A stretch of DNA of 64,000 nt from Kangiella sp. TOML190. GTDB lineage: Bacteria > Pseudomonadota > Gammaproteobacteria > Enterobacterales > Kangiellaceae. Below are positions 1-64,000 of this stretch, one piece after another. The translations under genes were made by a program, and so were the position numbers. Below the pieces are notes generated by a model. That model searched no databases, was not told the origin of the DNA, and was given only the letters and a program-made list of their open reading frames with translations. Numbering within the stretch: position 1 is the first letter of the stretch; the number at the start of each line of letters is the position of its first letter. The DNA lies in assembly GCF_023706045.1 (NCBI RefSeq), contig NZ_BQYL01000001.1:248001-312000 (forward strand), given 5' to 3'.

Positions 1-182
1 TAGCTTGCCCGACTTGCCAAAAGTCAGTGGCGTGGCTCGAATCCAACCAAGATAAACCTTTTTGTAGTAAGCGTTGTAAACTAATTGATTTGGGCGAATG
101 GGCTAGCGAGTTGCACAAAATAGCCGGACAAACACTGGATCCGGAAACCGTCACACAGCTGGCTAAAGAGACTTCGGATTGA
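1..182 (+). CDS. yacG: DNA gyrase inhibitor YacG, 5'-truncated by the window edge
   Basis: The frame is open from the window edge (first full codon at 3) to a TGA at 180-182, giving 59 residues and most of this small protein. Four cysteines in a C-x2-C-x15-C-x3-C pattern (CPTC, then CSKRC) match the structural zinc site of YacG, followed by the usual DLGEWA segment. Members of the family bind GyrB and inhibit gyrase in E. coli. The start lies outside the window. It converges on mutT with only 3 bp between the stop codons. The assignment rests on the zinc motif and on adjacency to mutT, which is common for this family. Confidence 0.9.
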
Positions 183-185
183 TCA

Positions 186-584
186 CTAAACCGCTCTAGA
201 ATGACTAAGCAGTTCTAAGATGGACAGGTTAGCTTCTGGAAATTGGTATTCAGTCAGCTTATCTAGTGGACACCAAAATAGTGGCTGGCCTTCTAGGCCT
301 TTGGGTACCCCTAAATAATCATTAACCCGCCAGACATCAAGTAACACCGACTTTTCAGGGTAATCATGCCGAATGGTCTTTAATGGGGTAAAACGCAAGG
401 GGGTGATGGCCAACTCTTCTTGGCATTCCCGAACCAAAGCTGTCTGAACTGGCTCACCATTTTCGACTTTACCGCCGGGAAACTCCCAATAGCCACCTTT
501 GTGTAGGTGTTGCGGACGCTTGGCGATCAGTATTCGATCTTGGATCTGGATTACTGCTACGGCGACGTGAAGACTATGATTCAT
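186..584 (-). CDS. mutT: 8-oxo-dGTP diphosphatase MutT (Nudix hydrolase)
   Basis: A 132-residue protein, the usual MutT length. The Nudix box runs from G38 to about I60: G-x5-E (G38, E44) then R52-E53-C-Q-E56-E57. The usual glycine two positions after the second glutamate is alanine (A59), while the metal-binding glutamates are intact. Known family role: hydrolysis of 8-oxo-dGTP to prevent A-to-C transversions. It lies downstream of secA on the same strand, as in many gammaproteobacteria, but a terminator hairpin separates them, so it may have its own promoter or rely on read-through. Confidence 0.95.
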   Translation of the reverse strand: MNHSLHVAVAVIQIQDRILIAKRPQHLHKGGYWEFPGGKVENGEPVQTALVRECQEELAITPLRFTPLKTIRHDYPEKSVLLDVWRVNDYLGVPKGLEGQPLFWCPLDKLTEYQFPEANLSILELLSHSRAV

Positions 585-621
585 GGGAATCTCTCAACAA
601 GAGAACTTTTCAACAAGACTC

Positions 622-647
622 AAAAAAGGAAAGCTCCAGCTTTCCTT
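622..647 (-). terminator. Rho-independent terminator after secA
   Basis: A 10-bp inverted repeat (AAGGAAAGCT / AGCTTTCCTT) with a 2-nt spacer, followed on the minus strand by a run of T. It begins about 10 bp past the secA stop, between secA and mutT. Confidence 0.85.
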
Positions 648-657
648 TTTATGATTA

Positions 658-3366
658 TTATTGGGTCACTTTACCATGACACTGTTTAAATTTTTTGCCT
701 GAGCCGCAAGGGCAAGGTTCATTACGCCCCACTTTAGGCTGCTCTCGAACAAAAGTTTCCGCCTGCTTAGCGACCGTTTCTTCTTGCGGCATTGCCGAAG
801 CCGAGTCGTGCTCAAAGTTCATGTTTTGCTGGGATGAAGTACGCTCCATCGCTTCAACTTCTTCCGGCATTTGGAACTGAACTTTCGATAAAACCGTCAC
901 CACATCATTTTTCAAACGATCCAGCATATAAGAGAATAATTCAAACGCCTCACGCTTATATTCCTGCTTAGGATTTTTCTGCGCGTGACTACGCATCCAA
1001 ATACCTTGGCGAAGGTGATCCATGTTAGCTAAATGCTCTTTCCAGTGCATATCCAAGTGTTGTAGCATCACCTGCTTTTCCAAAGTGCGCATTAATTCTG
1101 GCTGCGGCAAGTTAGATTCTTTGGCTTGGTAAGCCGCTTGAATTTCTGCATAAATCTTTTCACGCAAACCATCTTCATCCAGATTGTCGTCATTATCGAG
1201 CCAAGTTTTGACTGGTAAATCAATCGCAAAATCTTGTTGCAAACGTTCTTCCAACGCAGGAATTTCCCACATATCTTCGATCGATTGACGCGGAATATAT
1301 TCACTAATGGTGTCATTGATCACATCTTCACGCATCGCCACTATCGTTTCAGATATGTCGTCCAGTTCCATCAAGTCATTACGTTGCTCGTAAATCACGC
1401 GGCGTTGATCGTTGGCCACATCATCATATTCCAACAAGTTTTTGCGGATCTCAAAGTTGCGCTGCTCGACCTTGCGTTGCGCATTTTCAATTGCTCTTGA
1501 GACCATTCGGTGCTCCAACGCTTCACCTTCTTCCCAGCCTAAGCGCTGCATCATCATGCCCAGACGCTCAGAGGCGAAAATTCGCATTAAGTCATCTTCA
1601 AGCGACAAATAGAAACGGCTCATACCAGGATCACCTTGACGACCTGAACGACCACGCAGCTGGTTATCGATCCGGCGAGATTCATGTCGCTCAGTACCGA
1701 TAATTGCCAAGCCACCAGCCTCTAAAACTTTTTGATGACGCTCTTTCCACTGCGCATTAGCAGTTTCAATTTGGCTTTCTTTTGGATTTTCGCCCAAAGC
1801 CTCAATATCCGCTTTTAAATTACCACCGAGCACGATATCAGTACCACGACCAGCCATGTTGGTCGCGATGGTCACGGTACCTGGACGACCTGCTTGAGCG
1901 ATGATTTCCGCTTCTTTTTGGTGGAATTTAGCGTTAAGTACATTGTGTTTGATTTTTGCTTGCGTGAGCTCATTGGAGATTAACTCTGATGACTCGATCG
2001 AAACAGTACCCACCAACACTGGCTGCCCTTTAGCTTGCAACTCTTTAATTTCTTCGATAATCGCTTGGTACTTTTCTTTTTTGGTCAAATAGATTAAGTC
2101 ACCGCGGTCATCACGTGCCATAGGTTTATTGGTAGGAATAACCACCACTTCCAAACCATAAATACTTAATAGCTCCGGCGCTTCGGTATCTGCCGTACCG
2201 GTCATACCGGAGAGTTTTTCGTACAAGCGGAAATAGTTCTGGAACGTAATAGAAGCAAGAGTTTGATTTTCGTTTTGGATCTGAACTTTTTCTTTAGCCT
2301 CAACCGCTTGGTGTAAGCCTTCTGACCAACGGCGTCCTTCCATAGTACGGCCGGTATGTTCGTCAATAATCACCACTTCCCCATCTTTAACGATATAGTC
2401 CACATCTTTTTTGAATAAAGTATGGGCGCGCAAAGCAGCATTCACATGGTGTAATAATATCAGGCTTGAAGGACTGTAGAGGCTCTGTCCTTCTTGAATC
2501 AGGCCATTATTGATCAGCAACTCTTCGATCCGTTCTTGGCCGCGTTCGGTCAAGTTTGCAGACTTGGCTTTTTCATCAATGGTGTAATCGCCAGTATCCT
2601 CTTGGCCTTCTTCGGACTCTTTATCTTGAGCTTCTAACAAAGGAATTAGGGTATCAATCGCACGATACATTTCTGAGCTATCTTCTGCTGCGCCAGAGAT
2701 AATCAATGGTGTGCGCGCTTCATCAATCAGAATCGAGTCGACTTCATCAATCACCGCAAAGTTTAAATCGCGTTGGACTCGCTCTTCTTTGTTAAAGGTC
2801 ATGTTATCGCGCAGATAATCAAAACCATATTCGTTATTGGTACCGTAGGTAATATCGGCGCTGTAAGCTTCTTTTTTCTGATCATGGGATTGGCCTGATA
2901 AAATCACCCCAACGCTCATGCCAAGAAAGCTGTAAACTGGCGCCATCCATTCGGCATCACGTTTCGCCAAATAGTCGTTGACCGTAATAACGTGCACACC
3001 TTTGCCAGAAATAGCGTTCAGATACACTGGCAGTGTCGCCACCAAAGTTTTACCCTCACCAGTGCGCATCTCGCCAATTTTGCCATTGTGCAACACCATG
3101 CCACCAATCAATTGGACGTCGAAATGGCGCATCCCTAAAGTACGTTTACTGGCCTCTCTCACCGCGGCAAAAGCCTCTGGCATTAAGTCGTCAAGCGATT
3201 CACCCTGCTGGTGGCGCTGTTTAAACTCTTCAGTTTTAGCTTTTAATTCATCATCGCTAAGCTTTTCATAATCGTCTTCTAAACCATTAATTTTAGCCAA
3301 AGGCTTACGAAGTTTTTTTAAATTTCGGTCGTTACGGTTTGGAAATAATTTTTTTAAAAAGGCCAT
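658..3366 (-). CDS. secA: Preprotein translocase motor ATPase SecA
   Basis: 902 residues, typical of proteobacterial SecA. The Walker A motif GEGKT is at about 103-107, and the DEAD-type Walker B ([14 protein letters not shown]) is near residue 207. NBD2 carries the GRxGRQGDPG arginine-finger segment. The C-terminus ends in the SecB- and phospholipid-binding zinc site ([14 protein letters not shown]). SecA couples ATP hydrolysis to protein export through SecYEG at the inner membrane. The gene is leftward, with its own candidate promoter at 3445-3472 and a terminator after it. No SecM-like arrest gene lies upstream, where enterobacteria carry one. Confidence 0.99.
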
Positions 3367-3444
3367 GATTGTTATCTTATTTAGGGTTAAGGCTTATTCG
3401 CGTCAATACGCTTAAGATGCCGATTTTAAACGATAAAGCCAATG

Positions 3445-3472
3445 ATTGTACCGATAATCCGTCAGCTGTAAA
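3445..3472 (-). promoter_or_regulatory. Candidate sigma70 promoter for secA
   Basis: On the minus strand, TTTACA (-35, 5/6 consensus) and TACAAT (-10, 5/6) are separated by 16 bp, about 80 bp upstream of the secA ATG. Inferred from consensus only. Confidence 0.5.
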
Positions 3473-3603
3473 TGAAAAATCCGCAGATCCGACGTATGCT
3501 CGTCTGGGGCACTGTTAGAGCGCCCTTGCTTAGCTGCAAGTTATTAGTGTTTCTTATGGGGTTAAATTCGGTAAAAACAAGCCAAAACTCGTCAAAAAAG
3601 CAC

Positions 3604-3630
3604 AAAAAAAGAGGCCTTACGCCTCTTTTT
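3604..3630 (-). terminator. Rho-independent terminator after the M23 peptidase gene
   Basis: AAAAAGAGGC / GCCTCTTTTT stem with a 5-nt loop and T run, 18 bp past the stop of the leftward M23 peptidase gene. The flanking A and T runs would let it work in both directions. Confidence 0.88.
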
Positions 3631-3647
3631 CAAATAATGACTAAACT

Positions 3648-4568
3648 TTAGTTTTTGATGTAACGATAGGGGTTGAGTTTACGACCATTTTTCATGATTT
3701 CATAATGCACGTGTGGGCCCGTAGAGCGGCCAGTATTACCCACTTTGGCAATAACTTGCCCTTTCTTTACCATGTCGCCTTTCTTGACCAACAATTCCTT
3801 GTTGTGGGCATAGCGGGTGCTAAAACCATCGCCGTGATTGATTTCAATGAATTTTCCGTATCCAGACTTGCTACCCACAGTGGTTACCACGCCAGCAGCA
3901 GTGGCAATCACTTCCGAGCCCGCTAACGCAGCAAAATCGATACCTGGATGCCAATCTTTTTTACCGGTAAAAGGATCCGCGCGATTGCCATAGGGCGAAG
4001 ACAACCAACCTTTGACAATAGGGCGACCACTGATTTTTTGCTCGGCGTTGATGTCTTTATCAAATACAATTGCTTCTAGCGCACTTAGCTGTTGCTCTTT
4101 CTGCAAAATGTTGTTTTCGAGTTGGCTTAAGGTTGAAGCCACGTCTTCATACTGAGCATTGGACGCGTAAGGCGAGCTTTCAGCACCACCAATCGCTGGC
4201 TCTTGAGAAAAAGCAAATTCCTCAGCAATACCCATATCAGAAGCCACCCGATTGCCCATGGCATCTAAACGCAATAAGTGCGCTTGTAGTCCAGCAAGAC
4301 GGCTAGACAAGGCTTGGATCTGCTGCTCGGAGCGTTCTTTGGCCGCCAATAACTCTTCTTTTTGAGTTACAAGCTCTTGGTTCCACTGCTTAATGGCAGA
4401 TTCGCTAACCAAATCTTGCTCCATAGACCAACGCGTAATTACCACCGTTAAGGCGATCACTACTGCTAGGCTCAATACTGCGAGCATAGTCGTTGCCATT
4501 AGTCTCGAACGATTCATTTCTAAAGCTTTAATTCCTTGCTGCGTACTTTTGATAACTGTAATTCGCAT
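3648..4568 (-). CDS. M23 family (LytM-type) metallopeptidase, membrane-anchored
   Basis: 306 residues. One N-terminal membrane segment (about 26-46) is followed by a coiled-coil-like stretch rich in Q, E and L (about 60-170) and a C-terminal LytM/M23 domain. The zinc ligands H207 and D211 (HPGID) and the H-x-H pair (HVH, 286-288) are present, so it is probably an active peptidoglycan endopeptidase rather than a degenerate EnvC-like activator. It faces the periplasm. An M23 peptidase between secA and dciA/lpxC is a recurrent arrangement in gammaproteobacteria. Its exact substrate cross-link is not known from sequence. Confidence 0.92.
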   Translation of the reverse strand: MRITVIKSTQQGIKALEMNRSRLMATTMLAVLSLAVVIALTVVITRWSMEQDLVSESAIKQWNQELVTQKEELLAAKERSEQQIQALSSRLAGLQAHLLRLDAMGNRVASDMGIAEEFAFSQEPAIGGAESSPYASNAQYEDVASTLSQLENNILQKEQQLSALEAIVFDKDINAEQKISGRPIVKGWLSSPYGNRADPFTGKKDWHPGIDFAALAGSEVIATAAGVVTTVGSKSGYGKFIEINHGDGFSTRYAHNKELLVKKGDMVKKGQVIAKVGNTGRSTGPHVHYEIMKNGRKLNPYRYIKN

Positions 4569-4634
4569 CTACTCAACAATCTCAATCTGTGTCACCTTTT
4601 TTTACTCTATCCGTTGGCAAAATCGCCAGAAAAA

Positions 4635-4664
4635 GTGACAAAACCATCTTTATCAGCTTAAAAT
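4635..4664 (+). promoter_or_regulatory. Candidate sigma70 promoter for dciA
   Basis: GTGACA (-35) and TAAAAT (-10) with an 18-bp spacer, about 48 bp before the dciA ATG in the divergent M23-dciA gap. Consensus match only. Confidence 0.5.
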
Positions 4665-4711
4665 CTTAGCTGACACACAATTTAGCCCGAAGATAAACAT
4701 CAACAAGAGCC

Positions 4712-5026
4712 ATGAAGCGTCCATTCCGAGCTAAATCGGTGGCTGACAGTTTAGATAGGCCCATTGAGGGTCATTTAAAACAGCTACTCGATAAAGCTAA
4801 AAACCTTAAATCCATCTCTAGTGGCATAGAACAATTCTTGCCAGAAGAGTTACAAGCCCATTGCAAAGTTGCTCAAATCAACAGCGATGTGCTCACACTC
4901 TTCGCCGATAGCGCCGTCTGGGCGAATCGACTTAGGTACCTAGGCCCTGAGCTACTTACTCAGCTACGAGCCAATGGCTACCCTTCGCTAGTCAGTATCG
5001 ACATTAAAATTCGACCTAACTTTTAA
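4712..5026 (+). CDS. dciA: DciA-like protein (DUF721), replicative helicase loader/operator
   Basis: 104 residues with the DUF721 core: an N-terminal helical part with LxxLLDKA, then a KH-like segment ending in a hydrophobic strand (SVWANRLRYLGPELL-like motif at about 68-87). DciA proteins assist loading of the DnaB helicase in bacteria that lack DnaC. It is a rightward single gene between two leftward units, next to secA and lpxC as in Pseudomonas. The short length is normal for gammaproteobacterial members. Confidence 0.85.
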   Translation: MKRPFRAKSVADSLDRPIEGHLKQLLDKAKNLKSISSGIEQFLPEELQAHCKVAQINSDVLTLFADSAVWANRLRYLGPELLTQLRANGYPSLVSIDIKIRPNF

Positions 5027-5143
5027 TCTCTAGCCGGTAAATTATTACTGGCTGAAGTTACAGCATTTTGTTAAAAAAATCGAACAAAAGTAGCTACTAA
5101 GCTGTTGTTTTATTCGTTATCTTTTTACCAGCCTAAAGACGAC

Positions 5144-5167
5144 AACTGGCGCCAATAAGCGCCAGTT
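5144..5167 (-). terminator. Possible terminator hairpin between lpxC and dciA
   Basis: A perfect 9-bp inverted repeat (AACTGGCGC / GCGCCAGTT) with a 6-nt loop lies between the convergent stops of dciA and lpxC. Neither flank has a strong T run, so termination is uncertain. Confidence 0.45.
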
Positions 5168-5208
5168 CCCTTGTTCAGTTGTAACTTCGAGCAGTCAACA
5201 TCAATAAG

Positions 5209-6123
5209 TTACGAAGTTAACGCCGGATTCATAATGTAGGAGATTGGCGCTGCTTTTTCATCTTCGAAAGTAGCCAATTCCCAAGCCGACTCATCGGCCA
5301 TCAAACTCCGAATCAATTGGTTGTTCAAAGCATGCCCTGACTTATAGCCAGAGAAAGAGCCGACTAAGCTGTAGCCCAATAAGAACAAATCACCAATTGC
5401 ATCTAAAATTTTGTGTTTTACAAACTCATCGTCATAACGCAAACCGTCTTCGTTTAACACACGGTAATCGTCCATCACGATGGCATTTTCTTGGCTTCCG
5501 CCCAACGCCAAATTGTTTTGGCGTAAAAATTCTATGTCCTTCATAAAACCGAAGGTACGCGCACGACTTACTTCTTTTACGAAGGAGGTGCTGGAGAAAT
5601 CGATCACCGAAGTTTGTCGGCTTTTCTTAAAGACCGGATGATCGAAATCAATAGTAAAAGCGACTTTAAAGCCATCAAAAGGCTCGAAGATTGCGTACTT
5701 ATCGCCATCTTCCACTTTCACACGCTTTTTAATGCGAATAAATTTCTTAGGAGCATTTTGCTCAGCCACGCCAGCAGATTGCAATAAAAATACGAATGGG
5801 CTCGCACTACCGTCCATAATCGGAACTTCAGGTGCGGAAACGTCGATAAAGGCATTATCAATACCCAAACCAGCCATTGCCGACAGCAAGTGCTCAACGG
5901 TCGAAATACGCACGCCATCTTGCACTAAGCAAGTAGACATAGTGGTATCACCCACATTATCCGGCTTCGCCTGAATTTCAACCACAGGATCAAGGTCAAC
6001 ACGACGGAACACGATACCATTATCAATTGGCGCAGGACGCAAGGTTAAGTAAACCTTTTCACCCGTATGTAAACCAACGCCAGTTGCTCGAATGGTCGTC
6101 TTCAAAGTTCTTTGTCGAATCAT
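5209..6123 (-). CDS. lpxC: UDP-3-O-acyl-N-acetylglucosamine deacetylase LpxC
   Basis: 304 residues, matching E. coli LpxC (305). The zinc-binding E-H pair is at 77-78 ([10 protein letters not shown]), the HKILDAIGD motif supplies further zinc and catalytic residues, and SGHALNN holds the catalytic histidine near the end. It performs the committed step of lipid A synthesis in the cytoplasm. It is the last gene of the leftward dcw block, but 375 bp separate it from ftsZ, so independent transcription is likely. FtsH-mediated turnover is known for E. coli; the C-terminal tail here ends in Met-Asn-Pro-Ala-Leu-Thr-Ser. Confidence 0.98.
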
Positions 6124-6498
6124 TCACTTCTCCACTTAGATACTGTTTTAGTCGCTAACAATCGTCAATTTCTAAATAAATCAATATCTTAGCTAAAATA
6201 TAACGCTATTTTTAGCGCATATTAACATAAAGTTTCACTTGTTTGAACATTTTTTGAACATTTTTTGAACAAGTGTTTGAATTTTCTTTAGCCTAATTTT
6301 ACATATGCTAATTGTCAAATAATTTTACGCGCCCTTCATAAGCTTGTACTCAAAGGTACAAATGCGAGATAAGGAGGGTTGAAGGGATCCACTCCTTATC
6401 TCTGTGAACCCTAATCCAGCGATTAGTTTCAAATTTCAGCCTATTATCAGGCCTCAATCTGAACCGTCGCTGACTAAAGTCAAAACAGCAAGGATTAA
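6124..6498 (-). other. Structured ftsZ-lpxC intergenic region (375 bp)
   Basis: No gene is seen. It holds three structured elements: a perfect 11-bp inverted repeat with 15-nt loop (6366-6376 / 6392-6402), three copies of TTTGAACATTT-like repeats enclosed by the inverted pair CACTTGTT / AACAAGTG (6236-6275), and a short CGCTA/TAGCG hairpin at about 6204-6217. A perfect minus-strand TTGACA is at 6313-6318 with only a weak -10 (TAGGCT) 17 bp downstream. This is probably the lpxC promoter and leader. Confidence 0.6.
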
Positions 6499-7680
6499 CT
6501 AGTCCGCCTGCTTACGCAAGAAGGCAGGAATATCCAAGAAATTGTCCACATCGCTACCCACCGCCATCTTCTGTTGGGCCTCTTGTGCCATTTCTTCGCT
6601 GCTCGCGCCGGCTTGCTGGCGTAGAGCGGGAGGCAAGTCTAGCTTATTGTAGTCCATCTCACCGCTCGCTTTACGTGCTGTCTCTTGGTTATTGTTGCTC
6701 ACCAAACGCATTCCCGCTTCTTGTCCTAAACCAGTAGCCACAACGGTGACCCGAATTTCATCACCCATTGCTTGGTCAATCGCAGTACCGACCACTACGG
6801 TCGCATCTTCATGCGCAATATCTTCGATCACTTCACACACTTCCGAGAACTCATCGATAGTGAAATCTTCGTTCGCAGTGATGTTAACCAAAATACCGCG
6901 AGCACCTGACAGATCCACATCTTCTAGCAATGGACTCGCCACCGCCATATCCGCTGCGATCTGCGCGCGACCTTCGCCTGAAGCAATGCCAGTACCCATC
7001 ATCGCTTGCCCCTGCTCGGCCATCACGGTTCTTACGTCAGCAAAATCCACATTAATCAGACCAGGGCAAGTGATTAACTCGGCAATGCCTTGTACCGCAC
7101 CATGCAAGACAGAGTTCGCTGATGCAAAAGCTTCGGTCAAACGTAAACCGGCAAACTGCGCCACCAACTTATCGTTAGGAATGATGATCAAAGAGTCCAC
7201 TACATTTCGTAGCTCATCAATACCCTGCTCGGCCAGCATCATGCGCTTTTTGCGCTCAAACTTAAACGGCTTGGTCACCACGGCTACCGTCAGAATACCC
7301 ATTTCTTTAGCAATCTCGGCAATCACCGGCGCCGCGCCAGTGCCAGTACCGCCACCCATGCCAGCGGTGATAAAGACCATATCCGAGCCTTGCAACACTT
7401 CCATCACCCGCTCGCGATCTTCCATGGCCGCCTGACGTCCCACTTCCGGGTTGGCGCCAGCGCCAAGGCCTCGAGTAATATTTTGACCAATTTGGATAGT
7501 GGTCTTGGCCGACGAAGCCGACAAAGCCTGTGCATCCGTATTGGCACAAATAAATTCAACACCATCGATGTTAGCTTGCACCATGTGCTCAACGGCATTG
7601 CCACCGCCGCCGCCAACTCCGACAACTTTAATGATAGCGCTGTTTTGGCAGCTATCGACTAGTTCAAACATATTAGGCAT
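6499..7680 (-). CDS. ftsZ: Cell division GTPase FtsZ
   Basis: 393 residues. The tubulin signature GGGTGTG is at 109-115, and the T7 synergy loop N210-V-D212-F-A-D215 supplies the catalytic aspartates. The variable linker is Q/E/A-rich and ends in the conserved FtsA/ZipA-binding peptide (DIPAFLRKQ). It polymerises into the Z ring at midcell. I chose the upstream ATG because an AGGGGAAG ribosome site lies about 7 bp before it; an internal ATG at 7671 would start at MFELVD as in Pseudomonas. It follows ftsA in the same leftward operon. Confidence 0.99.
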   Translation of the reverse strand: MPNMFELVDSCQNSAIIKVVGVGGGGGNAVEHMVQANIDGVEFICANTDAQALSASSAKTTIQIGQNITRGLGAGANPEVGRQAAMEDRERVMEVLQGSDMVFITAGMGGGTGTGAAPVIAEIAKEMGILTVAVVTKPFKFERKKRMMLAEQGIDELRNVVDSLIIIPNDKLVAQFAGLRLTEAFASANSVLHGAVQGIAELITCPGLINVDFADVRTVMAEQGQAMMGTGIASGEGRAQIAADMAVASPLLEDVDLSGARGILVNITANEDFTIDEFSEVCEVIEDIAHEDATVVVGTAIDQAMGDEIRVTVVATGLGQEAGMRLVSNNNQETARKASGEMDYNKLDLPPALRQQAGASSEEMAQEAQQKMAVGSDVDNFLDIPAFLRKQAD

Positions 7681-7758
7681 AACACTTCCCCTTCATTTCG
7701 TTTACCTGTTTCAAAAAACTCACTAAAAATCACTTACTACTTTTGCTTGTTTGATCGC

Positions 7759-8985
7759 TTACCAGCCACCAAACCAACTCTTCATGCGCTCCCACAAACC
7801 GTTAAAGTTAGTGGTATTGCGCTCACGATGATGACCCGCATCATCCTTGCCATAAAGCAACAAACCGACGCCGGTGGCATAAATCGGATTTTTCACCACA
7901 TCCACCAAACCTTTGATGTGCTGTGGCATCCCTTGACGCACTGGCATGTGGAACACTTCTTCAGCCAACTCAATCACGCCTTCCATCTTAGAGCCGCCAC
8001 CAGTAATCACCATGCCTGCCGCAATAATGCTTTCAAAGCCACTGCGACGGATTTCGGCCTGCACCAGCTCAAACAATTCGCTGTAACGCGGCTCAACCAC
8101 GTCCGCTAAAATCTGTCGCGATAAGCGTCTTGGTTCCCGCTCGCCAACGCTAGGCACTTCAATCGTTTCGTCTTGATTAATCAATTGACGCAAAGCGCAG
8201 GCATATTTAATTTTAATTTCTTCGGCGAACTGAGTAGGCGTTCTCAGCGCCACCGCAATATCGTTTGTCACTTGATCGCCTGCGATAGGGATCACTGCAG
8301 TATGGCGAATAGCGCCGCCGGTAAAGATCGCAATATCAGTAGTGCCGCCGCCGATGTCGATAATGCAAACACCCAACTCTTTTTCATCATCCGTCAAGAC
8401 AGCATGACTCGAGGCAAGCTGTTCTAAAATCACATCCTCAGTTTCAAGACCACAACGAGCAACGCATTTGGTAATGTTTTGCGCAGCCGAAACCGCTCCA
8501 GTTACCATATGCACCTTGGCTTCCAATCGAACGCCAGACATTCCCACTGGCTCGCGAATGCCCTCTTGGTTATCGATGATGAACTCTTGTGGTAGCACGT
8601 GCAGGATCTTTTGATCCGCTGGAATGGCTACTGCTTTAGCAGCATCGATCACGCGCTCAACGTCGGACGAGCCAACTTCGTGATCTTTAATTGCCACTAT
8701 GCCGTGCGAATTTAAACTTTTAATGTGGCTGCCCGCGATGCCGGTATAGACCGAATGGATTTGGCAACCCGCCATCAGCTCAGCCTCTTCAATCGCTCTT
8801 TGGATAGAAGCCACAGTAGATTCGATATTCACCACCACCCCTTTTTTCAGGCCGCGCGACGGATGTGAACCAATGCCGATAATATCGACTGAATCATCGC
8901 CGCTGACTTCACCTACAATCGCCACTACCTTAGAAGTACCTATATCAAGGCCGACAATTAAACGTTTTTCCCCAGATTTTGACAT
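7759..8985 (-). CDS. ftsA: Cell division protein FtsA (actin-like Z-ring tether)
   Basis: 408 residues of the actin/HSP70 fold. The phosphate-1 loop GLDIGTSK is near residue 13 and the phosphate-2 motif IDIGGGTTD near 206. The C-terminal amphipathic helix (ERMKSWFGGW) is the membrane-targeting sequence. FtsA anchors FtsZ to the inner membrane and recruits later division proteins. It sits between ftsQ (10 bp upstream) and ftsZ. Confidence 0.99.
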   Translation of the reverse strand: MSKSGEKRLIVGLDIGTSKVVAIVGEVSGDDSVDIIGIGSHPSRGLKKGVVVNIESTVASIQRAIEEAELMAGCQIHSVYTGIAGSHIKSLNSHGIVAIKDHEVGSSDVERVIDAAKAVAIPADQKILHVLPQEFIIDNQEGIREPVGMSGVRLEAKVHMVTGAVSAAQNITKCVARCGLETEDVILEQLASSHAVLTDDEKELGVCIIDIGGGTTDIAIFTGGAIRHTAVIPIAGDQVTNDIAVALRTPTQFAEEIKIKYACALRQLINQDETIEVPSVGEREPRRLSRQILADVVEPRYSELFELVQAEIRRSGFESIIAAGMVITGGGSKMEGVIELAEEVFHMPVRQGMPQHIKGLVDVVKNPIYATGVGLLLYGKDDAGHHRERNTTNFNGLWERMKSWFGGW

Positions 8986-8995
8986 CGCTGTTTAC

Positions 8996-9811
8996 CTATT
9001 GCTTTGTGTCACTTGGTAGCGCTGGCTCCTGCCAGGAAGCTACTAAACCGTTTTGATAACGTAAATCCAAATAAGCCAAAGGCGCTTTTTTGTATTGCTT
9101 TACCAAATCAAATTGTTCGATCAATCGTTGCAATCGTTCTGCAACCTGAATTTTGCCAAGCTTAACGATAACTCCATCGTTAAGCTCCAAACTAACAGCG
9201 CCGCGATCAGTCAGTTGCATCGACTCAATACGCAATTGCTTTTGATCCAGTTGCTGCTGATAATCTTGCAACAGATCCGTTAACTCAGCCGCCATCGTCT
9301 CAGGACCACTTAACACCAACCAGTTTTCTTGCGGCAGCTCGTTGGGATAAAACACATGGCCTTGTGTCGACACCACCCCATTAGCGCCCCAATAGGCAAG
9401 TGGCTCGTGTTCTTCAATCTGCAAGTTCAACGTTTCTGGCCAAACTTTTCTAAGCTGCACTTTCTTTACCCAAGGCAAAGCCAAAATATCCGCTTCTGCT
9501 TGTTCAATGTTCATCGAGAAAAAGCCTCGATCCTCAATCGCTTGAAACGTTTGGTACAGCTCCTGCGCTTGGGTGTATTCTTGGCCTTTGACCTCAAGCC
9601 GATTAAGCGGAAACCAATTACTGGTTTCCAATCCGATTAACCACACCGAAATACCAATAAGCGACAACGCAAAAACCGCACCAGCGAGCAAGCCTAAGAG
9701 CCACTTCATGGAGTTTTTAACCGTTAACCAAGACGCAGAAACTGATTGAGCCACGCCTGACGAGCTCTTTGCAGTTTTTCTAACGTTTCTTTGGTTATGC
9801 TTTTTTGCCAT
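8996..9811 (-). CDS. ftsQ: Cell division protein FtsQ
   Basis: 271 residues. A basic cytoplasmic tail of about 35 residues is followed by one membrane span (about 36-57), a POTRA domain beginning at FPLNRLEVKG, and the FtsQ beta domain. It is bitopic with a periplasmic bulk and links early and late divisome proteins through FtsB/FtsL. It lies in its conserved place between ddl and ftsA. Confidence 0.97.
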   Translation of the reverse strand: MAKKHNQRNVRKTAKSSSGVAQSVSASWLTVKNSMKWLLGLLAGAVFALSLIGISVWLIGLETSNWFPLNRLEVKGQEYTQAQELYQTFQAIEDRGFFSMNIEQAEADILALPWVKKVQLRKVWPETLNLQIEEHEPLAYWGANGVVSTQGHVFYPNELPQENWLVLSGPETMAAELTDLLQDYQQQLDQKQLRIESMQLTDRGAVSLELNDGVIVKLGKIQVAERLQRLIEQFDLVKQYKKAPLAYLDLRYQNGLVASWQEPALPSDTKQ

Positions 9812-9838
9812 CTGCCTGTTCTTTTACCTTTGTCTACC

Positions 9839-10807
9839 TTATTTACGTTCAATAAAACTGGTATCTAAAATTTTTAATACCAAAGATTCAAAACTCATTC
9901 CCGCAACTTTTGCCGCCTTAGGCACCAAGCTGGTTTGGGTCATACCTGGAATGGTATTGACTTCCAATAAAACCCAGTTTCGAGTCACTTTGTCGCGCAA
10001 AAAATCTACTCGCGACCAGCCGTGACCATCCACCGCATGAAATGCCTTTAAGGCAATCGCTTGTAGCTGCGCTTCTTCTTTGGCACTTAAACCGCTGGGG
10101 CAATGATATTGCGTGCTGCTCGTTTGATATTTTGCTTCATAATCATAAAAATCATTGGGCGTGATCATGTGAATACTCGGTAGCGCCTTATCACCAAACT
10201 CTTTACCACTAAGAATAGCAACGGTAAATTCATCGCCATCCACCCATTGCTCTAACATAACTTCTTTATCAAACTCACTGGCCTTAGCTACCGCCTGTTG
10301 CAACTCTTCAACATTGCTGGCTCTTGCCATACCAACGCTGGAGCCTTCGCGGATCGGCTTGACCATGACGCTGCCACCCAAAGAGTCCAGCAAGCTTTGT
10401 GCTTCGCTATCGCTTAACGCTTGGGTAGCAACCATCACATGCGGTGCCACTGGCAAGTCCAAGGCTTTCCAAACCAATTTGGTTCTCAGCTTGTCCATGG
10501 ATAAGGCCGAAGCGATTACCCCGCAGCCCGTGTAGGCAATACCCTGTAATTGCAAAAAGCTTTGAATCTGACCATCCTCACCGCCACGCCCATGCAGCGC
10601 ATTCCAAGCGCGATCAAAGCCACCCTCAACAATCGCCGCCAAACCATCTTGTTCCGGATCCACCGGATGAGCATCCACCCCAGCCTCAATTAAGGCTTTC
10701 AACACTGCCGCTCCGGTAAGCAATGAAATCTCACGCTCTGCAGAAAAACCGCCGAGTAATACAGCAACCTTGCCGTATTGTGATTTCATTTCTGGTTTCA
10801 GACTCAT
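9839..10807 (-). CDS. ddl: D-alanine--D-alanine ligase
   Basis: 322 residues, slightly longer than E. coli DdlB (306) because of an N-terminal extension. The ATP-grasp signature is clear: LLGGFSAEREISL at the N-terminus, HGRGGEDG, a KPIREGSSVG loop, and the metal-binding LLEVNTIPGMT near the end. It makes the D-Ala-D-Ala dipeptide used by MurF. The start is supported by an AGGAG 10-12 bp upstream, in the 15-bp gap after murC. Confidence 0.98.
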   Translation of the reverse strand: MSLKPEMKSQYGKVAVLLGGFSAEREISLLTGAAVLKALIEAGVDAHPVDPEQDGLAAIVEGGFDRAWNALHGRGGEDGQIQSFLQLQGIAYTGCGVIASALSMDKLRTKLVWKALDLPVAPHVMVATQALSDSEAQSLLDSLGGSVMVKPIREGSSVGMARASNVEELQQAVAKASEFDKEVMLEQWVDGDEFTVAILSGKEFGDKALPSIHMITPNDFYDYEAKYQTSSTQYHCPSGLSAKEEAQLQAIALKAFHAVDGHGWSRVDFLRDKVTRNWVLLEVNTIPGMTQTSLVPKAAKVAGMSFESLVLKILDTSFIERK

Positions 10808-10822
10808 TGGTTGTTGACTCTC

Positions 10823-12286
10823 CTATGTTTCTTTGTCATTGCTGTCTAATTGCATACCCAATGACGACCATTTGGGCGCTAAGCCGCCCACATTGCCCGC
10901 GCCTTGCGTGAGCACCATATCGCCGTCTTGTAAAACGCCCGGTAACACCTTTTCTAGCTCTTCCTGATCTTCGACAAAAATTGGATCAATTTTGCCGCGC
11001 TGACGAATGCTAAAACATAGCGAACGACTGTCAGCGCCCGCAATCGGCTCTTCGCCAGCGGGATAAACTTTTAACAACAGCAAAACATCCACTTCCGATA
11101 ACACCTGACAAAAATCTTCATACAAATCACGCGTTCGGGTATAGCGGTGTGGCTGATAAACCATCACCAAGCGGCGCTCTGGCCAGCTCTGGCGCATGGC
11201 TTTAATGGTCGCCTCCACTTCTTTGGGGTGATGACCATAATCGTCCATCAAACCAATTGTCATACTGTTCCCATCAGCATTGTTAACTTGATAATCGCCA
11301 TAAATTTCAAAGCGACGACCAATGCCACCAAAGTCAGCTAAGGCTTTTTGAATGGCTTCATCAGCAACTCCGTCTTCCGTTGCCACCGCGATAGCGGCTA
11401 GCGCATTTTGTACATTGTGTTGCCCTGGCAAATTCAAACGAATCTCTAACGCACCAGAATGTCCACGCCGCACCACTTTAAAACGGCTTTGGGTACCGAC
11501 TTGTTCAAAATCAACCGCGCGCACATCGGCTTTAGCGCTAAAGCCGTAGGTGACAATTGGCCTAGTTACTCTTGGGATCAGATTTTCCACCGTTTCATCG
11601 TCGATGCACAAAACAGCCAAGCCATAGAAAGGCAAATTATGCAAAAACTCGACAAAGTTATTTTCCAAAACTTTAAAATCACCACCGTAAGTTTCCATAT
11701 GATCAGCATCAATGTTGGTGACAATTGAAACCATCGGCTGTAAGTGTAAAAACGAAGCGTCGCTTTCATCCGCTTCTGCAATAAAGTAACGACTAGTTCC
11801 AAGGCGAGCGTTGCTGCCAGCGCTGTTAAGCAAACCGCCAATCACAAACGTTGGATCCAAACCGCCTTCGCCATAAATACTGGCGATTAAACTAGTGGTC
11901 GTGGTTTTACCATGAGTGCCCGCAACCGCCACGCCATGTCGATAACGCATCAATTCCGCTAACATTTCTGCCCGTGGCACGATCGGAATCCGTCTATCGC
12001 GGGCCGTAGCTATCTCGGGATTCGATTCTGAAATCGCGGTCGAGGCTACCACTACGTCCACATCCAAAACGTTGTTGCTACGATGGCCAAAAAAGATTTC
12101 TGCGCCCAGTTCTTTTAGTCGATCAGTTACTCGCGATTGGCGCAAATCCGAGCCTGAAACCTGATAACCTAAATTGACCAATACTTCAGCGATACCGCTC
12201 ATGCCAGCGCCACCGATGCCGACAAAATGGATCCGCTTGATGCGACGCATCTCAGGAATTTGTTGCATCATCGCAGAGTTATTCAT
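10823..12286 (-). CDS. murC: UDP-N-acetylmuramate--L-alanine ligase MurC
   Basis: 487 residues. An N-terminal Rossmann-like domain ([12 protein letters not shown]) precedes the Mur-ligase ATP loop GTHGKTTT at 123-130 and the central and C-terminal Mur domains ([11 protein letters not shown]). It adds L-alanine to UDP-MurNAc in the cytoplasm. Its ATG overlaps the murG stop by 4 bp, indicating translational coupling. Confidence 0.98.
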
Positions 12287-13404
12287 ACTTCCTCTCCTTG
12301 CGCGCCGTCTGACTTTGAACTAACGCCAGCCGCTTGAATGCAGTAATCAGCTACCTCTTGGGTGGCATTGGGCATAGCCAAGCTTTGAGCTTTCTGGGCC
12401 ATCTCTACTAGGTGTTTTTTATTATTCGCTAATGCGGTAATTTGCTCGGCTAAACGTTGCGGTGACAAATCGTGTTGCTGAATAATTACCGCTGCACCTT
12501 GATCAGCAAGGTAGCGCGCATTGTGTGTTTGATGGTCATCCACCGCATGCGGGAAAGGCACAAACACTGCCGCGCGACCTGCCATTGCGACCTCTGCAAC
12601 GGTTAAAGCCCCAGCACGGCAAATCACCAGATCCGCCCACTCATAGGTCGCCGCCATATCTTCAATAAACTCCAGCACTTCAAAAGTCAGGCGCTCGTTA
12701 GTTGCCGCCTGATAAGCGGCTTCGACTTCCGCCGCCTTGCCGCGACCCGATTGATGCTTAACATCAATAAGCAGACCATGATTCACAATATTTAATGTCT
12801 CTGGCACTTTCTGGTTAAACACCTGCGCGCCCAAACTGCCGCCGACAACTAACAGATTAACTTTCCCTTCTTCCGCCGACGGAAGCGATTGCTTTGCCTT
12901 TTCGTAAATATCTTTGCGCACTGGATTGCCAGTGGTTACCACTTTTTTGGCATTACCAAAAGCGCCGGGATAAGCCTGCAAAGTAAATTTGCTGACTTTG
13001 TGCAGCAGCTTATTGGTCATACCCGCAATGGCATTTTGTTCATGAATAACCACTGGAATGCCGCACAGCTTTGCTGCCAAACCACCTGGCCCGCTAGCAA
13101 AACCGCCCATACCCAGCACCACGTCAGGTTTAACTTGCTTGATAATTTTCTTGGCAGCCATCACGTTCGAGGCAATGGTAAAAGGCGCTTTCAATAACGA
13201 CACGAGTCCTTTGCCACGAATACCTTTGACAGGCAGTAAGCTAATTTTAATGCCATGATTGCTGACAATGGTTTCTTCCATACCACCTTCAGAGCCAAGC
13301 CAGTGCAAGTTCCACCCTTGGTTTTGCAAATAGTGACCAACAGCTAATGCTGGGAAAATATGACCGCCAGTGCCTCCTGCCATTAGAAGAATTGTTTTAC
13401 TCAT
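12283..13404 (-). CDS. murG: UDP-GlcNAc:lipid I N-acetylglucosaminyltransferase MurG
   Basis: I place the start at the ATG at 13402-13404 ([20 protein letters not shown]), 20 codons inside the longest open frame, because GGAGG lies 5 bp upstream and family members start at this point. This gives 373 residues. The N-terminal [10 protein letters not shown] loop and the C-terminal donor-binding segment ([20 protein letters not shown], 20 residues) are typical GT28 features. MurG converts lipid I to lipid II on the inner face of the membrane. It overlaps the ftsW stop by 8 bp, and the ftsW terminal codons form the murG ribosome site. Confidence 0.97.
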
Positions 13405-14605
13405 TTTCTCCTCCATAGGCTCGTTTAACAGCACTGTATTCATGTTCTTTACGTCGAATTTCAAAATCGATCCGCAGCAAAATCGCCACCGCCATACAGC
13501 TAACGATCAAGGCATTACCACCATAACTAATAAAGGGTAATGTTAAGCCCTTGGTTGGCAAGGCACCGCTCGCCACACCAATATTGATTATCGCTTGCAG
13601 ACTTAACCAGAAGCCAAAGCCGTAGCATAAATAGGCAGAGAAATACTCTTCCATCTTCAAAGCGCGGCGACCAATTGATAAGCAGCGCATAAAGATAATC
13701 ACAAACAGCGCTATCACCAGCATTACGCCAATAAAACCAAATTCCTCGGCATACACCGAGAAAATAAAATCAGTATGCGACATCGGTAAATAAGACAGTT
13801 TTTGTAAGCTGTTGCCAAGCCCAACACCAAACCAATCACCACGACCAAAGGCTATTAGCGATTGCACCAGTTGATAACCACTGCCAAATTGATCCGCCCA
13901 AGGATCTAAAAAGCTGACCAAGCGCTTAACTCGATAGGGAGCTTTTAGCACCACCACCGCCATCACAGCGCCAACGCCAAGACTTAAAGTCACAAACTGC
14001 CATAAGCGAGCGCCCGCTAAAAACAGCATGGCCAAAGCAGTCGCTACAATCACCGCCGAAGAGCCAAAATCTGGTTGTAGTAACAACAAACCGACAATCA
14101 AGGCAATCAAAATGAGCGGCTTCATAAAACCTTTGACTTGCGTTTGCAGTTCATCACTGCGACGCACCAAATAACCAGCTAAATAAATTACCGAGAAAAA
14201 TTTCATCAGTTCCGCAGGTTGCAGCGTCAATGGTCCTAAACCTATCCAACGCTTACTGCCGTTAATCTCACGGCCAATGCCCAACACCGCAATCAGTAAA
14301 ACGATACCTAGCAGCAAGAAATAAGGGCCATAGACTTGCCAGAAGCGGGTTTCGAGCTGTAATACACAGACCGAAGCAGTTAGCGCAATTAGCAAATAAA
14401 TCCCATGACGAATTAAGAAGTGGTACTCATTGCCATTCATGTTGTCTTCGGCATACGGCATCGAACTTGAAGCGACCATCACTAAACCAATCGCCAATAA
14501 AATCACCACAGGTCCCAGTAGCCAAGGATCGAGTTTGGTGCGCGGATCGGACACTTGCCACTGCTCGACAAAATCCCCCAACTTTAAGAAGTTTTGAGCC
14601 ATCAT
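13397..14605 (-). CDS. ftsW: SEDS peptidoglycan glycosyltransferase FtsW
   Basis: 402 residues with about ten predicted membrane segments. SEDS signatures include the KMSYLPMSHTDFIF-like loop (here KLSYLPMSHTDFIFSV) and the C-terminal PTKGLTLPFISYGG. FtsW polymerises lipid II at the septum together with FtsI. It overlaps murD by 4 bp and murG by 8 bp. Confidence 0.98.
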   Translation of the reverse strand: MMAQNFLKLGDFVEQWQVSDPRTKLDPWLLGPVVILLAIGLVMVASSSMPYAEDNMNGNEYHFLIRHGIYLLIALTASVCVLQLETRFWQVYGPYFLLLGIVLLIAVLGIGREINGSKRWIGLGPLTLQPAELMKFFSVIYLAGYLVRRSDELQTQVKGFMKPLILIALIVGLLLLQPDFGSSAVIVATALAMLFLAGARLWQFVTLSLGVGAVMAVVVLKAPYRVKRLVSFLDPWADQFGSGYQLVQSLIAFGRGDWFGVGLGNSLQKLSYLPMSHTDFIFSVYAEEFGFIGVMLVIALFVIIFMRCLSIGRRALKMEEYFSAYLCYGFGFWLSLQAIINIGVASGALPTKGLTLPFISYGGNALIVSCMAVAILLRIDFEIRRKEHEYSAVKRAYGGENE

Positions 14606-15960
14606 GCTAAGGCCCTCACTAACTTCATAAACTTATCGCCACGTTCTTGATAGTTGTTAAACATATCCAAACTGGCGCAAGCTGGTGACAATAACACCAA
14701 ACAATTTTCTAAAGATTGTTGTTTAATCAATTGCTGAGCTTTAACTAAAGCTTGAGCAAGATTGGCCACCAGATGACTTTTTTCTGGAGCCAGTAGTGTT
14801 AACGTCTTGCCGTCTTTACCAAAGGCCACTAGCTGACTTACCGATTGATTAAGAGCAGGCGCTAAAGGCTCAAGGTTTGCATCTTTAGCATCACCGCCAG
14901 CAATCAAAATCATTGCATCAAATAGCGGCGAAAAACTTTCTATTGCGGCTAATGTTGCGCCTACATTGGTTGCTTTAGAATCGTTGATGTAGGTCACGCC
15001 ATTTTTTACCGTCACAAACTGACAGCGATGCTCTAGTCCTGAGTAGCGCTTAGCCGCTTCAAGCACTGGCTGGTTAATTTCAATATCTGCCGCTTCGAGT
15101 AAAGCAAAAGCGGCAGCTAAATTTAAGCCGTTATGAGTACCTTGTAAGCGTAGCTCATTTAGCGCCAAAACCTTCTCACCACTTCGCTCAATAGTTTTGC
15201 TTTGCGTATTCACTTGCCAAGTTACCAGCTCATCATCGCCATCTTCAGATGGCACTAAGCCAAATTCCAACTGCTGATCCATCAAAGACCAAGTCTGTTC
15301 ATCGTTATGGTTGATAACGGCTGTTTTGGCACGACGGTAGATCCGCTGTTTAGCGTCGATATAGTCTTGGTAAGACTGATAACGATCCAAATGATCTTCA
15401 CTTATATTTAAAATGGTCGCTGCCAAAGGTTGCAGTTTATAAGTCGTTTCCAACTGGAAACTGGAAAGCTCAAGCACTATAAAATCTGCATCCGACTGCA
15501 ATAAATCCAAAGCCGGAACTCCGAAATTGCCACCAATTTCTGCGGTTTTTCCGCTAGCATTAATCAGCTGCGCCAGCAAATCGGTCACGGTACTTTTACC
15601 GTTAGAACCGGTGATCGCAATCACCGGCTTATTGTTCATTTGCGCAAACAGTTCAATATCGCCAATGATCTTAACGCCCTGCTCTCGCGCTTGTTGGAAT
15701 TCAGCGGTTTGCACTGAAATCCCAGGGCTCACCACCAATTCATCAAACTCAGAAAATTTACTCTCATTCCACAACAAATAACTGTTTGGCGCTAGCGCCT
15801 CTAACTCAGCTAAACCTGGCGGCTCAGTACGAGTATCCATCACTCGAAACGCTTGGCTTTGGCTTTGCAAAAATCGCGCCACCGACAAACCCGTCTGACC
15901 CAAACCTAGGATCAAACGTTTTTTATCGACTAACACTTTATCTTGCACTGCCATATCCAA
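14602..15960 (-). CDS. murD: UDP-N-acetylmuramoyl-L-alanine--D-glutamate ligase MurD
   Basis: 452 residues. A Rossmann-like N-terminus (LILGLGQTGLSVARFL) is followed by the ATP loop GSNGKST (about 118-124) and the Mur central and C-terminal domains (ECGLEHR-like segment YSGLEHRCQF, then NDSKATN). It adds D-glutamate to UDP-MurNAc-Ala. A second in-frame ATG two codons in is an alternative start. It follows mraY after 30 bp and overlaps ftsW by 4 bp. Confidence 0.97.
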   Translation of the reverse strand: MDMAVQDKVLVDKKRLILGLGQTGLSVARFLQSQSQAFRVMDTRTEPPGLAELEALAPNSYLLWNESKFSEFDELVVSPGISVQTAEFQQAREQGVKIIGDIELFAQMNNKPVIAITGSNGKSTVTDLLAQLINASGKTAEIGGNFGVPALDLLQSDADFIVLELSSFQLETTYKLQPLAATILNISEDHLDRYQSYQDYIDAKQRIYRRAKTAVINHNDEQTWSLMDQQLEFGLVPSEDGDDELVTWQVNTQSKTIERSGEKVLALNELRLQGTHNGLNLAAAFALLEAADIEINQPVLEAAKRYSGLEHRCQFVTVKNGVTYINDSKATNVGATLAAIESFSPLFDAMILIAGGDAKDANLEPLAPALNQSVSQLVAFGKDGKTLTLLAPEKSHLVANLAQALVKAQQLIKQQSLENCLVLLSPACASLDMFNNYQERGDKFMKLVRALA

Positions 15961-15990
15961 TTCGACCGTCTCTCCAGTTACTCAATACTT

Positions 15991-17076
15991 CTAGCGAATT
16001 TTCAAGGTCGCTAAACCTACTAACACCAACATCAGGGAAATAATCCAAAATCGCACTATCACTCGTGGCTCCGGCCAACCCTTTAACTCATAGTGATGAT
16101 GCAGTGGTGCCATTCTGAAAATACGTTTACCTGTTAATTTGTAAGAACCCACCTGCAACATCACAGATACGGTTTCGATCACAAAGACCCCGCCCATGAT
16201 AAAGAGCACCAGCTCTTGTCTTACCATGACCGCGATAGTTCCTAAGGCAGCACCTAAACCCAAAGCCCCGACATCACCCATAAACACTTGTGCCGGATAG
16301 GTGTTGAACCACAAGAAACCCAAACCCGCGCCAACAATAGCGCCGCAAAAAATCACCAATTCACCAACGCCATTAATGTAAGGAATTTGTAGATAATCCG
16401 AGAAAATCTGGTTACCGGTGAGGTAGGCAAAAATACCTAAGCCGCCAGCTACCAATACCGTTGGTAAAATAGCTAAGCCATCCAAACCGTCAGTTAAATT
16501 AACCGCATTGCTGGTGCCGACAATCACAAAATAGGTTAGAAAGATAAACATGATTCCCAACTGCGGCGCTATGTCTTTAAAGAACGGTACCAACAACTGG
16601 GTTTCAGCAGAGTTTTCTGGCGCGGTATAAAAAAGGTAGACGGCGATACCAGCGCCTAACACCGATTGCCAAAAATACTTCCAACGCGCAACAAGCCCTT
16701 TAGGATCTTTGCGCACCAACTTAATGTAGTCGTCAGCTAAGCCGACTAAACCAAAACCGACAATGGCGGCCACGGCGACCCAAATGTATTTATTGCTTAA
16801 ATCGCCCCACAAAACCGCGCTTAACACTATCGCCACAATAATCAGTGCACCACCCATAGTTGGGGTGCCAGCTTTACTCAAGTGGCTTTGCGGTCCATCA
16901 TCACGTACCGTTTGTCCGATCTGATAGCTGCTTAATTTGCGGATCATGGTCGGACCCACTAACAAGGAAATCCCCAGCGCGGTTAAGACACTTAAAATGC
17001 CGCGCATGGTCAAATATTGAAAGACATTAAAGCCCGAATAGTATTGTGATAAATATTCCGCCAACCAGGTTAGCAT
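15991..17076 (-). CDS. mraY: Phospho-N-acetylmuramoyl-pentapeptide transferase MraY
   Basis: 361 residues, essentially the E. coli length (360), with about ten membrane spans. Conserved catalytic loops are visible: [18 protein letters not shown] and the C-terminal [14 protein letters not shown] histidine cluster. It makes lipid I from UDP-MurNAc-pentapeptide and undecaprenyl phosphate. It overlaps murF by 7 bp. Confidence 0.99.
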
Positions 17077-18536
17077 GGGTCACCTCCCCCTAATAAATGA
17101 TGCTCATCCTGATTTTGTGATTCGGTAGTTGCCACCAAAGCATCTACCACCTGCTCCATTCGTGCGCTGCGCGAGCCTTTTACTAAAATATTATGCTCGG
17201 CTGTCACGCTATTTTTTAGCTCCGAAATCAAGCCTTGCTTATCGCTAAAGTAACTGCCATTTGCACCAAACGCTTCGACACTAAAGCGACTAAAATCACC
17301 CCATGCGTAAAGCGCGCTGAGTGCTTTTTGTTTTGCGTAAGCACCTACTTCGCGGTGATACAATTCGCTCTCATCGCCTAGCTCAGCCATATCGCCAAGG
17401 ACCAAACAGTTAACGCCTGACAAGCCCGATAACAAGTCAATCGCCACCTTGACCGAAGCCACGCTAGCGTTGTAGGTATCGTCAATAATTAAACTGCCGT
17501 TTAGGCCTGGCTTACGATTTAAGCGCCCTTTGACTTCGCCAGCCGCTTCTAAACCTGCTTTAATTGCTTCAACACTGATCTCAAGACTGGTCGCCAAAGC
17601 CGCTGCCACTAAAGCGTTAGAAACCTGATGAATGCCCGGCGTAACCAGTGTTATCGAAGTCTTTTGATCTAAAATGGACAATTCGAAACTGGCATTGCCT
17701 TGCTCATTCAGTGCGATCTCTTCAGCCCAGATATCAACTTGCGTAGCAGCCTTATGGGTCAGTGCATTATCACCGCCAATAGTGGGTATATTATGGCGAG
17801 AAACGGTTAATTTCTGACAACCGATTTGCTCGAGTTGCTGCAAATACTCTTCAGAGAAATCACTATCTAAATTCACAACCGCACAGCCATCAGCCGCAAG
17901 CGCTTGATAAATCTCGCCTTTTGCTATGGCCACGCCTTGAACGCTGCCAAAACCTTCGATATGTGCTGGCGCAACGTTATTGACTACGGTCACATTTGGC
18001 TTAGCAATGTCAGCGCAATAGGCAATTTCACCTTGATGGTTGGCGCCCATCTCAATCACCGCAAATTTTTCGCGACCGGTTAGCCGCAGTAAGGTAAGCG
18101 GCACCCCAATGTGATTATTAAAGTTACCTTGTGTCGCTAACACCTGCTCTGGCGTTTCAACTGCCTGCAATAAAATCGCGGCTAACATCTCTTTAACGCT
18201 GGTTTTGCCGGCACTGCCAGTGATCCCCACCACTTTAGGGTTAACGATAGTTCGCACTAAGTTTGCCAGCTGCCCTAAAGCAGTTTCAGTATTTTTAGCC
18301 ACAACTTGCGGTAAATCCGTTGCTACTGGCTTTGAAACCAGTAGCGCTATCGCGCCTTGCTGCTCAGCTTGCTCGATAAAATCGTGAGCATCAAAGTTTT
18401 CCCCAACCAAAGCTACAAATAAACTGTTTTTCGCTTGCACGCGAGTATCAGTAAAGACCTCGCTAACAGTTAAATCGTCACCAACTAACTGACCATTCAC
18501 TGCTTGGCAAACTTGCTTTAGGCTAAGCTTGATCAT
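17070..18536 (-). CDS. murF: UDP-MurNAc-tripeptide--D-Ala-D-Ala ligase MurF
   Basis: 488 residues. The Mur-ligase ATP loop GSAGKTS is at 107-113, with MurF hallmarks [11 protein letters not shown] and [11 protein letters not shown]. It adds D-Ala-D-Ala (product of Ddl) to complete the pentapeptide. The ATG overlaps the murE stop by 4 bp. Confidence 0.98.
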
Positions 18537-20101
18537 GCGCTCGCCTCCAGCAATTGGTTAACCGTTGCTAAATCACTATAGGGCAGCTTTTCATGACCAA
18601 TTTCTTGGTAATCTTCGTGCCCTTTACCCGCGATCAAAACCATATCAGTGGCTGCAGCTTCACGGTAGCAAAGCTCTATCGCATCTTTTCTAGGGCTAAC
18701 ATACGGAATAGTTTTATCAAGCATATCCGCCCGAACCATTTCGACAATCGCGGCAGCATTTTCGGTGCGAGGGTTATCGTCGGTTAAAATCACCTTATTG
18801 GCATTTTGCTCAGCAATGGATCCCATCAAAGCGCGTTTACTTGGATCACGATCGCCACCGCAACCAAAGACACACCATAGATTTCCTTGGCAATGATGGC
18901 GCAAAGTTTGCAAAGCTTTTTCAAGCGCGTCAGGCGTATGCGCATAATCAACCACCAAAGTGGCTTTATCGGCTTTTGCAAACTGCTGCATCCGTCCAAG
19001 CACCGGCTTAACGCCATTTAGCGCCACGATCCATTTGTGTAAATCACCGTTTAGACAACCTAAAATGGCCGCCACTGCCAGCAAATTAGACAAATTAAAA
19101 TCACCCAATAAACTGCTGTGTAAACGACCCGTGCCCCAAGGTGTGGTCAAGTCCGCATTAATCCCTTTCAAGTCAAAAGATTCGTTGCTACTGACCACCC
19201 AATCACCATCGAAATCGGCTAAGGGTTCTTGTGGTTGTTGTTGACGACTAAAAGCAATTTTCTTAGCGCTAATTTGATCATCCAATAATAAACGGCGGCC
19301 ATAACTATCATCCGCATTAATCACTGCGTATTGCACTTCTTTGCGCAAAAATAACTGACGTTTGGCTTGAAAATAGGTTTCCATATCGCCGTGATATTCA
19401 AGATGGTCATGACTTAAATTGGTAAAAACCGCCAGATTAAATTTCAAACCATTCACACGTCCTTGATCCAGTCCGTGCGACGAAACTTCCATCGCTAAAT
19501 GGTGATAACCCTTAGCAAGAAATTCACTCGCCAATTGCTGAATGGTGACCGGATCTGCGGTAGTATTTTTGCTCAATTCTAAAGATTGAATATCGCCATT
19601 GCCTAAAGTGCTCAACAACAAAGTTGGCTTATTCAAAATCTGCAAAGCTTGCGCGACTAAATAAGCAATACTGGTTTTACCATTAGTTCCAGTGATCCCA
19701 ATCAGCGACATTTTTTTAGAAGGAGAACCGTAAAACTTCCCGGAAATACGGCTAACTTTGTTGGCTAAATTGGGCACTGGAACCATGGTAACGGAAGTCT
19801 CATGCTCTTCCGTCTCTTGCCGGTTGTCATCGTGCAAGTCGTTAATGTAAGTTTCTAAATTGTCTGCTTCCGCAACGATAGCTATTGCACCCTTGGCTAT
19901 CGCGGCCGCAATAAATTGGCGGCCATCGGTTTGCACTCCAGGGTAAGCTAAAAACACATCGCCGGCCTTAACTTGGCGGCTGTCTAAGCTTATGCCAGTA
20001 ACTTTAATTTGCTTCAAATTCAAAGCTTTGAGCTGCTCTTTTTTCAGCGAACCTTTTAAGATTTTTTTCAAGCTGATGGAATTTTTTGGCTTGCTAGTCA
20101 T
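18533..20101 (-). CDS. murE: UDP-MurNAc-L-Ala-D-Glu--meso-diaminopimelate ligase MurE
   Basis: 522 residues, about 25 more than E. coli MurE. The ATP loop GTNGKTS is at 138-144. DNPR at 442-445 is the motif that selects meso-diaminopimelate, so the peptidoglycan is the Gram-negative DAP type. The extra length is mainly an N-terminal extension (LKKILKGSLKKEQLKALNLK) plus a D/E/N-rich insert at about 86-104. It overlaps ftsI by 8 bp. Confidence 0.98.
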   Translation of the reverse strand: MTSKPKNSISLKKILKGSLKKEQLKALNLKQIKVTGISLDSRQVKAGDVFLAYPGVQTDGRQFIAAAIAKGAIAIVAEADNLETYINDLHDDNRQETEEHETSVTMVPVPNLANKVSRISGKFYGSPSKKMSLIGITGTNGKTSIAYLVAQALQILNKPTLLLSTLGNGDIQSLELSKNTTADPVTIQQLASEFLAKGYHHLAMEVSSHGLDQGRVNGLKFNLAVFTNLSHDHLEYHGDMETYFQAKRQLFLRKEVQYAVINADDSYGRRLLLDDQISAKKIAFSRQQQPQEPLADFDGDWVVSSNESFDLKGINADLTTPWGTGRLHSSLLGDFNLSNLLAVAAILGCLNGDLHKWIVALNGVKPVLGRMQQFAKADKATLVVDYAHTPDALEKALQTLRHHCQGNLWCVFGCGGDRDPSKRALMGSIAEQNANKVILTDDNPRTENAAAIVEMVRADMLDKTIPYVSPRKDAIELCYREAAATDMVLIAGKGHEDYQEIGHEKLPYSDLATVNQLLEASA

Positions 20102-21827
20102 GTAGCACGCCCCCCACCGCCAGTGAATTCATTTGATCAGGCGCCACATTCATTAAGTCCAACGCCTTATTAGCGACTTTGGAAAAAACTGGTGCCGAAA
20201 CTGTGCCGCCGTAATAAGAATCGCCCGCGGGTTCATCCACCATCACAACTATCGCCAACTTAGGATCGGTCGCGGGCACTAAACCCGCGAATACGGTTAC
20301 ATACTCGTCACCATAGCCGCCCGTGCGTGCTACTTTTCTTGAGGTTCCGGTTTTACCAGCTACTCGGAAGCCCTCGACTTTAGCGCGGGTTCCAGTACCG
20401 CCAGTGGCGACCACGTTTTCCATCATCCGCACCACATCTTTCGCAATTTTTGGCTTGATAACCTGTTCGCCCTGCTCTAAGCCCGACTGTTTCAAAATGG
20501 TCAAAGGACGTTTAACCCCATCGGCACCTAACACACTGTAGGCTTGTGCCAATTGAATAGCGCTGACTTGGAAGCCATAACCAAAGGAGAAAGTCGCCTT
20601 CTCAATATCTGACCAATTATCGCGTGGACGCATCACGCCTTTGGCTTCGCCTTGAACCCCTAATCCGGTTATTTTCCCGAAGCCTACTTTATGAAAGCTG
20701 TCTAAAAATTCTTGATCAGACAAGGACAAGGCGAGTTTAGAAACTCCCATATTGCTGGATTTTTTGATAATCCCAGCCAGATCTAAAACCCCATAATTTC
20801 GATGGTCTCGGACCGGTCGGCTGTTTAAATACATTCTTCCTGGTGAAGTATCCACCGTCGAATTAGGTTGATACTTACCACTTTCCAAAGCACTGACTAC
20901 CGTCAAAGGTTTAACCGTCGAACCGGGTTCAAATAGATCGCTAATGGCGCGATTTCGCGTCATCGCCGGAAAGCGCGAGTCGGAACGATTAGGATTAAAA
21001 GACGGTTGACTGGCCATGGCCAACACCTCACCAGAATCCACATCGACTACCACAACCGAGCCACCTTTGGCGTTATGGCTTAGCACTGCTTTTTTTAGTT
21101 CTTTATAAGCGATGGATTGAATGCGTGAATCAATGCTTAGCTGCAAATCATTTCCTTGCTCAGCTTCGGCTAACACGCCACGCTCTTCGACCACCCGACG
21201 ATAAAGATCGACCACCACTTTTTCTTTGCCTGGCTGGCCAGTCAGGTAGGAGTCAAAGGCTTTCTCAATACCTTCAATTCCTTTATCATCAACACCAGTA
21301 AAGCCCACCAAATTGGCCGCAACCTCGGCGCTTGGATAATAGCGACGGTATTCAGATTTTAAGTTCACGCCTTTAATCGCTAACCGCTTAACGTATTGGG
21401 CAACGTTCGGATCTAGGTGACGCTCGAGCCATACAAATCGCTTGTTAGCCCGCTCCATCAGCCAAGCATTAATGGCTTTTTCATCTTTATTTAGCGCCGC
21501 GATAAAGGCTTTCCACGATTTAGAGTTCAAGACGCCTTTATTTTCAAGCAAGGTTTTAGGATCGAGCCATATCGACTCAATCGGCACCGAGCGCGCCAAT
21601 TCTTCGCCATTGCGATCTAAAATCAAGCCACGGTGAGATGAAATACCTTTAATCCGAACCGAGCGCGAATCGCCAGCTTTAGCGAGATGGTTCGAATTAA
21701 CCACCTGCAAGTAAGCCGCGCGTCCTACTAAACTGAAAAAACACAAACACACCACCGCGATCATGGTGTAGTAACGCCATGTGCACAATGGTACGGTTTT
21801 CAGCTTGCGGTTACGTGTTTTCTTCAC
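20094..21827 (-). CDS. ftsI: Septal peptidoglycan transpeptidase FtsI (PBP3)
   Basis: 577 residues. One N-terminal membrane span (about 20-40) precedes the class B PBP dimerisation domain and the transpeptidase domain. Catalytic motifs: S303-T-V-K306, S357-S-N359 and K492-T-G-T495. It cross-links septal peptidoglycan with FtsW. It lies between ftsL and murE. Confidence 0.98.
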   Translation of the reverse strand: MKKTRNRKLKTVPLCTWRYYTMIAVVCLCFFSLVGRAAYLQVVNSNHLAKAGDSRSVRIKGISSHRGLILDRNGEELARSVPIESIWLDPKTLLENKGVLNSKSWKAFIAALNKDEKAINAWLMERANKRFVWLERHLDPNVAQYVKRLAIKGVNLKSEYRRYYPSAEVAANLVGFTGVDDKGIEGIEKAFDSYLTGQPGKEKVVVDLYRRVVEERGVLAEAEQGNDLQLSIDSRIQSIAYKELKKAVLSHNAKGGSVVVVDVDSGEVLAMASQPSFNPNRSDSRFPAMTRNRAISDLFEPGSTVKPLTVVSALESGKYQPNSTVDTSPGRMYLNSRPVRDHRNYGVLDLAGIIKKSSNMGVSKLALSLSDQEFLDSFHKVGFGKITGLGVQGEAKGVMRPRDNWSDIEKATFSFGYGFQVSAIQLAQAYSVLGADGVKRPLTILKQSGLEQGEQVIKPKIAKDVVRMMENVVATGGTGTRAKVEGFRVAGKTGTSRKVARTGGYGDEYVTVFAGLVPATDPKLAIVVMVDEPAGDSYYGGTVSAPVFSKVANKALDLMNVAPDQMNSLAVGGVLHD

Positions 21828-21868
21828 GACTCTTAACCAGTCTCTTCAGTTGCGCCTAGCAGCCATTG

Positions 21869-22231
21869 TTACTCTCTAGGCTTTTGTGTTTCTCTCTTAA
21901 TTTCGCTTTCTACGATCACTTCGGATTTTTTATCCAAGTGTTTCATCTTTAATTTTTTTTCTGCAATCGCTTCAATGCGACTGTGCTCAGCTAGTGCACT
22001 TTGTTCCAAACGCAGTTTTTGCCAATTCAAATCCAATAAATTCTGCTCATCTTCTAGCTTTTTATACTCACTAGTAGCTAAGCGGTATTGGTGGGTTTGA
22101 GCCGCTACTAAAATCGCTGAATAAACTACCAAACCACCCAGTAACAACAGACCAAAACGTCGAACAAACAGCGCCACCAAACTGTAGAAAGGCCATAAAC
22201 GGTTGGTTTCTGACGACTTTGCCTTAGCCAT
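21869..22231 (-). CDS. ftsL: Cell division protein FtsL
   Basis: 120 residues. A short basic cytoplasmic tail and one membrane span (about 22-44) precede a leucine-rich coiled coil (KLEDEQNLLDLNWQKLRLEQ). Sequence conservation in FtsL is low, so the call rests on topology, size and position between rsmH and ftsI. It forms the FtsQLB complex. Confidence 0.94.
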   Translation of the reverse strand: MAKAKSSETNRLWPFYSLVALFVRRFGLLLLGGLVVYSAILVAAQTHQYRLATSEYKKLEDEQNLLDLNWQKLRLEQSALAEHSRIEAIAEKKLKMKHLDKKSEVIVESEIKRETQKPRE

Positions 22232-22242
22232 CTATCAGCCCC

Positions 22243-23223
22243 TTAGGCCAGTTTCTCCGCAACCCGCATCACAGCACTGCGAGCACGGTTATTTCGCGCC
22301 AACTCGTCTTCACCAGCTTTGACGAATTTGCCCACTTTCTTCATGCGGCGCTCAATCATGTCTTCCGTGATCGGCAAACCCGCTGGAAAATCTTTGCCTT
22401 GTTCTTGATCACGAATAAACTGTTTAACGATTCTGTCTTCCAAAGAATGAAAACTAATCGCCACCAAGCGGCCACCCGTTTTTAATACTGCCAACGACTG
22501 CTCGAGCACCGCCTTTAAATCATCCAGTTCACTATTGACCGCAATACGAATCGCTTGAAAGCAGCGAGTTGCCGGATGCTTATGTTTTTCCCAACGCGGG
22601 TGCGCTTCGGCGATAATGTTGGCTAATTGCTTGGTGCGGGTGATCGCTTGCTCGCCTCTTTGCTTACAAATAGCGTGGGCAATGCGCTTGGCATAACGTT
22701 CTTCGCCATAAGCTTTAAACACAAACACCATATCTTCTTCTTTGGTGTTCGCTATCCAATCCGCCGCCGTCGATCCTTGGCTAGAATTCATGCGCATATC
22801 CAAAGGGCCATCCTGCATAAAACTAAAACCGCGCTCCGCTTGGTCGAGTTGGGGTGACGAAACGCCGAGGTCCATCAAGACCCCGCTAATTTCGCCAACC
22901 CAACCACGTTCTTTAACCTCTTGTTCTAGTTGAGAAAAACTCTCATGAACGATACTAAAACGAGGGTCTTGCTGCGCCAATTGTTGAGCAACCTTGATGG
23001 CTTGTGGATCCTTATCGAATGCTAATAACTGAGCCGAATCGCTCAACCGAGACAGCAGTTCCTTGCTATGACCACCGCGGCCAAAAGTACAGTCGATAAA
23101 GATACCGTCGATCTTTTGTGGACTCTGCTGTGAGTCTGCGCCTGCTTGCAAAGCGTTACCTTGCACTAAAGCCTCCACTGCTTCGATAAGTAGAACTGCG
23201 TCATGTGGCTGTTGGGTGTTCAT
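22243..23223 (-). CDS. rsmH: 16S rRNA m4C1402 methyltransferase RsmH (MraW)
   Basis: 326 residues. The SAM-binding motif FIDCTFGRGGHS and the family segments MDLGVSSPQLD and RAIRIAVNSEL-like (QAIRIAVNSELDDL) are present. RsmH N4-methylates C1402 in the 30S P site, working with RsmI, which is also in this window. It is the second gene of the mraZ operon, 3 bp after mraZ. Confidence 0.98.
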   Translation of the reverse strand: MNTQQPHDAVLLIEAVEALVQGNALQAGADSQQSPQKIDGIFIDCTFGRGGHSKELLSRLSDSAQLLAFDKDPQAIKVAQQLAQQDPRFSIVHESFSQLEQEVKERGWVGEISGVLMDLGVSSPQLDQAERGFSFMQDGPLDMRMNSSQGSTAADWIANTKEEDMVFVFKAYGEERYAKRIAHAICKQRGEQAITRTKQLANIIAEAHPRWEKHKHPATRCFQAIRIAVNSELDDLKAVLEQSLAVLKTGGRLVAISFHSLEDRIVKQFIRDQEQGKDFPAGLPITEDMIERRMKKVGKFVKAGEDELARNNRARSAVMRVAEKLA

Positions 23224-23226
23224 CGC

Positions 23227-23682
23227 CTAAAAGCTCAACTCCGGCAACGCATCTGCATCCAATGGCATATCGGCCATCGCCGCCACATCGTCATTAATCT
23301 TGTTATGCCAGTTGTCTTCATTCCAGATCTGGAAGGTTTTTCCTTGACCGGCCAACATCAACTGCTTCTCCAATTGCGCATGCTCGCGCAGCACCGGCGG
23401 CAATAAAATACGACCATTACCGTCAATCTCATGCTCCGAGGCATGACCCAACAGCATCCGCTTAACACGGCGCTGATTCGGATCCGTATTGGAAAAGCTT
23501 TCTAATTTCGCTTCCAGCTGCTCCCAGTGTGGTAACGGGAACAATAAAAGGCAGGGATCGAATAAATCGATGGTCACTACAATTTGATTAGCGCAGGCAT
23601 CATGGAAGCGCTGACGGTACTTCGCAGGGATCGCGATCCGTCCTTTTGCATCCATATTGATGGCATTTGCGCCTCGAAACAT
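23227..23682 (-). CDS. mraZ: Transcriptional regulator MraZ
   Basis: 151 residues with two AbrB-like swapped-hairpin repeats: MDAKGRIAIPAKYR at the N-terminus and IDGNGRILLPPVLR in the second half. MraZ is known to bind tandem TGGG-type repeats upstream of its own operon. It heads the leftward dcw cluster, and matching repeats are at 23784-23823. Confidence 0.97.
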   Translation of the reverse strand: MFRGANAINMDAKGRIAIPAKYRQRFHDACANQIVVTIDLFDPCLLLFPLPHWEQLEAKLESFSNTDPNQRRVKRMLLGHASEHEIDGNGRILLPPVLREHAQLEKQLMLAGQGKTFQIWNEDNWHNKINDDVAAMADMPLDADALPELSF

Positions 23683-23783
23683 TATAATAACCTATTGTTT
23701 TAGTTAACTATTTTTAAGAAAGAGTCATGGAAATCGAGATTTTTTAACGCCATTACTGTTTGTTTATTGAGCGATTATTTACT

Positions 23784-23823
23784 TCGATCCACTTTACGAC
23801 ACTTTTTCCCACTTCTCGCCACT
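23784..23823 (-). promoter_or_regulatory. MraZ operator: four GTGG-type boxes at 10-bp period
   Basis: Read on the minus strand, AGTGG-type boxes recur every 10 bp: AGTGGC, AGTGGG, AGTGTC and AGTGGA, lying at 23819-23823, 23809-23813, 23799-23803 and 23789-23793. E. coli MraZ binds three TGGG-type repeats separated by 5 bp, i.e. the same 10-bp period. The third box is degenerate. The array starts inside the -10 element and covers the expected start site, which fits autorepression. Confidence 0.8.
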
Positions 23824-23849
23824 ATAGGAGTTTGGACATGGTTTTGCAA
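23821..23849 (-). promoter_or_regulatory. Sigma70 promoter of the mraZ/dcw operon
   Basis: Minus strand TTGCAA (-35, 4/6) at 23844-23849 and TATAGT (-10, 5/6) at 23821-23826 with a 17-bp spacer. The predicted start is near 23814, leaving a leader of about 130 nt before mraZ. Confidence 0.7.
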
Positions 23850-24142
23850 GTAAAAACGGCCTGAAAAATGTGAGAAATGTCTTTATTTTCCAAAGACTTA
23901 GCAATAGTTAGTTTGCGCTTACAAACACATAAAAATAAAACTGTTATTTTTCAGAAAATTAGGAAGATAAGTTAGAAATCACTTTAAGTTGTTAGAGGTT
24001 AAAGAGAAATTTGAAGGCTTTTATATCAGGTTAGAGAATTTTAGTCTTGGGGAAACGACTGCGCTTACTATAAAAAAGCGATATACGCAGCGATTCAATC
24101 AATCACAATTCTACATTAAATAACGATGCTTACATTAAACAA
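23850..24142. other. AT-rich gap between the mraZ promoter and the rnpB repeats
   Basis: About 290 bp with no convincing gene, RNA or further repeat copy. Confidence 0.5.
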
Positions 24143-24568
24143 GGAGCGCAGGTCGATAAGCTGCTGATCTGCATAAAAGCGTCGAGGGCAGTCATTCAGA
24201 CGAATGCTTAAACAAAACTAACTTATTGATTTATATTAAAATAAAAAATGAAGCTGGCCGATAAGCCGCTGATCTGCATAAAAAGCATCGTGGGCAGTCA
24301 TTCAGACGAATGCTTAAACAAAACTAAATTATTGATTTATATTAAAATAAAAAAAGAAGCTGGCCGATAAGCCGCTGATCTGCATAAAAAGCATCGTGGA
24401 CAGTCATTCAGACGAATGCTTAAACAAAACTAACTTATTGATTTATATTAAAATAAAAAATGAAGCTGGCCGATAAGCCGCTGATCTGCATAAAAAGCAT
24501 CGTGGACAGTCATTCAGACGAATGCTTAAACAAAACTAACTTATTGATTTATATTAAAATAAAAAGAA
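24143..24568 (-). repeat. Tandem array of about 106-bp repeats derived from the rnpB 3' end
   Basis: Units begin at 24250, 24356 and 24462 (nearly identical, 106-107 bp), with a degenerate fourth at about 24143-24249. In the rnpB direction the array directly follows rnpB. Each unit repeats the last bases of rnpB (GGCTTATCGGCCAGCTTC) and its GAATGACTGTCCACGA segment, joined by an AT-rich linker. The rnpB part that forms the P4 3' strand is replaced by unrelated sequence. Each unit ends in a short hairpin (AGCGGC-loop-GCC-A-GCT) followed by T-rich sequence, a terminator-like arrangement. There are no unique spacers, so this is not CRISPR. Confidence 0.9.
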
Positions 24569-24941
24569 GAAGCTGGCCGATAAGCCGGATTCTGTCGTGG
24601 ACAGTCATTCGTCTAGGCCATCAATCGCTCGATGACTCCAGCAACCTACCCGGTTCCAACGCGAGCCACGCCCAACGGAACCCTATTTGGTCTTGCTTCG
24701 GGTGGAGTTTACCTCGCCATCTACTGTTACCAGCAATGCGGTGCGCTCTTACCGCACCATTTCAACCTTACCTGTGAACTTAGCGAACTAAGAACCATCG
24801 GCGGTATCTTTTCTGCTGCACTGGTCGTCGGCTTGCGCCGCCCAGGCGTTACCTGGCACCCTGCTCTGTGAAGTCCGGACTTTCCTCTCCCGCTTTGTTT
24901 TTACCAGAAAAACGATCGGCAGCGACTGTCTGGCCAGCTTC
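24569..24941 (-). ncRNA. rnpB: RNase P catalytic RNA (M1 RNA), bacterial type A
   Basis: 373 nt, close to E. coli M1 RNA (377). Read leftward it begins GAAGCTGGCCAGACAGTCGC and contains the universal GAGGAAAGTCCGGAC core, AGGGTGCCAGGTAACGCCTG, GGTAAACTCCACCCGAAGCA and AATGACTGTCCACGACAGAA, and ends CGGCTTATCGGCCAGCTTC. The 5' and 3' ends pair to form P1. It matures the 5' ends of tRNAs together with RnpA. It lies between mraZ and rsmI, as in Pseudomonas. Confidence 0.97.
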
Positions 24942-25008
24942 TTGGCGCAAGTTTCAAGAAAAAGCAGGCAAAAGGCAAGCCTTTATTAAGATCATGCATG
25001 CAAAAACG

Positions 25009-25036
25009 AAAAAAGCTCCTAATTTAGGAGCTTTTT
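25009..25036 (-). terminator. Rho-independent terminator upstream of rnpB
   Basis: AAAAGCTCC / GGAGCTTTT stem with an AT loop, extended by TAA/TTA pairs, followed by a T run on the minus strand. It lies 19 bp past the stop of the leftward gene at 25055-25423 and insulates rnpB from it. Confidence 0.88.
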
Positions 25037-25054
25037 ATCAATTAAAGACTTAAG

Positions 25055-25423
25055 TTATCGCTTGTTTGCGAACATATCAATAACGTTAGTATCCTTTTCG
25101 GCAAGCTGCTCGTTCGGAAGATCTTGGGCAACTTCGGTTTTGTAGTAAGAACGATTACGGTGAACGTGCTGCTCTAACTTTTCAACCCACTGTAAGGCAT
25201 GGTTCATCTTATGATCGTCAGAATAACGTCCGCTTAACGCTTCTGCATATTCCAAGATCAGTTGTTTTGCTTCTTCTTCCGCTGGAACAGGGGTTTCCAG
25301 AGCGGATGCTATGGTGTAGTGATTATCGTTATTCTTGGCAAACTTGTAGCCCTTTGTGAATACAAAGACGCTAGCCCCCATTATCGCTAGAGGAATAACA
25401 ATCAATAGTAAATCAGTCATCAT
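25055..25423 (-). CDS. Small single-span membrane protein, unknown
   Basis: 122 residues and not recognised. An N-terminal membrane span (about 4-24) is followed by a polar, probably cytoplasmic, region rich in E, K, H and Q. The second half looks helical (about 50-95) and contains HALQWVEKLEQHVHRNRSYY. The tail ends in VIDMFANKR. It has its own terminator and sits 31 bp after another membrane protein gene on the same strand, so the two may be cotranscribed. Confidence 0.7.
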   Translation of the reverse strand: MMTDLLLIVIPLAIMGASVFVFTKGYKFAKNNDNHYTIASALETPVPAEEEAKQLILEYAEALSGRYSDDHKMNHALQWVEKLEQHVHRNRSYYKTEVAQDLPNEQLAEKDTNVIDMFANKR

Positions 25424-25454
25424 TTATTGTGTTTTATAAAAATTTCGTTAACTT

Positions 25455-25937
25455 TCAATGCTTAGCCGAAAATCGACCTTTAACGTACTTTACCAGAAGT
25501 AATGCGAGAGGTGCAAATAAATAAGCAGAAATAAGCCAGCTAAGAGTAGGTATACCTATAGAGTATAATTTTTTTAGATAATCAGTATCCAGTATATTTC
25601 TTTCATAATGCCTAGATAACTCTAGGATTATAGAAACTATCGCTAATATACATACAGGTATCGTGACTTTTTGGATGTTAGGGTGCTTTTTTGTAACAAT
25701 CAATATCATTGCTACGAATACAAGGTTCATAAATGCCCAAGTCACATACCAATAATATTTAGCATTTTCAAGGGCATAGAGCGGGTTAAACAGTAACTTA
25801 TTAACCACTGATATTAGAATGAGTACCGCAATCAGTTTATACATACCTTCGGCTTTTAAGAAGAAATAAGCCAAAAACATAGCCAAATTAAACAAAAACC
25901 CGAATTGTTGCAACAGCTCGGCAACTTCTAAAAGCAT
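25455..25937 (-). CDS. Multi-span membrane protein, unknown
   Basis: 160 residues and not recognised. About five hydrophobic segments are visible (near 10-28, 33-50, 62-82, 92-108 and 130-150), with short charged loops and a basic C-terminus (KGRFSAKH). Codon use is more AT-rich than in the housekeeping neighbours, with several ATA codons, which may indicate acquisition from elsewhere. It is leftward, upstream of the small membrane protein gene at 25055-25423. Confidence 0.7.
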   Translation of the reverse strand: MLLEVAELLQQFGFLFNLAMFLAYFFLKAEGMYKLIAVLILISVVNKLLFNPLYALENAKYYWYVTWAFMNLVFVAMILIVTKKHPNIQKVTIPVCILAIVSIILELSRHYERNILDTDYLKKLYSIGIPTLSWLISAYLFAPLALLLVKYVKGRFSAKH

Positions 25938-26045
25938 TTGGTTTTACACGGCAGTTGAATTTAAGTATTTATTCTAACAATAAATGTTATTTCTAGTATT
26001 TTTTATTTATAAAAATATTTTATCCCTGTCTGACTACACAGTACT

Positions 26046-26423
26046 TCAAACATAAAGCGCAGGCTCAACTCCACCACCACCGTTGCTACCGTTACCACTG
26101 CCTACCGATAAAGCCAATGGCTCAACTCCACCGCCGCCGTTGCTACCGTTGCCACTGCCTACCGATAAAGCCAATGGCTCAACTCCACCGCCGCCGTTGC
26201 TACCGTTGCCACTGCCTACCGATAAAGCCAATGGCTCAACTCCACCGCCGCCGTTGCTACCGTTGCCACTGCCTACCGATAAAGCCAATGGCTCAACTCC
26301 ACCGCCGCCGTTGCTACCGTTACCACTGCCTACCGATAATCCATTATCCATTTGTGCGGCAAGTCCTGTATTTGCTGCTAAACCTAGAGTACATGTAAAT
26401 AAAAAAACGGATAAAGATTTCAC
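26046..26423 (-). CDS. Exported glycine-rich repeat protein, unknown
   Basis: 125 residues. A signal peptide (MKSLSVFLFTCTLGLAANTG, cleavage likely after LAA near residue 23) precedes five 19-residue repeats of the form SVGSGNGSN-GGGG-VEPLAL. The last ends VEPALYV. There is no cysteine in the mature part and almost no charge apart from one glutamate per repeat. At DNA level it is a 57-bp tandem repeat. A GAAGGTG ribosome site precedes the ATG. Function is unknown; a surface or matrix peptide is possible but unsupported. No processing or export gene is adjacent. Confidence 0.75.
   Translation of the reverse strand: MKSLSVFLFTCTLGLAANTGLAAQMDNGLSVGSGNGSNGGGGVEPLALSVGSGNGSNGGGGVEPLALSVGSGNGSNGGGGVEPLALSVGSGNGSNGGGGVEPLALSVGSGNGSNGGGGVEPALYV
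26062..26337. repeat. 57-bp coding tandem repeat, five copies
   Basis: Units begin at 26062, 26119, 26176, 26233 and 26290. The middle copies are essentially identical and the outer ones differ at a few third positions, which suggests recent copy-number change by slippage or recombination. The period is a multiple of three and keeps the reading frame. Confidence 0.92.
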
Positions 26424-26569
26424 CTTCTTAGCTCCTAATTATTAGTTATTGATTAATAAATTTAATAAGTAGGAGTACGATAACATAGATGCGTCAGATC
26501 AAATGTTAACCAGTCGACTTTTTTCGATCTAAGCTATTGATTTTTAAGGAAGTATGTGCATTAGTAGGA

Positions 26570-27433
26570 CTAATCTTTTGCTTGTAACGCCAGCGCTTGG
26601 TTGTAGATCTGCTGCTTCTTTTCTCCAGTTAGCTTGGCAACTAGCTTTGCAGCCTTATTAGGTGCTAGCTCACTCAATAAAACCGATAGTAAGCGCTCGC
26701 TATCATATTCTTTTTTTGTGACAATATCTGTCAATCCTTCGACTAGGATCACAAATTCACCTTTTTGTTGATTATGATCGTCAACTAATTTTACATTTAA
26801 ATTTTCTAATGTGTCGCTCAAAATTGTTTCAAAAGTTTTCGTCAACTCTCGGGCAATTACCACTTTACGGTTACCTAAAACCTCTTGCGCATCCTGCAAA
26901 GAAGCAGCGATACGGTGGGACGATTCATAAAAAACTAGAGTTTCTGCGTTATGTTTAAGCGATTCAAATTTTTTCTTTCGGCCGCTCGATTTTGCTGGCA
27001 AAAAGCCCCAAAAACTAAAACTGTCAGTGGGCAAACCCGCCACCGATAAGGCGGTGATAATAGCGCTAGGCCCTGGAATGGGGCTGATGTTACAATTTTT
27101 GCTTCGAAGTTCGCGTATGAGTTTATAGCCAGGATCGCTAATTAGTGGTGTTCCGGCATCGGAAATCAAGGCTATATCTTGGCCTTGCATTAATTTTTCT
27201 TGAATCAATTCGACCCGCGCCACTTCATTATGCTCATGAACCGAAATCATAGGGGTGCTTATGGAATAATGCTGACACAGTCTTTGGCTATGGCGAGTGT
27301 CTTCAGCAGCAATCAGTGCTACTTGCTTTAGGGTACGAATGGCTCTTGCACTAATATCTTCGATATTACCAATAGGGGTGGCCACCACGTATAAGGTGCC
27401 GCTCGCTGCTTGGCTTTGCTGAACAGTGCTCAT
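26570..27433 (-). CDS. rsmI: 16S rRNA 2'-O-ribose C1402 methyltransferase RsmI
   Basis: 287 residues of the tetrapyrrole-methylase fold: N-terminal LYVVATPIGNIEDIS, AEDTRHSQRL, SDAGTPLISDPGYKL and PGPSAIITALSVAGLP. It methylates the ribose of C1402, the nucleotide whose base is modified by RsmH. It is divergent from lpoA with a 161-bp shared upstream region, the conserved gammaproteobacterial arrangement. Confidence 0.98.
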   Translation of the reverse strand: MSTVQQSQAASGTLYVVATPIGNIEDISARAIRTLKQVALIAAEDTRHSQRLCQHYSISTPMISVHEHNEVARVELIQEKLMQGQDIALISDAGTPLISDPGYKLIRELRSKNCNISPIPGPSAIITALSVAGLPTDSFSFWGFLPAKSSGRKKKFESLKHNAETLVFYESSHRIAASLQDAQEVLGNRKVVIARELTKTFETILSDTLENLNVKLVDDHNQQKGEFVILVEGLTDIVTKKEYDSERLLSVLLSELAPNKAAKLVAKLTGEKKQQIYNQALALQAKD

Positions 27434-27491
27434 TTTATCTCCCTAAAGATAATGGTAAGTGTGACGCTTTGTTAAAATTGCCATTTCACTT

Positions 27492-27521
27492 TTGCGTCGG
27501 GCTAGTGTTTACGCATAGAAT
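27492..27521 (+). promoter_or_regulatory. Candidate lpoA promoter with overlapping palindrome
   Basis: TTGCGT (27492-27497) and TAGAAT (27516-27521) with an 18-bp spacer. A perfect 15-bp palindrome (GAATAGT-C-ACTATTC, 27518-27532) overlaps the -10 and the expected start site and could be an operator. Inferred only. Confidence 0.4.
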
Positions 27522-27594
27522 AGTCACTATTCGGGCAACTTGTGGCTAACGCTTTAATTTATCAGTTATTTTTAACTGGCTTGAGCATGGAATT

Positions 27595-29445
27595 ATGACA
27601 AAAAAATTCAATTCAAAACATCTTTTCTTAGGTTTAATCTTGGCTCTGGGAACTCTATCGCTGTCTGCTTGCTTTGCAACCCAAAGCCGCAGCCTGGGAA
27701 AATCGGATGATATTTACCAAACCGGCGGTAATTCTGCGGATTATTACCTGCAACAAGCAGCTCAATATCAAGGCAGCGATAAAGCCCCTTGGAAACTGCG
27801 GGCCGCCTCGGCTTACGCCAAAGAGCAGCAATTTAGCAACGCCTATAACACCCTAATTTCCTTCCAAGCCACTCAATTACCGCCGCAACAAAGAAATGCT
27901 TATTATTTATTAAAGGGTGAGTCCGCTTTGCGACAGCAAAAAGGCTTTGAGGCTATTCGTGCGCTACAATCGGTTAATCAACCTGATCGTCAAAGTCGTG
28001 CTTGGAATCGCCACTATCAGTTATTATTCGCCGATGCTTTGAGCCTTAATAACCGAAATGCCGATGCTGCCGTACGCCGTATTCAAGCCGCTGAACTGAT
28101 CGATGATCCCAGCCAATTGGATAGCCAGTACCAGCAAGCTTGGCAGGAGTTAAGCCAAGCGCCGTTAGGGGCTATAGAAACGAAACTCAGTCGCGCCCAA
28201 GATCACGATACCATCGCTTGGCTAGAGCTTGCTCAAGTGCAAAAAAAATATCAGCGTAATGCCCGCCTATTATCCGAAGGCTTAAGTAATTGGTTGCAGC
28301 AATACGCAGGTCATCCAGCCATCAGTTATTTGCCCAGTGACGTCAGCCAGCTCAGAACTGCAGATTTTAGTCTGCCGCGAAAAGTGGCGTTAATCGTACC
28401 TTTATCCGGTCGCTTTGCTACCGTTGGTGGCGCTATCCGCGACGGCTTTTTAGCAGGCTACTTTGAAAGCCAAAAGTCTCGTGGCGAATTGCCGGAAATT
28501 CAAGTTTACGACAGCGCTAGCGGACAAACTATGGATCAGCTATACCAGCAGGCAATGACTGATGGGGTCGAAATGGTGGTCGGCCCCTTATTAAAAAATA
28601 ATATTGATCAGCTCACGCGTTACAGCGATATGCAACTGCCGACTTTGGTACTCAATCGTCTTGCTAGCGATTTTAGCCCAACCAATATGTACCAGTTTGG
28701 CTTACCCGTCGAGGACGAAGCAGCGCAAATAGCTCGCTACGCTATTCGCAAAGGAGAAACTCGAGCCTTTGTTATCAATGCAGAAGCCTCGGTTGGTGCT
28801 CGCGCAGTGGATAGTTTTGTACGCACTTATGAAGATTTGGGCGGGACTGTGGTTCAAGTGGCGGATATTTCTCGCAACCAAGATCCCAAATCCGCCATTA
28901 CTCGATTACTGGGGGTGGATAAAACTGAAAAACGCTCGCAAGAATTACAGAATTTATTGAACGTACCGGTGGAGTCATCGGGCCAAGGTAGTAGCAATGC
29001 CGATGCCATTTTTCTTATTAGCAACGCGCAAAAGGCCCGCATTATCAAACCCTACCTAAACTATTATTATGCTTATAACTTGCCGGTATACGCTACTTCC
29101 GACATCTATTCTGGCAGCACTAATCCACGTTTGGATAACGATTTATCGGGTATCATGTTTACCGATGCGCCTTGGGTTTTGGGCAGCAGCAAAGATATTC
29201 TTAGCGCCAAAAAATCACTGAGCAAAACCCTACCCAGTTCGCACAAACGTCTCGGGCGTTTTTTCGCCTTAGGCCATGATGCCTATCGTATTATTCCGGA
29301 GCTTGGCCAACTTTCGACAGTGCCAGAGTCGGCAATAGAGGGATTGTCAGGCGTTTTGAGCATGGATTCGTATGGCCGAATTCAGCGTCAGTTGGCTTGG
29401 GGGCGTTATGAAAAGGGGCGCGTTAAAACCTATAACCAGCGCTAA
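27595..29445 (+). CDS. lpoA: Outer-membrane lipoprotein LpoA, PBP1a activator
   Basis: 616 residues. A lipoprotein signal with lipobox LSAC puts the acylated cysteine at C26. The N-terminal half is TPR-like helical (to about 250). The C-terminal half has the periplasmic-binding-protein fold of the LppC family, starting at KVALIVPLSGRFATVGGAIR. LpoA reaches from the outer membrane through peptidoglycan to activate PBP1a. It starts the rightward lpoA-yraN-diaA-dolP cluster. Confidence 0.95.
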   Translation: MTKKFNSKHLFLGLILALGTLSLSACFATQSRSLGKSDDIYQTGGNSADYYLQQAAQYQGSDKAPWKLRAASAYAKEQQFSNAYNTLISFQATQLPPQQRNAYYLLKGESALRQQKGFEAIRALQSVNQPDRQSRAWNRHYQLLFADALSLNNRNADAAVRRIQAAELIDDPSQLDSQYQQAWQELSQAPLGAIETKLSRAQDHDTIAWLELAQVQKKYQRNARLLSEGLSNWLQQYAGHPAISYLPSDVSQLRTADFSLPRKVALIVPLSGRFATVGGAIRDGFLAGYFESQKSRGELPEIQVYDSASGQTMDQLYQQAMTDGVEMVVGPLLKNNIDQLTRYSDMQLPTLVLNRLASDFSPTNMYQFGLPVEDEAAQIARYAIRKGETRAFVINAEASVGARAVDSFVRTYEDLGGTVVQVADISRNQDPKSAITRLLGVDKTEKRSQELQNLLNVPVESSGQGSSNADAIFLISNAQKARIIKPYLNYYYAYNLPVYATSDIYSGSTNPRLDNDLSGIMFTDAPWVLGSSKDILSAKKSLSKTLPSSHKRLGRFFALGHDAYRIIPELGQLSTVPESAIEGLSGVLSMDSYGRIQRQLAWGRYEKGRVKTYNQR

Positions 29446-29479
29446 ACTTAACCAAATTACTAGGTAAAATTATTACACT

Positions 29480-29860
29480 ATGGCAAAGGACAGCCGAGCA
29501 ACCGGAATTGCAATAGAGCAAAGCGTAAAACGCTATCTGCAAAAACAAGCTTTAGACTTTGTAGAGGCCAACTTTCACTCTCGCTTTGGTGAAATCGACT
29601 TGATTTTTTTAGACAAAAACGTGGAACCCCATTGTCTGGTATTTGTCGAAGTGCGCTATAGAGCTGACAATAGTTTTGGTAGTGCCGCTGAATCGGTAGA
29701 TTACCGCAAACAACAAAAACTGCTAAAAACCGCTGAAGTCTATTTGCAACAAAAGAAGATGACCAATTTCAATGCGCGATTCGACGTGGTTTCAGCCAAT
29801 GCAACAAAAGATCACAAATTTCAATGGTATAAAAATGCCTTTGAGGCGAGTCCTTGGTAA
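29480..29860 (+). CDS. yraN: YraN family (UPF0102) endonuclease-like protein
   Basis: 126 residues. The PD-(D/E)xK-like core is visible: RFGEIDLIFLD and VFVEVRYRA, followed by the SVDYRKQQKLLKTAE segment typical of the family. Biochemical role is not settled. It lies 34 bp after lpoA in the conserved order. Confidence 0.93.
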   Translation: MAKDSRATGIAIEQSVKRYLQKQALDFVEANFHSRFGEIDLIFLDKNVEPHCLVFVEVRYRADNSFGSAAESVDYRKQQKLLKTAEVYLQQKKMTNFNARFDVVSANATKDHKFQWYKNAFEASPW

Positions 29861-29889
29861 ACTAGAGAAAACTAACTATTCAGATCGCG

Positions 29890-30473
<584 letters not shown>

Positions 30474-30550
30474 AGCGAACAAACTAAGCTAGCAAAATAA
30501 ACAGCCTACAAGGCCTAACAAATTACTTTAATATTAGGACAACCCAAAAG

Positions 30551-31066
30551 ATGAAATTCAGACTCCTTTTAATCAGTGTTATCTTAAATTTTGGCTTAAT
30601 CTCATGCACCACTTTTGGCACCGTCGCTGAAGACGGTAGTATAGAAACTCGAGTTGATGATTTATTGGAACCGATCGAAGATGCCAATCCCCCCGCTTTT
30701 ATCGGTGTGAAAAGTCATAACTTATACGTCCTAGTATACGGTCAAGTACCTAATCAAGCGGTGTTTGACGAGGTAAGTCAAACTATCACGGGCGTACCAG
30801 AAATTCGCAAAGTGTTTAACGAATTACGGATTGCCGATCCTGAAGCAGTCAGTGATATGAACGATTCTTGGATCACGACCAAGCTTCGCTCCAGCTTAGT
30901 CGCCGAAAAAGGCCTCGACTCTAAACGTATCACAGTGTTAACAGAAAATGGCGAAGTGTTTCTTATGGGCTTAGTGACCCGCGCCGAAGCCGACAAAGCC
31001 ACCCTAATCGCTAGAAATATTTCGGGCGTAACCAAAGTGGTTAAGATTTTTGAGTATATAGATTAA
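30551..31066 (+). CDS. dolP: BON-domain outer-membrane lipoprotein DolP (YraP)
   Basis: 171 residues. The lipoprotein signal ends in LISC with C19 as the acylation site. Two BON domains follow (about 45-100, and 105-171 beginning DSWITTKLRSSLVAEKGLDS). DolP supports outer-membrane integrity and BAM function in E. coli. It is the last gene of the lpoA cluster. Confidence 0.93.
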   Translation: MKFRLLLISVILNFGLISCTTFGTVAEDGSIETRVDDLLEPIEDANPPAFIGVKSHNLYVLVYGQVPNQAVFDEVSQTITGVPEIRKVFNELRIADPEAVSDMNDSWITTKLRSSLVAEKGLDSKRITVLTENGEVFLMGLVTRAEADKATLIARNISGVTKVVKIFEYID

Positions 31067-31210
31067 AACTGCTGCGCGTCGTTTAGACTTTGATGAAATC
31101 TATTGTTTGTCTTGTTATTTAGAATGCTAAACTCCGCATCAAAAAATTGATTTCGCTGCAATATAATCTTTTTATGTTTTAGCAAAGCGGAAAAGCGGCT
31201 TTTAGTTTTT

Positions 31211-31615
31211 TTACTTCACCACTTTTAAACTAGGCTTACCCTTTTTTGGCTTTGGTGGTTCGTCATTAGGATCGTCGCCTTCTATATCGCCTTCGTACAT
31301 ATCGGGGGAGAACATGATCCCTTTATCATTCTCGCGAGTATAGATCGCTAAAATCGAATTCATGGGAACATAGATATTAAGTGAGGAGCCTGAAAATCGC
31401 GCTTTAAAGCTGATCGCTTCGTGGCCCATGTGGAAATCACCCACCGCGCTAGGCGCAATGTTCAAGACGATCTTACCATCGTTAGCGAACTGTTTGGGGA
31501 TGTCCACTTGCGGATGGCTGGCATCCACTAGGATTTGCGGCGTCCAATCGTTATCGAGCATCCACTCGTAATAAGCGATGAGTAGGTAAGGCTGTAATGG
31601 CGAACGAGTCGCCAT
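31211..31615 (-). CDS. sspB: ClpXP protease specificity factor SspB
   Basis: 134 residues. The N-terminal substrate-binding domain (RSPLQPYLLIAYYEWMLDNDWTPQI-type, with VDASHPQVDIP and NIAPSAV) is typical. A flexible acidic linker ends in the ClpX-binding tail PSLKVVK. SspB delivers ssrA-tagged proteins to ClpXP. It begins 1 bp after the sspA stop, so the pair is coupled. Confidence 0.97.
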   Translation of the reverse strand: MATRSPLQPYLLIAYYEWMLDNDWTPQILVDASHPQVDIPKQFANDGKIVLNIAPSAVGDFHMGHEAISFKARFSGSSLNIYVPMNSILAIYTRENDKGIMFSPDMYEGDIEGDDPNDEPPKPKKGKPSLKVVK

Positions 31616-31616
31616 T

Positions 31617-32246
31617 TTATAGCCCCATACGCAGTTCTTGCTCTTCTTCGGTTAAGCTGACCTTAAAAGATTCGCGCTCGAAGATACGGTCCATATAGTC
31701 ATGAATGGCTTTTGAGCCTTTGCCGGAGATTTCCAAACCCAACTGCTCGGCACGCCATAACAAAGGTGCAATCACGCAATCGACCAAAGAAAATTCTTCG
31801 CTCATAAAGTAATCGCTAGCTCCAAATACTGGCGATAGCGCCATCACGCTTTCTTGCAATTGCTTGCGCGCTTTTTTGGCTTTGGCTTCAGTACCGTTTT
31901 GGATGATTTCAAACTGCGAATACCACTCTTTTAAGATACGGTGCATCATCAAACGGCTACGGCCGCGAGTAACAGGATATACGGGCATCAAAGGCGGATG
32001 CGGGAAGCGCTCGTCCAAATATTCCATAATGATGTTGGCTTCATACAACACCAAATCACGATCGATCAAGGTCGGCACAGAGCCGTAAGGATTTAAGTCG
32101 GTCAAGTCTTCAGGAATGTTATCACTGCTCACTTCAACCACTTCAAAATTGACTCCTTTTTCTGCCAACACAATTCGAACTTGGTGGCTGTAGGCATCAT
32201 TGCCCGAAAAAAGTGTCATAACTGAACGTTTGGCAACTACGGCCAT
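31617..32246 (-). CDS. sspA: Stringent starvation protein A (GST-like, RNA polymerase-associated)
   Basis: 209 residues with the glutathione-S-transferase fold: an N-terminal thioredoxin-like half (TLFSGNDAYSHQVRIVLAEKG) and a C-terminal helical half with PHPPLMPVYPVTRGRSR. SspA binds RNA polymerase and affects stress transcription rather than acting as a GST. TAGGAGA precedes its ATG. It forms the sspAB operon. Confidence 0.96.
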   Translation of the reverse strand: MAVVAKRSVMTLFSGNDAYSHQVRIVLAEKGVNFEVVEVSSDNIPEDLTDLNPYGSVPTLIDRDLVLYEANIIMEYLDERFPHPPLMPVYPVTRGRSRLMMHRILKEWYSQFEIIQNGTEAKAKKARKQLQESVMALSPVFGASDYFMSEEFSLVDCVIAPLLWRAEQLGLEISGKGSKAIHDYMDRIFERESFKVSLTEEEQELRMGL

Positions 32247-32268
32247 AGATGTTCTCCTAATCTATATA

Positions 32269-32297
32269 AGCCCAACAAACAGGTCATTCGTTGGGCT
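32269..32297 (-). terminator. Possible terminator hairpin between petC and sspA
   Basis: AGCCCAAC / GTTGGGCT, an 8-bp perfect inverted repeat with a 13-nt loop, 20 bp past the petC stop. The T run after it is weak (TTATAT), so read-through into sspA is possible. Confidence 0.5.
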
Positions 32298-32316
32298 AAG
32301 GTAACTTTTAATACGT

Positions 32317-33168
32317 CTAATGTACGTCTTTCCAGAATTCTTTTTTCATAAAGTAAGCTGGGATAAGCAATAAGACCAAGAATAAAATGGCCCAAATACC
32401 CATGCTTTTACTTTGCAGTTTGACTGGATTCGCGGTGTAAGCCATAAAAGCAACCAAATCACGAATGTTATGGTCGTAATCTTCTGGTGTCATACTGCCT
32501 TTAGCCGTTTGTACGAAGATTTTGCCATCTTGCGACAGTTCAGACTTCATTGCTTCAGCTTCATGCAGTTTGCTATTGGCTTCGGCTTTTTGTTGTTCGC
32601 TGGCTTCCGCATTGGCAATAATATTTTTTGCCTCATGGATAGCTGCTTCAACCGAAACCCAATCTTCGCTTAGCTCTTGAGTACCTTGCAGATCCGCTAA
32701 AACGTGCGGCATACCAACGTCTGGGAAAACCGTATTGTTGACTCCAAACGGACGCGAACTGTCCTTGTAGAAAGAGCGTAAGTAGTTATACAACCAATCT
32801 TCGCCACGGACACGAGCAGCCAAAGTTAAATCAAGCGGATCGACACCGAACCATTTCTTAGCCAACTTCGGATTCATGCTCTTCTTTAAGGTTTCACCAA
32901 ATTTTTGGTCACCCAACACCAAGTTTTCCATCACCTGCTCTTCACTCAAACCTAAGTCTTGAGCGATACGCGAGTAACGAACATACTCCATTGAGTGGCA
33001 ACCGGCACAGTAGTTGATAAACAACTTAGCGCCGTTTTGTAACGATTCTTTGTCCGCCAAATTGATGTTGGCGTGATCGTTTGGATAAGTTGCGCCACCG
33101 CCCGCAGAGAAAGCCACTGGAGCAGCTAGCGTCAATGCGGTAATCGCAGTAATAATTAGCTTTTTCAT
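32317..33168 (-). CDS. petC: Cytochrome c1 of the bc1 complex
   Basis: 283 residues, longer than many bacterial cytochromes c1. A signal peptide is followed by the heme c motif C54-AG-C57-H58, a probable axial methionine at M153 (FPDVGMPHVL), and one C-terminal membrane anchor (about 257-274). An unusual Glu/Ala/Lys-rich helical insert of about 35 residues sits at 174-212, before the GSMTPEDYDHNIRDLVAF segment. It passes electrons from the Rieske centre to a soluble cytochrome. Its start overlaps the petB stop (TAATG). Confidence 0.97.
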   Translation of the reverse strand: MKKLIITAITALTLAAPVAFSAGGGATYPNDHANINLADKESLQNGAKLFINYCAGCHSMEYVRYSRIAQDLGLSEEQVMENLVLGDQKFGETLKKSMNPKLAKKWFGVDPLDLTLAARVRGEDWLYNYLRSFYKDSSRPFGVNNTVFPDVGMPHVLADLQGTQELSEDWVSVEAAIHEAKNIIANAEASEQQKAEANSKLHEAEAMKSELSQDGKIFVQTAKGSMTPEDYDHNIRDLVAFMAYTANPVKLQSKSMGIWAILFLVLLLIPAYFMKKEFWKDVH

Positions 33169-34379
33169 TAGTGTGTCACCCTCTCTGGAACTGGCTTAGT
33201 CTTCTCGAATTTTGGCAATAATGGCAAAATCACTAAGAAGAATACGAAATAGTAAACCGTACATAGTTGGCCTAAGAATTTAGTCACTGGCGTTACTGCA
33301 ACCACCCCAAGGTAGCCCAGCACACAGAAACAAACCACAAACAAGGCCAAAGCAATTTTATAAGAAGCGCCGCGATAACGAATCGATTTCACCGGCTGTC
33401 TATCGAGCCAAGGCAACAAGAACAAGACGATAATCGCCGCCGCCATCGCTAGGAAGCCTAAGAAGGGATCGGGCACTGCACGTAAAATCGTGTAGAAGGG
33501 CGTGAAGTACCAAACGGGTGCAATGTGCGCTGGTGTTTTGAGCGGGTTTGCTGGCTCAAAGTTTGGACGCTCTAAGAAGTAACCGCCGAAATCTGGCGCG
33601 AAAAAGACGATGGCCAAGAAGAAGATCAAGAATACAATCACACCCACAATATCTTTCACTGTGTAGTAAGGGTGGAAAGGAATACCATCTAATGGTATAC
33701 CGTTTTCATCTTTCTTCTCTTTGATTTCAACGCCGTCAGGATTGTTAGAACCCACCTTATGCAAAGCAACCAAATGTAAAAACACCATGGCTACTAACGC
33801 TAGCGGCACTGCAACCACATGCAATGCGAAGAAGCGGTTCAAGGTCGCCAATGATAAGGTGAAGTCACCACGGATCCACTCTACCAAGCCATCGCCAATT
33901 ACTGGGATAGTACCAAAGAGATTGACAATCACCTGCGCACCCCAGAAGGACATTTGGCCCCAAGGCAATAGATAACCCATAAAGGCTTCCGCCATTAACA
34001 GCACAAAAATAATCATGCCGAAAATCCAGACCAACTCGCGTGGTTTTTTAAAGGAACCGTACATAACGCCACGGAACATATGCAAATACACCACCACAAA
34101 GAAAGCCGAAGCACCAGTCGAGTGCAAATATCGGATCAGCCAGCCCATATCCACATCACGCATGATGTATTCCACCGAAGCAAAAGGCTCGCTAGGGCTG
34201 TAGAACATGGTTAACCAGATACCGGTTAATAATTGGTTTACTAACACCAACAAAGCTAGTGAGCCAAAGAAATACCAGAAGTTAAAGTTCTTTGGCGCAT
34301 AGTATTCTGCCAAGTGCTCTTTCCAGACCTTAGAAGCTGGGAAACGAGCATCAAACCATTCAAATAAGCTCTTAAACAT
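33168..34379 (-). CDS. petB: Cytochrome b of the bc1 complex
   Basis: 403 residues with eight membrane spans. Heme-ligating histidines lie in helices B and D (RYLHSTGASAFF and FALHVVAVPLALVAMVFLHLV regions), and the Qo-site motif is present as DPEFE-like ERPNFEPANPLKTP. It carries hemes bL and bH and the quinol sites. Both ends overlap petA and petC as TAATG, indicating tight translational coupling. Confidence 0.98.
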   Translation of the reverse strand: MFKSLFEWFDARFPASKVWKEHLAEYYAPKNFNFWYFFGSLALLVLVNQLLTGIWLTMFYSPSEPFASVEYIMRDVDMGWLIRYLHSTGASAFFVVVYLHMFRGVMYGSFKKPRELVWIFGMIIFVLLMAEAFMGYLLPWGQMSFWGAQVIVNLFGTIPVIGDGLVEWIRGDFTLSLATLNRFFALHVVAVPLALVAMVFLHLVALHKVGSNNPDGVEIKEKKDENGIPLDGIPFHPYYTVKDIVGVIVFLIFFLAIVFFAPDFGGYFLERPNFEPANPLKTPAHIAPVWYFTPFYTILRAVPDPFLGFLAMAAAIIVLFLLPWLDRQPVKSIRYRGASYKIALALFVVCFCVLGYLGVVAVTPVTKFLGQLCTVYYFVFFLVILPLLPKFEKTKPVPERVTH

Positions 34380-34963
34380 TAGCTCTCCCCTCCCACCAAG
34401 ATGGTCTTATTCGCGGTATCAATTACATAAGGAGGAACTTCCAAGTTAGCGTTTGCTGGAACGCCGCTGTACACGCGCCCCGCTAAATCAAACTTAGAGC
34501 CGTGACATGGGCAATAGAAACCGCCCACCCAAGTCGAATCCAAAGAACCCGGATCGGCAAATAATTTAGGCGAACAACCTAGGTGAGTACACAAACCAAT
34601 CGCCACAAAAATTTCTGGCTCAATCGAGCGCCATTCGTTTTTGCAGTTCTCTGGTTGCTGCTTTTCATTGTCAGAGTTTGGATCTGCCACCAACTCATTA
34701 GAAGCAGTCACCGCTTTGAGCATAGCCGGATCACGACGCATAATCCAAACGGGTTTGCCCCGCCACTCAATGGTGATTTGCTGGCCGTTTTCCAGCTTAT
34801 CATACGCTTGCTCAACTGGCGCACCAGCCGACTTAGCTTTCTCACTCGGTGCCCATGATTTAACAAAAGGCACAGCCGCGAAACCCGCACCAACCGCTCC
34901 AACTACCGAAGTTGCACCGATTAGCAGATTCCTGCGTCCTTTATTAACGCCTTCACTACTCAT
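34379..34963 (-). CDS. petA: Rieske iron-sulfur subunit of the bc1 complex
   Basis: 194 residues. An N-terminal twin-arginine-like segment (KGRRNLLIGATSVVGAVGAG) doubles as the membrane anchor. The 2Fe-2S ligands are in CTHLGC and CPCHGS. It takes electrons from ubiquinol and hands them to cytochrome c1. It is the first gene of the leftward petABC operon. Confidence 0.98.
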   Translation of the reverse strand: MSSEGVNKGRRNLLIGATSVVGAVGAGFAAVPFVKSWAPSEKAKSAGAPVEQAYDKLENGQQITIEWRGKPVWIMRRDPAMLKAVTASNELVADPNSDNEKQQPENCKNEWRSIEPEIFVAIGLCTHLGCSPKLFADPGSLDSTWVGGFYCPCHGSKFDLAGRVYSGVPANANLEVPPYVIDTANKTILVGGES

Positions 34964-35151
34964 TAGGTTAGTCTCCCCACATCAAAAATTTGTATCCAGA
35001 CCGAACCAGCCTAAACACCTGAAATCTATAGCAAAAATTGGCCGAAACCCGCGTTTAAACAAAGACCCCACAAACGCTAAGCTTATTAAGCCACACTGGT
35101 GGCGTATCATACTGTAAATAAAGAAAATTCACAATCTGGTCTGACCTTTAA

Positions 35152-35184
35152 TCCCTGTCATTCCGGCAAAGACGGGAATCTTAT
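35152..35184. repeat. REP-like short palindrome
   Basis: The sequence around CTGTCATTCCGGCAAAGACG followed by GGAATC resembles the dispersed proteobacterial CATTCCCGC-type intergenic palindromes. Copies elsewhere in this window were not seen, so this rests on similarity remembered from other genomes. Confidence 0.5.
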
Positions 35185-35251
35185 CAGTAATCGTTCTGAA
35201 ATCTATTTATCGCTTGATAAACATGAGTAGTTTACTTATTCATTTTCTACC

Positions 35252-35699
35252 TAAAGGCACTTCCTTTGGGTCGTTTGCCTGTCCAAAGAAAACGAACCAA
35301 AAGAAAGGACACCCGAAAATTAGGTGCTTCGCACTTCCCTCGCTCGCAAAAGTTACTTAACGCGCCACAAAACGAAACCTCCTGTTTCGTCTTTGCTAAA
35401 TGGGGCTATCCCTGCCCAATTTACGCTATAACTTTTTCTCACTCAGCTAATTTTATGGGAAATTGGTCCAGACATCTGCATTTGCCCCCTTTAATTTCCA
35501 CCGAGCGATGGCGAGGAATAGCAATTCAAATCGTGGACGATTTGAATAGTGAAAACCAGCACAAGGAAGTGCTGTTTTTCATGGTGCGTTAAGTTTCGAG
35601 GCTGAGTGAGGGAAGCCATGGGCTGGGAATTACGGGGAAACATCTTTTGGTTACTTTTCGATGTTTAGAAAAGTGACTCGCCGAGGGGCGAAAAGGAAA
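35252..35699. mobile_element. Degenerate palindromic (MITE-like) element without transposase
   Basis: The left arm (about 35258-35365) and the reverse complement of the right arm (about 35585-35699) match in blocks: GAACCAAAAGA vs GTAACCAAAAGA, CTTCCCTC, CTC, and CTTAACGCGCC vs CTTAACGCACC. The arms enclose about 220 bp with no real gene. A 108-codon frame on the plus strand shows no protein-like character. It fills most of the 830-bp gap between petA and rpsI. I read it as a non-autonomous or decayed repeat element. Confidence 0.55.
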
Positions 35700-35721
35700 G
35701 GTATAAAACATAATCCACAAA

Positions 35722-35750
35722 CAAAACGCCTGCATAAAGCAGGCGTTTTG
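35722..35750 (-). terminator. Rho-independent terminator after rpsI
   Basis: A perfect 12-bp stem (CAAAACGCCTGC / GCAGGCGTTTTG) with an ATAAA loop, about 43 bp past the rpsI stop on the minus strand, followed by a TTTGTTTG run. Confidence 0.88.
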
Positions 35751-35793
35751 TATAACTCTGGATGATTCTCGCTCTTGTAAGAGCTGCGTAAAA

Positions 35794-36183
35794 TTAACGC
35801 TTAGAGAATTGAGGTTTCTTACGTGCTTTGTGCAAGCCAACTTTCTTACGTTCAACCGCACGCGCATCACGAGTCACATAACCCGCTTTGCGTAGCTCAG
35901 AGCGTAATTCACCATCATATTCCATCAAGGCACGAGTAATGCCGTGACGAATTGCACCGGCTTGGCCAGTACCGCCGCCGCCAGCAACCGTTACATAAAC
36001 GTCGAATTTTTCTAAAGTTTCAGTTAACTCTAAAGGTTGACGAACGACCATGCGCGAGGTTTCACGACCAAAATATTGGTCCAAAGATTTTTGGTTTACT
36101 GTAATAGTGCCACTGCCTGGACGTAAAAATACGCGAGCAGTAGAGCTTTTACGACGACCAGTTCCGTAATATTGTTCAGCCAT
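35794..36183 (-). CDS. rpsI: 30S ribosomal protein S9
   Basis: 129 residues, one short of E. coli S9. It begins [19 protein letters not shown] and ends in the basic tail KKPQFSKR, which reaches the P-site tRNA. It is cotranscribed with rplM (11-bp gap). Confidence 0.99.
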
Positions 36184-36194
36184 AGTCTCCTACC

Positions 36195-36623
36195 TTATAT
36201 TTCCAAAGCGATTGGTTGCTGCGCCGCATGACCGTGCTCAGAACCCGCATATACTTTTAATTTACGGAACATAGCACGACCCAGAGGATTTCTTGGTAAC
36301 ATACCTTTAACCGCTTTCTCAATGATCATTTCAGGCTTACGCGTTTGTAAGTCATTGAAATTAATCTCTTTAATACCGCCAGGGTAACCAGTGTGACGGT
36401 AGTAGATTTTATCTTCTGCCTTTTTACCAGTAACCGTTACTTTCTCAGCGTTAATCACGATAATGTAATCGCCAGTATCAACGTGAGGCGTGTATTCTGC
36501 CTTATGCTTGCCTTTTAAACGACGAGCAACTTCAGTCGCCAAACGACCCAAAGTTTTGCCTTCTGCGTCAACTACGAACCAGTCGCGTTTTACAGTTTCA
36601 GGCTTTGCACTAAATGTTTTCAT
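36195..36623 (-). CDS. rplM: 50S ribosomal protein L13
   Basis: I start at the ATG at 36621-36623 ([15 protein letters not shown]), ten codons inside the longest frame, because this gives 142 residues, the E. coli length, with a matching N-terminus. A GGAG and TTGGAAAAG precede it. Family motifs include [17 protein letters not shown] and [21 protein letters not shown]. In E. coli L13 represses its own leader; no such element is proven here. Confidence 0.98.
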
Positions 36624-36715
36624 CTTTTCCAAGCTCCAAAAGCCGTTTTGCACTCTATGCGGGTAGCCGTAACTGCTTATTCACAGCCTACGCCACCTAA
36701 AAATTCAGAGCGCGA

Positions 36716-36744
36716 ATTGTACAGAAACACCACCCCTAGCACAA
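36716..36744 (-). promoter_or_regulatory. Candidate rplM-rpsI promoter
   Basis: Minus strand TTGTGC (36739-36744) and TACAAT (36716-36721) with a 17-bp spacer, followed by a GC-rich TCGCGC discriminator typical of growth-regulated ribosomal promoters. The leader before rplM would be about 85 nt. The rest of the 314-bp gap up to 36937 holds no gene; a small AGCGCT/AGCGCT hairpin lies at 36843-36860. Confidence 0.55.
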
Positions 36745-36937
36745 GAGGTAATGCCATATAATTAAGTTTTTTTATCTGTCCTGAAGAAATTTACGAATTT
36801 TAGCCTTAATCCGTAACAAAAGACTTTATTTAACGGGCTTTTAGCGCTATAAAAAGCGCTGGGGGAGTCAATTTTGCATTACTCGCCAAGACAAGAGCTA
36901 TTTTAACAGTCATTTAACATGAGGCAAAGGAAAAATA

Positions 36938-37270
36938 ATGGCAACTCGTAAAGTTACAGCAGTAAAAGAGAAGTTTACTAAAACTCAAATTTTAAACGAA
37001 ATCGCCGAGCAAACGGGTCTAACCAAGAAGGACGTGGGCGCGGTATTGGACGAATTAGGGGTAGTTATTGAGCGTCACGTCAAGAAGCGCTCTGTGGGCG
37101 AATTCACCTTACCTGGCTTATTAAAAATCAGCACGGTGAAAAAACCTGCCAAGAAAGCCCGTAAAGGTATCAACCCCTTCACTGGCGAAGAAACCATGTT
37201 CAAAGCTAAGCCAGCTTCAATCGCGGTAAAAATTCGCCCATTGAAGAAGTTAAAAGATATGGTTGGCTAA
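36938..37270 (+). CDS. HU/IHF-family nucleoid-associated DNA-binding protein
   Basis: 110 residues. The dimerisation half begins KTQILNEIAEQTGLTKKDV. The DNA-intercalating arm contains GINPFTGEE with the conserved proline, and the fold closes with KPASIAVKIRPLKKLKDMV. It is about 20 residues longer than canonical HU, with a basic N-terminal extension and a KKPAKKARK stretch before the arm. It belongs to the divergent HU-like group and is not clearly HupA/B or IHF. Its own terminator follows. Confidence 0.88.
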   Translation: MATRKVTAVKEKFTKTQILNEIAEQTGLTKKDVGAVLDELGVVIERHVKKRSVGEFTLPGLLKISTVKKPAKKARKGINPFTGEETMFKAKPASIAVKIRPLKKLKDMVG

Positions 37271-37298
37271 GCTACTCTTCAGAGAAAGCTAATGTACG

Positions 37299-37326
37299 AA
37301 AAGCCGGCAATTGTCGGCTTTTTTTA
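37299..37326 (+). terminator. Rho-independent terminator after the HU-like gene
   Basis: AAAGCCG / CGGCTTT stem with an 8-nt loop and a seven-T run, 28 bp past the stop. Confidence 0.88.
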
Positions 37327-37402
37327 TCGCGGCTTTCGCAACTATTTGTCAAGAATAAAAAAATACTATCAAAATATATTAATAATTAAAAAGGGGAAAA
37401 TC

Positions 37403-39172
37403 ATGAAGCACCTTATCAGCTCCTTATTACTACTCACATTATTTACTGGTTGTGCGACTTACGATATCAAGTCCACTCAAATAGATCCTAAAGCCGAGTT
37501 ACCTGTTGGACAAGGCATTGTCGGAGTCCAAGTTATCAACAACACCGACCGCTTGGGTACTCTACATGACGGCTGGACCGCAATCATGGCTATCAGGCTC
37601 GATAATATGGATGAACTTAAAGCTGTGGCAATCGCTGCCGCCAAGGCAAAAGGAAAGCCTACCGATGAAGATAAACTCGACTGGGATCCCGATATTTATG
37701 AATTGAAGCCTCGCTCTCCTGGCGCTATCGATAGCCAGATTTTTATCGGCGCCATGCCTAAGGGTGACTATATGATCACGCAACTATTTTCCTATTATAG
37801 CGATGGCAATGTCAGCTCTTGGATAAGAATGCCGGTTGGTGCATCCGCCGGTAAGTTTAGTGTCCAAGCAGAGCGTTTAACGAATCTTGGTACACTAGTC
37901 TTTCAACCCCTGTTAAGCATTAAAGAAGCTTCGTTCTGGAGTTCAAGCTCTTCTAAAAAAGCCTATGTGACCACAGTGACTGACTTCCATAATCTCGGAA
38001 CCTATATTGACGATCAGTTTCCAGATGTTTTAAAGAAGGTTGATAAAAGCGTCATTTTGGGCTGGAATCCAGATGATTACTCGCAGTTGCGCAACCAGCT
38101 CAGCCAATTATCACGCGACAATGCTTACGGCAATAAAGCTATCCTTCTTTCTGGCACCGAACATATTGGTGCCATCGCTTCACGTTTTGGACAACTACGA
38201 CTGCTAAGTGACAGTGGGCAATGGCAACAAGTAAATCTACCAACCAATGGACAAGTTTCAGCAGTATTAGAGCTTGAAGGTCAGTTATTAGTTGGTAGTG
38301 AATATGGGCAAGTATTCTTGGGGAACAACTTTGACTCTAGCTGGAAAGCGATACACCCCATTTCAACCTCTGAAGCGATTGCTTGGTTTGGCAGTGATGG
38401 AGAAACCCATTACGCAGTTGCCAACAATGAAATGGATTACAATGTATATCAATTTGATAATCCCGAGTCTCCGTGGAATAAAATTGGAACTTTCGTAAAA
38501 AAACCTGCCAATGATTTTTTTGTGCAAAACGGCGGACTATTTCCCATCATTACCGCAAAAAATACTTTAAGAATCTTCAACGACAACATGGTGCATGACT
38601 ACCTTAAGGCCACAAACAGCTGGCAGAACAGTGATGGCACCGCCCTAGTAAAACTAGCACAAACACGTTCGGGGGCCTTGGTCGCGCTTGAGGTCAGTCA
38701 GTGGGATGGTATTGGCGATCAAGTCGTTAGCTTCGACAATGGTAACGAGTGGTTAACCGTAAGCCGTAGTTTGAAGATGTTTGGCGATGACAAAACCGAC
38801 GCAAGTTTGTCTTCAATCTTAGATGATGGAACTGTTATTACCCTCGGACGCAAAAAGAAAACCAAAAAATCTAAAAGTGAACTTAAAGTTATTAGTAATG
38901 GCAAAGACAAGCTTAACAACTCAAAGAGCTGGTTAGCCCATGGTAATGCCAAAGATATGTGTCATACGGTATTGCCAGAGCTAACCTACAAAAACACTTT
39001 ATATTTTCTTTGTGATCAAGGTGATGTTGTTAGTACTTCGGATTTAGGCGCTTCCTGGCAGCAAGAAGTCAGTATCGACATCAAGCAAATGGAGCAAACA
39101 TTCGATCAACTAATCGAGGCTTTAGAAAAAGAAGACGATAACGAACGGGCAAGTAAATCCGCAAGTGATTAG
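37403..39172 (+). CDS. Large Asp-box (BNR) lipoprotein, unknown function
   Basis: I start at ATG 37403 (MKHLISSLLLLTLFTGC), preceded by AAGGGG, 37 codons inside the longest frame and after the upstream terminator. This gives 589 residues. The lipobox LFTGC puts the acylated cysteine at C17. The first about 180 residues resemble a beta-rich domain of unknown type. The remainder carries Asp-box-like motifs (SDSGQW, SFDNGNEW, TSDLGASW), which point to a sialidase- or sortilin-type beta-propeller without evident sialidase catalytic residues. A basic KKKTKKSK loop interrupts it near 490. Probably an envelope binding or assembly factor; function unknown. Confidence 0.82.
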   Translation: MKHLISSLLLLTLFTGCATYDIKSTQIDPKAELPVGQGIVGVQVINNTDRLGTLHDGWTAIMAIRLDNMDELKAVAIAAAKAKGKPTDEDKLDWDPDIYELKPRSPGAIDSQIFIGAMPKGDYMITQLFSYYSDGNVSSWIRMPVGASAGKFSVQAERLTNLGTLVFQPLLSIKEASFWSSSSSKKAYVTTVTDFHNLGTYIDDQFPDVLKKVDKSVILGWNPDDYSQLRNQLSQLSRDNAYGNKAILLSGTEHIGAIASRFGQLRLLSDSGQWQQVNLPTNGQVSAVLELEGQLLVGSEYGQVFLGNNFDSSWKAIHPISTSEAIAWFGSDGETHYAVANNEMDYNVYQFDNPESPWNKIGTFVKKPANDFFVQNGGLFPIITAKNTLRIFNDNMVHDYLKATNSWQNSDGTALVKLAQTRSGALVALEVSQWDGIGDQVVSFDNGNEWLTVSRSLKMFGDDKTDASLSSILDDGTVITLGRKKKTKKSKSELKVISNGKDKLNNSKSWLAHGNAKDMCHTVLPELTYKNTLYFLCDQGDVVSTSDLGASWQQEVSIDIKQMEQTFDQLIEALEKEDDNERASKSASD

Positions 39173-39237
39173 CGAATGTTCTGCTCAAACCAAGGTTAAC
39201 ACCTGAAGCTCTATAACTACTATAACCACTTCGCCTA

Positions 39238-39269
39238 CATAGGCTGTCTTTGAATTAAGGCAGCCTATG
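39238..39269. terminator. Hairpin between convergent genes
   Basis: CATAGGCTG / CAGCCTATG with further inner pairing (13 bp in all, 6-nt loop) lies between the stops of the rightward lipoprotein and leftward hydrolase genes. T runs are weak, so it may be a bidirectional terminator of low strength. Confidence 0.5.
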
Positions 39270-39279
39270 AGTTTAAGCT

Positions 39280-40677
39280 TTAATGCTGATAGAATGGGCC
39301 TTGGTAAGGAATTTTAAAAGAGTGCCACTGATTTAAGCTCGGCTTTTCTTTTTTCTGGGCTAATACCGTTTCTTGGCCATTAGAGCGTGCATTAATATTT
39401 CCGTACTTAATGCCTTTTTTACTGGAGGTTTCTCTAGCCAGTTCGGTTGAGAAAACCAAAGGATAATCTCCTTGGCTGTGTTTAGCAGCAGCCCCCATTG
39501 CGTCTGGGAGGGGGTGATCGTAGGAACCATTATCACCTGACGAGAACACTGTAGCGTCAGGTGAAACCGCTCGCAAATAATTTAAATGAAAATCAGAAGA
39601 GCCATGATGACAGGCCTTATTAACAGCGCTCTTAAAAGCATTTAAATTCGAATACCGTTGCTCCAGAAACTTTTGTGCCGGCTGGTTCAAGTCTCCTCCA
39701 AAAAGAAAACTGGCCTGTTTATAGATCAACCGCAATACAATACTATTACCATTGATGGTATGAGATTCCGAAGGAGCCGGAAACTGCGCAGTGCTCGAAG
39801 CGGTATGCGGATTCGGAAAAGTCGGTAAATGCAATGGGCCCTTAGTTTTCATGGTCAAAGGTGCCAAAATTTCAAACCTTAAGTCGCCTGTATTGGGTAA
39901 TATTTTAACTGGTTTGTGAGGATCTCGACGGTTAAGGATGGATATTTTTTGCAAGCGACCATCATTATGCGCTTGTAACATGGCATTTAATAATTTTGCG
40001 AACTTATTTTCATTACCGCTACTCGTTCTGAAATACCCTTGGTTTAATAATCGTCTGGCTGAGTCCAAATCTCTTAACTCGGTAGTGATCCCATTACCCA
40101 GATCTGGCCAAAACTTTTTATCGCCTAAGTTTAAAAACTTTAAGTCGAAGTCCGAAAACCTAGGTAAGCCATTATGATAAATACAACCAACTTTAAATCG
40201 CTTGTCTTTTAGCAGCTTCACTAGACCATAGTAGTGATCTAAATCAAAGTGACTAATGATAATAGCATTAATAAATAACTGCTCTTTCGGAACCAGTCCA
40301 AACTGTTCCTCCGCCCGAACTAGGTTTTTGAATCGCTCTACTAGTTTCGTATGAAAGCCTTTGTTAGGGCCGCCATCAATGATTACAATGGCTCCTTCTG
40401 CTTCGATTAAAGTCGCATCGCCCTGCCCTACGTCCATGAAAAAAACTTTCAGCTGTTGTTTTTCCGATAACTTATCTAGATCGACAAAACCCTCGTGTTT
40501 TTTACCTTTAGCGCTGAGCATAGTTTCAGCGGGGACTCTACCCGCAATATTCTGACTTAAATCCACATGTAACCGAGCACCAAGTAGCAGCGATACTTTT
40601 CCGCTACTGTGTTGATTATCATCACGATCTTTGAAGAGATAAGTGCCAACTGTTTTTACATACCGTATTGCATCCAT
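39280..40677 (-). CDS. Stand-alone ComEC-like metallo-beta-lactamase-fold hydrolase
   Basis: 465 residues. The metallo-beta-lactamase core starts at FFMDVGQGDATLIEAEG (79-95). It has the metal motif H143-x-D145-x-D147-H148, GGD at 327-329, CHHGSSDFH (356-364) and SSGDNGSYDHP (379-389), the pattern of the soluble ComEC/Rec2 C-terminal domain. No membrane competence domain is present. The N-terminal 75 residues are a separate small beta-rich region. Likely a nuclease or phosphodiesterase; its substrate is unknown. It is a monocistronic leftward gene in an accessory stretch. Confidence 0.82.
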   Translation of the reverse strand: MDAIRYVKTVGTYLFKDRDDNQHSSGKVSLLLGARLHVDLSQNIAGRVPAETMLSAKGKKHEGFVDLDKLSEKQQLKVFFMDVGQGDATLIEAEGAIVIIDGGPNKGFHTKLVERFKNLVRAEEQFGLVPKEQLFINAIIISHFDLDHYYGLVKLLKDKRFKVGCIYHNGLPRFSDFDLKFLNLGDKKFWPDLGNGITTELRDLDSARRLLNQGYFRTSSGNENKFAKLLNAMLQAHNDGRLQKISILNRRDPHKPVKILPNTGDLRFEILAPLTMKTKGPLHLPTFPNPHTASSTAQFPAPSESHTINGNSIVLRLIYKQASFLFGGDLNQPAQKFLEQRYSNLNAFKSAVNKACHHGSSDFHLNYLRAVSPDATVFSSGDNGSYDHPLPDAMGAAAKHSQGDYPLVFSTELARETSSKKGIKYGNINARSNGQETVLAQKKEKPSLNQWHSFKIPYQGPFYQH

Positions 40678-40919
40678 TCAAATAAGCTCCCTAGCTAACC
40701 TATCAATTAGTATAGTGCGATTTGTAGAATAATCTTCAAACTGAAACTCAAATCTGAATAAAAGTTATCCATTACCCTTTTTTCAGAGAATAACCGGAAT
40801 TATTATGCTAACAATTAGTCTACTCGTTAGTTGCTGAGGCGAAGGAAAGTGGTTAGAAGCAAACGCTAATTTTTATCGCTTCTCGAAGCTAGGAACAAAG
40901 TTTTAGAATCTAAAGTGAT

Positions 40920-42008
40920 TTAAGCTAAATGCTCCTTGGCGAGATAATCTTTGGATTGCATTTCTTGCAAGCGACTGATGGTTCTTTCAAATTCAAAAGC
41001 AAGGCCAGTGCCAACGTACAAATTTTCTAACTCAACTTGTGCAGAGATAATCAACTTTACCTGTCGCTCGTAAAACTCGTCAACTAATGCAATAAAACGT
41101 CTGGCAGCATCGTTAATCGAATTATCCATTTGCGGGACTTGACTGACGAAAACCGTATTGTAGCGTCTGGATAGCTCAATATAGTCGGCGGCTGAGCGTG
41201 GCCCGCCGCAGATAGCATCAAAACTAAACCATGCCAAGTTTTCCGACAGGCGAACCGTATCAATCAAGCGCCCTTCAACTTTTAGCTTACAATGTTGCTC
41301 GCCCTTTTCGCCCGAGAGCTTTAAAAAGTATTCATCTAAGGTTTTGCTCGCTTGCTCATTAAGCGGCGTCAGATAGATTTCAGCTTTTTCCAAGGTTCTC
41401 AAACGATAATCGGTACCACCATCCACATTCATGATCTGACAATGCTTTTCAATTAAAGCAATCGCTGGCAAAAACCGTTCGCGCTGCAAACCATTCCAAT
41501 AAAGTTTTTCTGGCGGAATGTTTGAGGTTGCCACCAATACCACGCCACGCTCAAAAAGCTCCTCAAACAAACCGCCTAAAATCATGGCATCGGTAATGTC
41601 TTTAACAAAAAATTCGTCAAAACAAATGACCTTGGCTCGCTCAGAAAGCTGATCGGCAATTTTGGTTAAGGGATTTTTTTCACCGGCGAGTTTTTTCAGT
41701 TCACCGTGAACTTCATGCATAAAGCGGTGAAAGTGCAAACGGATCTTTTTATCGGTGGTGACGCAGTTAAAAAAGGTATCCATCAAATAGGTTTTTCCGC
41801 GGCCCACACCGCCCCACATATAAAGCCCTTTAACCGATTTAGAAGTACCAAACAATTTACTAAAAAAGCCAGTGCCCTTTTGCGCATCCAGCTCTAAAAA
41901 CACTCGATTTAAAGCTTCCACCGCTTTTTGCTGTGCCTCGTCGGGGCTAAAACCACTGTGTAAATCCTGTTGGTATTTTTCAATAGGGGTTTTGTTAGAA
42001 ACAGCCAT
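40920..42008 (-). CDS. zapE: Cell division ATPase ZapE (AFG1-like)
   Basis: 362 residues. Walker A GGVGRGKT at 66-73, Walker [16 protein letters not shown], and the AFG1 segment [23 protein letters not shown]. ZapE associates with the Z ring late in division in E. coli. It is coupled to the downstream part of an alpha/beta-hydrolase gene 2 bp upstream. Its normal neighbour rplM lies 4.3 kb away, beyond an accessory stretch. Confidence 0.96.
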
Positions 42009-42010
42009 AG

Positions 42011-42637
42011 CTAAAGGTTTTTCCTTAACGCCGCTTCAAGTTCCTCGCGCAAATCCACCAAGCGACTATGAAAAAAATGTCCCGCAGCTGACATTTTGAT
42101 AAGTTCTGGTTGCGGCTCTAGCTCATCAACCCAGTCGAATACTGCTTGCGGCTCTACCACTTCATCAGCATCCCCCATCACCACCAACCAAGGACAATTA
42201 GGGTGTACAAAGTCATCAAAGCTAAAGCGGTTTACGGGTGGAGCGATGCTGATCAATTGAGCACAGTTTTGTTTATGCGCTTGCAAAGCAGCAATCCACG
42301 AGCCGAAGCTAAAGCCCGCTAACCATAATTTACGGTTGGGGTATTCGTTGTTGGCATATTCGATGGCCTTGAGCAGATCCTGCTGCTCGCCACGCCCTTC
42401 ATCATAAGCTCCCTCGGAATGACCAACGCCGCGAAAATTAAAACGCAGTGAGGGCATCCCTAGGGCAGCTAAAGTACGCGAGATGGTATAAATAACTTTA
42501 TTGGTCATGGCGCCGCCATGCACCGGATGCGGATGGCAACACACCGCCAGATATTGCTCAGAATCCTGCTCGGGTAGATCCCAAGTGACTTCTAACTGAC
42601 CAGCGTCGCCTGCAATTAAGGAATGACTTTTATTCAC
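42011..42637 (-). CDS. Alpha/beta hydrolase, dienelactone-hydrolase-like
   Basis: 208 residues. Oxyanion and fold signature [19 protein letters not shown], the [10 protein letters not shown] turn, the nucleophile elbow GFSFGSW, a catalytic aspartate near GDADEVVEP, and a histidine in AAGHFFHSR. Members of this group are widespread next to zapE or in its surroundings, with unknown substrate. It is 2 bp upstream of zapE on the same strand. Confidence 0.88.
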
Positions 42638-42700
42638 ATCAACTCAACGGATATTCCAAATTAGGGTTATTTTCGCACAATTAGCATATTTGTATAGAAC

Positions 42701-42724
42701 AAAAAAAGAGGGCTAAAAGCCCTC
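42701..42724 (-). terminator. Rho-independent terminator
   Basis: GAGGGCT / AGCCCTC stem with a 3-nt loop and seven T on the minus strand, about 29 bp past the stop of the leftward gene at 42753-43112. Confidence 0.9.
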
Positions 42725-42752
42725 AAACCTCATGGAGACACCATTGAAATCG

Positions 42753-43112
42753 TTATTTGCTTACTTTTTGAGCAACATCTTTGTCACGCTCTGCCTTTTT
42801 GGGTAACTTTTCTGTTAAGGCTGATGTGTTGATTTGTGACTGTCGCAAACCCTGATCCTTTCCTAGCACCTTGGCAGCTTCTTTTTTCAAGCGGCTTTTC
42901 TTGTCTGCGTCATTCTTAGTTTGGGTATAATCCATTCCACCCTGTTCAACAGGCGAGTTTTGTAAAATCTTCTTACCTTTGAGCTTGATATCAGAGTGAG
43001 CTTTCGACTCAGGCTTTTGCTCAGATCCTTTTCGAATATCTTTCGCGGATAGCGACCAATGAGCACCTAAACTCAACAATAACATGCCCACCAGCATCTT
43101 CTTAGCTTTCAT
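42753..43112 (-). CDS. Small exported lysine-rich protein, unknown
   Basis: I start at the ATG at 43112 (MKAKKMLVGMLLLSLGAHWS), not at the TTG ten codons upstream, because this gives a clean signal peptide (cleavage probably after SLSA near residue 23). The product is 119 residues. The mature part is highly charged, rich in K, E, D, Q and S, and looks disordered. No domain is recognised. It is monocistronic with a strong terminator. Confidence 0.65.
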   Translation of the reverse strand: MKAKKMLVGMLLLSLGAHWSLSAKDIRKGSEQKPESKAHSDIKLKGKKILQNSPVEQGGMDYTQTKNDADKKSRLKKEAAKVLGKDQGLRQSQINTSALTEKLPKKAERDKDVAQKVSK

Positions 43113-43340
43113 ACTTAATAACCTATTTTGCCTTTGATCCAAGCTTTTACCTTATTGCTATTAAGCCTAACTAAGGCTGGATTGGAAAACTAGGTAGTAG
43201 ATCGGTCTTCTGTGACTGGCTTTGCGTTTTGCCCAAGCTCATCGTTTTTTTTGTGATTGGCTTAGAAAGCAAAGGTGGACTTGTGCCACCTTTTGTTGTT
43301 GAAGAACCATACTAGCCGTTTAACGGCTCAATAACTTGAG

Positions 43341-44777
43341 CTAAATGTTCGGCGATTTAATCACCATCATTTTGTCAACTTGCATATCGTGAATGGTATA
43401 AGGAATACCGCCAGTACCATAGCCCGATTCTTTAAGGCCGGCAAAAGGCATACCGTCAACTCTAAAGGCCGTATGATCGTTAACCATCAAGGCTGAAGCA
43501 TTGATGTGTTTACGCACATAAAAAGCATTATCAAGATTTGTGGTAAAAACCGCCGCCTGAAAAGAAACTTCAAGGCTGTTGGCGAGCTGAACCGCTTGCT
43601 CCATCTGTTCCACTTCATAAATACAAATCACTGGACCGAAAACTTCTTGTTCGCTAACTTGAGCGTCCAAAGGCGGATTTAGCAAAATGGTAGGTTGGTA
43701 GCAGGTATCAGAAATTTTATTGCCGCCTGTGATTAGCTTCGCGCCGGCCTTAACCGCTTGCGTTACCCATTCATGAACTCGGTCGCATTCTTTCGGTCGA
43801 ATCAGCGGTCCAACTTCAGTAGCATCACTCAAGGGATCGCCAACCACTAGCTTTTCTGCCAACTGCTTTAATCCCGCGACAAAAGCATCAGCATGACCTT
43901 TTTGCAGATAGATCCTTTGTACCGACACACACACTTGACCCGCATGGTAAAAACCACCTTTGCCCAATAGATTTATGGCATTGTCATAATTAGCATCTGG
44001 GTAAACGATTGCTGGCGCAACCCCGCCATGTTCCAAAGCACTACGGGTTCCGGCAGCAAGCTTAGATTTGAGCATCCAACCGACTTTCGCGCTGCCAATA
44101 AAACTGAAGAAACTGACCCGCGGATCCGTTACTAATTGAGTCGCGGTGGAATTTTTGTCGCTAATAAAAACCTGACACCAAGCTTCTGGTAAGCCCGCTT
44201 CAATTAAAATATCGCGCACCGCAATACAAGATAATGGGGTATCACTGGCCGGTTTAACAATCACAGGGCAACCCGCCGCGACCGCCGCAATCACTTGGTG
44301 AATAATTAAATTCAAGGGGTGGTTAAAAGCACTGACCGCGACCACCACACCAATCGGCTCTTTTAGGGTAAAAGCTGCGCGATTAGCACTGTATTGATCG
44401 CCGCCCATCGGGATTAAGTCACCGTGCTCATTGCGAATCACCTCAATCGCCAACTGACAGCCATCAATAGCACGATTGACCTCAACTTTTGAATCAAGAT
44501 AGGGTTTGCCACCTTCGCTAGCCGCCAAATTAGTCAAGTCTTCAACTCTAGAGCGAATAATCTCTGCGGCCTTCTGCAAAATCTGTACCCTTTGATGCAC
44601 CGTCATCCAATTATCTTTATCCAAATACAAAGCTTCGGCGCTACTGAGGACATCGTCAAGGTGTTGCTCACCAACGGTCGCAATTTCGGCAATAGGGCTT
44701 AGATCATAAGGGTTGACCACAGTTAAGGTGCCGGCCTGTGGTAGCTTAGAATTAATTTTTACACCATGTTGCATCAT
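43341..44777 (-). CDS. NAD(P)-dependent aldehyde dehydrogenase
   Basis: 478 residues. Catalytic C283 lies in HAGQVCVSVQR and general base E249 in ALEHGGVAP. The cofactor loop FIGSAKVGW is at 227-235, and the C-terminal EVFGPVICIYEVE segment is present. It oxidises an aldehyde to an acid; the specificity is unknown. An AAGGAT precedes the ATG. It follows the acetolactate-synthase-like gene by 49 bp on the same strand, so a two-gene operon in which one enzyme's product feeds the other is plausible. Confidence 0.93.
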   Translation of the reverse strand: MMQHGVKINSKLPQAGTLTVVNPYDLSPIAEIATVGEQHLDDVLSSAEALYLDKDNWMTVHQRVQILQKAAEIIRSRVEDLTNLAASEGGKPYLDSKVEVNRAIDGCQLAIEVIRNEHGDLIPMGGDQYSANRAAFTLKEPIGVVVAVSAFNHPLNLIIHQVIAAVAAGCPVIVKPASDTPLSCIAVRDILIEAGLPEAWCQVFISDKNSTATQLVTDPRVSFFSFIGSAKVGWMLKSKLAAGTRSALEHGGVAPAIVYPDANYDNAINLLGKGGFYHAGQVCVSVQRIYLQKGHADAFVAGLKQLAEKLVVGDPLSDATEVGPLIRPKECDRVHEWVTQAVKAGAKLITGGNKISDTCYQPTILLNPPLDAQVSEQEVFGPVICIYEVEQMEQAVQLANSLEVSFQAAVFTTNLDNAFYVRKHINASALMVNDHTAFRVDGMPFAGLKESGYGTGGIPYTIHDMQVDKMMVIKSPNI

Positions 44778-44826
44778 AACAATATCCTTTAATGGCTAAT
44801 GTTAGTGTTTAGGGTTAAATCAAGAA

Positions 44827-46476
44827 TTAAATCGGGCAGACTATCTTGCCCAGTTTTTCTGTTAACTTAGGGTTCTCATCGTAATCCACTGGCAGCACAA
44901 TCAACCGTGGCCCGGAATGTTGCAGCGCCTCGTTAAGTACGCCACTAAAGTCCGCCGAGTTTTTCACAAAGTAACCAGTCCAAACAAAAGCTTCAGCCAA
45001 CTGCATCCAGTCGGGATTGCCAAAGCTTAACGGCGTATGACGGCCAAATTCGGTATCTTGTTTCCACTCAATCAGGCCATAGGCATTATCTTCCCACACT
45101 ATAGCAATAATGTTGCTATTGAGTCTGCGCGCGGTTTCCATTTCCTGCACATTCATCATAAAGCCAGCATCGCCACAAACCGCAACAATATTACGATCCG
45201 GATAAACCAAACTGGCCCCTATCGAGCCAGGCAAAGCAAAACCCATCGAACAAAAGCCGTTCGGGATCAAACAGGTATTGGGTTCATGACAATGATAATG
45301 ACGCGCGATCCACATTTTATGGGCACCCACATCAGACAATACAATGTCCTCTGGGTTTAGCGCTTTTCTGAGATCCCATAGACACTTTTGCGGTTTAATC
45401 TTACCTTCGCTGGTATCGTCTTTATGTTCAGCGAGCTCAACCAACATATCGCGACGCACTGCCTGCTGCTGACTAAAGTCAAAATCAAGCTCATACTCTG
45501 CCAAGGCTTCTCGTAACATATCCAAGGCATTAGCTAAATCGCCAATCAGCTCCAACTGAGGGTTATAGTGTTCATCTATTTCAGCCGGTAAAAAATCAAT
45601 ATGGATAATATTCTTATCGGTGTTTTCGTTCCACAAGTGCGGGTGGTATTCCACCATGTCGTAACCGAGCATGATGATCAGATCGGAAGCATCCAAAGCG
45701 CAAGCAGTTAAATCCTTGGCTCCTAAACCGATGGTAAAAAGGCAATGTTCGGAATCCAGATCAACCGCGCCTTTGCCCATAAAGGTGCTAATCACGCCAA
45801 TACCCGTCAGTTCACACAATTGGCGCAGACTGTTACTGGCTCTTTTACGAATGCAGCCATTGCCCGCCACAATGATTGGCCGCTTGGCAGCCACAATTTT
45901 TTGAGCCGCCTGCGCCACTACTGATTTGTCGGGGTTCGAGCGGCGATAACGGATTGGTTTTATCGGTGTTTTATCACTCGGCAGATGAGCAATATTTTCC
46001 GGCAGCTCGATTAATACCGCACCCGGTTTTTCGGTACGAGCCAAACGCACGGCTTTACGAGTGATTTCAGGGATATTGTCTTGATGGGAAATGCTAACCG
46101 CCCATTTGGTCACTGGCTTAAACATTTCCACCACATCCATCGCTTGATGCGACTCCTTATGTAGGCGAGTAGTCGAGCCTTGCCCTGTTAAGACCAACAT
46201 TGGTGCTCGATCCATATTGGAATTAGCCACTCCAGTAATCAAGTTGGTAGCACCAGGACCTAAAGTGCCTAAACAGCCAGCCGGATTGCCGGTTAAACGA
46301 CCGTACGCTTCGGCCATAAAAGCAGCGCCTTGCTCATGGCGGGTCAAAATGAATTGGATCTTGTTGGATTTTTCCAAGGACATCATAAAATCCGCATTTT
46401 CTTCGCCCGGCACGCCAAAAATGTACTCAATTCCCTCTTCTTCCAAACATTTCACTAATAAATCTGAAGCTTGCAC
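44827..46476 (-). CDS. Thiamine-diphosphate enzyme, acetolactate-synthase large-subunit-like
   Basis: 549 residues starting at a GTG (46474-46476) with AGAAGG 6 bp upstream. The catalytic glutamate E48 is in TRHEQGA, the central FAD/NAD-like domain is present, and the ThDP motif runs from CGDAGFMMN to EDNAYG. No regulatory small subunit follows, so it resembles catabolic AlsS-type or uncharacterised IlvB paralogues rather than the biosynthetic IlvBN/IH pair. It precedes an aldehyde dehydrogenase. The exact substrate pair is uncertain. Confidence 0.88.
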   Translation of the reverse strand: MQASDLLVKCLEEEGIEYIFGVPGEENADFMMSLEKSNKIQFILTRHEQGAAFMAEAYGRLTGNPAGCLGTLGPGATNLITGVANSNMDRAPMLVLTGQGSTTRLHKESHQAMDVVEMFKPVTKWAVSISHQDNIPEITRKAVRLARTEKPGAVLIELPENIAHLPSDKTPIKPIRYRRSNPDKSVVAQAAQKIVAAKRPIIVAGNGCIRKRASNSLRQLCELTGIGVISTFMGKGAVDLDSEHCLFTIGLGAKDLTACALDASDLIIMLGYDMVEYHPHLWNENTDKNIIHIDFLPAEIDEHYNPQLELIGDLANALDMLREALAEYELDFDFSQQQAVRRDMLVELAEHKDDTSEGKIKPQKCLWDLRKALNPEDIVLSDVGAHKMWIARHYHCHEPNTCLIPNGFCSMGFALPGSIGASLVYPDRNIVAVCGDAGFMMNVQEMETARRLNSNIIAIVWEDNAYGLIEWKQDTEFGRHTPLSFGNPDWMQLAEAFVWTGYFVKNSADFSGVLNEALQHSGPRLIVLPVDYDENPKLTEKLGKIVCPI

Positions 46477-46689
46477 ACATCACCTTCTTGGCAAATCGAA
46501 AAATCCATTGTAGTCATGAATACCCAAGGATTTCCATTGAATTTTACTATCAAGCAGATAGAATTTGTGGCATTTCTTTACATTTTTTCGAAAAGAATTT
46601 GTGTATCATATGGCGAAAGGAGTTACACTTTAATCCGTTAGCAACCATCTTATTTACAATAAAACGGCTTAACATTTGAGGAAGAAGAA

Positions 46690-47319
46690 ATGAACACGGC
46701 CTTGATCACTCTAGGAATTCTTATCGCATTGGTTTTGGGATTTTTTGCTGGCCGCTGGCATGGCATGTCAAAACGTAGCAAGCAATTGTCCGACAAATTG
46801 GAACAAAAAGAAGAAGAGCTCAGCGAGCTTAAATCCAATGTGAATGAACATTTTTCAGAAACCGCACGACTGTTCACCAACCTAACCGAAGAGTATAAAA
46901 GCCTTTATCAACATCTGGCGCAGGGAGCATCCAAACTCAGTGATGAAAGCTTTAAATTGGCCTTAGGTGCGCCCACTGCCGAAAATTTAACTCAAGACAC
47001 GCAAACTGCGGAAGATCACAAGAACCTTAGCGAACAGTCTGGCTTTAACGAAGAAGTGACCGAAGTGGCTGAAGATGAGATGGTGAGCGAAGACGTTGTA
47101 CAGCCAGTGGATTATGCCCGCCCCAACAGCTCAGAAGATAATAAAACTCATGCTGAAAGTGATTCAGATGAAAAAAGCGCTAGCGAGCCCGTTATGGAAG
47201 AGCAATCGGCAGCAGAAACTACCGATGATTCTAGCTCCGAAAAGTCTGAATTGGATAACAATCAAGAAAATACGGACAAAAAAGATGAACAAGCTAGTAG
47301 TAAGCCTGTCTCTTCTTAG
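46690..47319 (+). CDS. zapG: ZapG/YhcB (DUF1043) division-associated membrane protein
   Basis: 209 residues. One N-terminal membrane span (about 4-22, ending FFAGRWHG) is followed by a coiled coil (SKQLSDKLEQKEEELSELK), the conserved HFSETARLFTNLTEEYKSLY segment, then a long acidic E/D/S-rich tail (from about 115) that looks disordered. YhcB coordinates cell division and envelope growth in E. coli. A GAGGAAGAAG ribosome site precedes the ATG. It lies upstream of a DegS-like protease as in related genomes. Confidence 0.93.
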   Translation: MNTALITLGILIALVLGFFAGRWHGMSKRSKQLSDKLEQKEEELSELKSNVNEHFSETARLFTNLTEEYKSLYQHLAQGASKLSDESFKLALGAPTAENLTQDTQTAEDHKNLSEQSGFNEEVTEVAEDEMVSEDVVQPVDYARPNSSEDNKTHAESDSDEKSASEPVMEEQSAAETTDDSSSEKSELDNNQENTDKKDEQASSKPVSS

Positions 47320-47373
47320 TACCAATAAACAATTTCCGTCAGTGACCGCTGGATAACCAATAAGATCCCCATT

Positions 47374-48582
47374 ATGATGAAATTACTTTCAGCTTTAGCT
47401 TTTATTGCCAAATACATTCTGATCGGCTTAGGTATCGCCGCCTTGCTGGTGCTTTTGATGCCGGAAAAATTTAATCTAAACCGGTTAATCGATTTTAATA
47501 GTCAGACTCAAACTGAAGCCCAAATCCAAGCGCTAAAGCCAACATCCGATCCTGCCACCCTTATCGCCAAAGCAAAAGCAGCAGTGGTCACTTTACAAGT
47601 TGGCTCCAAAGCCTACCCGATCAATTCGCGCCAATGTTTTGATAATGTTCGCAATCATAGCTCTGAGCAAAACGCCTGCACTTTTGTCAATAATGGCTCT
47701 GGTGTCATTATTGATAAAGAGGGATATCTAATCACCAGTGCTCATGTGGTTACTTTTTCCAGTCGTGGCCAAATTTTCGACCAAGCAGAATCAATCATCG
47801 TCAGTTTCAACGATTCAAAGACTCACAGCGCTACCATTGTTGGCATCGATCGCGAGTCAGATTTAGCCTTGCTCAAACTTAATAACCCAAACAATCTAAT
47901 CGAGCATTTTTTACCTTTAGCCACCAACAAAAATACTCAAGTGGGCGAAACCGTTTACGCCATAGGCACGCCCTATATGGGCTTTGAGCAAACCGTCACC
48001 AGCGGCATTATCAGCGCCAAATTTTTTGCCAAGGTGTCTAACTATTTGCAAACCGATGCCCAACTAAGAAGTGGTAACTCTGGCGGCGCCTTAATCAACG
48101 CTAATGGCGACTTGATCGGTATTACTCAATTAAGCACTCAAGAAGTTTCTGGCGAGCAACTACTGCAAAACTTCGCCATTACCGCGCCCGATGTGGCGCG
48201 AATAGCCTCTCAGCTCAAGCAGTACGGAAAAGTGAAGCGCGGCTGGTTGGGTTTTAGCGGTGATATGAGCATCAACTTGGCTTCCATTAGCCAAGAACGC
48301 CAGCTTAATACGCAACAAGTGGCCGAGCTGGAAAGCGCAATCAAACAACTGCCTTTCGGTTTAGGTATTGTGGTTACAGGCCTTCACGCCAATGGCCCCG
48401 CCGAACAAGCAGGTTTGCAGCTTTTTGATATTGTCACCAAGGTTAATGAGCTGCCACTGTACAACAGCACCGATCTGCTTGGCGCTATTTGGAATAAAGC
48501 ACCCGATGATAGGGTTACCGTTACCTATTGGCGCAATGGCCAAGAATTTAAAACTGAAGTAGTGCTAGGAACCAAAAGCTGA
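47374..48582 (+). CDS. degS: DegS/HtrA-type serine protease with one PDZ domain
   Basis: 402 residues. One N-terminal membrane anchor (about 10-30), a trypsin-like domain with catalytic H124 (ITSAHVV), D163 (RESDLALLKL) and S236 (LRSGNSGGA), then one PDZ domain (about 290-395). A membrane anchor and a single PDZ fit DegS rather than DegP/DegQ. DegS starts the sigma-E response by cutting RseA. Two cysteines (C88, C102) flank a short loop early in the protease domain and may form a disulfide. Confidence 0.88.
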   Translation: MMKLLSALAFIAKYILIGLGIAALLVLLMPEKFNLNRLIDFNSQTQTEAQIQALKPTSDPATLIAKAKAAVVTLQVGSKAYPINSRQCFDNVRNHSSEQNACTFVNNGSGVIIDKEGYLITSAHVVTFSSRGQIFDQAESIIVSFNDSKTHSATIVGIDRESDLALLKLNNPNNLIEHFLPLATNKNTQVGETVYAIGTPYMGFEQTVTSGIISAKFFAKVSNYLQTDAQLRSGNSGGALINANGDLIGITQLSTQEVSGEQLLQNFAITAPDVARIASQLKQYGKVKRGWLGFSGDMSINLASISQERQLNTQQVAELESAIKQLPFGLGIVVTGLHANGPAEQAGLQLFDIVTKVNELPLYNSTDLLGAIWNKAPDDRVTVTYWRNGQEFKTEVVLGTKS

Positions 48583-48703
48583 GAAAAAATTGCAACCAAA
48601 CCATCTTAAGATACCAACCATGTAATGATTCTAAGCAATCATCCTCTTTTAGCGACTGTTAATATGGGCTTTAGCATAAAATCAACGCCTTATATTTTTT
48701 AGT

Positions 48704-49090
48704 GTGTTTTTATCAAGCTGTGCATTGTTGGGTAGCCCATCGTTTGAAAGTGATGTTGTTAAAAACGGTGAACTGAAACAATACGCACTTATTTTGAATG
48801 GTAAAAGGCCTAATATGGTTCACGATGAATCTCAAATGTTTTGGCCAACTTACTATGATGTTTTTTATAAAATACATGTCTATCAATTAGCTGGGGTAAT
48901 AACTGAGGGTGATTTCAAAATAACATATAACAATAAGCTACATAACTTAAAATCGTACTCGGGCTCTTTAACATTTACAGAGAATGAAGTAATAATAAAC
49001 TTGCGTAACTGTCCACATCCTGACAATTGCTTTAATGCTGACTTTAACGGCACTTACAATTTGAAAAATAAAATACAACAAGCCAATTAA
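48704..49090 (+). CDS. Small lipoprotein-like protein with a disputed start
   Basis: 128 residues from a GTG at 48704, reading VFLSSCALLGS: a lipobox (LSSC) without a proper signal peptide N-terminus. The in-frame upstream codons back to a stop at 48677 contain no usual start. An ATG at 48664 in another frame encodes MGFSIKSTPYIF and stops in a six-T run; one T fewer would fuse it to the lipobox and give a normal lipoprotein signal. The mature part is beta-rich with two cysteines (CPHPDNC) and is not recognised. Codon use is AT-rich. It may be frame-broken or mis-sequenced. Confidence 0.55.
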   Translation: MFLSSCALLGSPSFESDVVKNGELKQYALILNGKRPNMVHDESQMFWPTYYDVFYKIHVYQLAGVITEGDFKITYNNKLHNLKSYSGSLTFTENEVIINLRNCPHPDNCFNADFNGTYNLKNKIQQAN

Positions 49091-49140
49091 GACTGAACTG
49101 CTAAAGCTAGGTTGCTATGCGCCACTATTGGAATCTTAAA

Positions 49141-50418
<1,278 letters not shown>

Positions 50419-50433
50419 TCAACTTAAGTTGGA

Positions 50434-50679
50434 TTACTGGAAATGTTTTACTTTTTGCCATTCGGCGTCAGTGTAAGCTTTAATGGTTAGAGCGTGAATT
50501 GCGCCACTGGCAATATGTTCATTCACCGTGCCATAAACCAATTGTTGGCGCTTGACCGAGCGCAAATCAGCAAAAGCTTCACTTACCACCACCACCGAAA
50601 AGTGGCTGCCGTCGCCTTCAACTGTTAGGTGTTGGCAATCGATCTCGGCTTTAATTAGTTGTTCAATCGTTTCTATCAT
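50434..50679 (-). CDS. ibaG: BolA-family protein IbaG (YrbA)
   Basis: 81 residues with the BolA fold: VEGDGSHFSVVVVSEAFADL then SVKRQQLVYGTVNE and HALTIKAYTDAEW. BolA-like proteins bind monothiol glutaredoxin with an Fe-S cluster. It is upstream of murA in one leftward unit; a minus-strand TATAAT at 50724-50729 may be its -10. Confidence 0.95.
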   Translation of the reverse strand: MIETIEQLIKAEIDCQHLTVEGDGSHFSVVVVSEAFADLRSVKRQQLVYGTVNEHIASGAIHALTIKAYTDAEWQKVKHFQ

Positions 50680-51024
50680 GTCTATTCACTATTGGGATTT
50701 AAAGATTGGCTTTTGCAGACGCCATTATAAGCGGTTGGCGAGCACACAATACCGCTCAATTCTGCATAAAGCTGCGAGCAATCTTACAAAGTATGTCATA
50801 AAAGTGGCGGAATTTTACCTCAAATCGAAGCTAGAAACACTAATGGTGACAGTCTTTGTGTGAATCAGTTACAATAAGCCATGACAGGACAAGAAGTATC
50901 GAGGCAATGATTTGCAACAAAATCGCACTTGCTTTTGTACAACTTGTCCTATTTTATATAGCTATAAATGCATTGGAGTGGTCAAGCCGCTTAAAAAACC
51001 TCCAATACAATAATAAGGGTTTTA
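50680..51024. other. Divergent ibaG-yrbG intergenic region (345 bp)
   Basis: No supported gene. It contains a minus-strand TATAAT (50724-50729) towards ibaG-murA and a good plus-strand promoter candidate towards yrbG. In E. coli the mla operon lies between these genes; it is absent here. Confidence 0.6.
50846..50875 (+). promoter_or_regulatory. Candidate promoter for the yrbG-kdsDC-lpt block
   Basis: GTGACA (50846-50851, 5/6) and TACAAT (50870-50875, 5/6) with an 18-bp spacer. It would give a leader of roughly 140 nt before yrbG. Confidence 0.5.
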
Positions 51025-52008
51025 ATGTTAGAAAATCTCGCTTTTCTATTAGTTGGGATAAGCTTACTGGTCTGGAGCGCTGACCGATTTACTGATGGCG
51101 CAGCTGCGGTCGCTCGAAATTTCGGCGTATCACGTCTGATCGTGGGGCTTACCATTGTCGCCATTGGTTCTTCATCGCCTGAAATATTCGTCTCGCTGAT
51201 GGATTCGATTAAAGAATGCCCCGCCGATGTGATCAATTGTGGCCCGCAAATAGCCATTGGTAATGCGATTGGCTCAAATATTGCTAACGTTGCTATGGTA
51301 TTGGGGATCACAGCACTAGTGCGTCCTTTACTGATCAATTCGAGTACCTTACGCCGCGAGATCCCAATTCTGTTTGCCGTAACCCTATTGGGGTTATTGG
51401 TGCTATGGGACTATAAATTAAGTCACTTTGAAGGCTTTTTGCTGCTTGCTACTTTAGTGGTCTATTTTATTTGGCTGGTGCGCCTTGGGATTCAATCGCG
51501 TACCAAAGACGACCCTATGCTGGGCGATATTGTCGAAGAATTGCCAGACAAAATGCCTAATGGTAAGGCGATTGTTTATTTAATCATCGGCCTCATTTTA
51601 TTGGTGATCAGCTCCAATATGTTGATTAAAGGTGCATCCGGTATAGCCGCTTACTTCAACGTATCCGAAACCGTGATCGGCCTTACCATTGTGGCGCTTG
51701 GCACCAGCTTGCCGGAATTGGCGGCTTCCATTGCTGGCGTGCTTAAAAACGAATATGAAATTGCTATCGGTAACGTTATCGGCTCTAATATTTTTAACTT
51801 ATTGGCGGTCCTTGGCATTCCAGCAGCATTAGCAGCGCCAAGCGTCGAGCATAAGATTTTAACCTTGGATTATCCGGTTATGTTTGGCCTGACCATTTCT
51901 CTGGCTTTTATGGCCTATGGCTTTAGAGGTCCGGGCAAGATCACGCGCCTCGAAGGAGCCGTGTTATTAGCCGTCTTTATTGGTTATTATATGATTCGCT
52001 TCTTCTAA
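51025..52008 (+). CDS. yrbG: Calcium/sodium:cation antiporter YrbG
   Basis: 327 residues with about ten membrane spans in two inverted halves. Each half has an alpha repeat: GSSSPEIFVSLMDSI and GTSLPELAASIAGVL, both followed by an IGNxIGSNI motif. It belongs to the CaCA exchanger superfamily; its ion specificity in vivo is not established. It starts the rightward run through kdsD, kdsC and lptCAB. Confidence 0.94.
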   Translation: MLENLAFLLVGISLLVWSADRFTDGAAAVARNFGVSRLIVGLTIVAIGSSSPEIFVSLMDSIKECPADVINCGPQIAIGNAIGSNIANVAMVLGITALVRPLLINSSTLRREIPILFAVTLLGLLVLWDYKLSHFEGFLLLATLVVYFIWLVRLGIQSRTKDDPMLGDIVEELPDKMPNGKAIVYLIIGLILLVISSNMLIKGASGIAAYFNVSETVIGLTIVALGTSLPELAASIAGVLKNEYEIAIGNVIGSNIFNLLAVLGIPAALAAPSVEHKILTLDYPVMFGLTISLAFMAYGFRGPGKITRLEGAVLLAVFIGYYMIRFF

Positions 52009-52100
52009 CACTTAACGCTAGAAGTCATAAATCATTTATTATCCATGCTTTAGTCGGCCCAAATTAACAACCAGGAACTAGTAAGCAAGCGAGAATACCT

Positions 52101-53072
52101 ATGGCACAGCATCAATTTTTAGCCAGCGCGCAGCGAGTTTTTTCTATCGAAAGCCAAGCTATCCAAGAGCTGGCATCGACTCTGGGCGAACAATTTGAAG
52201 CAGCCTGTCAGGATATCTTAGCCTGCCGTGGCAAGGTAGTCGTGATCGGGATGGGTAAATCCGGTCATATCGGTGGCAAAATGGCTGCAACTCTTGCCAG
52301 CACTGGTACCGCCGCCTTTTTTGTACATCCAGCCGAAGCTAGCCATGGCGATTTAGGCATGATTAGCGAGCAAGACATTATCATCGCCTTATCCAACTCC
52401 GGTGAAACCCACGAAGTTACTGCCTTATTGCCCGTCATTAAGCGACGCGGTATCCGATTAATCTCAATAACTGGCAACCCCAATTCGCAACTGGCCAAAG
52501 CCAGCCACATTCACTTAACGGTTAAAGTAGCGCAAGAAGCCTGCCCCCATAATCTAGCGCCGACGGCCTCCACCACCGCAGTTTTAGTGCTTGCCGATGC
52601 CATCGCGGTATCGCTACTCGAAGCACGTGGTTTTACCGCGGATGATTTTGCTTTATCGCACCCTGGCGGCAGCTTGGGTAAAAAGTTATTGTTATTGGTG
52701 GATGACTTGATGCATTCGGGCAAAGACTTTCCTGCGGTTAAACAAACCGTTTCCGTCAAAGAAGCTTTGCTTGAAATAACCAATAAACGCTTAGGCATGA
52801 CGGCCGTAGTCAACGAACAGCACCAACTGGAAGGGATTTTTACCGATGGCGATCTACGGCGTAGCCTAGAATTGGGAACCGATATTCTCAACCACAGGAT
52901 TGGCGAGGTCATGACCCGAGGTTGTAAAACCGTTACACTGGGTACCCTTGCATCCGAAGCAGTCAATATCATGCAGCAACACAGCATTAACGCGCTCATC
53001 GTGGTGAATGAACAAAAACAGCCGGTTGGTGCTCTAAATATGCACGATATGCTAAAAGCCGGCGTGGTGTAA
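52101..53072 (+). CDS. kdsD: Arabinose-5-phosphate isomerase KdsD
   Basis: 323 residues. An N-terminal SIS domain (VVIGMGKSGHIGGKMAATLA, SHGDLGMI, SNSGET) and two CBS domains (from about residue 205). It converts ribulose-5-phosphate to arabinose-5-phosphate for KDO synthesis. It feeds the pathway completed by KdsC. Confidence 0.97.
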   Translation: MAQHQFLASAQRVFSIESQAIQELASTLGEQFEAACQDILACRGKVVVIGMGKSGHIGGKMAATLASTGTAAFFVHPAEASHGDLGMISEQDIIIALSNSGETHEVTALLPVIKRRGIRLISITGNPNSQLAKASHIHLTVKVAQEACPHNLAPTASTTAVLVLADAIAVSLLEARGFTADDFALSHPGGSLGKKLLLLVDDLMHSGKDFPAVKQTVSVKEALLEITNKRLGMTAVVNEQHQLEGIFTDGDLRRSLELGTDILNHRIGEVMTRGCKTVTLGTLASEAVNIMQQHSINALIVVNEQKQPVGALNMHDMLKAGVV

Positions 53073-53105
53073 AATACCCCTAAACGAAATAGAAGTATTA
53101 ACTGC

Positions 53106-53663
53106 ATGAATATTAATCCCCAATTGTCCAATTTGTCCGAAGAGCTGCTACAAAAAGCCAGTCAAATTCGCTTGCTGATTTGCGATGTAGATGGAGTTCT
53201 GAGTAATGGGCAGGTAATTTTTGGTAATCAGGATGAAGAGCTAAAAACCTTTAACATAAAAGATGGTTTTGGGTTAAAAGCTTTGCAAAATCACGGTATT
53301 GGCGTAGCCATTATAACCGGACGCAACTCCAAAATTGTTGAAAGGCGTTGCCAAGAACTGGGCATAGAACACCTGTACCAAGGTCATCTAAACAAAGTCG
53401 GTGCCTTTGATGAACTGTGTGAGAAGTTTTCGATTACAGCAAACGAGGTCTGTCACGTAGGTGATGATTTACCCGATCTACCGCTTATTCAAAAGGCTGG
53501 ACTTGGAGTTGCAGTTAAGGATGCTCATTGGTTTGTGTTGCAGCATGCTGACTGGTCGACCAAACAACTGGGCGGCTTTGGCGCGGTGCGCGAAGTATGC
53601 GATTTAATTTTGCATAGCCAACAAAAACTCAAGCCTCTACTCGAATCCTATCTAGGACACTAA
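53106..53663 (+). CDS. kdsC: KDO-8-phosphate phosphatase KdsC
   Basis: 185 residues of the HAD superfamily, C0 subclass. DVDGVLSNG carries the nucleophile, with IITGRNS and HVGDDLPDLPLI motifs. It releases KDO for lipopolysaccharide inner core. It is 33 bp after kdsD and 3 bp before lptC. Confidence 0.97.
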   Translation: MNINPQLSNLSEELLQKASQIRLLICDVDGVLSNGQVIFGNQDEELKTFNIKDGFGLKALQNHGIGVAIITGRNSKIVERRCQELGIEHLYQGHLNKVGAFDELCEKFSITANEVCHVGDDLPDLPLIQKAGLGVAVKDAHWFVLQHADWSTKQLGGFGAVREVCDLILHSQQKLKPLLESYLGH

Positions 53664-53666
53664 TCC

Positions 53667-54221
53667 ATGAACTTCTTTAAAGGACGCGCAATACTTTGGT
53701 TACTGATCCCCGTAGCCTTTATTGTGGCCTTTCTATGGGATACGTCGGCTCCAACTCAACCAAACTTTATTCAGGAGCCGAGCAACCCAGATTATTTTTT
53801 GGTCGATACTCATACCATAGAATTTAGCGAAAACGGACTTGCCGATCGTCAGTTTAAAAGCGATAAAACCTTACATTACCTATTTAAACAAGAAACCAAT
53901 TTAGAAAATCCGCAATTCAGTTTTACCAACAAAGATAATCAGCAATGGTTTGTGACCGCGCAATCGGCCATCAGTAAAGAAATGACGGAAGAATTATTTC
54001 TGAGAGGCCAAGTTAAAGTCAGTTTTGCACAAAGCGATAGCAGTCAGGCGATACTGAATACAGAGCAATTGACCATCGATTTTGCAACCGAAAACGCTTA
54101 CACTCAAGAAGCTGTAATCTTACAAGATCAATTCTACCAACTCTCGGCGGTCGGTATGAGCATTGATTTTTATGAAAATTTAGTCCATTTTAAATCACAA
54201 GTGGTTTCAGAAGAATTATGA
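53667..54221 (+). CDS. lptC: Lipopolysaccharide export protein LptC
   Basis: 184 residues. One N-terminal membrane span (about 7-24) and a periplasmic beta-jellyroll. It links the LptB2FG transporter to the LptA bridge. The stop overlaps the lptA ATG by 4 bp. Sequence conservation is modest, so position between kdsC and lptA supports the call. Confidence 0.95.
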   Translation: MNFFKGRAILWLLIPVAFIVAFLWDTSAPTQPNFIQEPSNPDYFLVDTHTIEFSENGLADRQFKSDKTLHYLFKQETNLENPQFSFTNKDNQQWFVTAQSAISKEMTEELFLRGQVKVSFAQSDSSQAILNTEQLTIDFATENAYTQEAVILQDQFYQLSAVGMSIDFYENLVHFKSQVVSEEL

Positions 54222-55012
54222 AATTGATCCGCCATTACCTCGCTTCTAGTCAATTACTGTCGATGCTATTTTTGACGGGCGTCGCTGTATTACTGTTGAG
54301 CTTTAGTCCGTTTCTAGTAGCCGCTCAGTCGGAAAAATCGAACATCCGCTCTGACGAATCTTTTTTGCAAGAAAATAAGTTTATTTATCAAGGCAATGTG
54401 CTTTATGAGCATGATAATCTTGAGATCAAAGCCGAAACCTTAATACGCGAAAACAAAGAGCGCAAAAAAGTTACGGTTACGGGTAATCCAGCCAAGGTTT
54501 TTTATACCGATAATCAAGGCGAACAGACGGAAATCTTCGCTCCTGCTATTTATTACTGGGAAGATTCGGGAGAAATTCTAGCCAGCGGGCCAATAGATAT
54601 TAAGCAAACCTCGAAACAAGACCGCTTACGGCTTTTTGGAAACGAGTTAAAAGCCAATCGGCAGGTTTCCTCAGGCTTTAGCTTTAAATTAACAGGCACG
54701 CCGACTCGGTTTGAATTACAGCAACCCGGCCTTGAACACATCAAAGCCACGGCCAACAGCTTAAGCTCTAACGGCAAAGGCCGAAAAACCCTGCTCAAAG
54801 GCAACGTTAAATTACGTCAAGGTGACTCCTACATGGCCGCTGCAACCATTACCTATGATGGTGAAACGGGCTTGGTCTCGGCTAAGCAAAGTCAGGACGG
54901 CAGCCAAAGAGTCGAAACTGAGTTTTTTTGGGATGACGAAAATCAAAAGCCGCCTACAGAGGAAAACCCGCAAGCAAGCGAATCTGAAAATACGGATGAC
55001 AACAACAATTAA
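54218..55012 (+). CDS. lptA: Lipopolysaccharide transport periplasmic protein LptA
   Basis: 264 residues, longer than E. coli LptA (185). A long signal sequence (to about 37, ending VAAQS) precedes the OstA-like domain with VLYEHDNLEIKAETL and GNVKLRQGDSYMAAATITYD. A C-terminal tail of about 30 residues is acidic and N-rich and looks disordered. It forms the periplasmic LPS bridge. Confidence 0.95.
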   Translation: MKLIRHYLASSQLLSMLFLTGVAVLLLSFSPFLVAAQSEKSNIRSDESFLQENKFIYQGNVLYEHDNLEIKAETLIRENKERKKVTVTGNPAKVFYTDNQGEQTEIFAPAIYYWEDSGEILASGPIDIKQTSKQDRLRLFGNELKANRQVSSGFSFKLTGTPTRFELQQPGLEHIKATANSLSSNGKGRKTLLKGNVKLRQGDSYMAAATITYDGETGLVSAKQSQDGSQRVETEFFWDDENQKPPTEENPQASESENTDDNNN

Positions 55013-55033
55013 CCGAAGTGCCGAGAACTCCTA

Positions 55034-55759
55034 ATGACGATTTTACACGCCCAATCTTTAGCCAAAAGTTATAAAAGCCGTAAAGTGGTTGAAGACGTCA
55101 GCTTGCAGGTAGAGCAAGGCTCGGTTGTCGGTTTATTAGGGCCAAATGGTGCTGGTAAAACCACCTCATTTTACATGATTGTGGGCTTGGTGCCTTCCGA
55201 TTCTGGAAAAATCTTATTGGACAACAAAGACTTAACCAGTGTCGCCATGCACAACCGCGCAAAAATGGGTATTGGTTACCTACCGCAAGAGGCTTCTATT
55301 TTTCGCCAATTGTCGGTACAGGATAACATCATGGCAATTTTGCAGCTGCGTAAAGAACTGTCCGACAGTGAGCGCGAAGAAAGACTTGAGCAGCTACTTA
55401 AAGAATTTCATATTGAGCATATCAGACGCAGCCTTGGTATGAGCCTTTCGGGCGGTGAGAGACGGCGCGTAGAAATAGCCAGAGCCTTAGCCAACGATCC
55501 TAAATTTATTTTATTGGATGAGCCTTTTGCAGGCGTTGATCCTATTTCGGTGATTGAAATCAAGTCGATTATTCAACACCTTAAAGAACGCGGGCTTGGT
55601 GTTCTTATCACCGATCACAATGTTCGTGAAACTCTTGATGTTTGTGAACATGCTTACATTGTGGATGCTGGAAACATTATCGCTGAAGGTACACCGCAAG
55701 ACATTTTAGCCAATAAACTGGTACGCCAGCGCTACCTTGGCGAGCACTTTACAATGTAA
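55034..55759 (+). CDS. lptB: LPS export ABC transporter ATPase LptB
   Basis: 241 residues. Walker [11 protein letters not shown], signature [15 protein letters not shown], Walker [12 protein letters not shown] and the switch histidine in ITDHNVRE. It powers LPS extraction by LptFG. It lies 21 bp after lptA; 159 bp then separate it from rpoN. Confidence 0.99.
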
Positions 55760-55918
55760 ATCAGTACCTTATCACTGACTATAACTCTTGCTTAAATAAA
55801 TCACCCTTGTTTTTAAGATTTTTTGTCCCTATCTATTTAATAAGCACTTGCAAGCCACTTCCCATAGGAGTAACTTGTAACTAAAGGATATAATTTTAAG
55901 AGTGGTACTAATTTTTTA

Positions 55919-57289
55919 ATGAGCCTAGAGTTAGACCTACAACTCAAACAACAACTCAAACTGAATCCTCAGTTGCAGCAATCGTTAAAGTTGCTCCAAC
56001 TTTCGCAACTTGAGCTGACTCAAGAAATTCAACAACAAATATATACTAATCCATTACTCGGACTCGAAGCTGCTTCTGATGAAGCTAGCGAACCTCAAGA
56101 ATTTGAACCTCTGAGTGCCGACGTCGCTAGCCAACAAACAAACACCGCCGATAGATTGCAGCAATCGGATCATCTGGTGGATTCTACCGATCTGAAAGAG
56201 CAATTAGAATTTCAATTACAGCTACACCACCTATCACAATTCGATCTTGAGATTGGTTACTACGTGATTGAGAACCTTAACCGGCAGGGTTTTTTAACGG
56301 TTACGCCCAAAGAAGTTTGCCAGCAAATCCTGCGCGATCTAGAACATCATGTGGAGCAAGATGAAGTCATTGCCATTCAGCATCTAATCCAATCTTTTGA
56401 ACCCAAAGGTTGCGCCTGCCAAGATTTACAAGAATTTTTATTGCTACAATTAAAATCCTATCAAGGTGATAATAAGCCTTTATTAAAGCAGTTGCTGTTA
56501 GAGCAATTTCAATCGCTCGCTAATGGGCACTACACTAATATTTTAAACAGCTTAAAAATTAATCAGCGCCAATTAACTGCCTTGCTCGAAAGCTTAAAAG
56601 GTTTTAGACAAAGACCTAACGACTATCAATCGGAAGAAAGCAACGACTATATCAGCCCAGATATTAAAGTGGTGCATAAAGATGGTCATTGGCAAGCCGA
56701 GCTAATTCAAAAACAACTACCGCGAGTACGGATTAATCAGAAAAATTATGATTTATTAAAGCAATCTGCAAAAAAAGACGATAAAGCCTATTTGCAAAAT
56801 AAACTCCAGCAAGCGCAATTTTTTATCCGAGCTTTGGAAGCTCGAGAATCTACTTTGCAAAAAGTGGCTAATTATATCGTCAAGCATCAACAGGCTTTTT
56901 TTGCAGACGGCGAAGCCGCTTTAAAACCGTTAAAGTTGATGGATTTAGCAGATACTTTAGAACTCCACGAATCAACCATTTCGCGCGCCACCAGTAATAA
57001 ATACTGTTTGGTTTCCGGAAGAACCATACCTTTAAAATCCCTATTTTCTCATGCCATAAAAAACTCTGAAGGAGGTGAATGCTCTCAAGCAGCCATCAAA
57101 AATAAAATTCAACAACTCATCAAAGCGGAGCCTTCCCGCAAACCTTTGAGTGATAATTCGATTGTCCAATTATTGAGCCAACAAGGTATTAGCATTGCTC
57201 GGCGCACGGTTGCCAAATACCGCGATGCCCTGCAAATTCCAAGTGCTCATAAGCGCAAGCAGTTATCACATTTACACACATCAACCTAA
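55919..57289 (+). CDS. rpoN: RNA polymerase sigma-54 factor RpoN
   Basis: 456 residues. A glutamine-rich region I (LKLNPQLQQSLKLLQLSQLE) is followed by an acidic region II, the core-binding region and the C-terminal RpoN box ARRTVAKYRD. Slightly shorter than E. coli RpoN (477). It directs enhancer-dependent transcription. It precedes hpf and ptsN in the classic order. Confidence 0.98.
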   Translation: MSLELDLQLKQQLKLNPQLQQSLKLLQLSQLELTQEIQQQIYTNPLLGLEAASDEASEPQEFEPLSADVASQQTNTADRLQQSDHLVDSTDLKEQLEFQLQLHHLSQFDLEIGYYVIENLNRQGFLTVTPKEVCQQILRDLEHHVEQDEVIAIQHLIQSFEPKGCACQDLQEFLLLQLKSYQGDNKPLLKQLLLEQFQSLANGHYTNILNSLKINQRQLTALLESLKGFRQRPNDYQSEESNDYISPDIKVVHKDGHWQAELIQKQLPRVRINQKNYDLLKQSAKKDDKAYLQNKLQQAQFFIRALEARESTLQKVANYIVKHQQAFFADGEAALKPLKLMDLADTLELHESTISRATSNKYCLVSGRTIPLKSLFSHAIKNSEGGECSQAAIKNKIQQLIKAEPSRKPLSDNSIVQLLSQQGISIARRTVAKYRDALQIPSAHKRKQLSHLHTST

Positions 57290-57310
57290 TTCAACAGAAG
57301 GAATTCATTT

Positions 57311-57598
57311 ATGCAAATTAACCTAACTGGACGTCATCTTGAAGTTACCGATCCTCTTAAGACTTTTGTTAATGAAAAATTTGCTCGGCTAGAGCGTCAT
57401 TTCGATCACATTAACAACGTTTACGTCATCCTGAGTGTTGAAAAAGTTAGACAAATTGCTGAAGCTACTTTACACGTTAATGGCGGCGAACTGTTTGCTA
57501 ATAGTGAAGCCGAAGATATGTACGCAGCAATTGATTTATTAGTTGATAAGTTAGACCGTCAAGTGATAAAACATAAGGAAAAAATGAAGCGCCATTAA
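57311..57598 (+). CDS. hpf: Ribosome hibernation promoting factor HPF (short form)
   Basis: 95 residues, matching short HPF. It begins MQINLTGRHLEVTDPLKTFV and has the DMYAAIDLLVDKLDRQVIKHK segment. It binds the 30S decoding centre and promotes 100S dimers in stationary phase. It lies 21 bp after rpoN. Confidence 0.97.
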   Translation: MQINLTGRHLEVTDPLKTFVNEKFARLERHFDHINNVYVILSVEKVRQIAEATLHVNGGELFANSEAEDMYAAIDLLVDKLDRQVIKHKEKMKRH

Positions 57599-57606
57599 GC
57601 CCTTTT

Positions 57607-58143
57607 ATGCAAATATCCGAAATCATTGCTCCCGAGCTGTGCAAGCTCGGCGAGCAAGCCTCTAGTCGCAAAAAAGCTTTGCAAGTTGCTGCCAAACATC
57701 TTGAGTCATATGAGCCGCAATTAGACGCTTTTACTACCCTAAAAGCGTTAGTCACTCGCGAGCAGCTAGGCTCTACCGCTATTGGTAATGGAGTAGCGTT
57801 ACCGCATGGTCGCTTAATAGAATGTGACAAACCCATAGCTATTTTACTGACTTTAGACGCTGGGGTTGATTTTGATGCTCCCGATGCGGAACTGGTGAAT
57901 CTAATATTTTGCTTAATCGTGCCACAACAGTATAATTTTCAGCAGCTAGGCGGACTCAATAGAATAGTCGAAGTCTTTAGCAACAAGGTATTAAGAGCGC
58001 AGATGCGCAACGCGCATAATGATGAAGCTTTATTCGATATTATGCACGTTGCGTTAACCCAATACGATCAAGAGCAAGCAAACCTGCAAGCGCCCATTCA
58101 AGACAAAAATAAGGATCAACCTAATGAAACTAGTCATTCTTAG
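57607..58143 (+). CDS. ptsN: Nitrogen PTS EIIA protein PtsN
   Basis: 178 residues of the EIIA-fructose/nitrogen fold. Phosphorylatable H67 lies in NGVALPHGRL. It is a regulatory phosphoprotein (potassium and nitrogen balance in E. coli). It overlaps the rapZ start by 20 bp. Confidence 0.96.
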   Translation: MQISEIIAPELCKLGEQASSRKKALQVAAKHLESYEPQLDAFTTLKALVTREQLGSTAIGNGVALPHGRLIECDKPIAILLTLDAGVDFDAPDAELVNLIFCLIVPQQYNFQQLGGLNRIVEVFSNKVLRAQMRNAHNDEALFDIMHVALTQYDQEQANLQAPIQDKNKDQPNETSHS

Positions 58144-58975
58144 CGGACGTTCAGGCTCTGGAAAATCGGTAGCACTCAATGCGCTAGAAGATGCCGGCTA
58201 CTACTGTATTGACAACTTACCATTAGGGCTAACGCTGGAGGTGGTGAATCGCCACCTGCGAGAAACCGATGCGATTGCCATTAGCGTAGATGCACGTAAT
58301 CCTTATGATCTCGAACACTTTAATACTGAAATTGAAAAAATCAGACTTTCTTATCCGAAAACAAAAGTCTTGTTTATTGATGCCAATGATTCCACTTTAT
58401 TAAAACGGTTTAGCGAAACGCGGCGTCGCCACCCGCTGACTCGATTGGGTATTTCCTTACGCGATGCCATGAAAAAAGAAGAAAAGCTGATTACTCCTAT
58501 TCGAGCCTTAGCTGATCTGGTGATCAATACCACCAACCTAACGCCGCACGAGCTTCGCGAGCAAATTCGTGATCGAGTGACTTCCAGTAGCCACTCAGCT
58601 ATGGATATTCTCTTTACCTCTTTTGGCTTTAAGCACGGTTCGCCGCAAGATGCCGACTTTGTATTTGACGCTCGCTGCCTACCTAACCCACACTGGGTTC
58701 CTGAGCTAAGAGAGTTCACTGGCCGTGATAAGCCAATCCAAGATTATCTTGGCTCTGATGATCAAGTGATGGAGTACCTTTGGCAACTATGAGTATTTTT
58801 AGATACTTGGCTACCCGAATTTTCGCGTCAAGGACGTAGCTACTTTACTTTTTCTATTGGTTGCACCGGCGGCAAACACCGCTCGGTCTACCTAATCGAA
58901 AAATTAGCCGAGCACTTTAAAGAAACCTATCCCAACGTGCAAATACGCCACCGCCGACTAGACAAACTCGGTTAA
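58124..58975 (+). pseudogene. rapZ: RapZ (YvcJ family) interrupted by an in-frame TGA
   Basis: Open from ATG 58124 for 222 codons: Walker A GRSGSGKS at 8-15, the DNLP motif, and FGFKHGSPQDADFVFDAR. It then hits TGA at 58790-58792. The same frame continues without another stop for 60 codons to TAA at 58973-58975. That tail carries the conserved C-terminal signature ([32 protein letters not shown]). Total 283 codons plus stop, against 284 residues in E. coli RapZ. The TGA sits where E. coli has Arg (Q-T-R-S-Y), consistent with CGA to TGA. The truncated product would lose the RNA-binding, GlmZ-type C-terminus. Mutation, sequencing error or read-through are all possible. Confidence 0.88.
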
Positions 58976-59046
58976 TCGCAACATTTCATAGCCAGCCAAT
59001 GGCTAATTAGGTAAAATGTCTTAAAAATCAGACATTAAGTATCGCT

Positions 59047-60423
59047 ATGGCAGATTTGCAAGGACAAAATAGCAAAGAGCAAATTCAGCAATTGAATGAA
59101 GCTTTAGAGGGTGGTCAATCTTCCACCTTTGAAAACCTATTGTCTGAATTATTTCCCCCTGACATCGCCTTATTTCTTGAATCCTCACCCCCGAAAATTC
59201 GTAACACCGTTTGGGAGCTGATTGAAATTGAGCAACAAGGCGAAGTGCTGCAATACCTTTCTGATGAAGTGCGACAAAACTTTATCGACAATATGCAGCC
59301 GCAAGAGTTGGCGGATGTGGTTTCGGAAATGGATACCGATGACGCGGTGGATATTCTCGAGGATCTCTCAGAAAGTCTGAGCTCGCAAGTTCTCAAGCGA
59401 CTCGATGAACAAAACCGCTCTCAGATCGAGCAAGCGCTCTCTTATCCTGAAGATACCGCCGGCGGTTTGATGAATATCGATACCATTTTGATCCGCCCGC
59501 GGGTTTCGGTGGAAGTGGTATTGCGCTATTTGCGGATCCGAGGTGAACTGCCAGAAAATACTGACCAACTCTACGTGGTAAATTCTAGCGATAAATTAAT
59601 TGGTTCGGTTTCAATTAGCTCAATCTTAACCAACCCGCCGGAAACACCAGTGTTAGAGCTGATCGAAGAACATAATCACACCATTCCCGTGGACATGACC
59701 GCTGCGGAAGTGGCACAAATTTTCCAACGCCACGATCTAGTCACCGCCCCGGTCACTGACGAAAATGGCAAGCTCTTGGGCCGGATTACTATTGACGACG
59801 TGGTTGACGTGATCGTAGAAGAAGCGGACCATTCTCTGCTGTCAATGGCACGCCTAGATGAATACGAAGATACTTTTGGCTCGATCACCAAAACCGCCAA
59901 GCGCCGCGCGATCTGGCTAGGTATTAATTTACTCACGGTTATTTTAGCCGCCTTAGTAATTGGTTTATTTGAAGGCACTATCGCCAAAGTAACGCTACTC
60001 GCAGCCTTATTACCGATAGTACCGAGTATGGGCGGTATTGCGGGCACTCAAACCTTAACCCTAGTGATCCGCGGTATGTCCTTAGGCCATATTAGCGAAG
60101 GCAACAAATCGTATTTACTCAAAAAAGAACTCGCCGTCAGTATTATCAATGGCGTACTTTGGGCCTTAGTGGTAGCAAGCTTAGTTTACTTTTTCGCAGC
60201 CTACAAAAACGTTACTGTAAGCCATTGGCATCTAGCGGTCACCATTGGTGGCGCTATGCTCTTTAATCTGGTTACAGGGGTATTATTCGGTGCTTTACTG
60301 CCCATGATCTTAAAAAAGATGGACATAGATCCAGCCATCGCTGGCGGCGTTATCCTTACCACTGTTACTGATGTTGCCGGATTTTTTGCCTTACTCGGAC
60401 TAGCAACCTACTTCTTTGGCTGA
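59047..60423 (+). CDS. mgtE: Magnesium transporter MgtE
   Basis: 458 residues. An N-terminal MgtE domain (to about 130) and two CBS domains (about 140-255, with SILTNPPETP) form the cytosolic magnesium sensor. Five C-terminal membrane helices include GGIAGTQTLTLVIRG and AGGVILTTVTDVAGF. It is a gated Mg2+ channel of the inner membrane. Confidence 0.97.
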   Translation: MADLQGQNSKEQIQQLNEALEGGQSSTFENLLSELFPPDIALFLESSPPKIRNTVWELIEIEQQGEVLQYLSDEVRQNFIDNMQPQELADVVSEMDTDDAVDILEDLSESLSSQVLKRLDEQNRSQIEQALSYPEDTAGGLMNIDTILIRPRVSVEVVLRYLRIRGELPENTDQLYVVNSSDKLIGSVSISSILTNPPETPVLELIEEHNHTIPVDMTAAEVAQIFQRHDLVTAPVTDENGKLLGRITIDDVVDVIVEEADHSLLSMARLDEYEDTFGSITKTAKRRAIWLGINLLTVILAALVIGLFEGTIAKVTLLAALLPIVPSMGGIAGTQTLTLVIRGMSLGHISEGNKSYLLKKELAVSIINGVLWALVVASLVYFFAAYKNVTVSHWHLAVTIGGAMLFNLVTGVLFGALLPMILKKMDIDPAIAGGVILTTVTDVAGFFALLGLATYFFG

Positions 60424-60443
60424 GAAACTTTTTTGGTTTAGGC

Positions 60444-61817
60444 TTAACTCGCGGTCGCAATGGCCAATCCGTCAATGGCTAAAGAGCCACATAAAATACT
60501 GGAGCGGTGATCGACATCTTGGCCACTACTGATAACATTCATCAGCATGTCCGATAAATTGCCAGCAATGGTGATGCCTTGTACAAAATATTGTAGCTCA
60601 CCATTTTCAAACCAAAAGCCACCTGCGCCGCGCGAATAATTGCCCGTGACTAAATTCACCCCTTGGCCCATTAACTCTGTGACCAAAAGTCCCGTTCCAA
60701 GCTCTTTGATCATCTTAGCTTGGTCGGTATCTTGCGCTGAAATCAGAATATTATGGATCCCGCCAGCGCTAGCGGTCGACTCTAAACCCAAGCGCCGTGC
60801 TGAATAGCTACTGAGAAAATAGTCTTTTAAGATGCCATCGGCAACAATATCACGGCGGTAAGTGGCAACCCCTTCACTATCATAACTGCAGCTACCAAAA
60901 CCACCCTGAATAAAAGGATCTTCGGTGATGCTAATAACACCAGAGACAATCTGCTGTCCTTTTTTATCAAGCATAAAAGACGCTTTTTGATATAAGGCTC
61001 CACCTTTAAGCGCTGACAATAAATGACTCCAAATACCACGCGCGGTTTCTGGGGTAAAAACCACAGGGAAAGTGCCAGATTTTGCTTTGCCTTGATGCAA
61101 ACGAGCAAGCACCTTTTCCGCCGCCTGTTGCCCGATCTGCTGCGGGCTTTCAATCTGATGAAAATCACGACTGATGCTGTAATAACCATCGCGCTGCATA
61201 GACTCTTGCGGGCCCTCGGCAATCATAGTTGTGGAAAGGCTATAACGGCTGGTATTTTTATCCGCAAAAAAGTCCAAACTATTAGCATAGATGGAAAAAG
61301 AGCTATGGCCGTAAACACTCGCCCCTTCCGACTGCTTAATGCTATTGTTAGCCAACGCTACAGCTTCGGTCGCTTGCGCCACCTCAACCAATTGCGGAAT
61401 TGTTTTCTTGCTTAAATGCGATAAGCCCAAGTCAGGAAAATCAGTCGCTAGACGCTCCTTTTTCGCCAATCCTGCAAAGGGATCGGGCTCAGTGAATCGG
61501 GCGATAGCAAGCGCAGCTTTGACGCCCGCCTCTATTCCCGAATGAGTCAAATCATTGATTGATGCAGCACCTTTGCACCCCTTGTAATAGAGGTTTAAGC
61601 TTAAGTGACTATCTTGGTTAAACTCTAAAGTTTCTAACTCTTGATTACGAACTTCGATGCTATTGCCAACCGTATGATGACACCAGATTTCCGCTTGTTC
61701 AGCTCCGGCCTGCTTGGCCAGTAACAGCGCTTTTTTGACCAAATCGCGGTAGTCTTTTTGGGTCTTGTCTTGTGCTTCAGCCAGCTCGGCTAAAGTTAAG
61801 TGCTTACTGTTTCTCAT
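60444..61817 (-). CDS. pmbA: Metalloprotease-related protein PmbA/TldE
   Basis: 457 residues of the TldD/PmbA family, with GVATYRRDIVADGILKDYFLS and NLVTGNYSRGAGGFWFENGE. TldE forms a heterodimer with TldD; only TldD carries the HExxxH zinc site. The complex matures microcin B17 and cleaves other unfolded peptides in E. coli. It converges with mgtE. Confidence 0.96.
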   Translation of the reverse strand: MRNSKHLTLAELAEAQDKTQKDYRDLVKKALLLAKQAGAEQAEIWCHHTVGNSIEVRNQELETLEFNQDSHLSLNLYYKGCKGAASINDLTHSGIEAGVKAALAIARFTEPDPFAGLAKKERLATDFPDLGLSHLSKKTIPQLVEVAQATEAVALANNSIKQSEGASVYGHSSFSIYANSLDFFADKNTSRYSLSTTMIAEGPQESMQRDGYYSISRDFHQIESPQQIGQQAAEKVLARLHQGKAKSGTFPVVFTPETARGIWSHLLSALKGGALYQKASFMLDKKGQQIVSGVISITEDPFIQGGFGSCSYDSEGVATYRRDIVADGILKDYFLSSYSARRLGLESTASAGGIHNILISAQDTDQAKMIKELGTGLLVTELMGQGVNLVTGNYSRGAGGFWFENGELQYFVQGITIAGNLSDMLMNVISSGQDVDHRSSILCGSLAIDGLAIATAS

Positions 61818-61995
61818 AGGATCGCAAGTTCCATTAGAATAGTTCTCAAGTAGGTGTCAGCTGCAGTGATAATCATAACAAAATATGCTAGCCTATGCTG
61901 AAAATTAACTGGTCTTTAGTATTTGATTTTGGTCAATAAAGCCTGCGCCAAAAATATATTTTTCGACCGAAATCGTAGCAAGAGTTAATACCTTT

Positions 61996-62514
61996 ATGAG
62001 CCAAGATTCTGACATTGACGCGGAAATAATTTCAAAATCAGAGCAGAAACGCGAAATTCAAGCGATCACAAAATTAGGCGAGCGCTTAATAGCGTTACCT
62101 GCTTCGGTGGTGAGCGACTACCCTCTTTCCGAGCTCTGCTTAAAAGCGATTTTAGAAGCACAAAAAATCAAAAGTCATGTGGGTAAAAAGCGCCAGATAA
62201 AATTTGTCGGTAAAGTTCTTCGCGACGAAGATTTAGAAGCAATCCAACAGAAACTGCTAGTACTTGATCAACAAAAGCAGCTGGAAAACCGAAAGCTCCA
62301 CAATATTGAACAGTGGCGGGATAGAATCCTACGCGAAGGTGATAGCGCTTTAAATCAACTTATCATCGAAATCCCTGTGATTGATAGGCAGCATTTACGC
62401 CAATTGATGCGCAATGCTCAAAACGAAATCAAAAGGGATAAACCGCCAAAATTTCAGCGTGAAATTTTTCAGTATCTCAAGACTTTTATGGACCAGCTTC
62501 CTACTACCAATTAA
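61996..62514 (+). CDS. darP: Ribosome biogenesis factor DarP (YjgA, DUF615)
   Basis: 172 residues, almost entirely helical and highly charged, with SKSEQKREIQAITKLGERL and IKSHVGKKRQIKFVGKVLRD. DarP assists 50S assembly. It lies between pmbA and tldD on the opposite strand, a conserved grouping, and ends 4 bp from the tldD stop. Confidence 0.95.
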   Translation: MSQDSDIDAEIISKSEQKREIQAITKLGERLIALPASVVSDYPLSELCLKAILEAQKIKSHVGKKRQIKFVGKVLRDEDLEAIQQKLLVLDQQKQLENRKLHNIEQWRDRILREGDSALNQLIIEIPVIDRQHLRQLMRNAQNEIKRDKPPKFQREIFQYLKTFMDQLPTTN

Positions 62515-62518
62515 GCCT

Positions 62519-63958
62519 TTAGACTTGAGTGCCGCCAACGGTAATTTGATCAATTTTTAAAGTCGGCTGCCCCACACACACGGGAACACTTTGTCCGGCT
62601 TTACCACAAACACCAATACCGGGATCTAAGCAGGAGTCATTAGCTACCATACTTACCTTTTTTAAAACTTCAGGGCCGTTACCAATAAGAGTAGCGCCTT
62701 TAATCGGTGCTGTTATTTTACCATTTTCAATTAAATAGGCTTCGCTAGCACTAAACACGAAGTTGCCAGAGGTAATATCCACCTGGCCGCCAGCAAAGTT
62801 TGGAGCATATACCCCGCGTTTGACGCTTTGGATAATTTCTTCTTTTTCCGACTGACCCGATAACATAAAAGTGTTGGTCATTCTTGGCATTGGCAGGTGG
62901 GCGTAGGACTCGCGGCGGCCATTTCCGGTTGGCGTAACCCCCATCAATTTAGCGTTATGCTTATCCTGCATATAGCCTTTGAGTACCCCCTTTTCGATCA
63001 ACACATTAGTTTGACTTGGCGTACCTTCGTCATCCACGTTAAGCGAACCGCGCATATTCGGTATTGAGCCATCATCAACCACTGTACACAGATCCGAAGC
63101 TACTTTCTGGCCAATGCAGTTCGAATAAGCGGAAGAACCCTTGCGATTAAAATCACCTTCTAGTCCATGCCCTACGGCCTCATGTAATAAAACACCGGAC
63201 CAACCATTACCAAGCACTACGGGCATAGAGCCAGCGGGAGCCTCAATTGCGTCTAAATTTAGCAAGGCTTGATCTACTGCTTGCTGGGCGACCTGCTCTA
63301 AATCTTGTGCAATCAAATCTTGCCATAAGTAACGACCACCAATCCCTGCACTGCCACGCTCTCGTTTACCGTTAGACTCAAGAAGCACCGTCACATTTAA
63401 ACGTACCATGGGCCGAATATCAGCCGCTTGAATGCCATCAGAGGCTACGACTAAAACCGTTTCATCCGACGCCGATAAAGTAATAATAACCTGGGTGATT
63501 CTTTCATCCAGTTGCCGCGTTTTTTGATCGAGCGATTGTAGTAACGTAATTTTTTCGGATTGACTGGCGCCTAATAAGGCCGCTTCAGGTGAATACAGTT
63601 GCTGATGACTTAGTTGAGTAAAGTCAATTTTTCGCGCTTGACCTTGTCGGCTAACTGAAGTGGCGGCTCGAGTAGCATTTTCTAACTCATGTAAAGTAAA
63701 AGCATTGGCATAGGCAAAAGCAGTTTTATCGCCCACAATGGTTCTAACGCCTAAACCTTTGTTAAGATTGAAGCTCGCATCTTTAACCGCTCCATCTTCT
63801 AGCTGCCAATATTCTAACGATGCCTTTTGGAAAAAAATATCAGAAAAATCGATTTGATAAGCCGAGATATTATTGATAGTCGCTTCAAGCATTTTTAAAT
63901 TAAGATCCGACTCTTGAAACAAATTAGCTTCAGCTCTAGTTAGAATTGAACTACTCAT
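62519..63958 (-). CDS. tldD: Metalloprotease TldD
   Basis: 479 residues. The zinc motif is seen as H-E-A-V-G-H in GVLLHEAVGHGLEGDF, followed by GTPSQTNVLIEKGVLKGYM and the C-terminal CGKAGQSVPV. It is the catalytic partner of PmbA/TldE. The start is complete at 63958; 42 bp upstream remain in the window. Confidence 0.98.
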   Translation of the reverse strand: MSSSILTRAEANLFQESDLNLKMLEATINNISAYQIDFSDIFFQKASLEYWQLEDGAVKDASFNLNKGLGVRTIVGDKTAFAYANAFTLHELENATRAATSVSRQGQARKIDFTQLSHQQLYSPEAALLGASQSEKITLLQSLDQKTRQLDERITQVIITLSASDETVLVVASDGIQAADIRPMVRLNVTVLLESNGKRERGSAGIGGRYLWQDLIAQDLEQVAQQAVDQALLNLDAIEAPAGSMPVVLGNGWSGVLLHEAVGHGLEGDFNRKGSSAYSNCIGQKVASDLCTVVDDGSIPNMRGSLNVDDEGTPSQTNVLIEKGVLKGYMQDKHNAKLMGVTPTGNGRRESYAHLPMPRMTNTFMLSGQSEKEEIIQSVKRGVYAPNFAGGQVDITSGNFVFSASEAYLIENGKITAPIKGATLIGNGPEVLKKVSMVANDSCLDPGIGVCGKAGQSVPVCVGQPTLKIDQITVGGTQV

Positions 63959-64000
63959 AAATTAAATTTTCCGGTGTAAATGCGCAGGGAAGCGACGTCT

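Follow-up and report, generated by a model that had tools for sequence, protein, structure and literature searches.

RapZ of Escherichia coli, the closest described counterpart of the gene analysed here, is a two-domain protein whose linker spans residues 153-159, according to PMC5737377. Its RNA target is GlmZ. A rapZ nonsense allele nearly identical to the one described below is already published: PMC8546717 describes a spontaneous E227Stop mutation in a phage-resistant mutant of enterotoxigenic E. coli. The mutation lowered phage adsorption by 93.5% and was associated with increased glmS expression and an altered LPS; the allele was rebuilt and complemented and confers phage resistance.

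The window, a stretch of 64,000 nucleotides, comes from Kangiella sp. TOML190, a crab-surface isolate whose genome is a single contig of 2,454,686 bp (PMC9476960). Translation of the window on the plus strand revealed a rapZ frame at 58124-58975 composed of 222 residues, a TGA at codon 223, 60 further residues and a TAA, which confirmed the preliminary description of an in-frame TGA followed by 60 codons up to the normal RapZ length (Table 1). When the two pieces were scanned apart, the 222-residue part matched positions 1-221 of the 278 in the NCBIfam RapZ profile NF003828 with 261 bits, and the 60-residue tail matched positions 225-277 with 65 bits; since the tail aligns to the end of the same profile with E = 5.8e-18, the match is not due to chance. 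The N-terminal domain PF03668 is complete (positions 1-155 of 158), while the C-terminal domain PF22740 begins at residue 160, with its positions 1-62 preceding the TGA and 66-120 following it, and the stop therefore sits inside the C-terminal domain and not ahead of it. The RapZ family signature (P-loop and GCTGGKHRS domain) is present, the two pieces matching NF003828, PF03668 and PF22740, with GCTGGKHRS itself found in the tail, 3′ of the TGA; the continuous frame of some 280 codons that typifies the family is absent. No in-frame ATG, GTG or TTG occurs in the tail until a GTG at codon 272, so separate initiation of the tail is hardly possible. The gene is single-copy, with one match in the one-contig genome of 2,454,686 bases. 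Promoter-like sites numbered 5, against 2.8 ± 1.7 in shuffled sequences, and the search for terminators gave nothing beyond chance.

Table 1. Positions in the window of the interrupted rapZ gene, its upstream neighbour and a second gene with a broken frame.
Feature	Position	Strand	Description	Basis
Upstream gene, putatively ptsN-like	57607..58143	+	ORF, overlaps the rapZ start by 20 bases	ORF list
rapZ, part before the stop	58124..58789	+	222 codons; N-terminal domain and first half of C-terminal domain	profile matches
In-frame TGA	58790..58792	+	codon 223; Arg or Lys in genus relatives, Arg223 in E. coli	translated frame
rapZ, remainder of the frame	58793..58975	+	TAA after 60 codons; C-terminal domain, second half, with GCTGGKHRS	profile matches
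gmhA/diaA-like gene	29890..30467	+	frameshift at a seven-A run	comparison with relatives

Alignment with E. coli RapZ (PDB 5O5O, 5O5S, 8B0I, 8B0J) over residues 1-281, gap-free from 205 to 281, demonstrated that the TOML190 frame has the same length and the same two-domain build, the E. coli protein having Arg223 where TOML190 has the TGA. Missing from the truncated product would be the counterparts of E. coli T248, G249, H252 and R253, which are among the five residues lining the ligand pocket (PMC5737377). E227Stop is likewise a single nonsense codon; it lies in the same domain, 4 codons beyond the TGA, and leaves nearly the same truncated protein. That allele has a confirmed phenotype, whereas the TOML190 TGA is known from the assembled sequence alone.

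We then compared codon 223 across 144 rapZ loci (134 distinct sequences, own locus included), of which 30 came from a search of 40 relatives, 80 from named contigs and 34 from a class-wide search in which 280 of 369 genomes gave a match and rows were judged only among the matches listed. An early stop, before alignment position 280, occurred at the TOML190 locus only. All 40 relatives matched by the 222-residue part were stop-free inside it and had an open frame of at least 284 codons. UGA at codon 223 was found in none of the 143 other loci, which carry 18 different amino acids there; among the 19 other Kangiella genomes, 6 have Arg, 13 have Lys and none has a stop at this position, and the five nearest relatives use CGG, AGG, AGG, AGA and CGA. 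The origin by a CGA-to-TGA change proposed earlier is thus possible, but AGA is equally one step away and the codons of the relatives are mixed. A sense codon in close relatives had also been put forward as the mark of a sequencing error; such a codon is present in 19 of 19, but these are other species, the closest one found sharing 81% protein identity in RapZ, so the comparison does not decide the matter. The 34 listed class rows with '1 TGA', '1 TAA' or '1 TAG' had no stop before position 280 and were rejected, the codons being the genes' own ends. Eight genomes that had given either two matches or just a weak best one were re-searched, giving 13 pieces, none with an internal stop and most sitting at contig ends. 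Two of these genomes belong to distant relatives: G163, with a 75-residue N-terminal RapZ match only, and G292, with a weak match of 27 bits; in both, a contig break, a true truncation or a paralog are all possible.

The tail 3′ of the TGA proved to be as constrained as an intact one. Its dN/dS was 0.08 in each of the three computable pairs that include the TOML190 gene (dS being saturated in the other pairs), and 0.09 and 0.10 in two computable pairs of intact relatives. The other 19 genus sequences agree at 28 tail columns, and TOML190 departs from them at one (Ala to Ser), whereas a rough model with branch dS assumed to be 1.0 to 1.5 predicts 5.6-8.0 departures for a tail that evolved neutrally over 10% of the branch (P 0.003-0.024). 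The earlier remark that the tail with its GCTGGKHRS signature has decayed little is therefore borne out, and the trait expected of a recent loss allele, a tail still undecayed, is present. Constraint equal to that of intact relatives indicates that the stop is young, or absent altogether; a truncation of long standing appears strongly disfavoured by this comparison, while read-through of long standing would be compatible with it.

We consider that the TGA most likely reflects a real nonsense mutation that rapZ acquired recently, a private single-base change in the isolate or its culture, at a confidence only a little above even. Ribosomes would halt at codon 223, and the resulting 222-residue protein would end midway through the C-terminal domain, which binds RNA and metabolites, with RapZ activity probably lost. 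What the sequences show is an interrupted frame in the assembly, a stop that none of the other loci examined shares, and an undecayed tail; both the privacy of the stop in 144 loci and the constraint on the tail support a fresh mutation, as does the precedent of the spontaneous E. coli E227Stop. We infer the reality of the base and the inactivity of the product, the loss of function by analogy with that E. coli case. Counted against a mutation are the absence of an early stop from all other loci examined, which makes real rapZ loss rare, and a baseline of genuine stops of one event in 680 genes (see below).

A residual base-call error is a serious alternative, to which we give appreciably less than an even chance; the chromosome would then have a sense codon 223 and encode an ordinary full-length RapZ. 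The gene is intact elsewhere, and a real loss must pass selection, whereas an error need not. TOML190 was sequenced on MinION at 50x (FLO-MIN106D, Guppy 4.3.4, Flye, Medaka 1.3.2; reads deposited as DRA014096), and the genome paper, which gives a BUSCO value of 92.6% and a GC content of 43.4%, does not mention short reads (PMC9476960). GC was 44.0% in a 600-kb sample and 44.7% in the window. FLO-MIN106D flow cells are of the R9.4.1 type. The frequency of broken frames was assessed by comparing 1.0 Mb of TOML190 (C1:106001-1106000) with 1.0 Mb of the relative G013, whose assembly appears to have been built from short reads. Among 673 G013 genes with a counterpart in TOML190, 12 were flagged, and 8 frameshifts and 2 in-frame stops were kept; rplM (284644) and a putatively rpmB-like ORF at 460285 were dropped, the break lying in an ORF extension ahead of the likely start. 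The reverse comparison (680 genes) flagged 2, yielding no frameshift and one credible in-frame stop (TAA, in G013); the other flag, at 1039215 (own 272460-272777), was left out because it probably falls in an RNase P RNA region. Frameshifts thus numbered 8/673 in TOML190 versus 0/680 in the reverse direction (Fisher P = 0.004), and all breaks 10 versus 1 (Fisher P = 0.006). A comparison of G011 with G013 flagged 0/169 and 0/168.

The eight frameshifted genes are infB, nuoG, rep, a sensor kinase gene, rlmM, a phoH-like gene, ftsE and gmhA/diaA, and seven of the breaks fall at runs of 6 or 7 A or T, the exception being the phoH-like gene. A further break at an A6 run, in a patatin-like gene, escaped the stricter comparison and is outside the eight. 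The infB gene was found once, split in two at a six-A run (contig 572685-575346), the other search matches being GTPase relatives with at most 41% identity; as IF-2 is essential, this break is very probably an error. The frameshift in the gmhA/diaA-like phosphoheptose isomerase gene (Table 1), which is unbroken in G004, G011 and G013, is probably an assembly error too. The use of Flye and Medaka and the homopolymer frameshifts elsewhere in TOML190 fit well with the nanopore assembly errors described in PMC8442456 and PMC8235852. One trait of a base-call error, an assembly without short-read polishing that contains other residual errors, is therefore present, and this nanopore-only origin, together with the leftover frameshifts, which affect even the single-copy infB, was counted against a mutation.

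The in-frame stops do not follow the frameshifts, however, as they numbered 2/673 in TOML190 (rapZ TGA, DUF2889 TAG) versus 1/680 in G013, with no clear excess over G013. The DUF2889 gene (contig 403485, minus strand) has one in-frame TAG and a conserved tail, the same pattern as in rapZ, and this second stop was counted in favour of error. In G013, a gene at C3:1706353, putatively methyltransferase-like, carries one in-frame TAA in an assembly apparently made from short reads. Single nonsense codons probably arise naturally in Kangiella, as with this TAA.

The second trait of a base-call error, a site in a known error context (homopolymer or Dcm motif), is absent. The TGA lies outside any homopolymer, the nearest being a T5 at 58796, and neither in-frame stop falls in CCWGG as assembled. 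A search of the TOML190 genome for a C5-cytosine methylase (PF00145) found none, leaving the Dcm-motif nanopore artefact described in PMC8235852 without a source here, but the genome has one N6/N4 DNA methylase gene, which makes a methylation-linked miscall conceivable. CCWGG itself occurs at 0.45 of expectation in C1:106001-1106000 and at 0.64-0.74 in two relatives. As a substitution outside both contexts, the TGA would belong to a rarer class of error. In the Trycycler study, substitutions made up 9% of assembly errors with all assemblers pooled (PMC8442456), and 4.6% of random coding substitutions in the TOML190 genome would create a stop; an error-made stop should accordingly be rare, the expected number being 0.41 with 9 substitution errors in the sample, a number close to that of the frameshifts, and 0.23 with 5. 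Indels as the visible error mode, the lack of a clear excess of in-frame stops and the rarity of error-made ones speak for a real mutation. A larger substitution share is given in PMC8235852, where, after short-read polishing, one Guppy version left 23 SNPs and 45 indels and a later one 4 and 25; this was counted against a mutation. The weights we give to mutation, error, read-through and a short form are judgements.

Efficient read-through of the UGA, which would provide a working full-length RapZ, possibly alongside a short form, is very improbable. The constraint on the tail would be in keeping with it, and with 18 amino acids tolerated at the site in the 143 other loci an inserted residue would probably be accepted, but the remaining observations speak against it. 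Anticodons were read for all 39 tRNA genes detected, a list that may be incomplete because it rests on 150 scored candidates out of 177 from the first look; UCA was not among them, that of tRNA-Trp being CCA. The tRNA-Sec model gave sub-cut-off matches only, at ordinary tRNA genes. The release factor 2 gene prfB is present and open from profile position 13 to 353, and TGA is a regular terminator, ending 51 of 410 conserved ORFs (TAA 253, TAG 106). There was no Rfam match in 57000-60000, and the RNA 3′ of the stop folded no better than its shuffles (z 0.71). The other interrupted gene, DUF2889, has TAG and not TGA, and the codon-223 TGA is private to TOML190 among the loci examined. These results lend no support to UGA recoding of rapZ. 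It is less probable still that TOML190 makes both a 222-residue protein and a full-length RapZ from a leaky UGA, with the read-through level tuning the amount of the RNA-binding form.

Least probable of all is a RapZ truncated on purpose, with nucleotide binding retained and RNA binding given up, because the stop, although it leaves the N-terminal domain complete, falls half-way through PF22740 and not at the domain border (residue 160), so that the short product would retain half of that domain and be no clean nucleotide-binding form, and because long use would let the tail decay, which it has not, and the same stop recurs in none of the other loci examined. Of the four options first offered for this gene, a fresh mutation and a base-call error thus survive, and efficient read-through and deliberate truncation do not. 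The rapZ of TOML190 is an ordinary gene with a one-off stop, and a sign of a new mechanism is absent.

The analysis calls for caution, as the species is represented by an apparently nanopore-only genome in which several core genes, including infB, appear broken. Should the stop be a real mutation, as we favour, it would add one more natural loss of rapZ, with a protein deprived of half of its C-terminal domain, and would help to ask what RapZ does in a genus in which GlmZ was not found above cut-off. Specifically, the search of the TOML190 genome with the GlmZ model RF00083 returned no match above cut-off (67 of 129 first-look candidates scored; E. coli control positive), in contrast to E. coli, where GlmZ is the target of RapZ. 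In G004, the nearest relative, the same model gave a weak sub-cut-off match of 26 bits.
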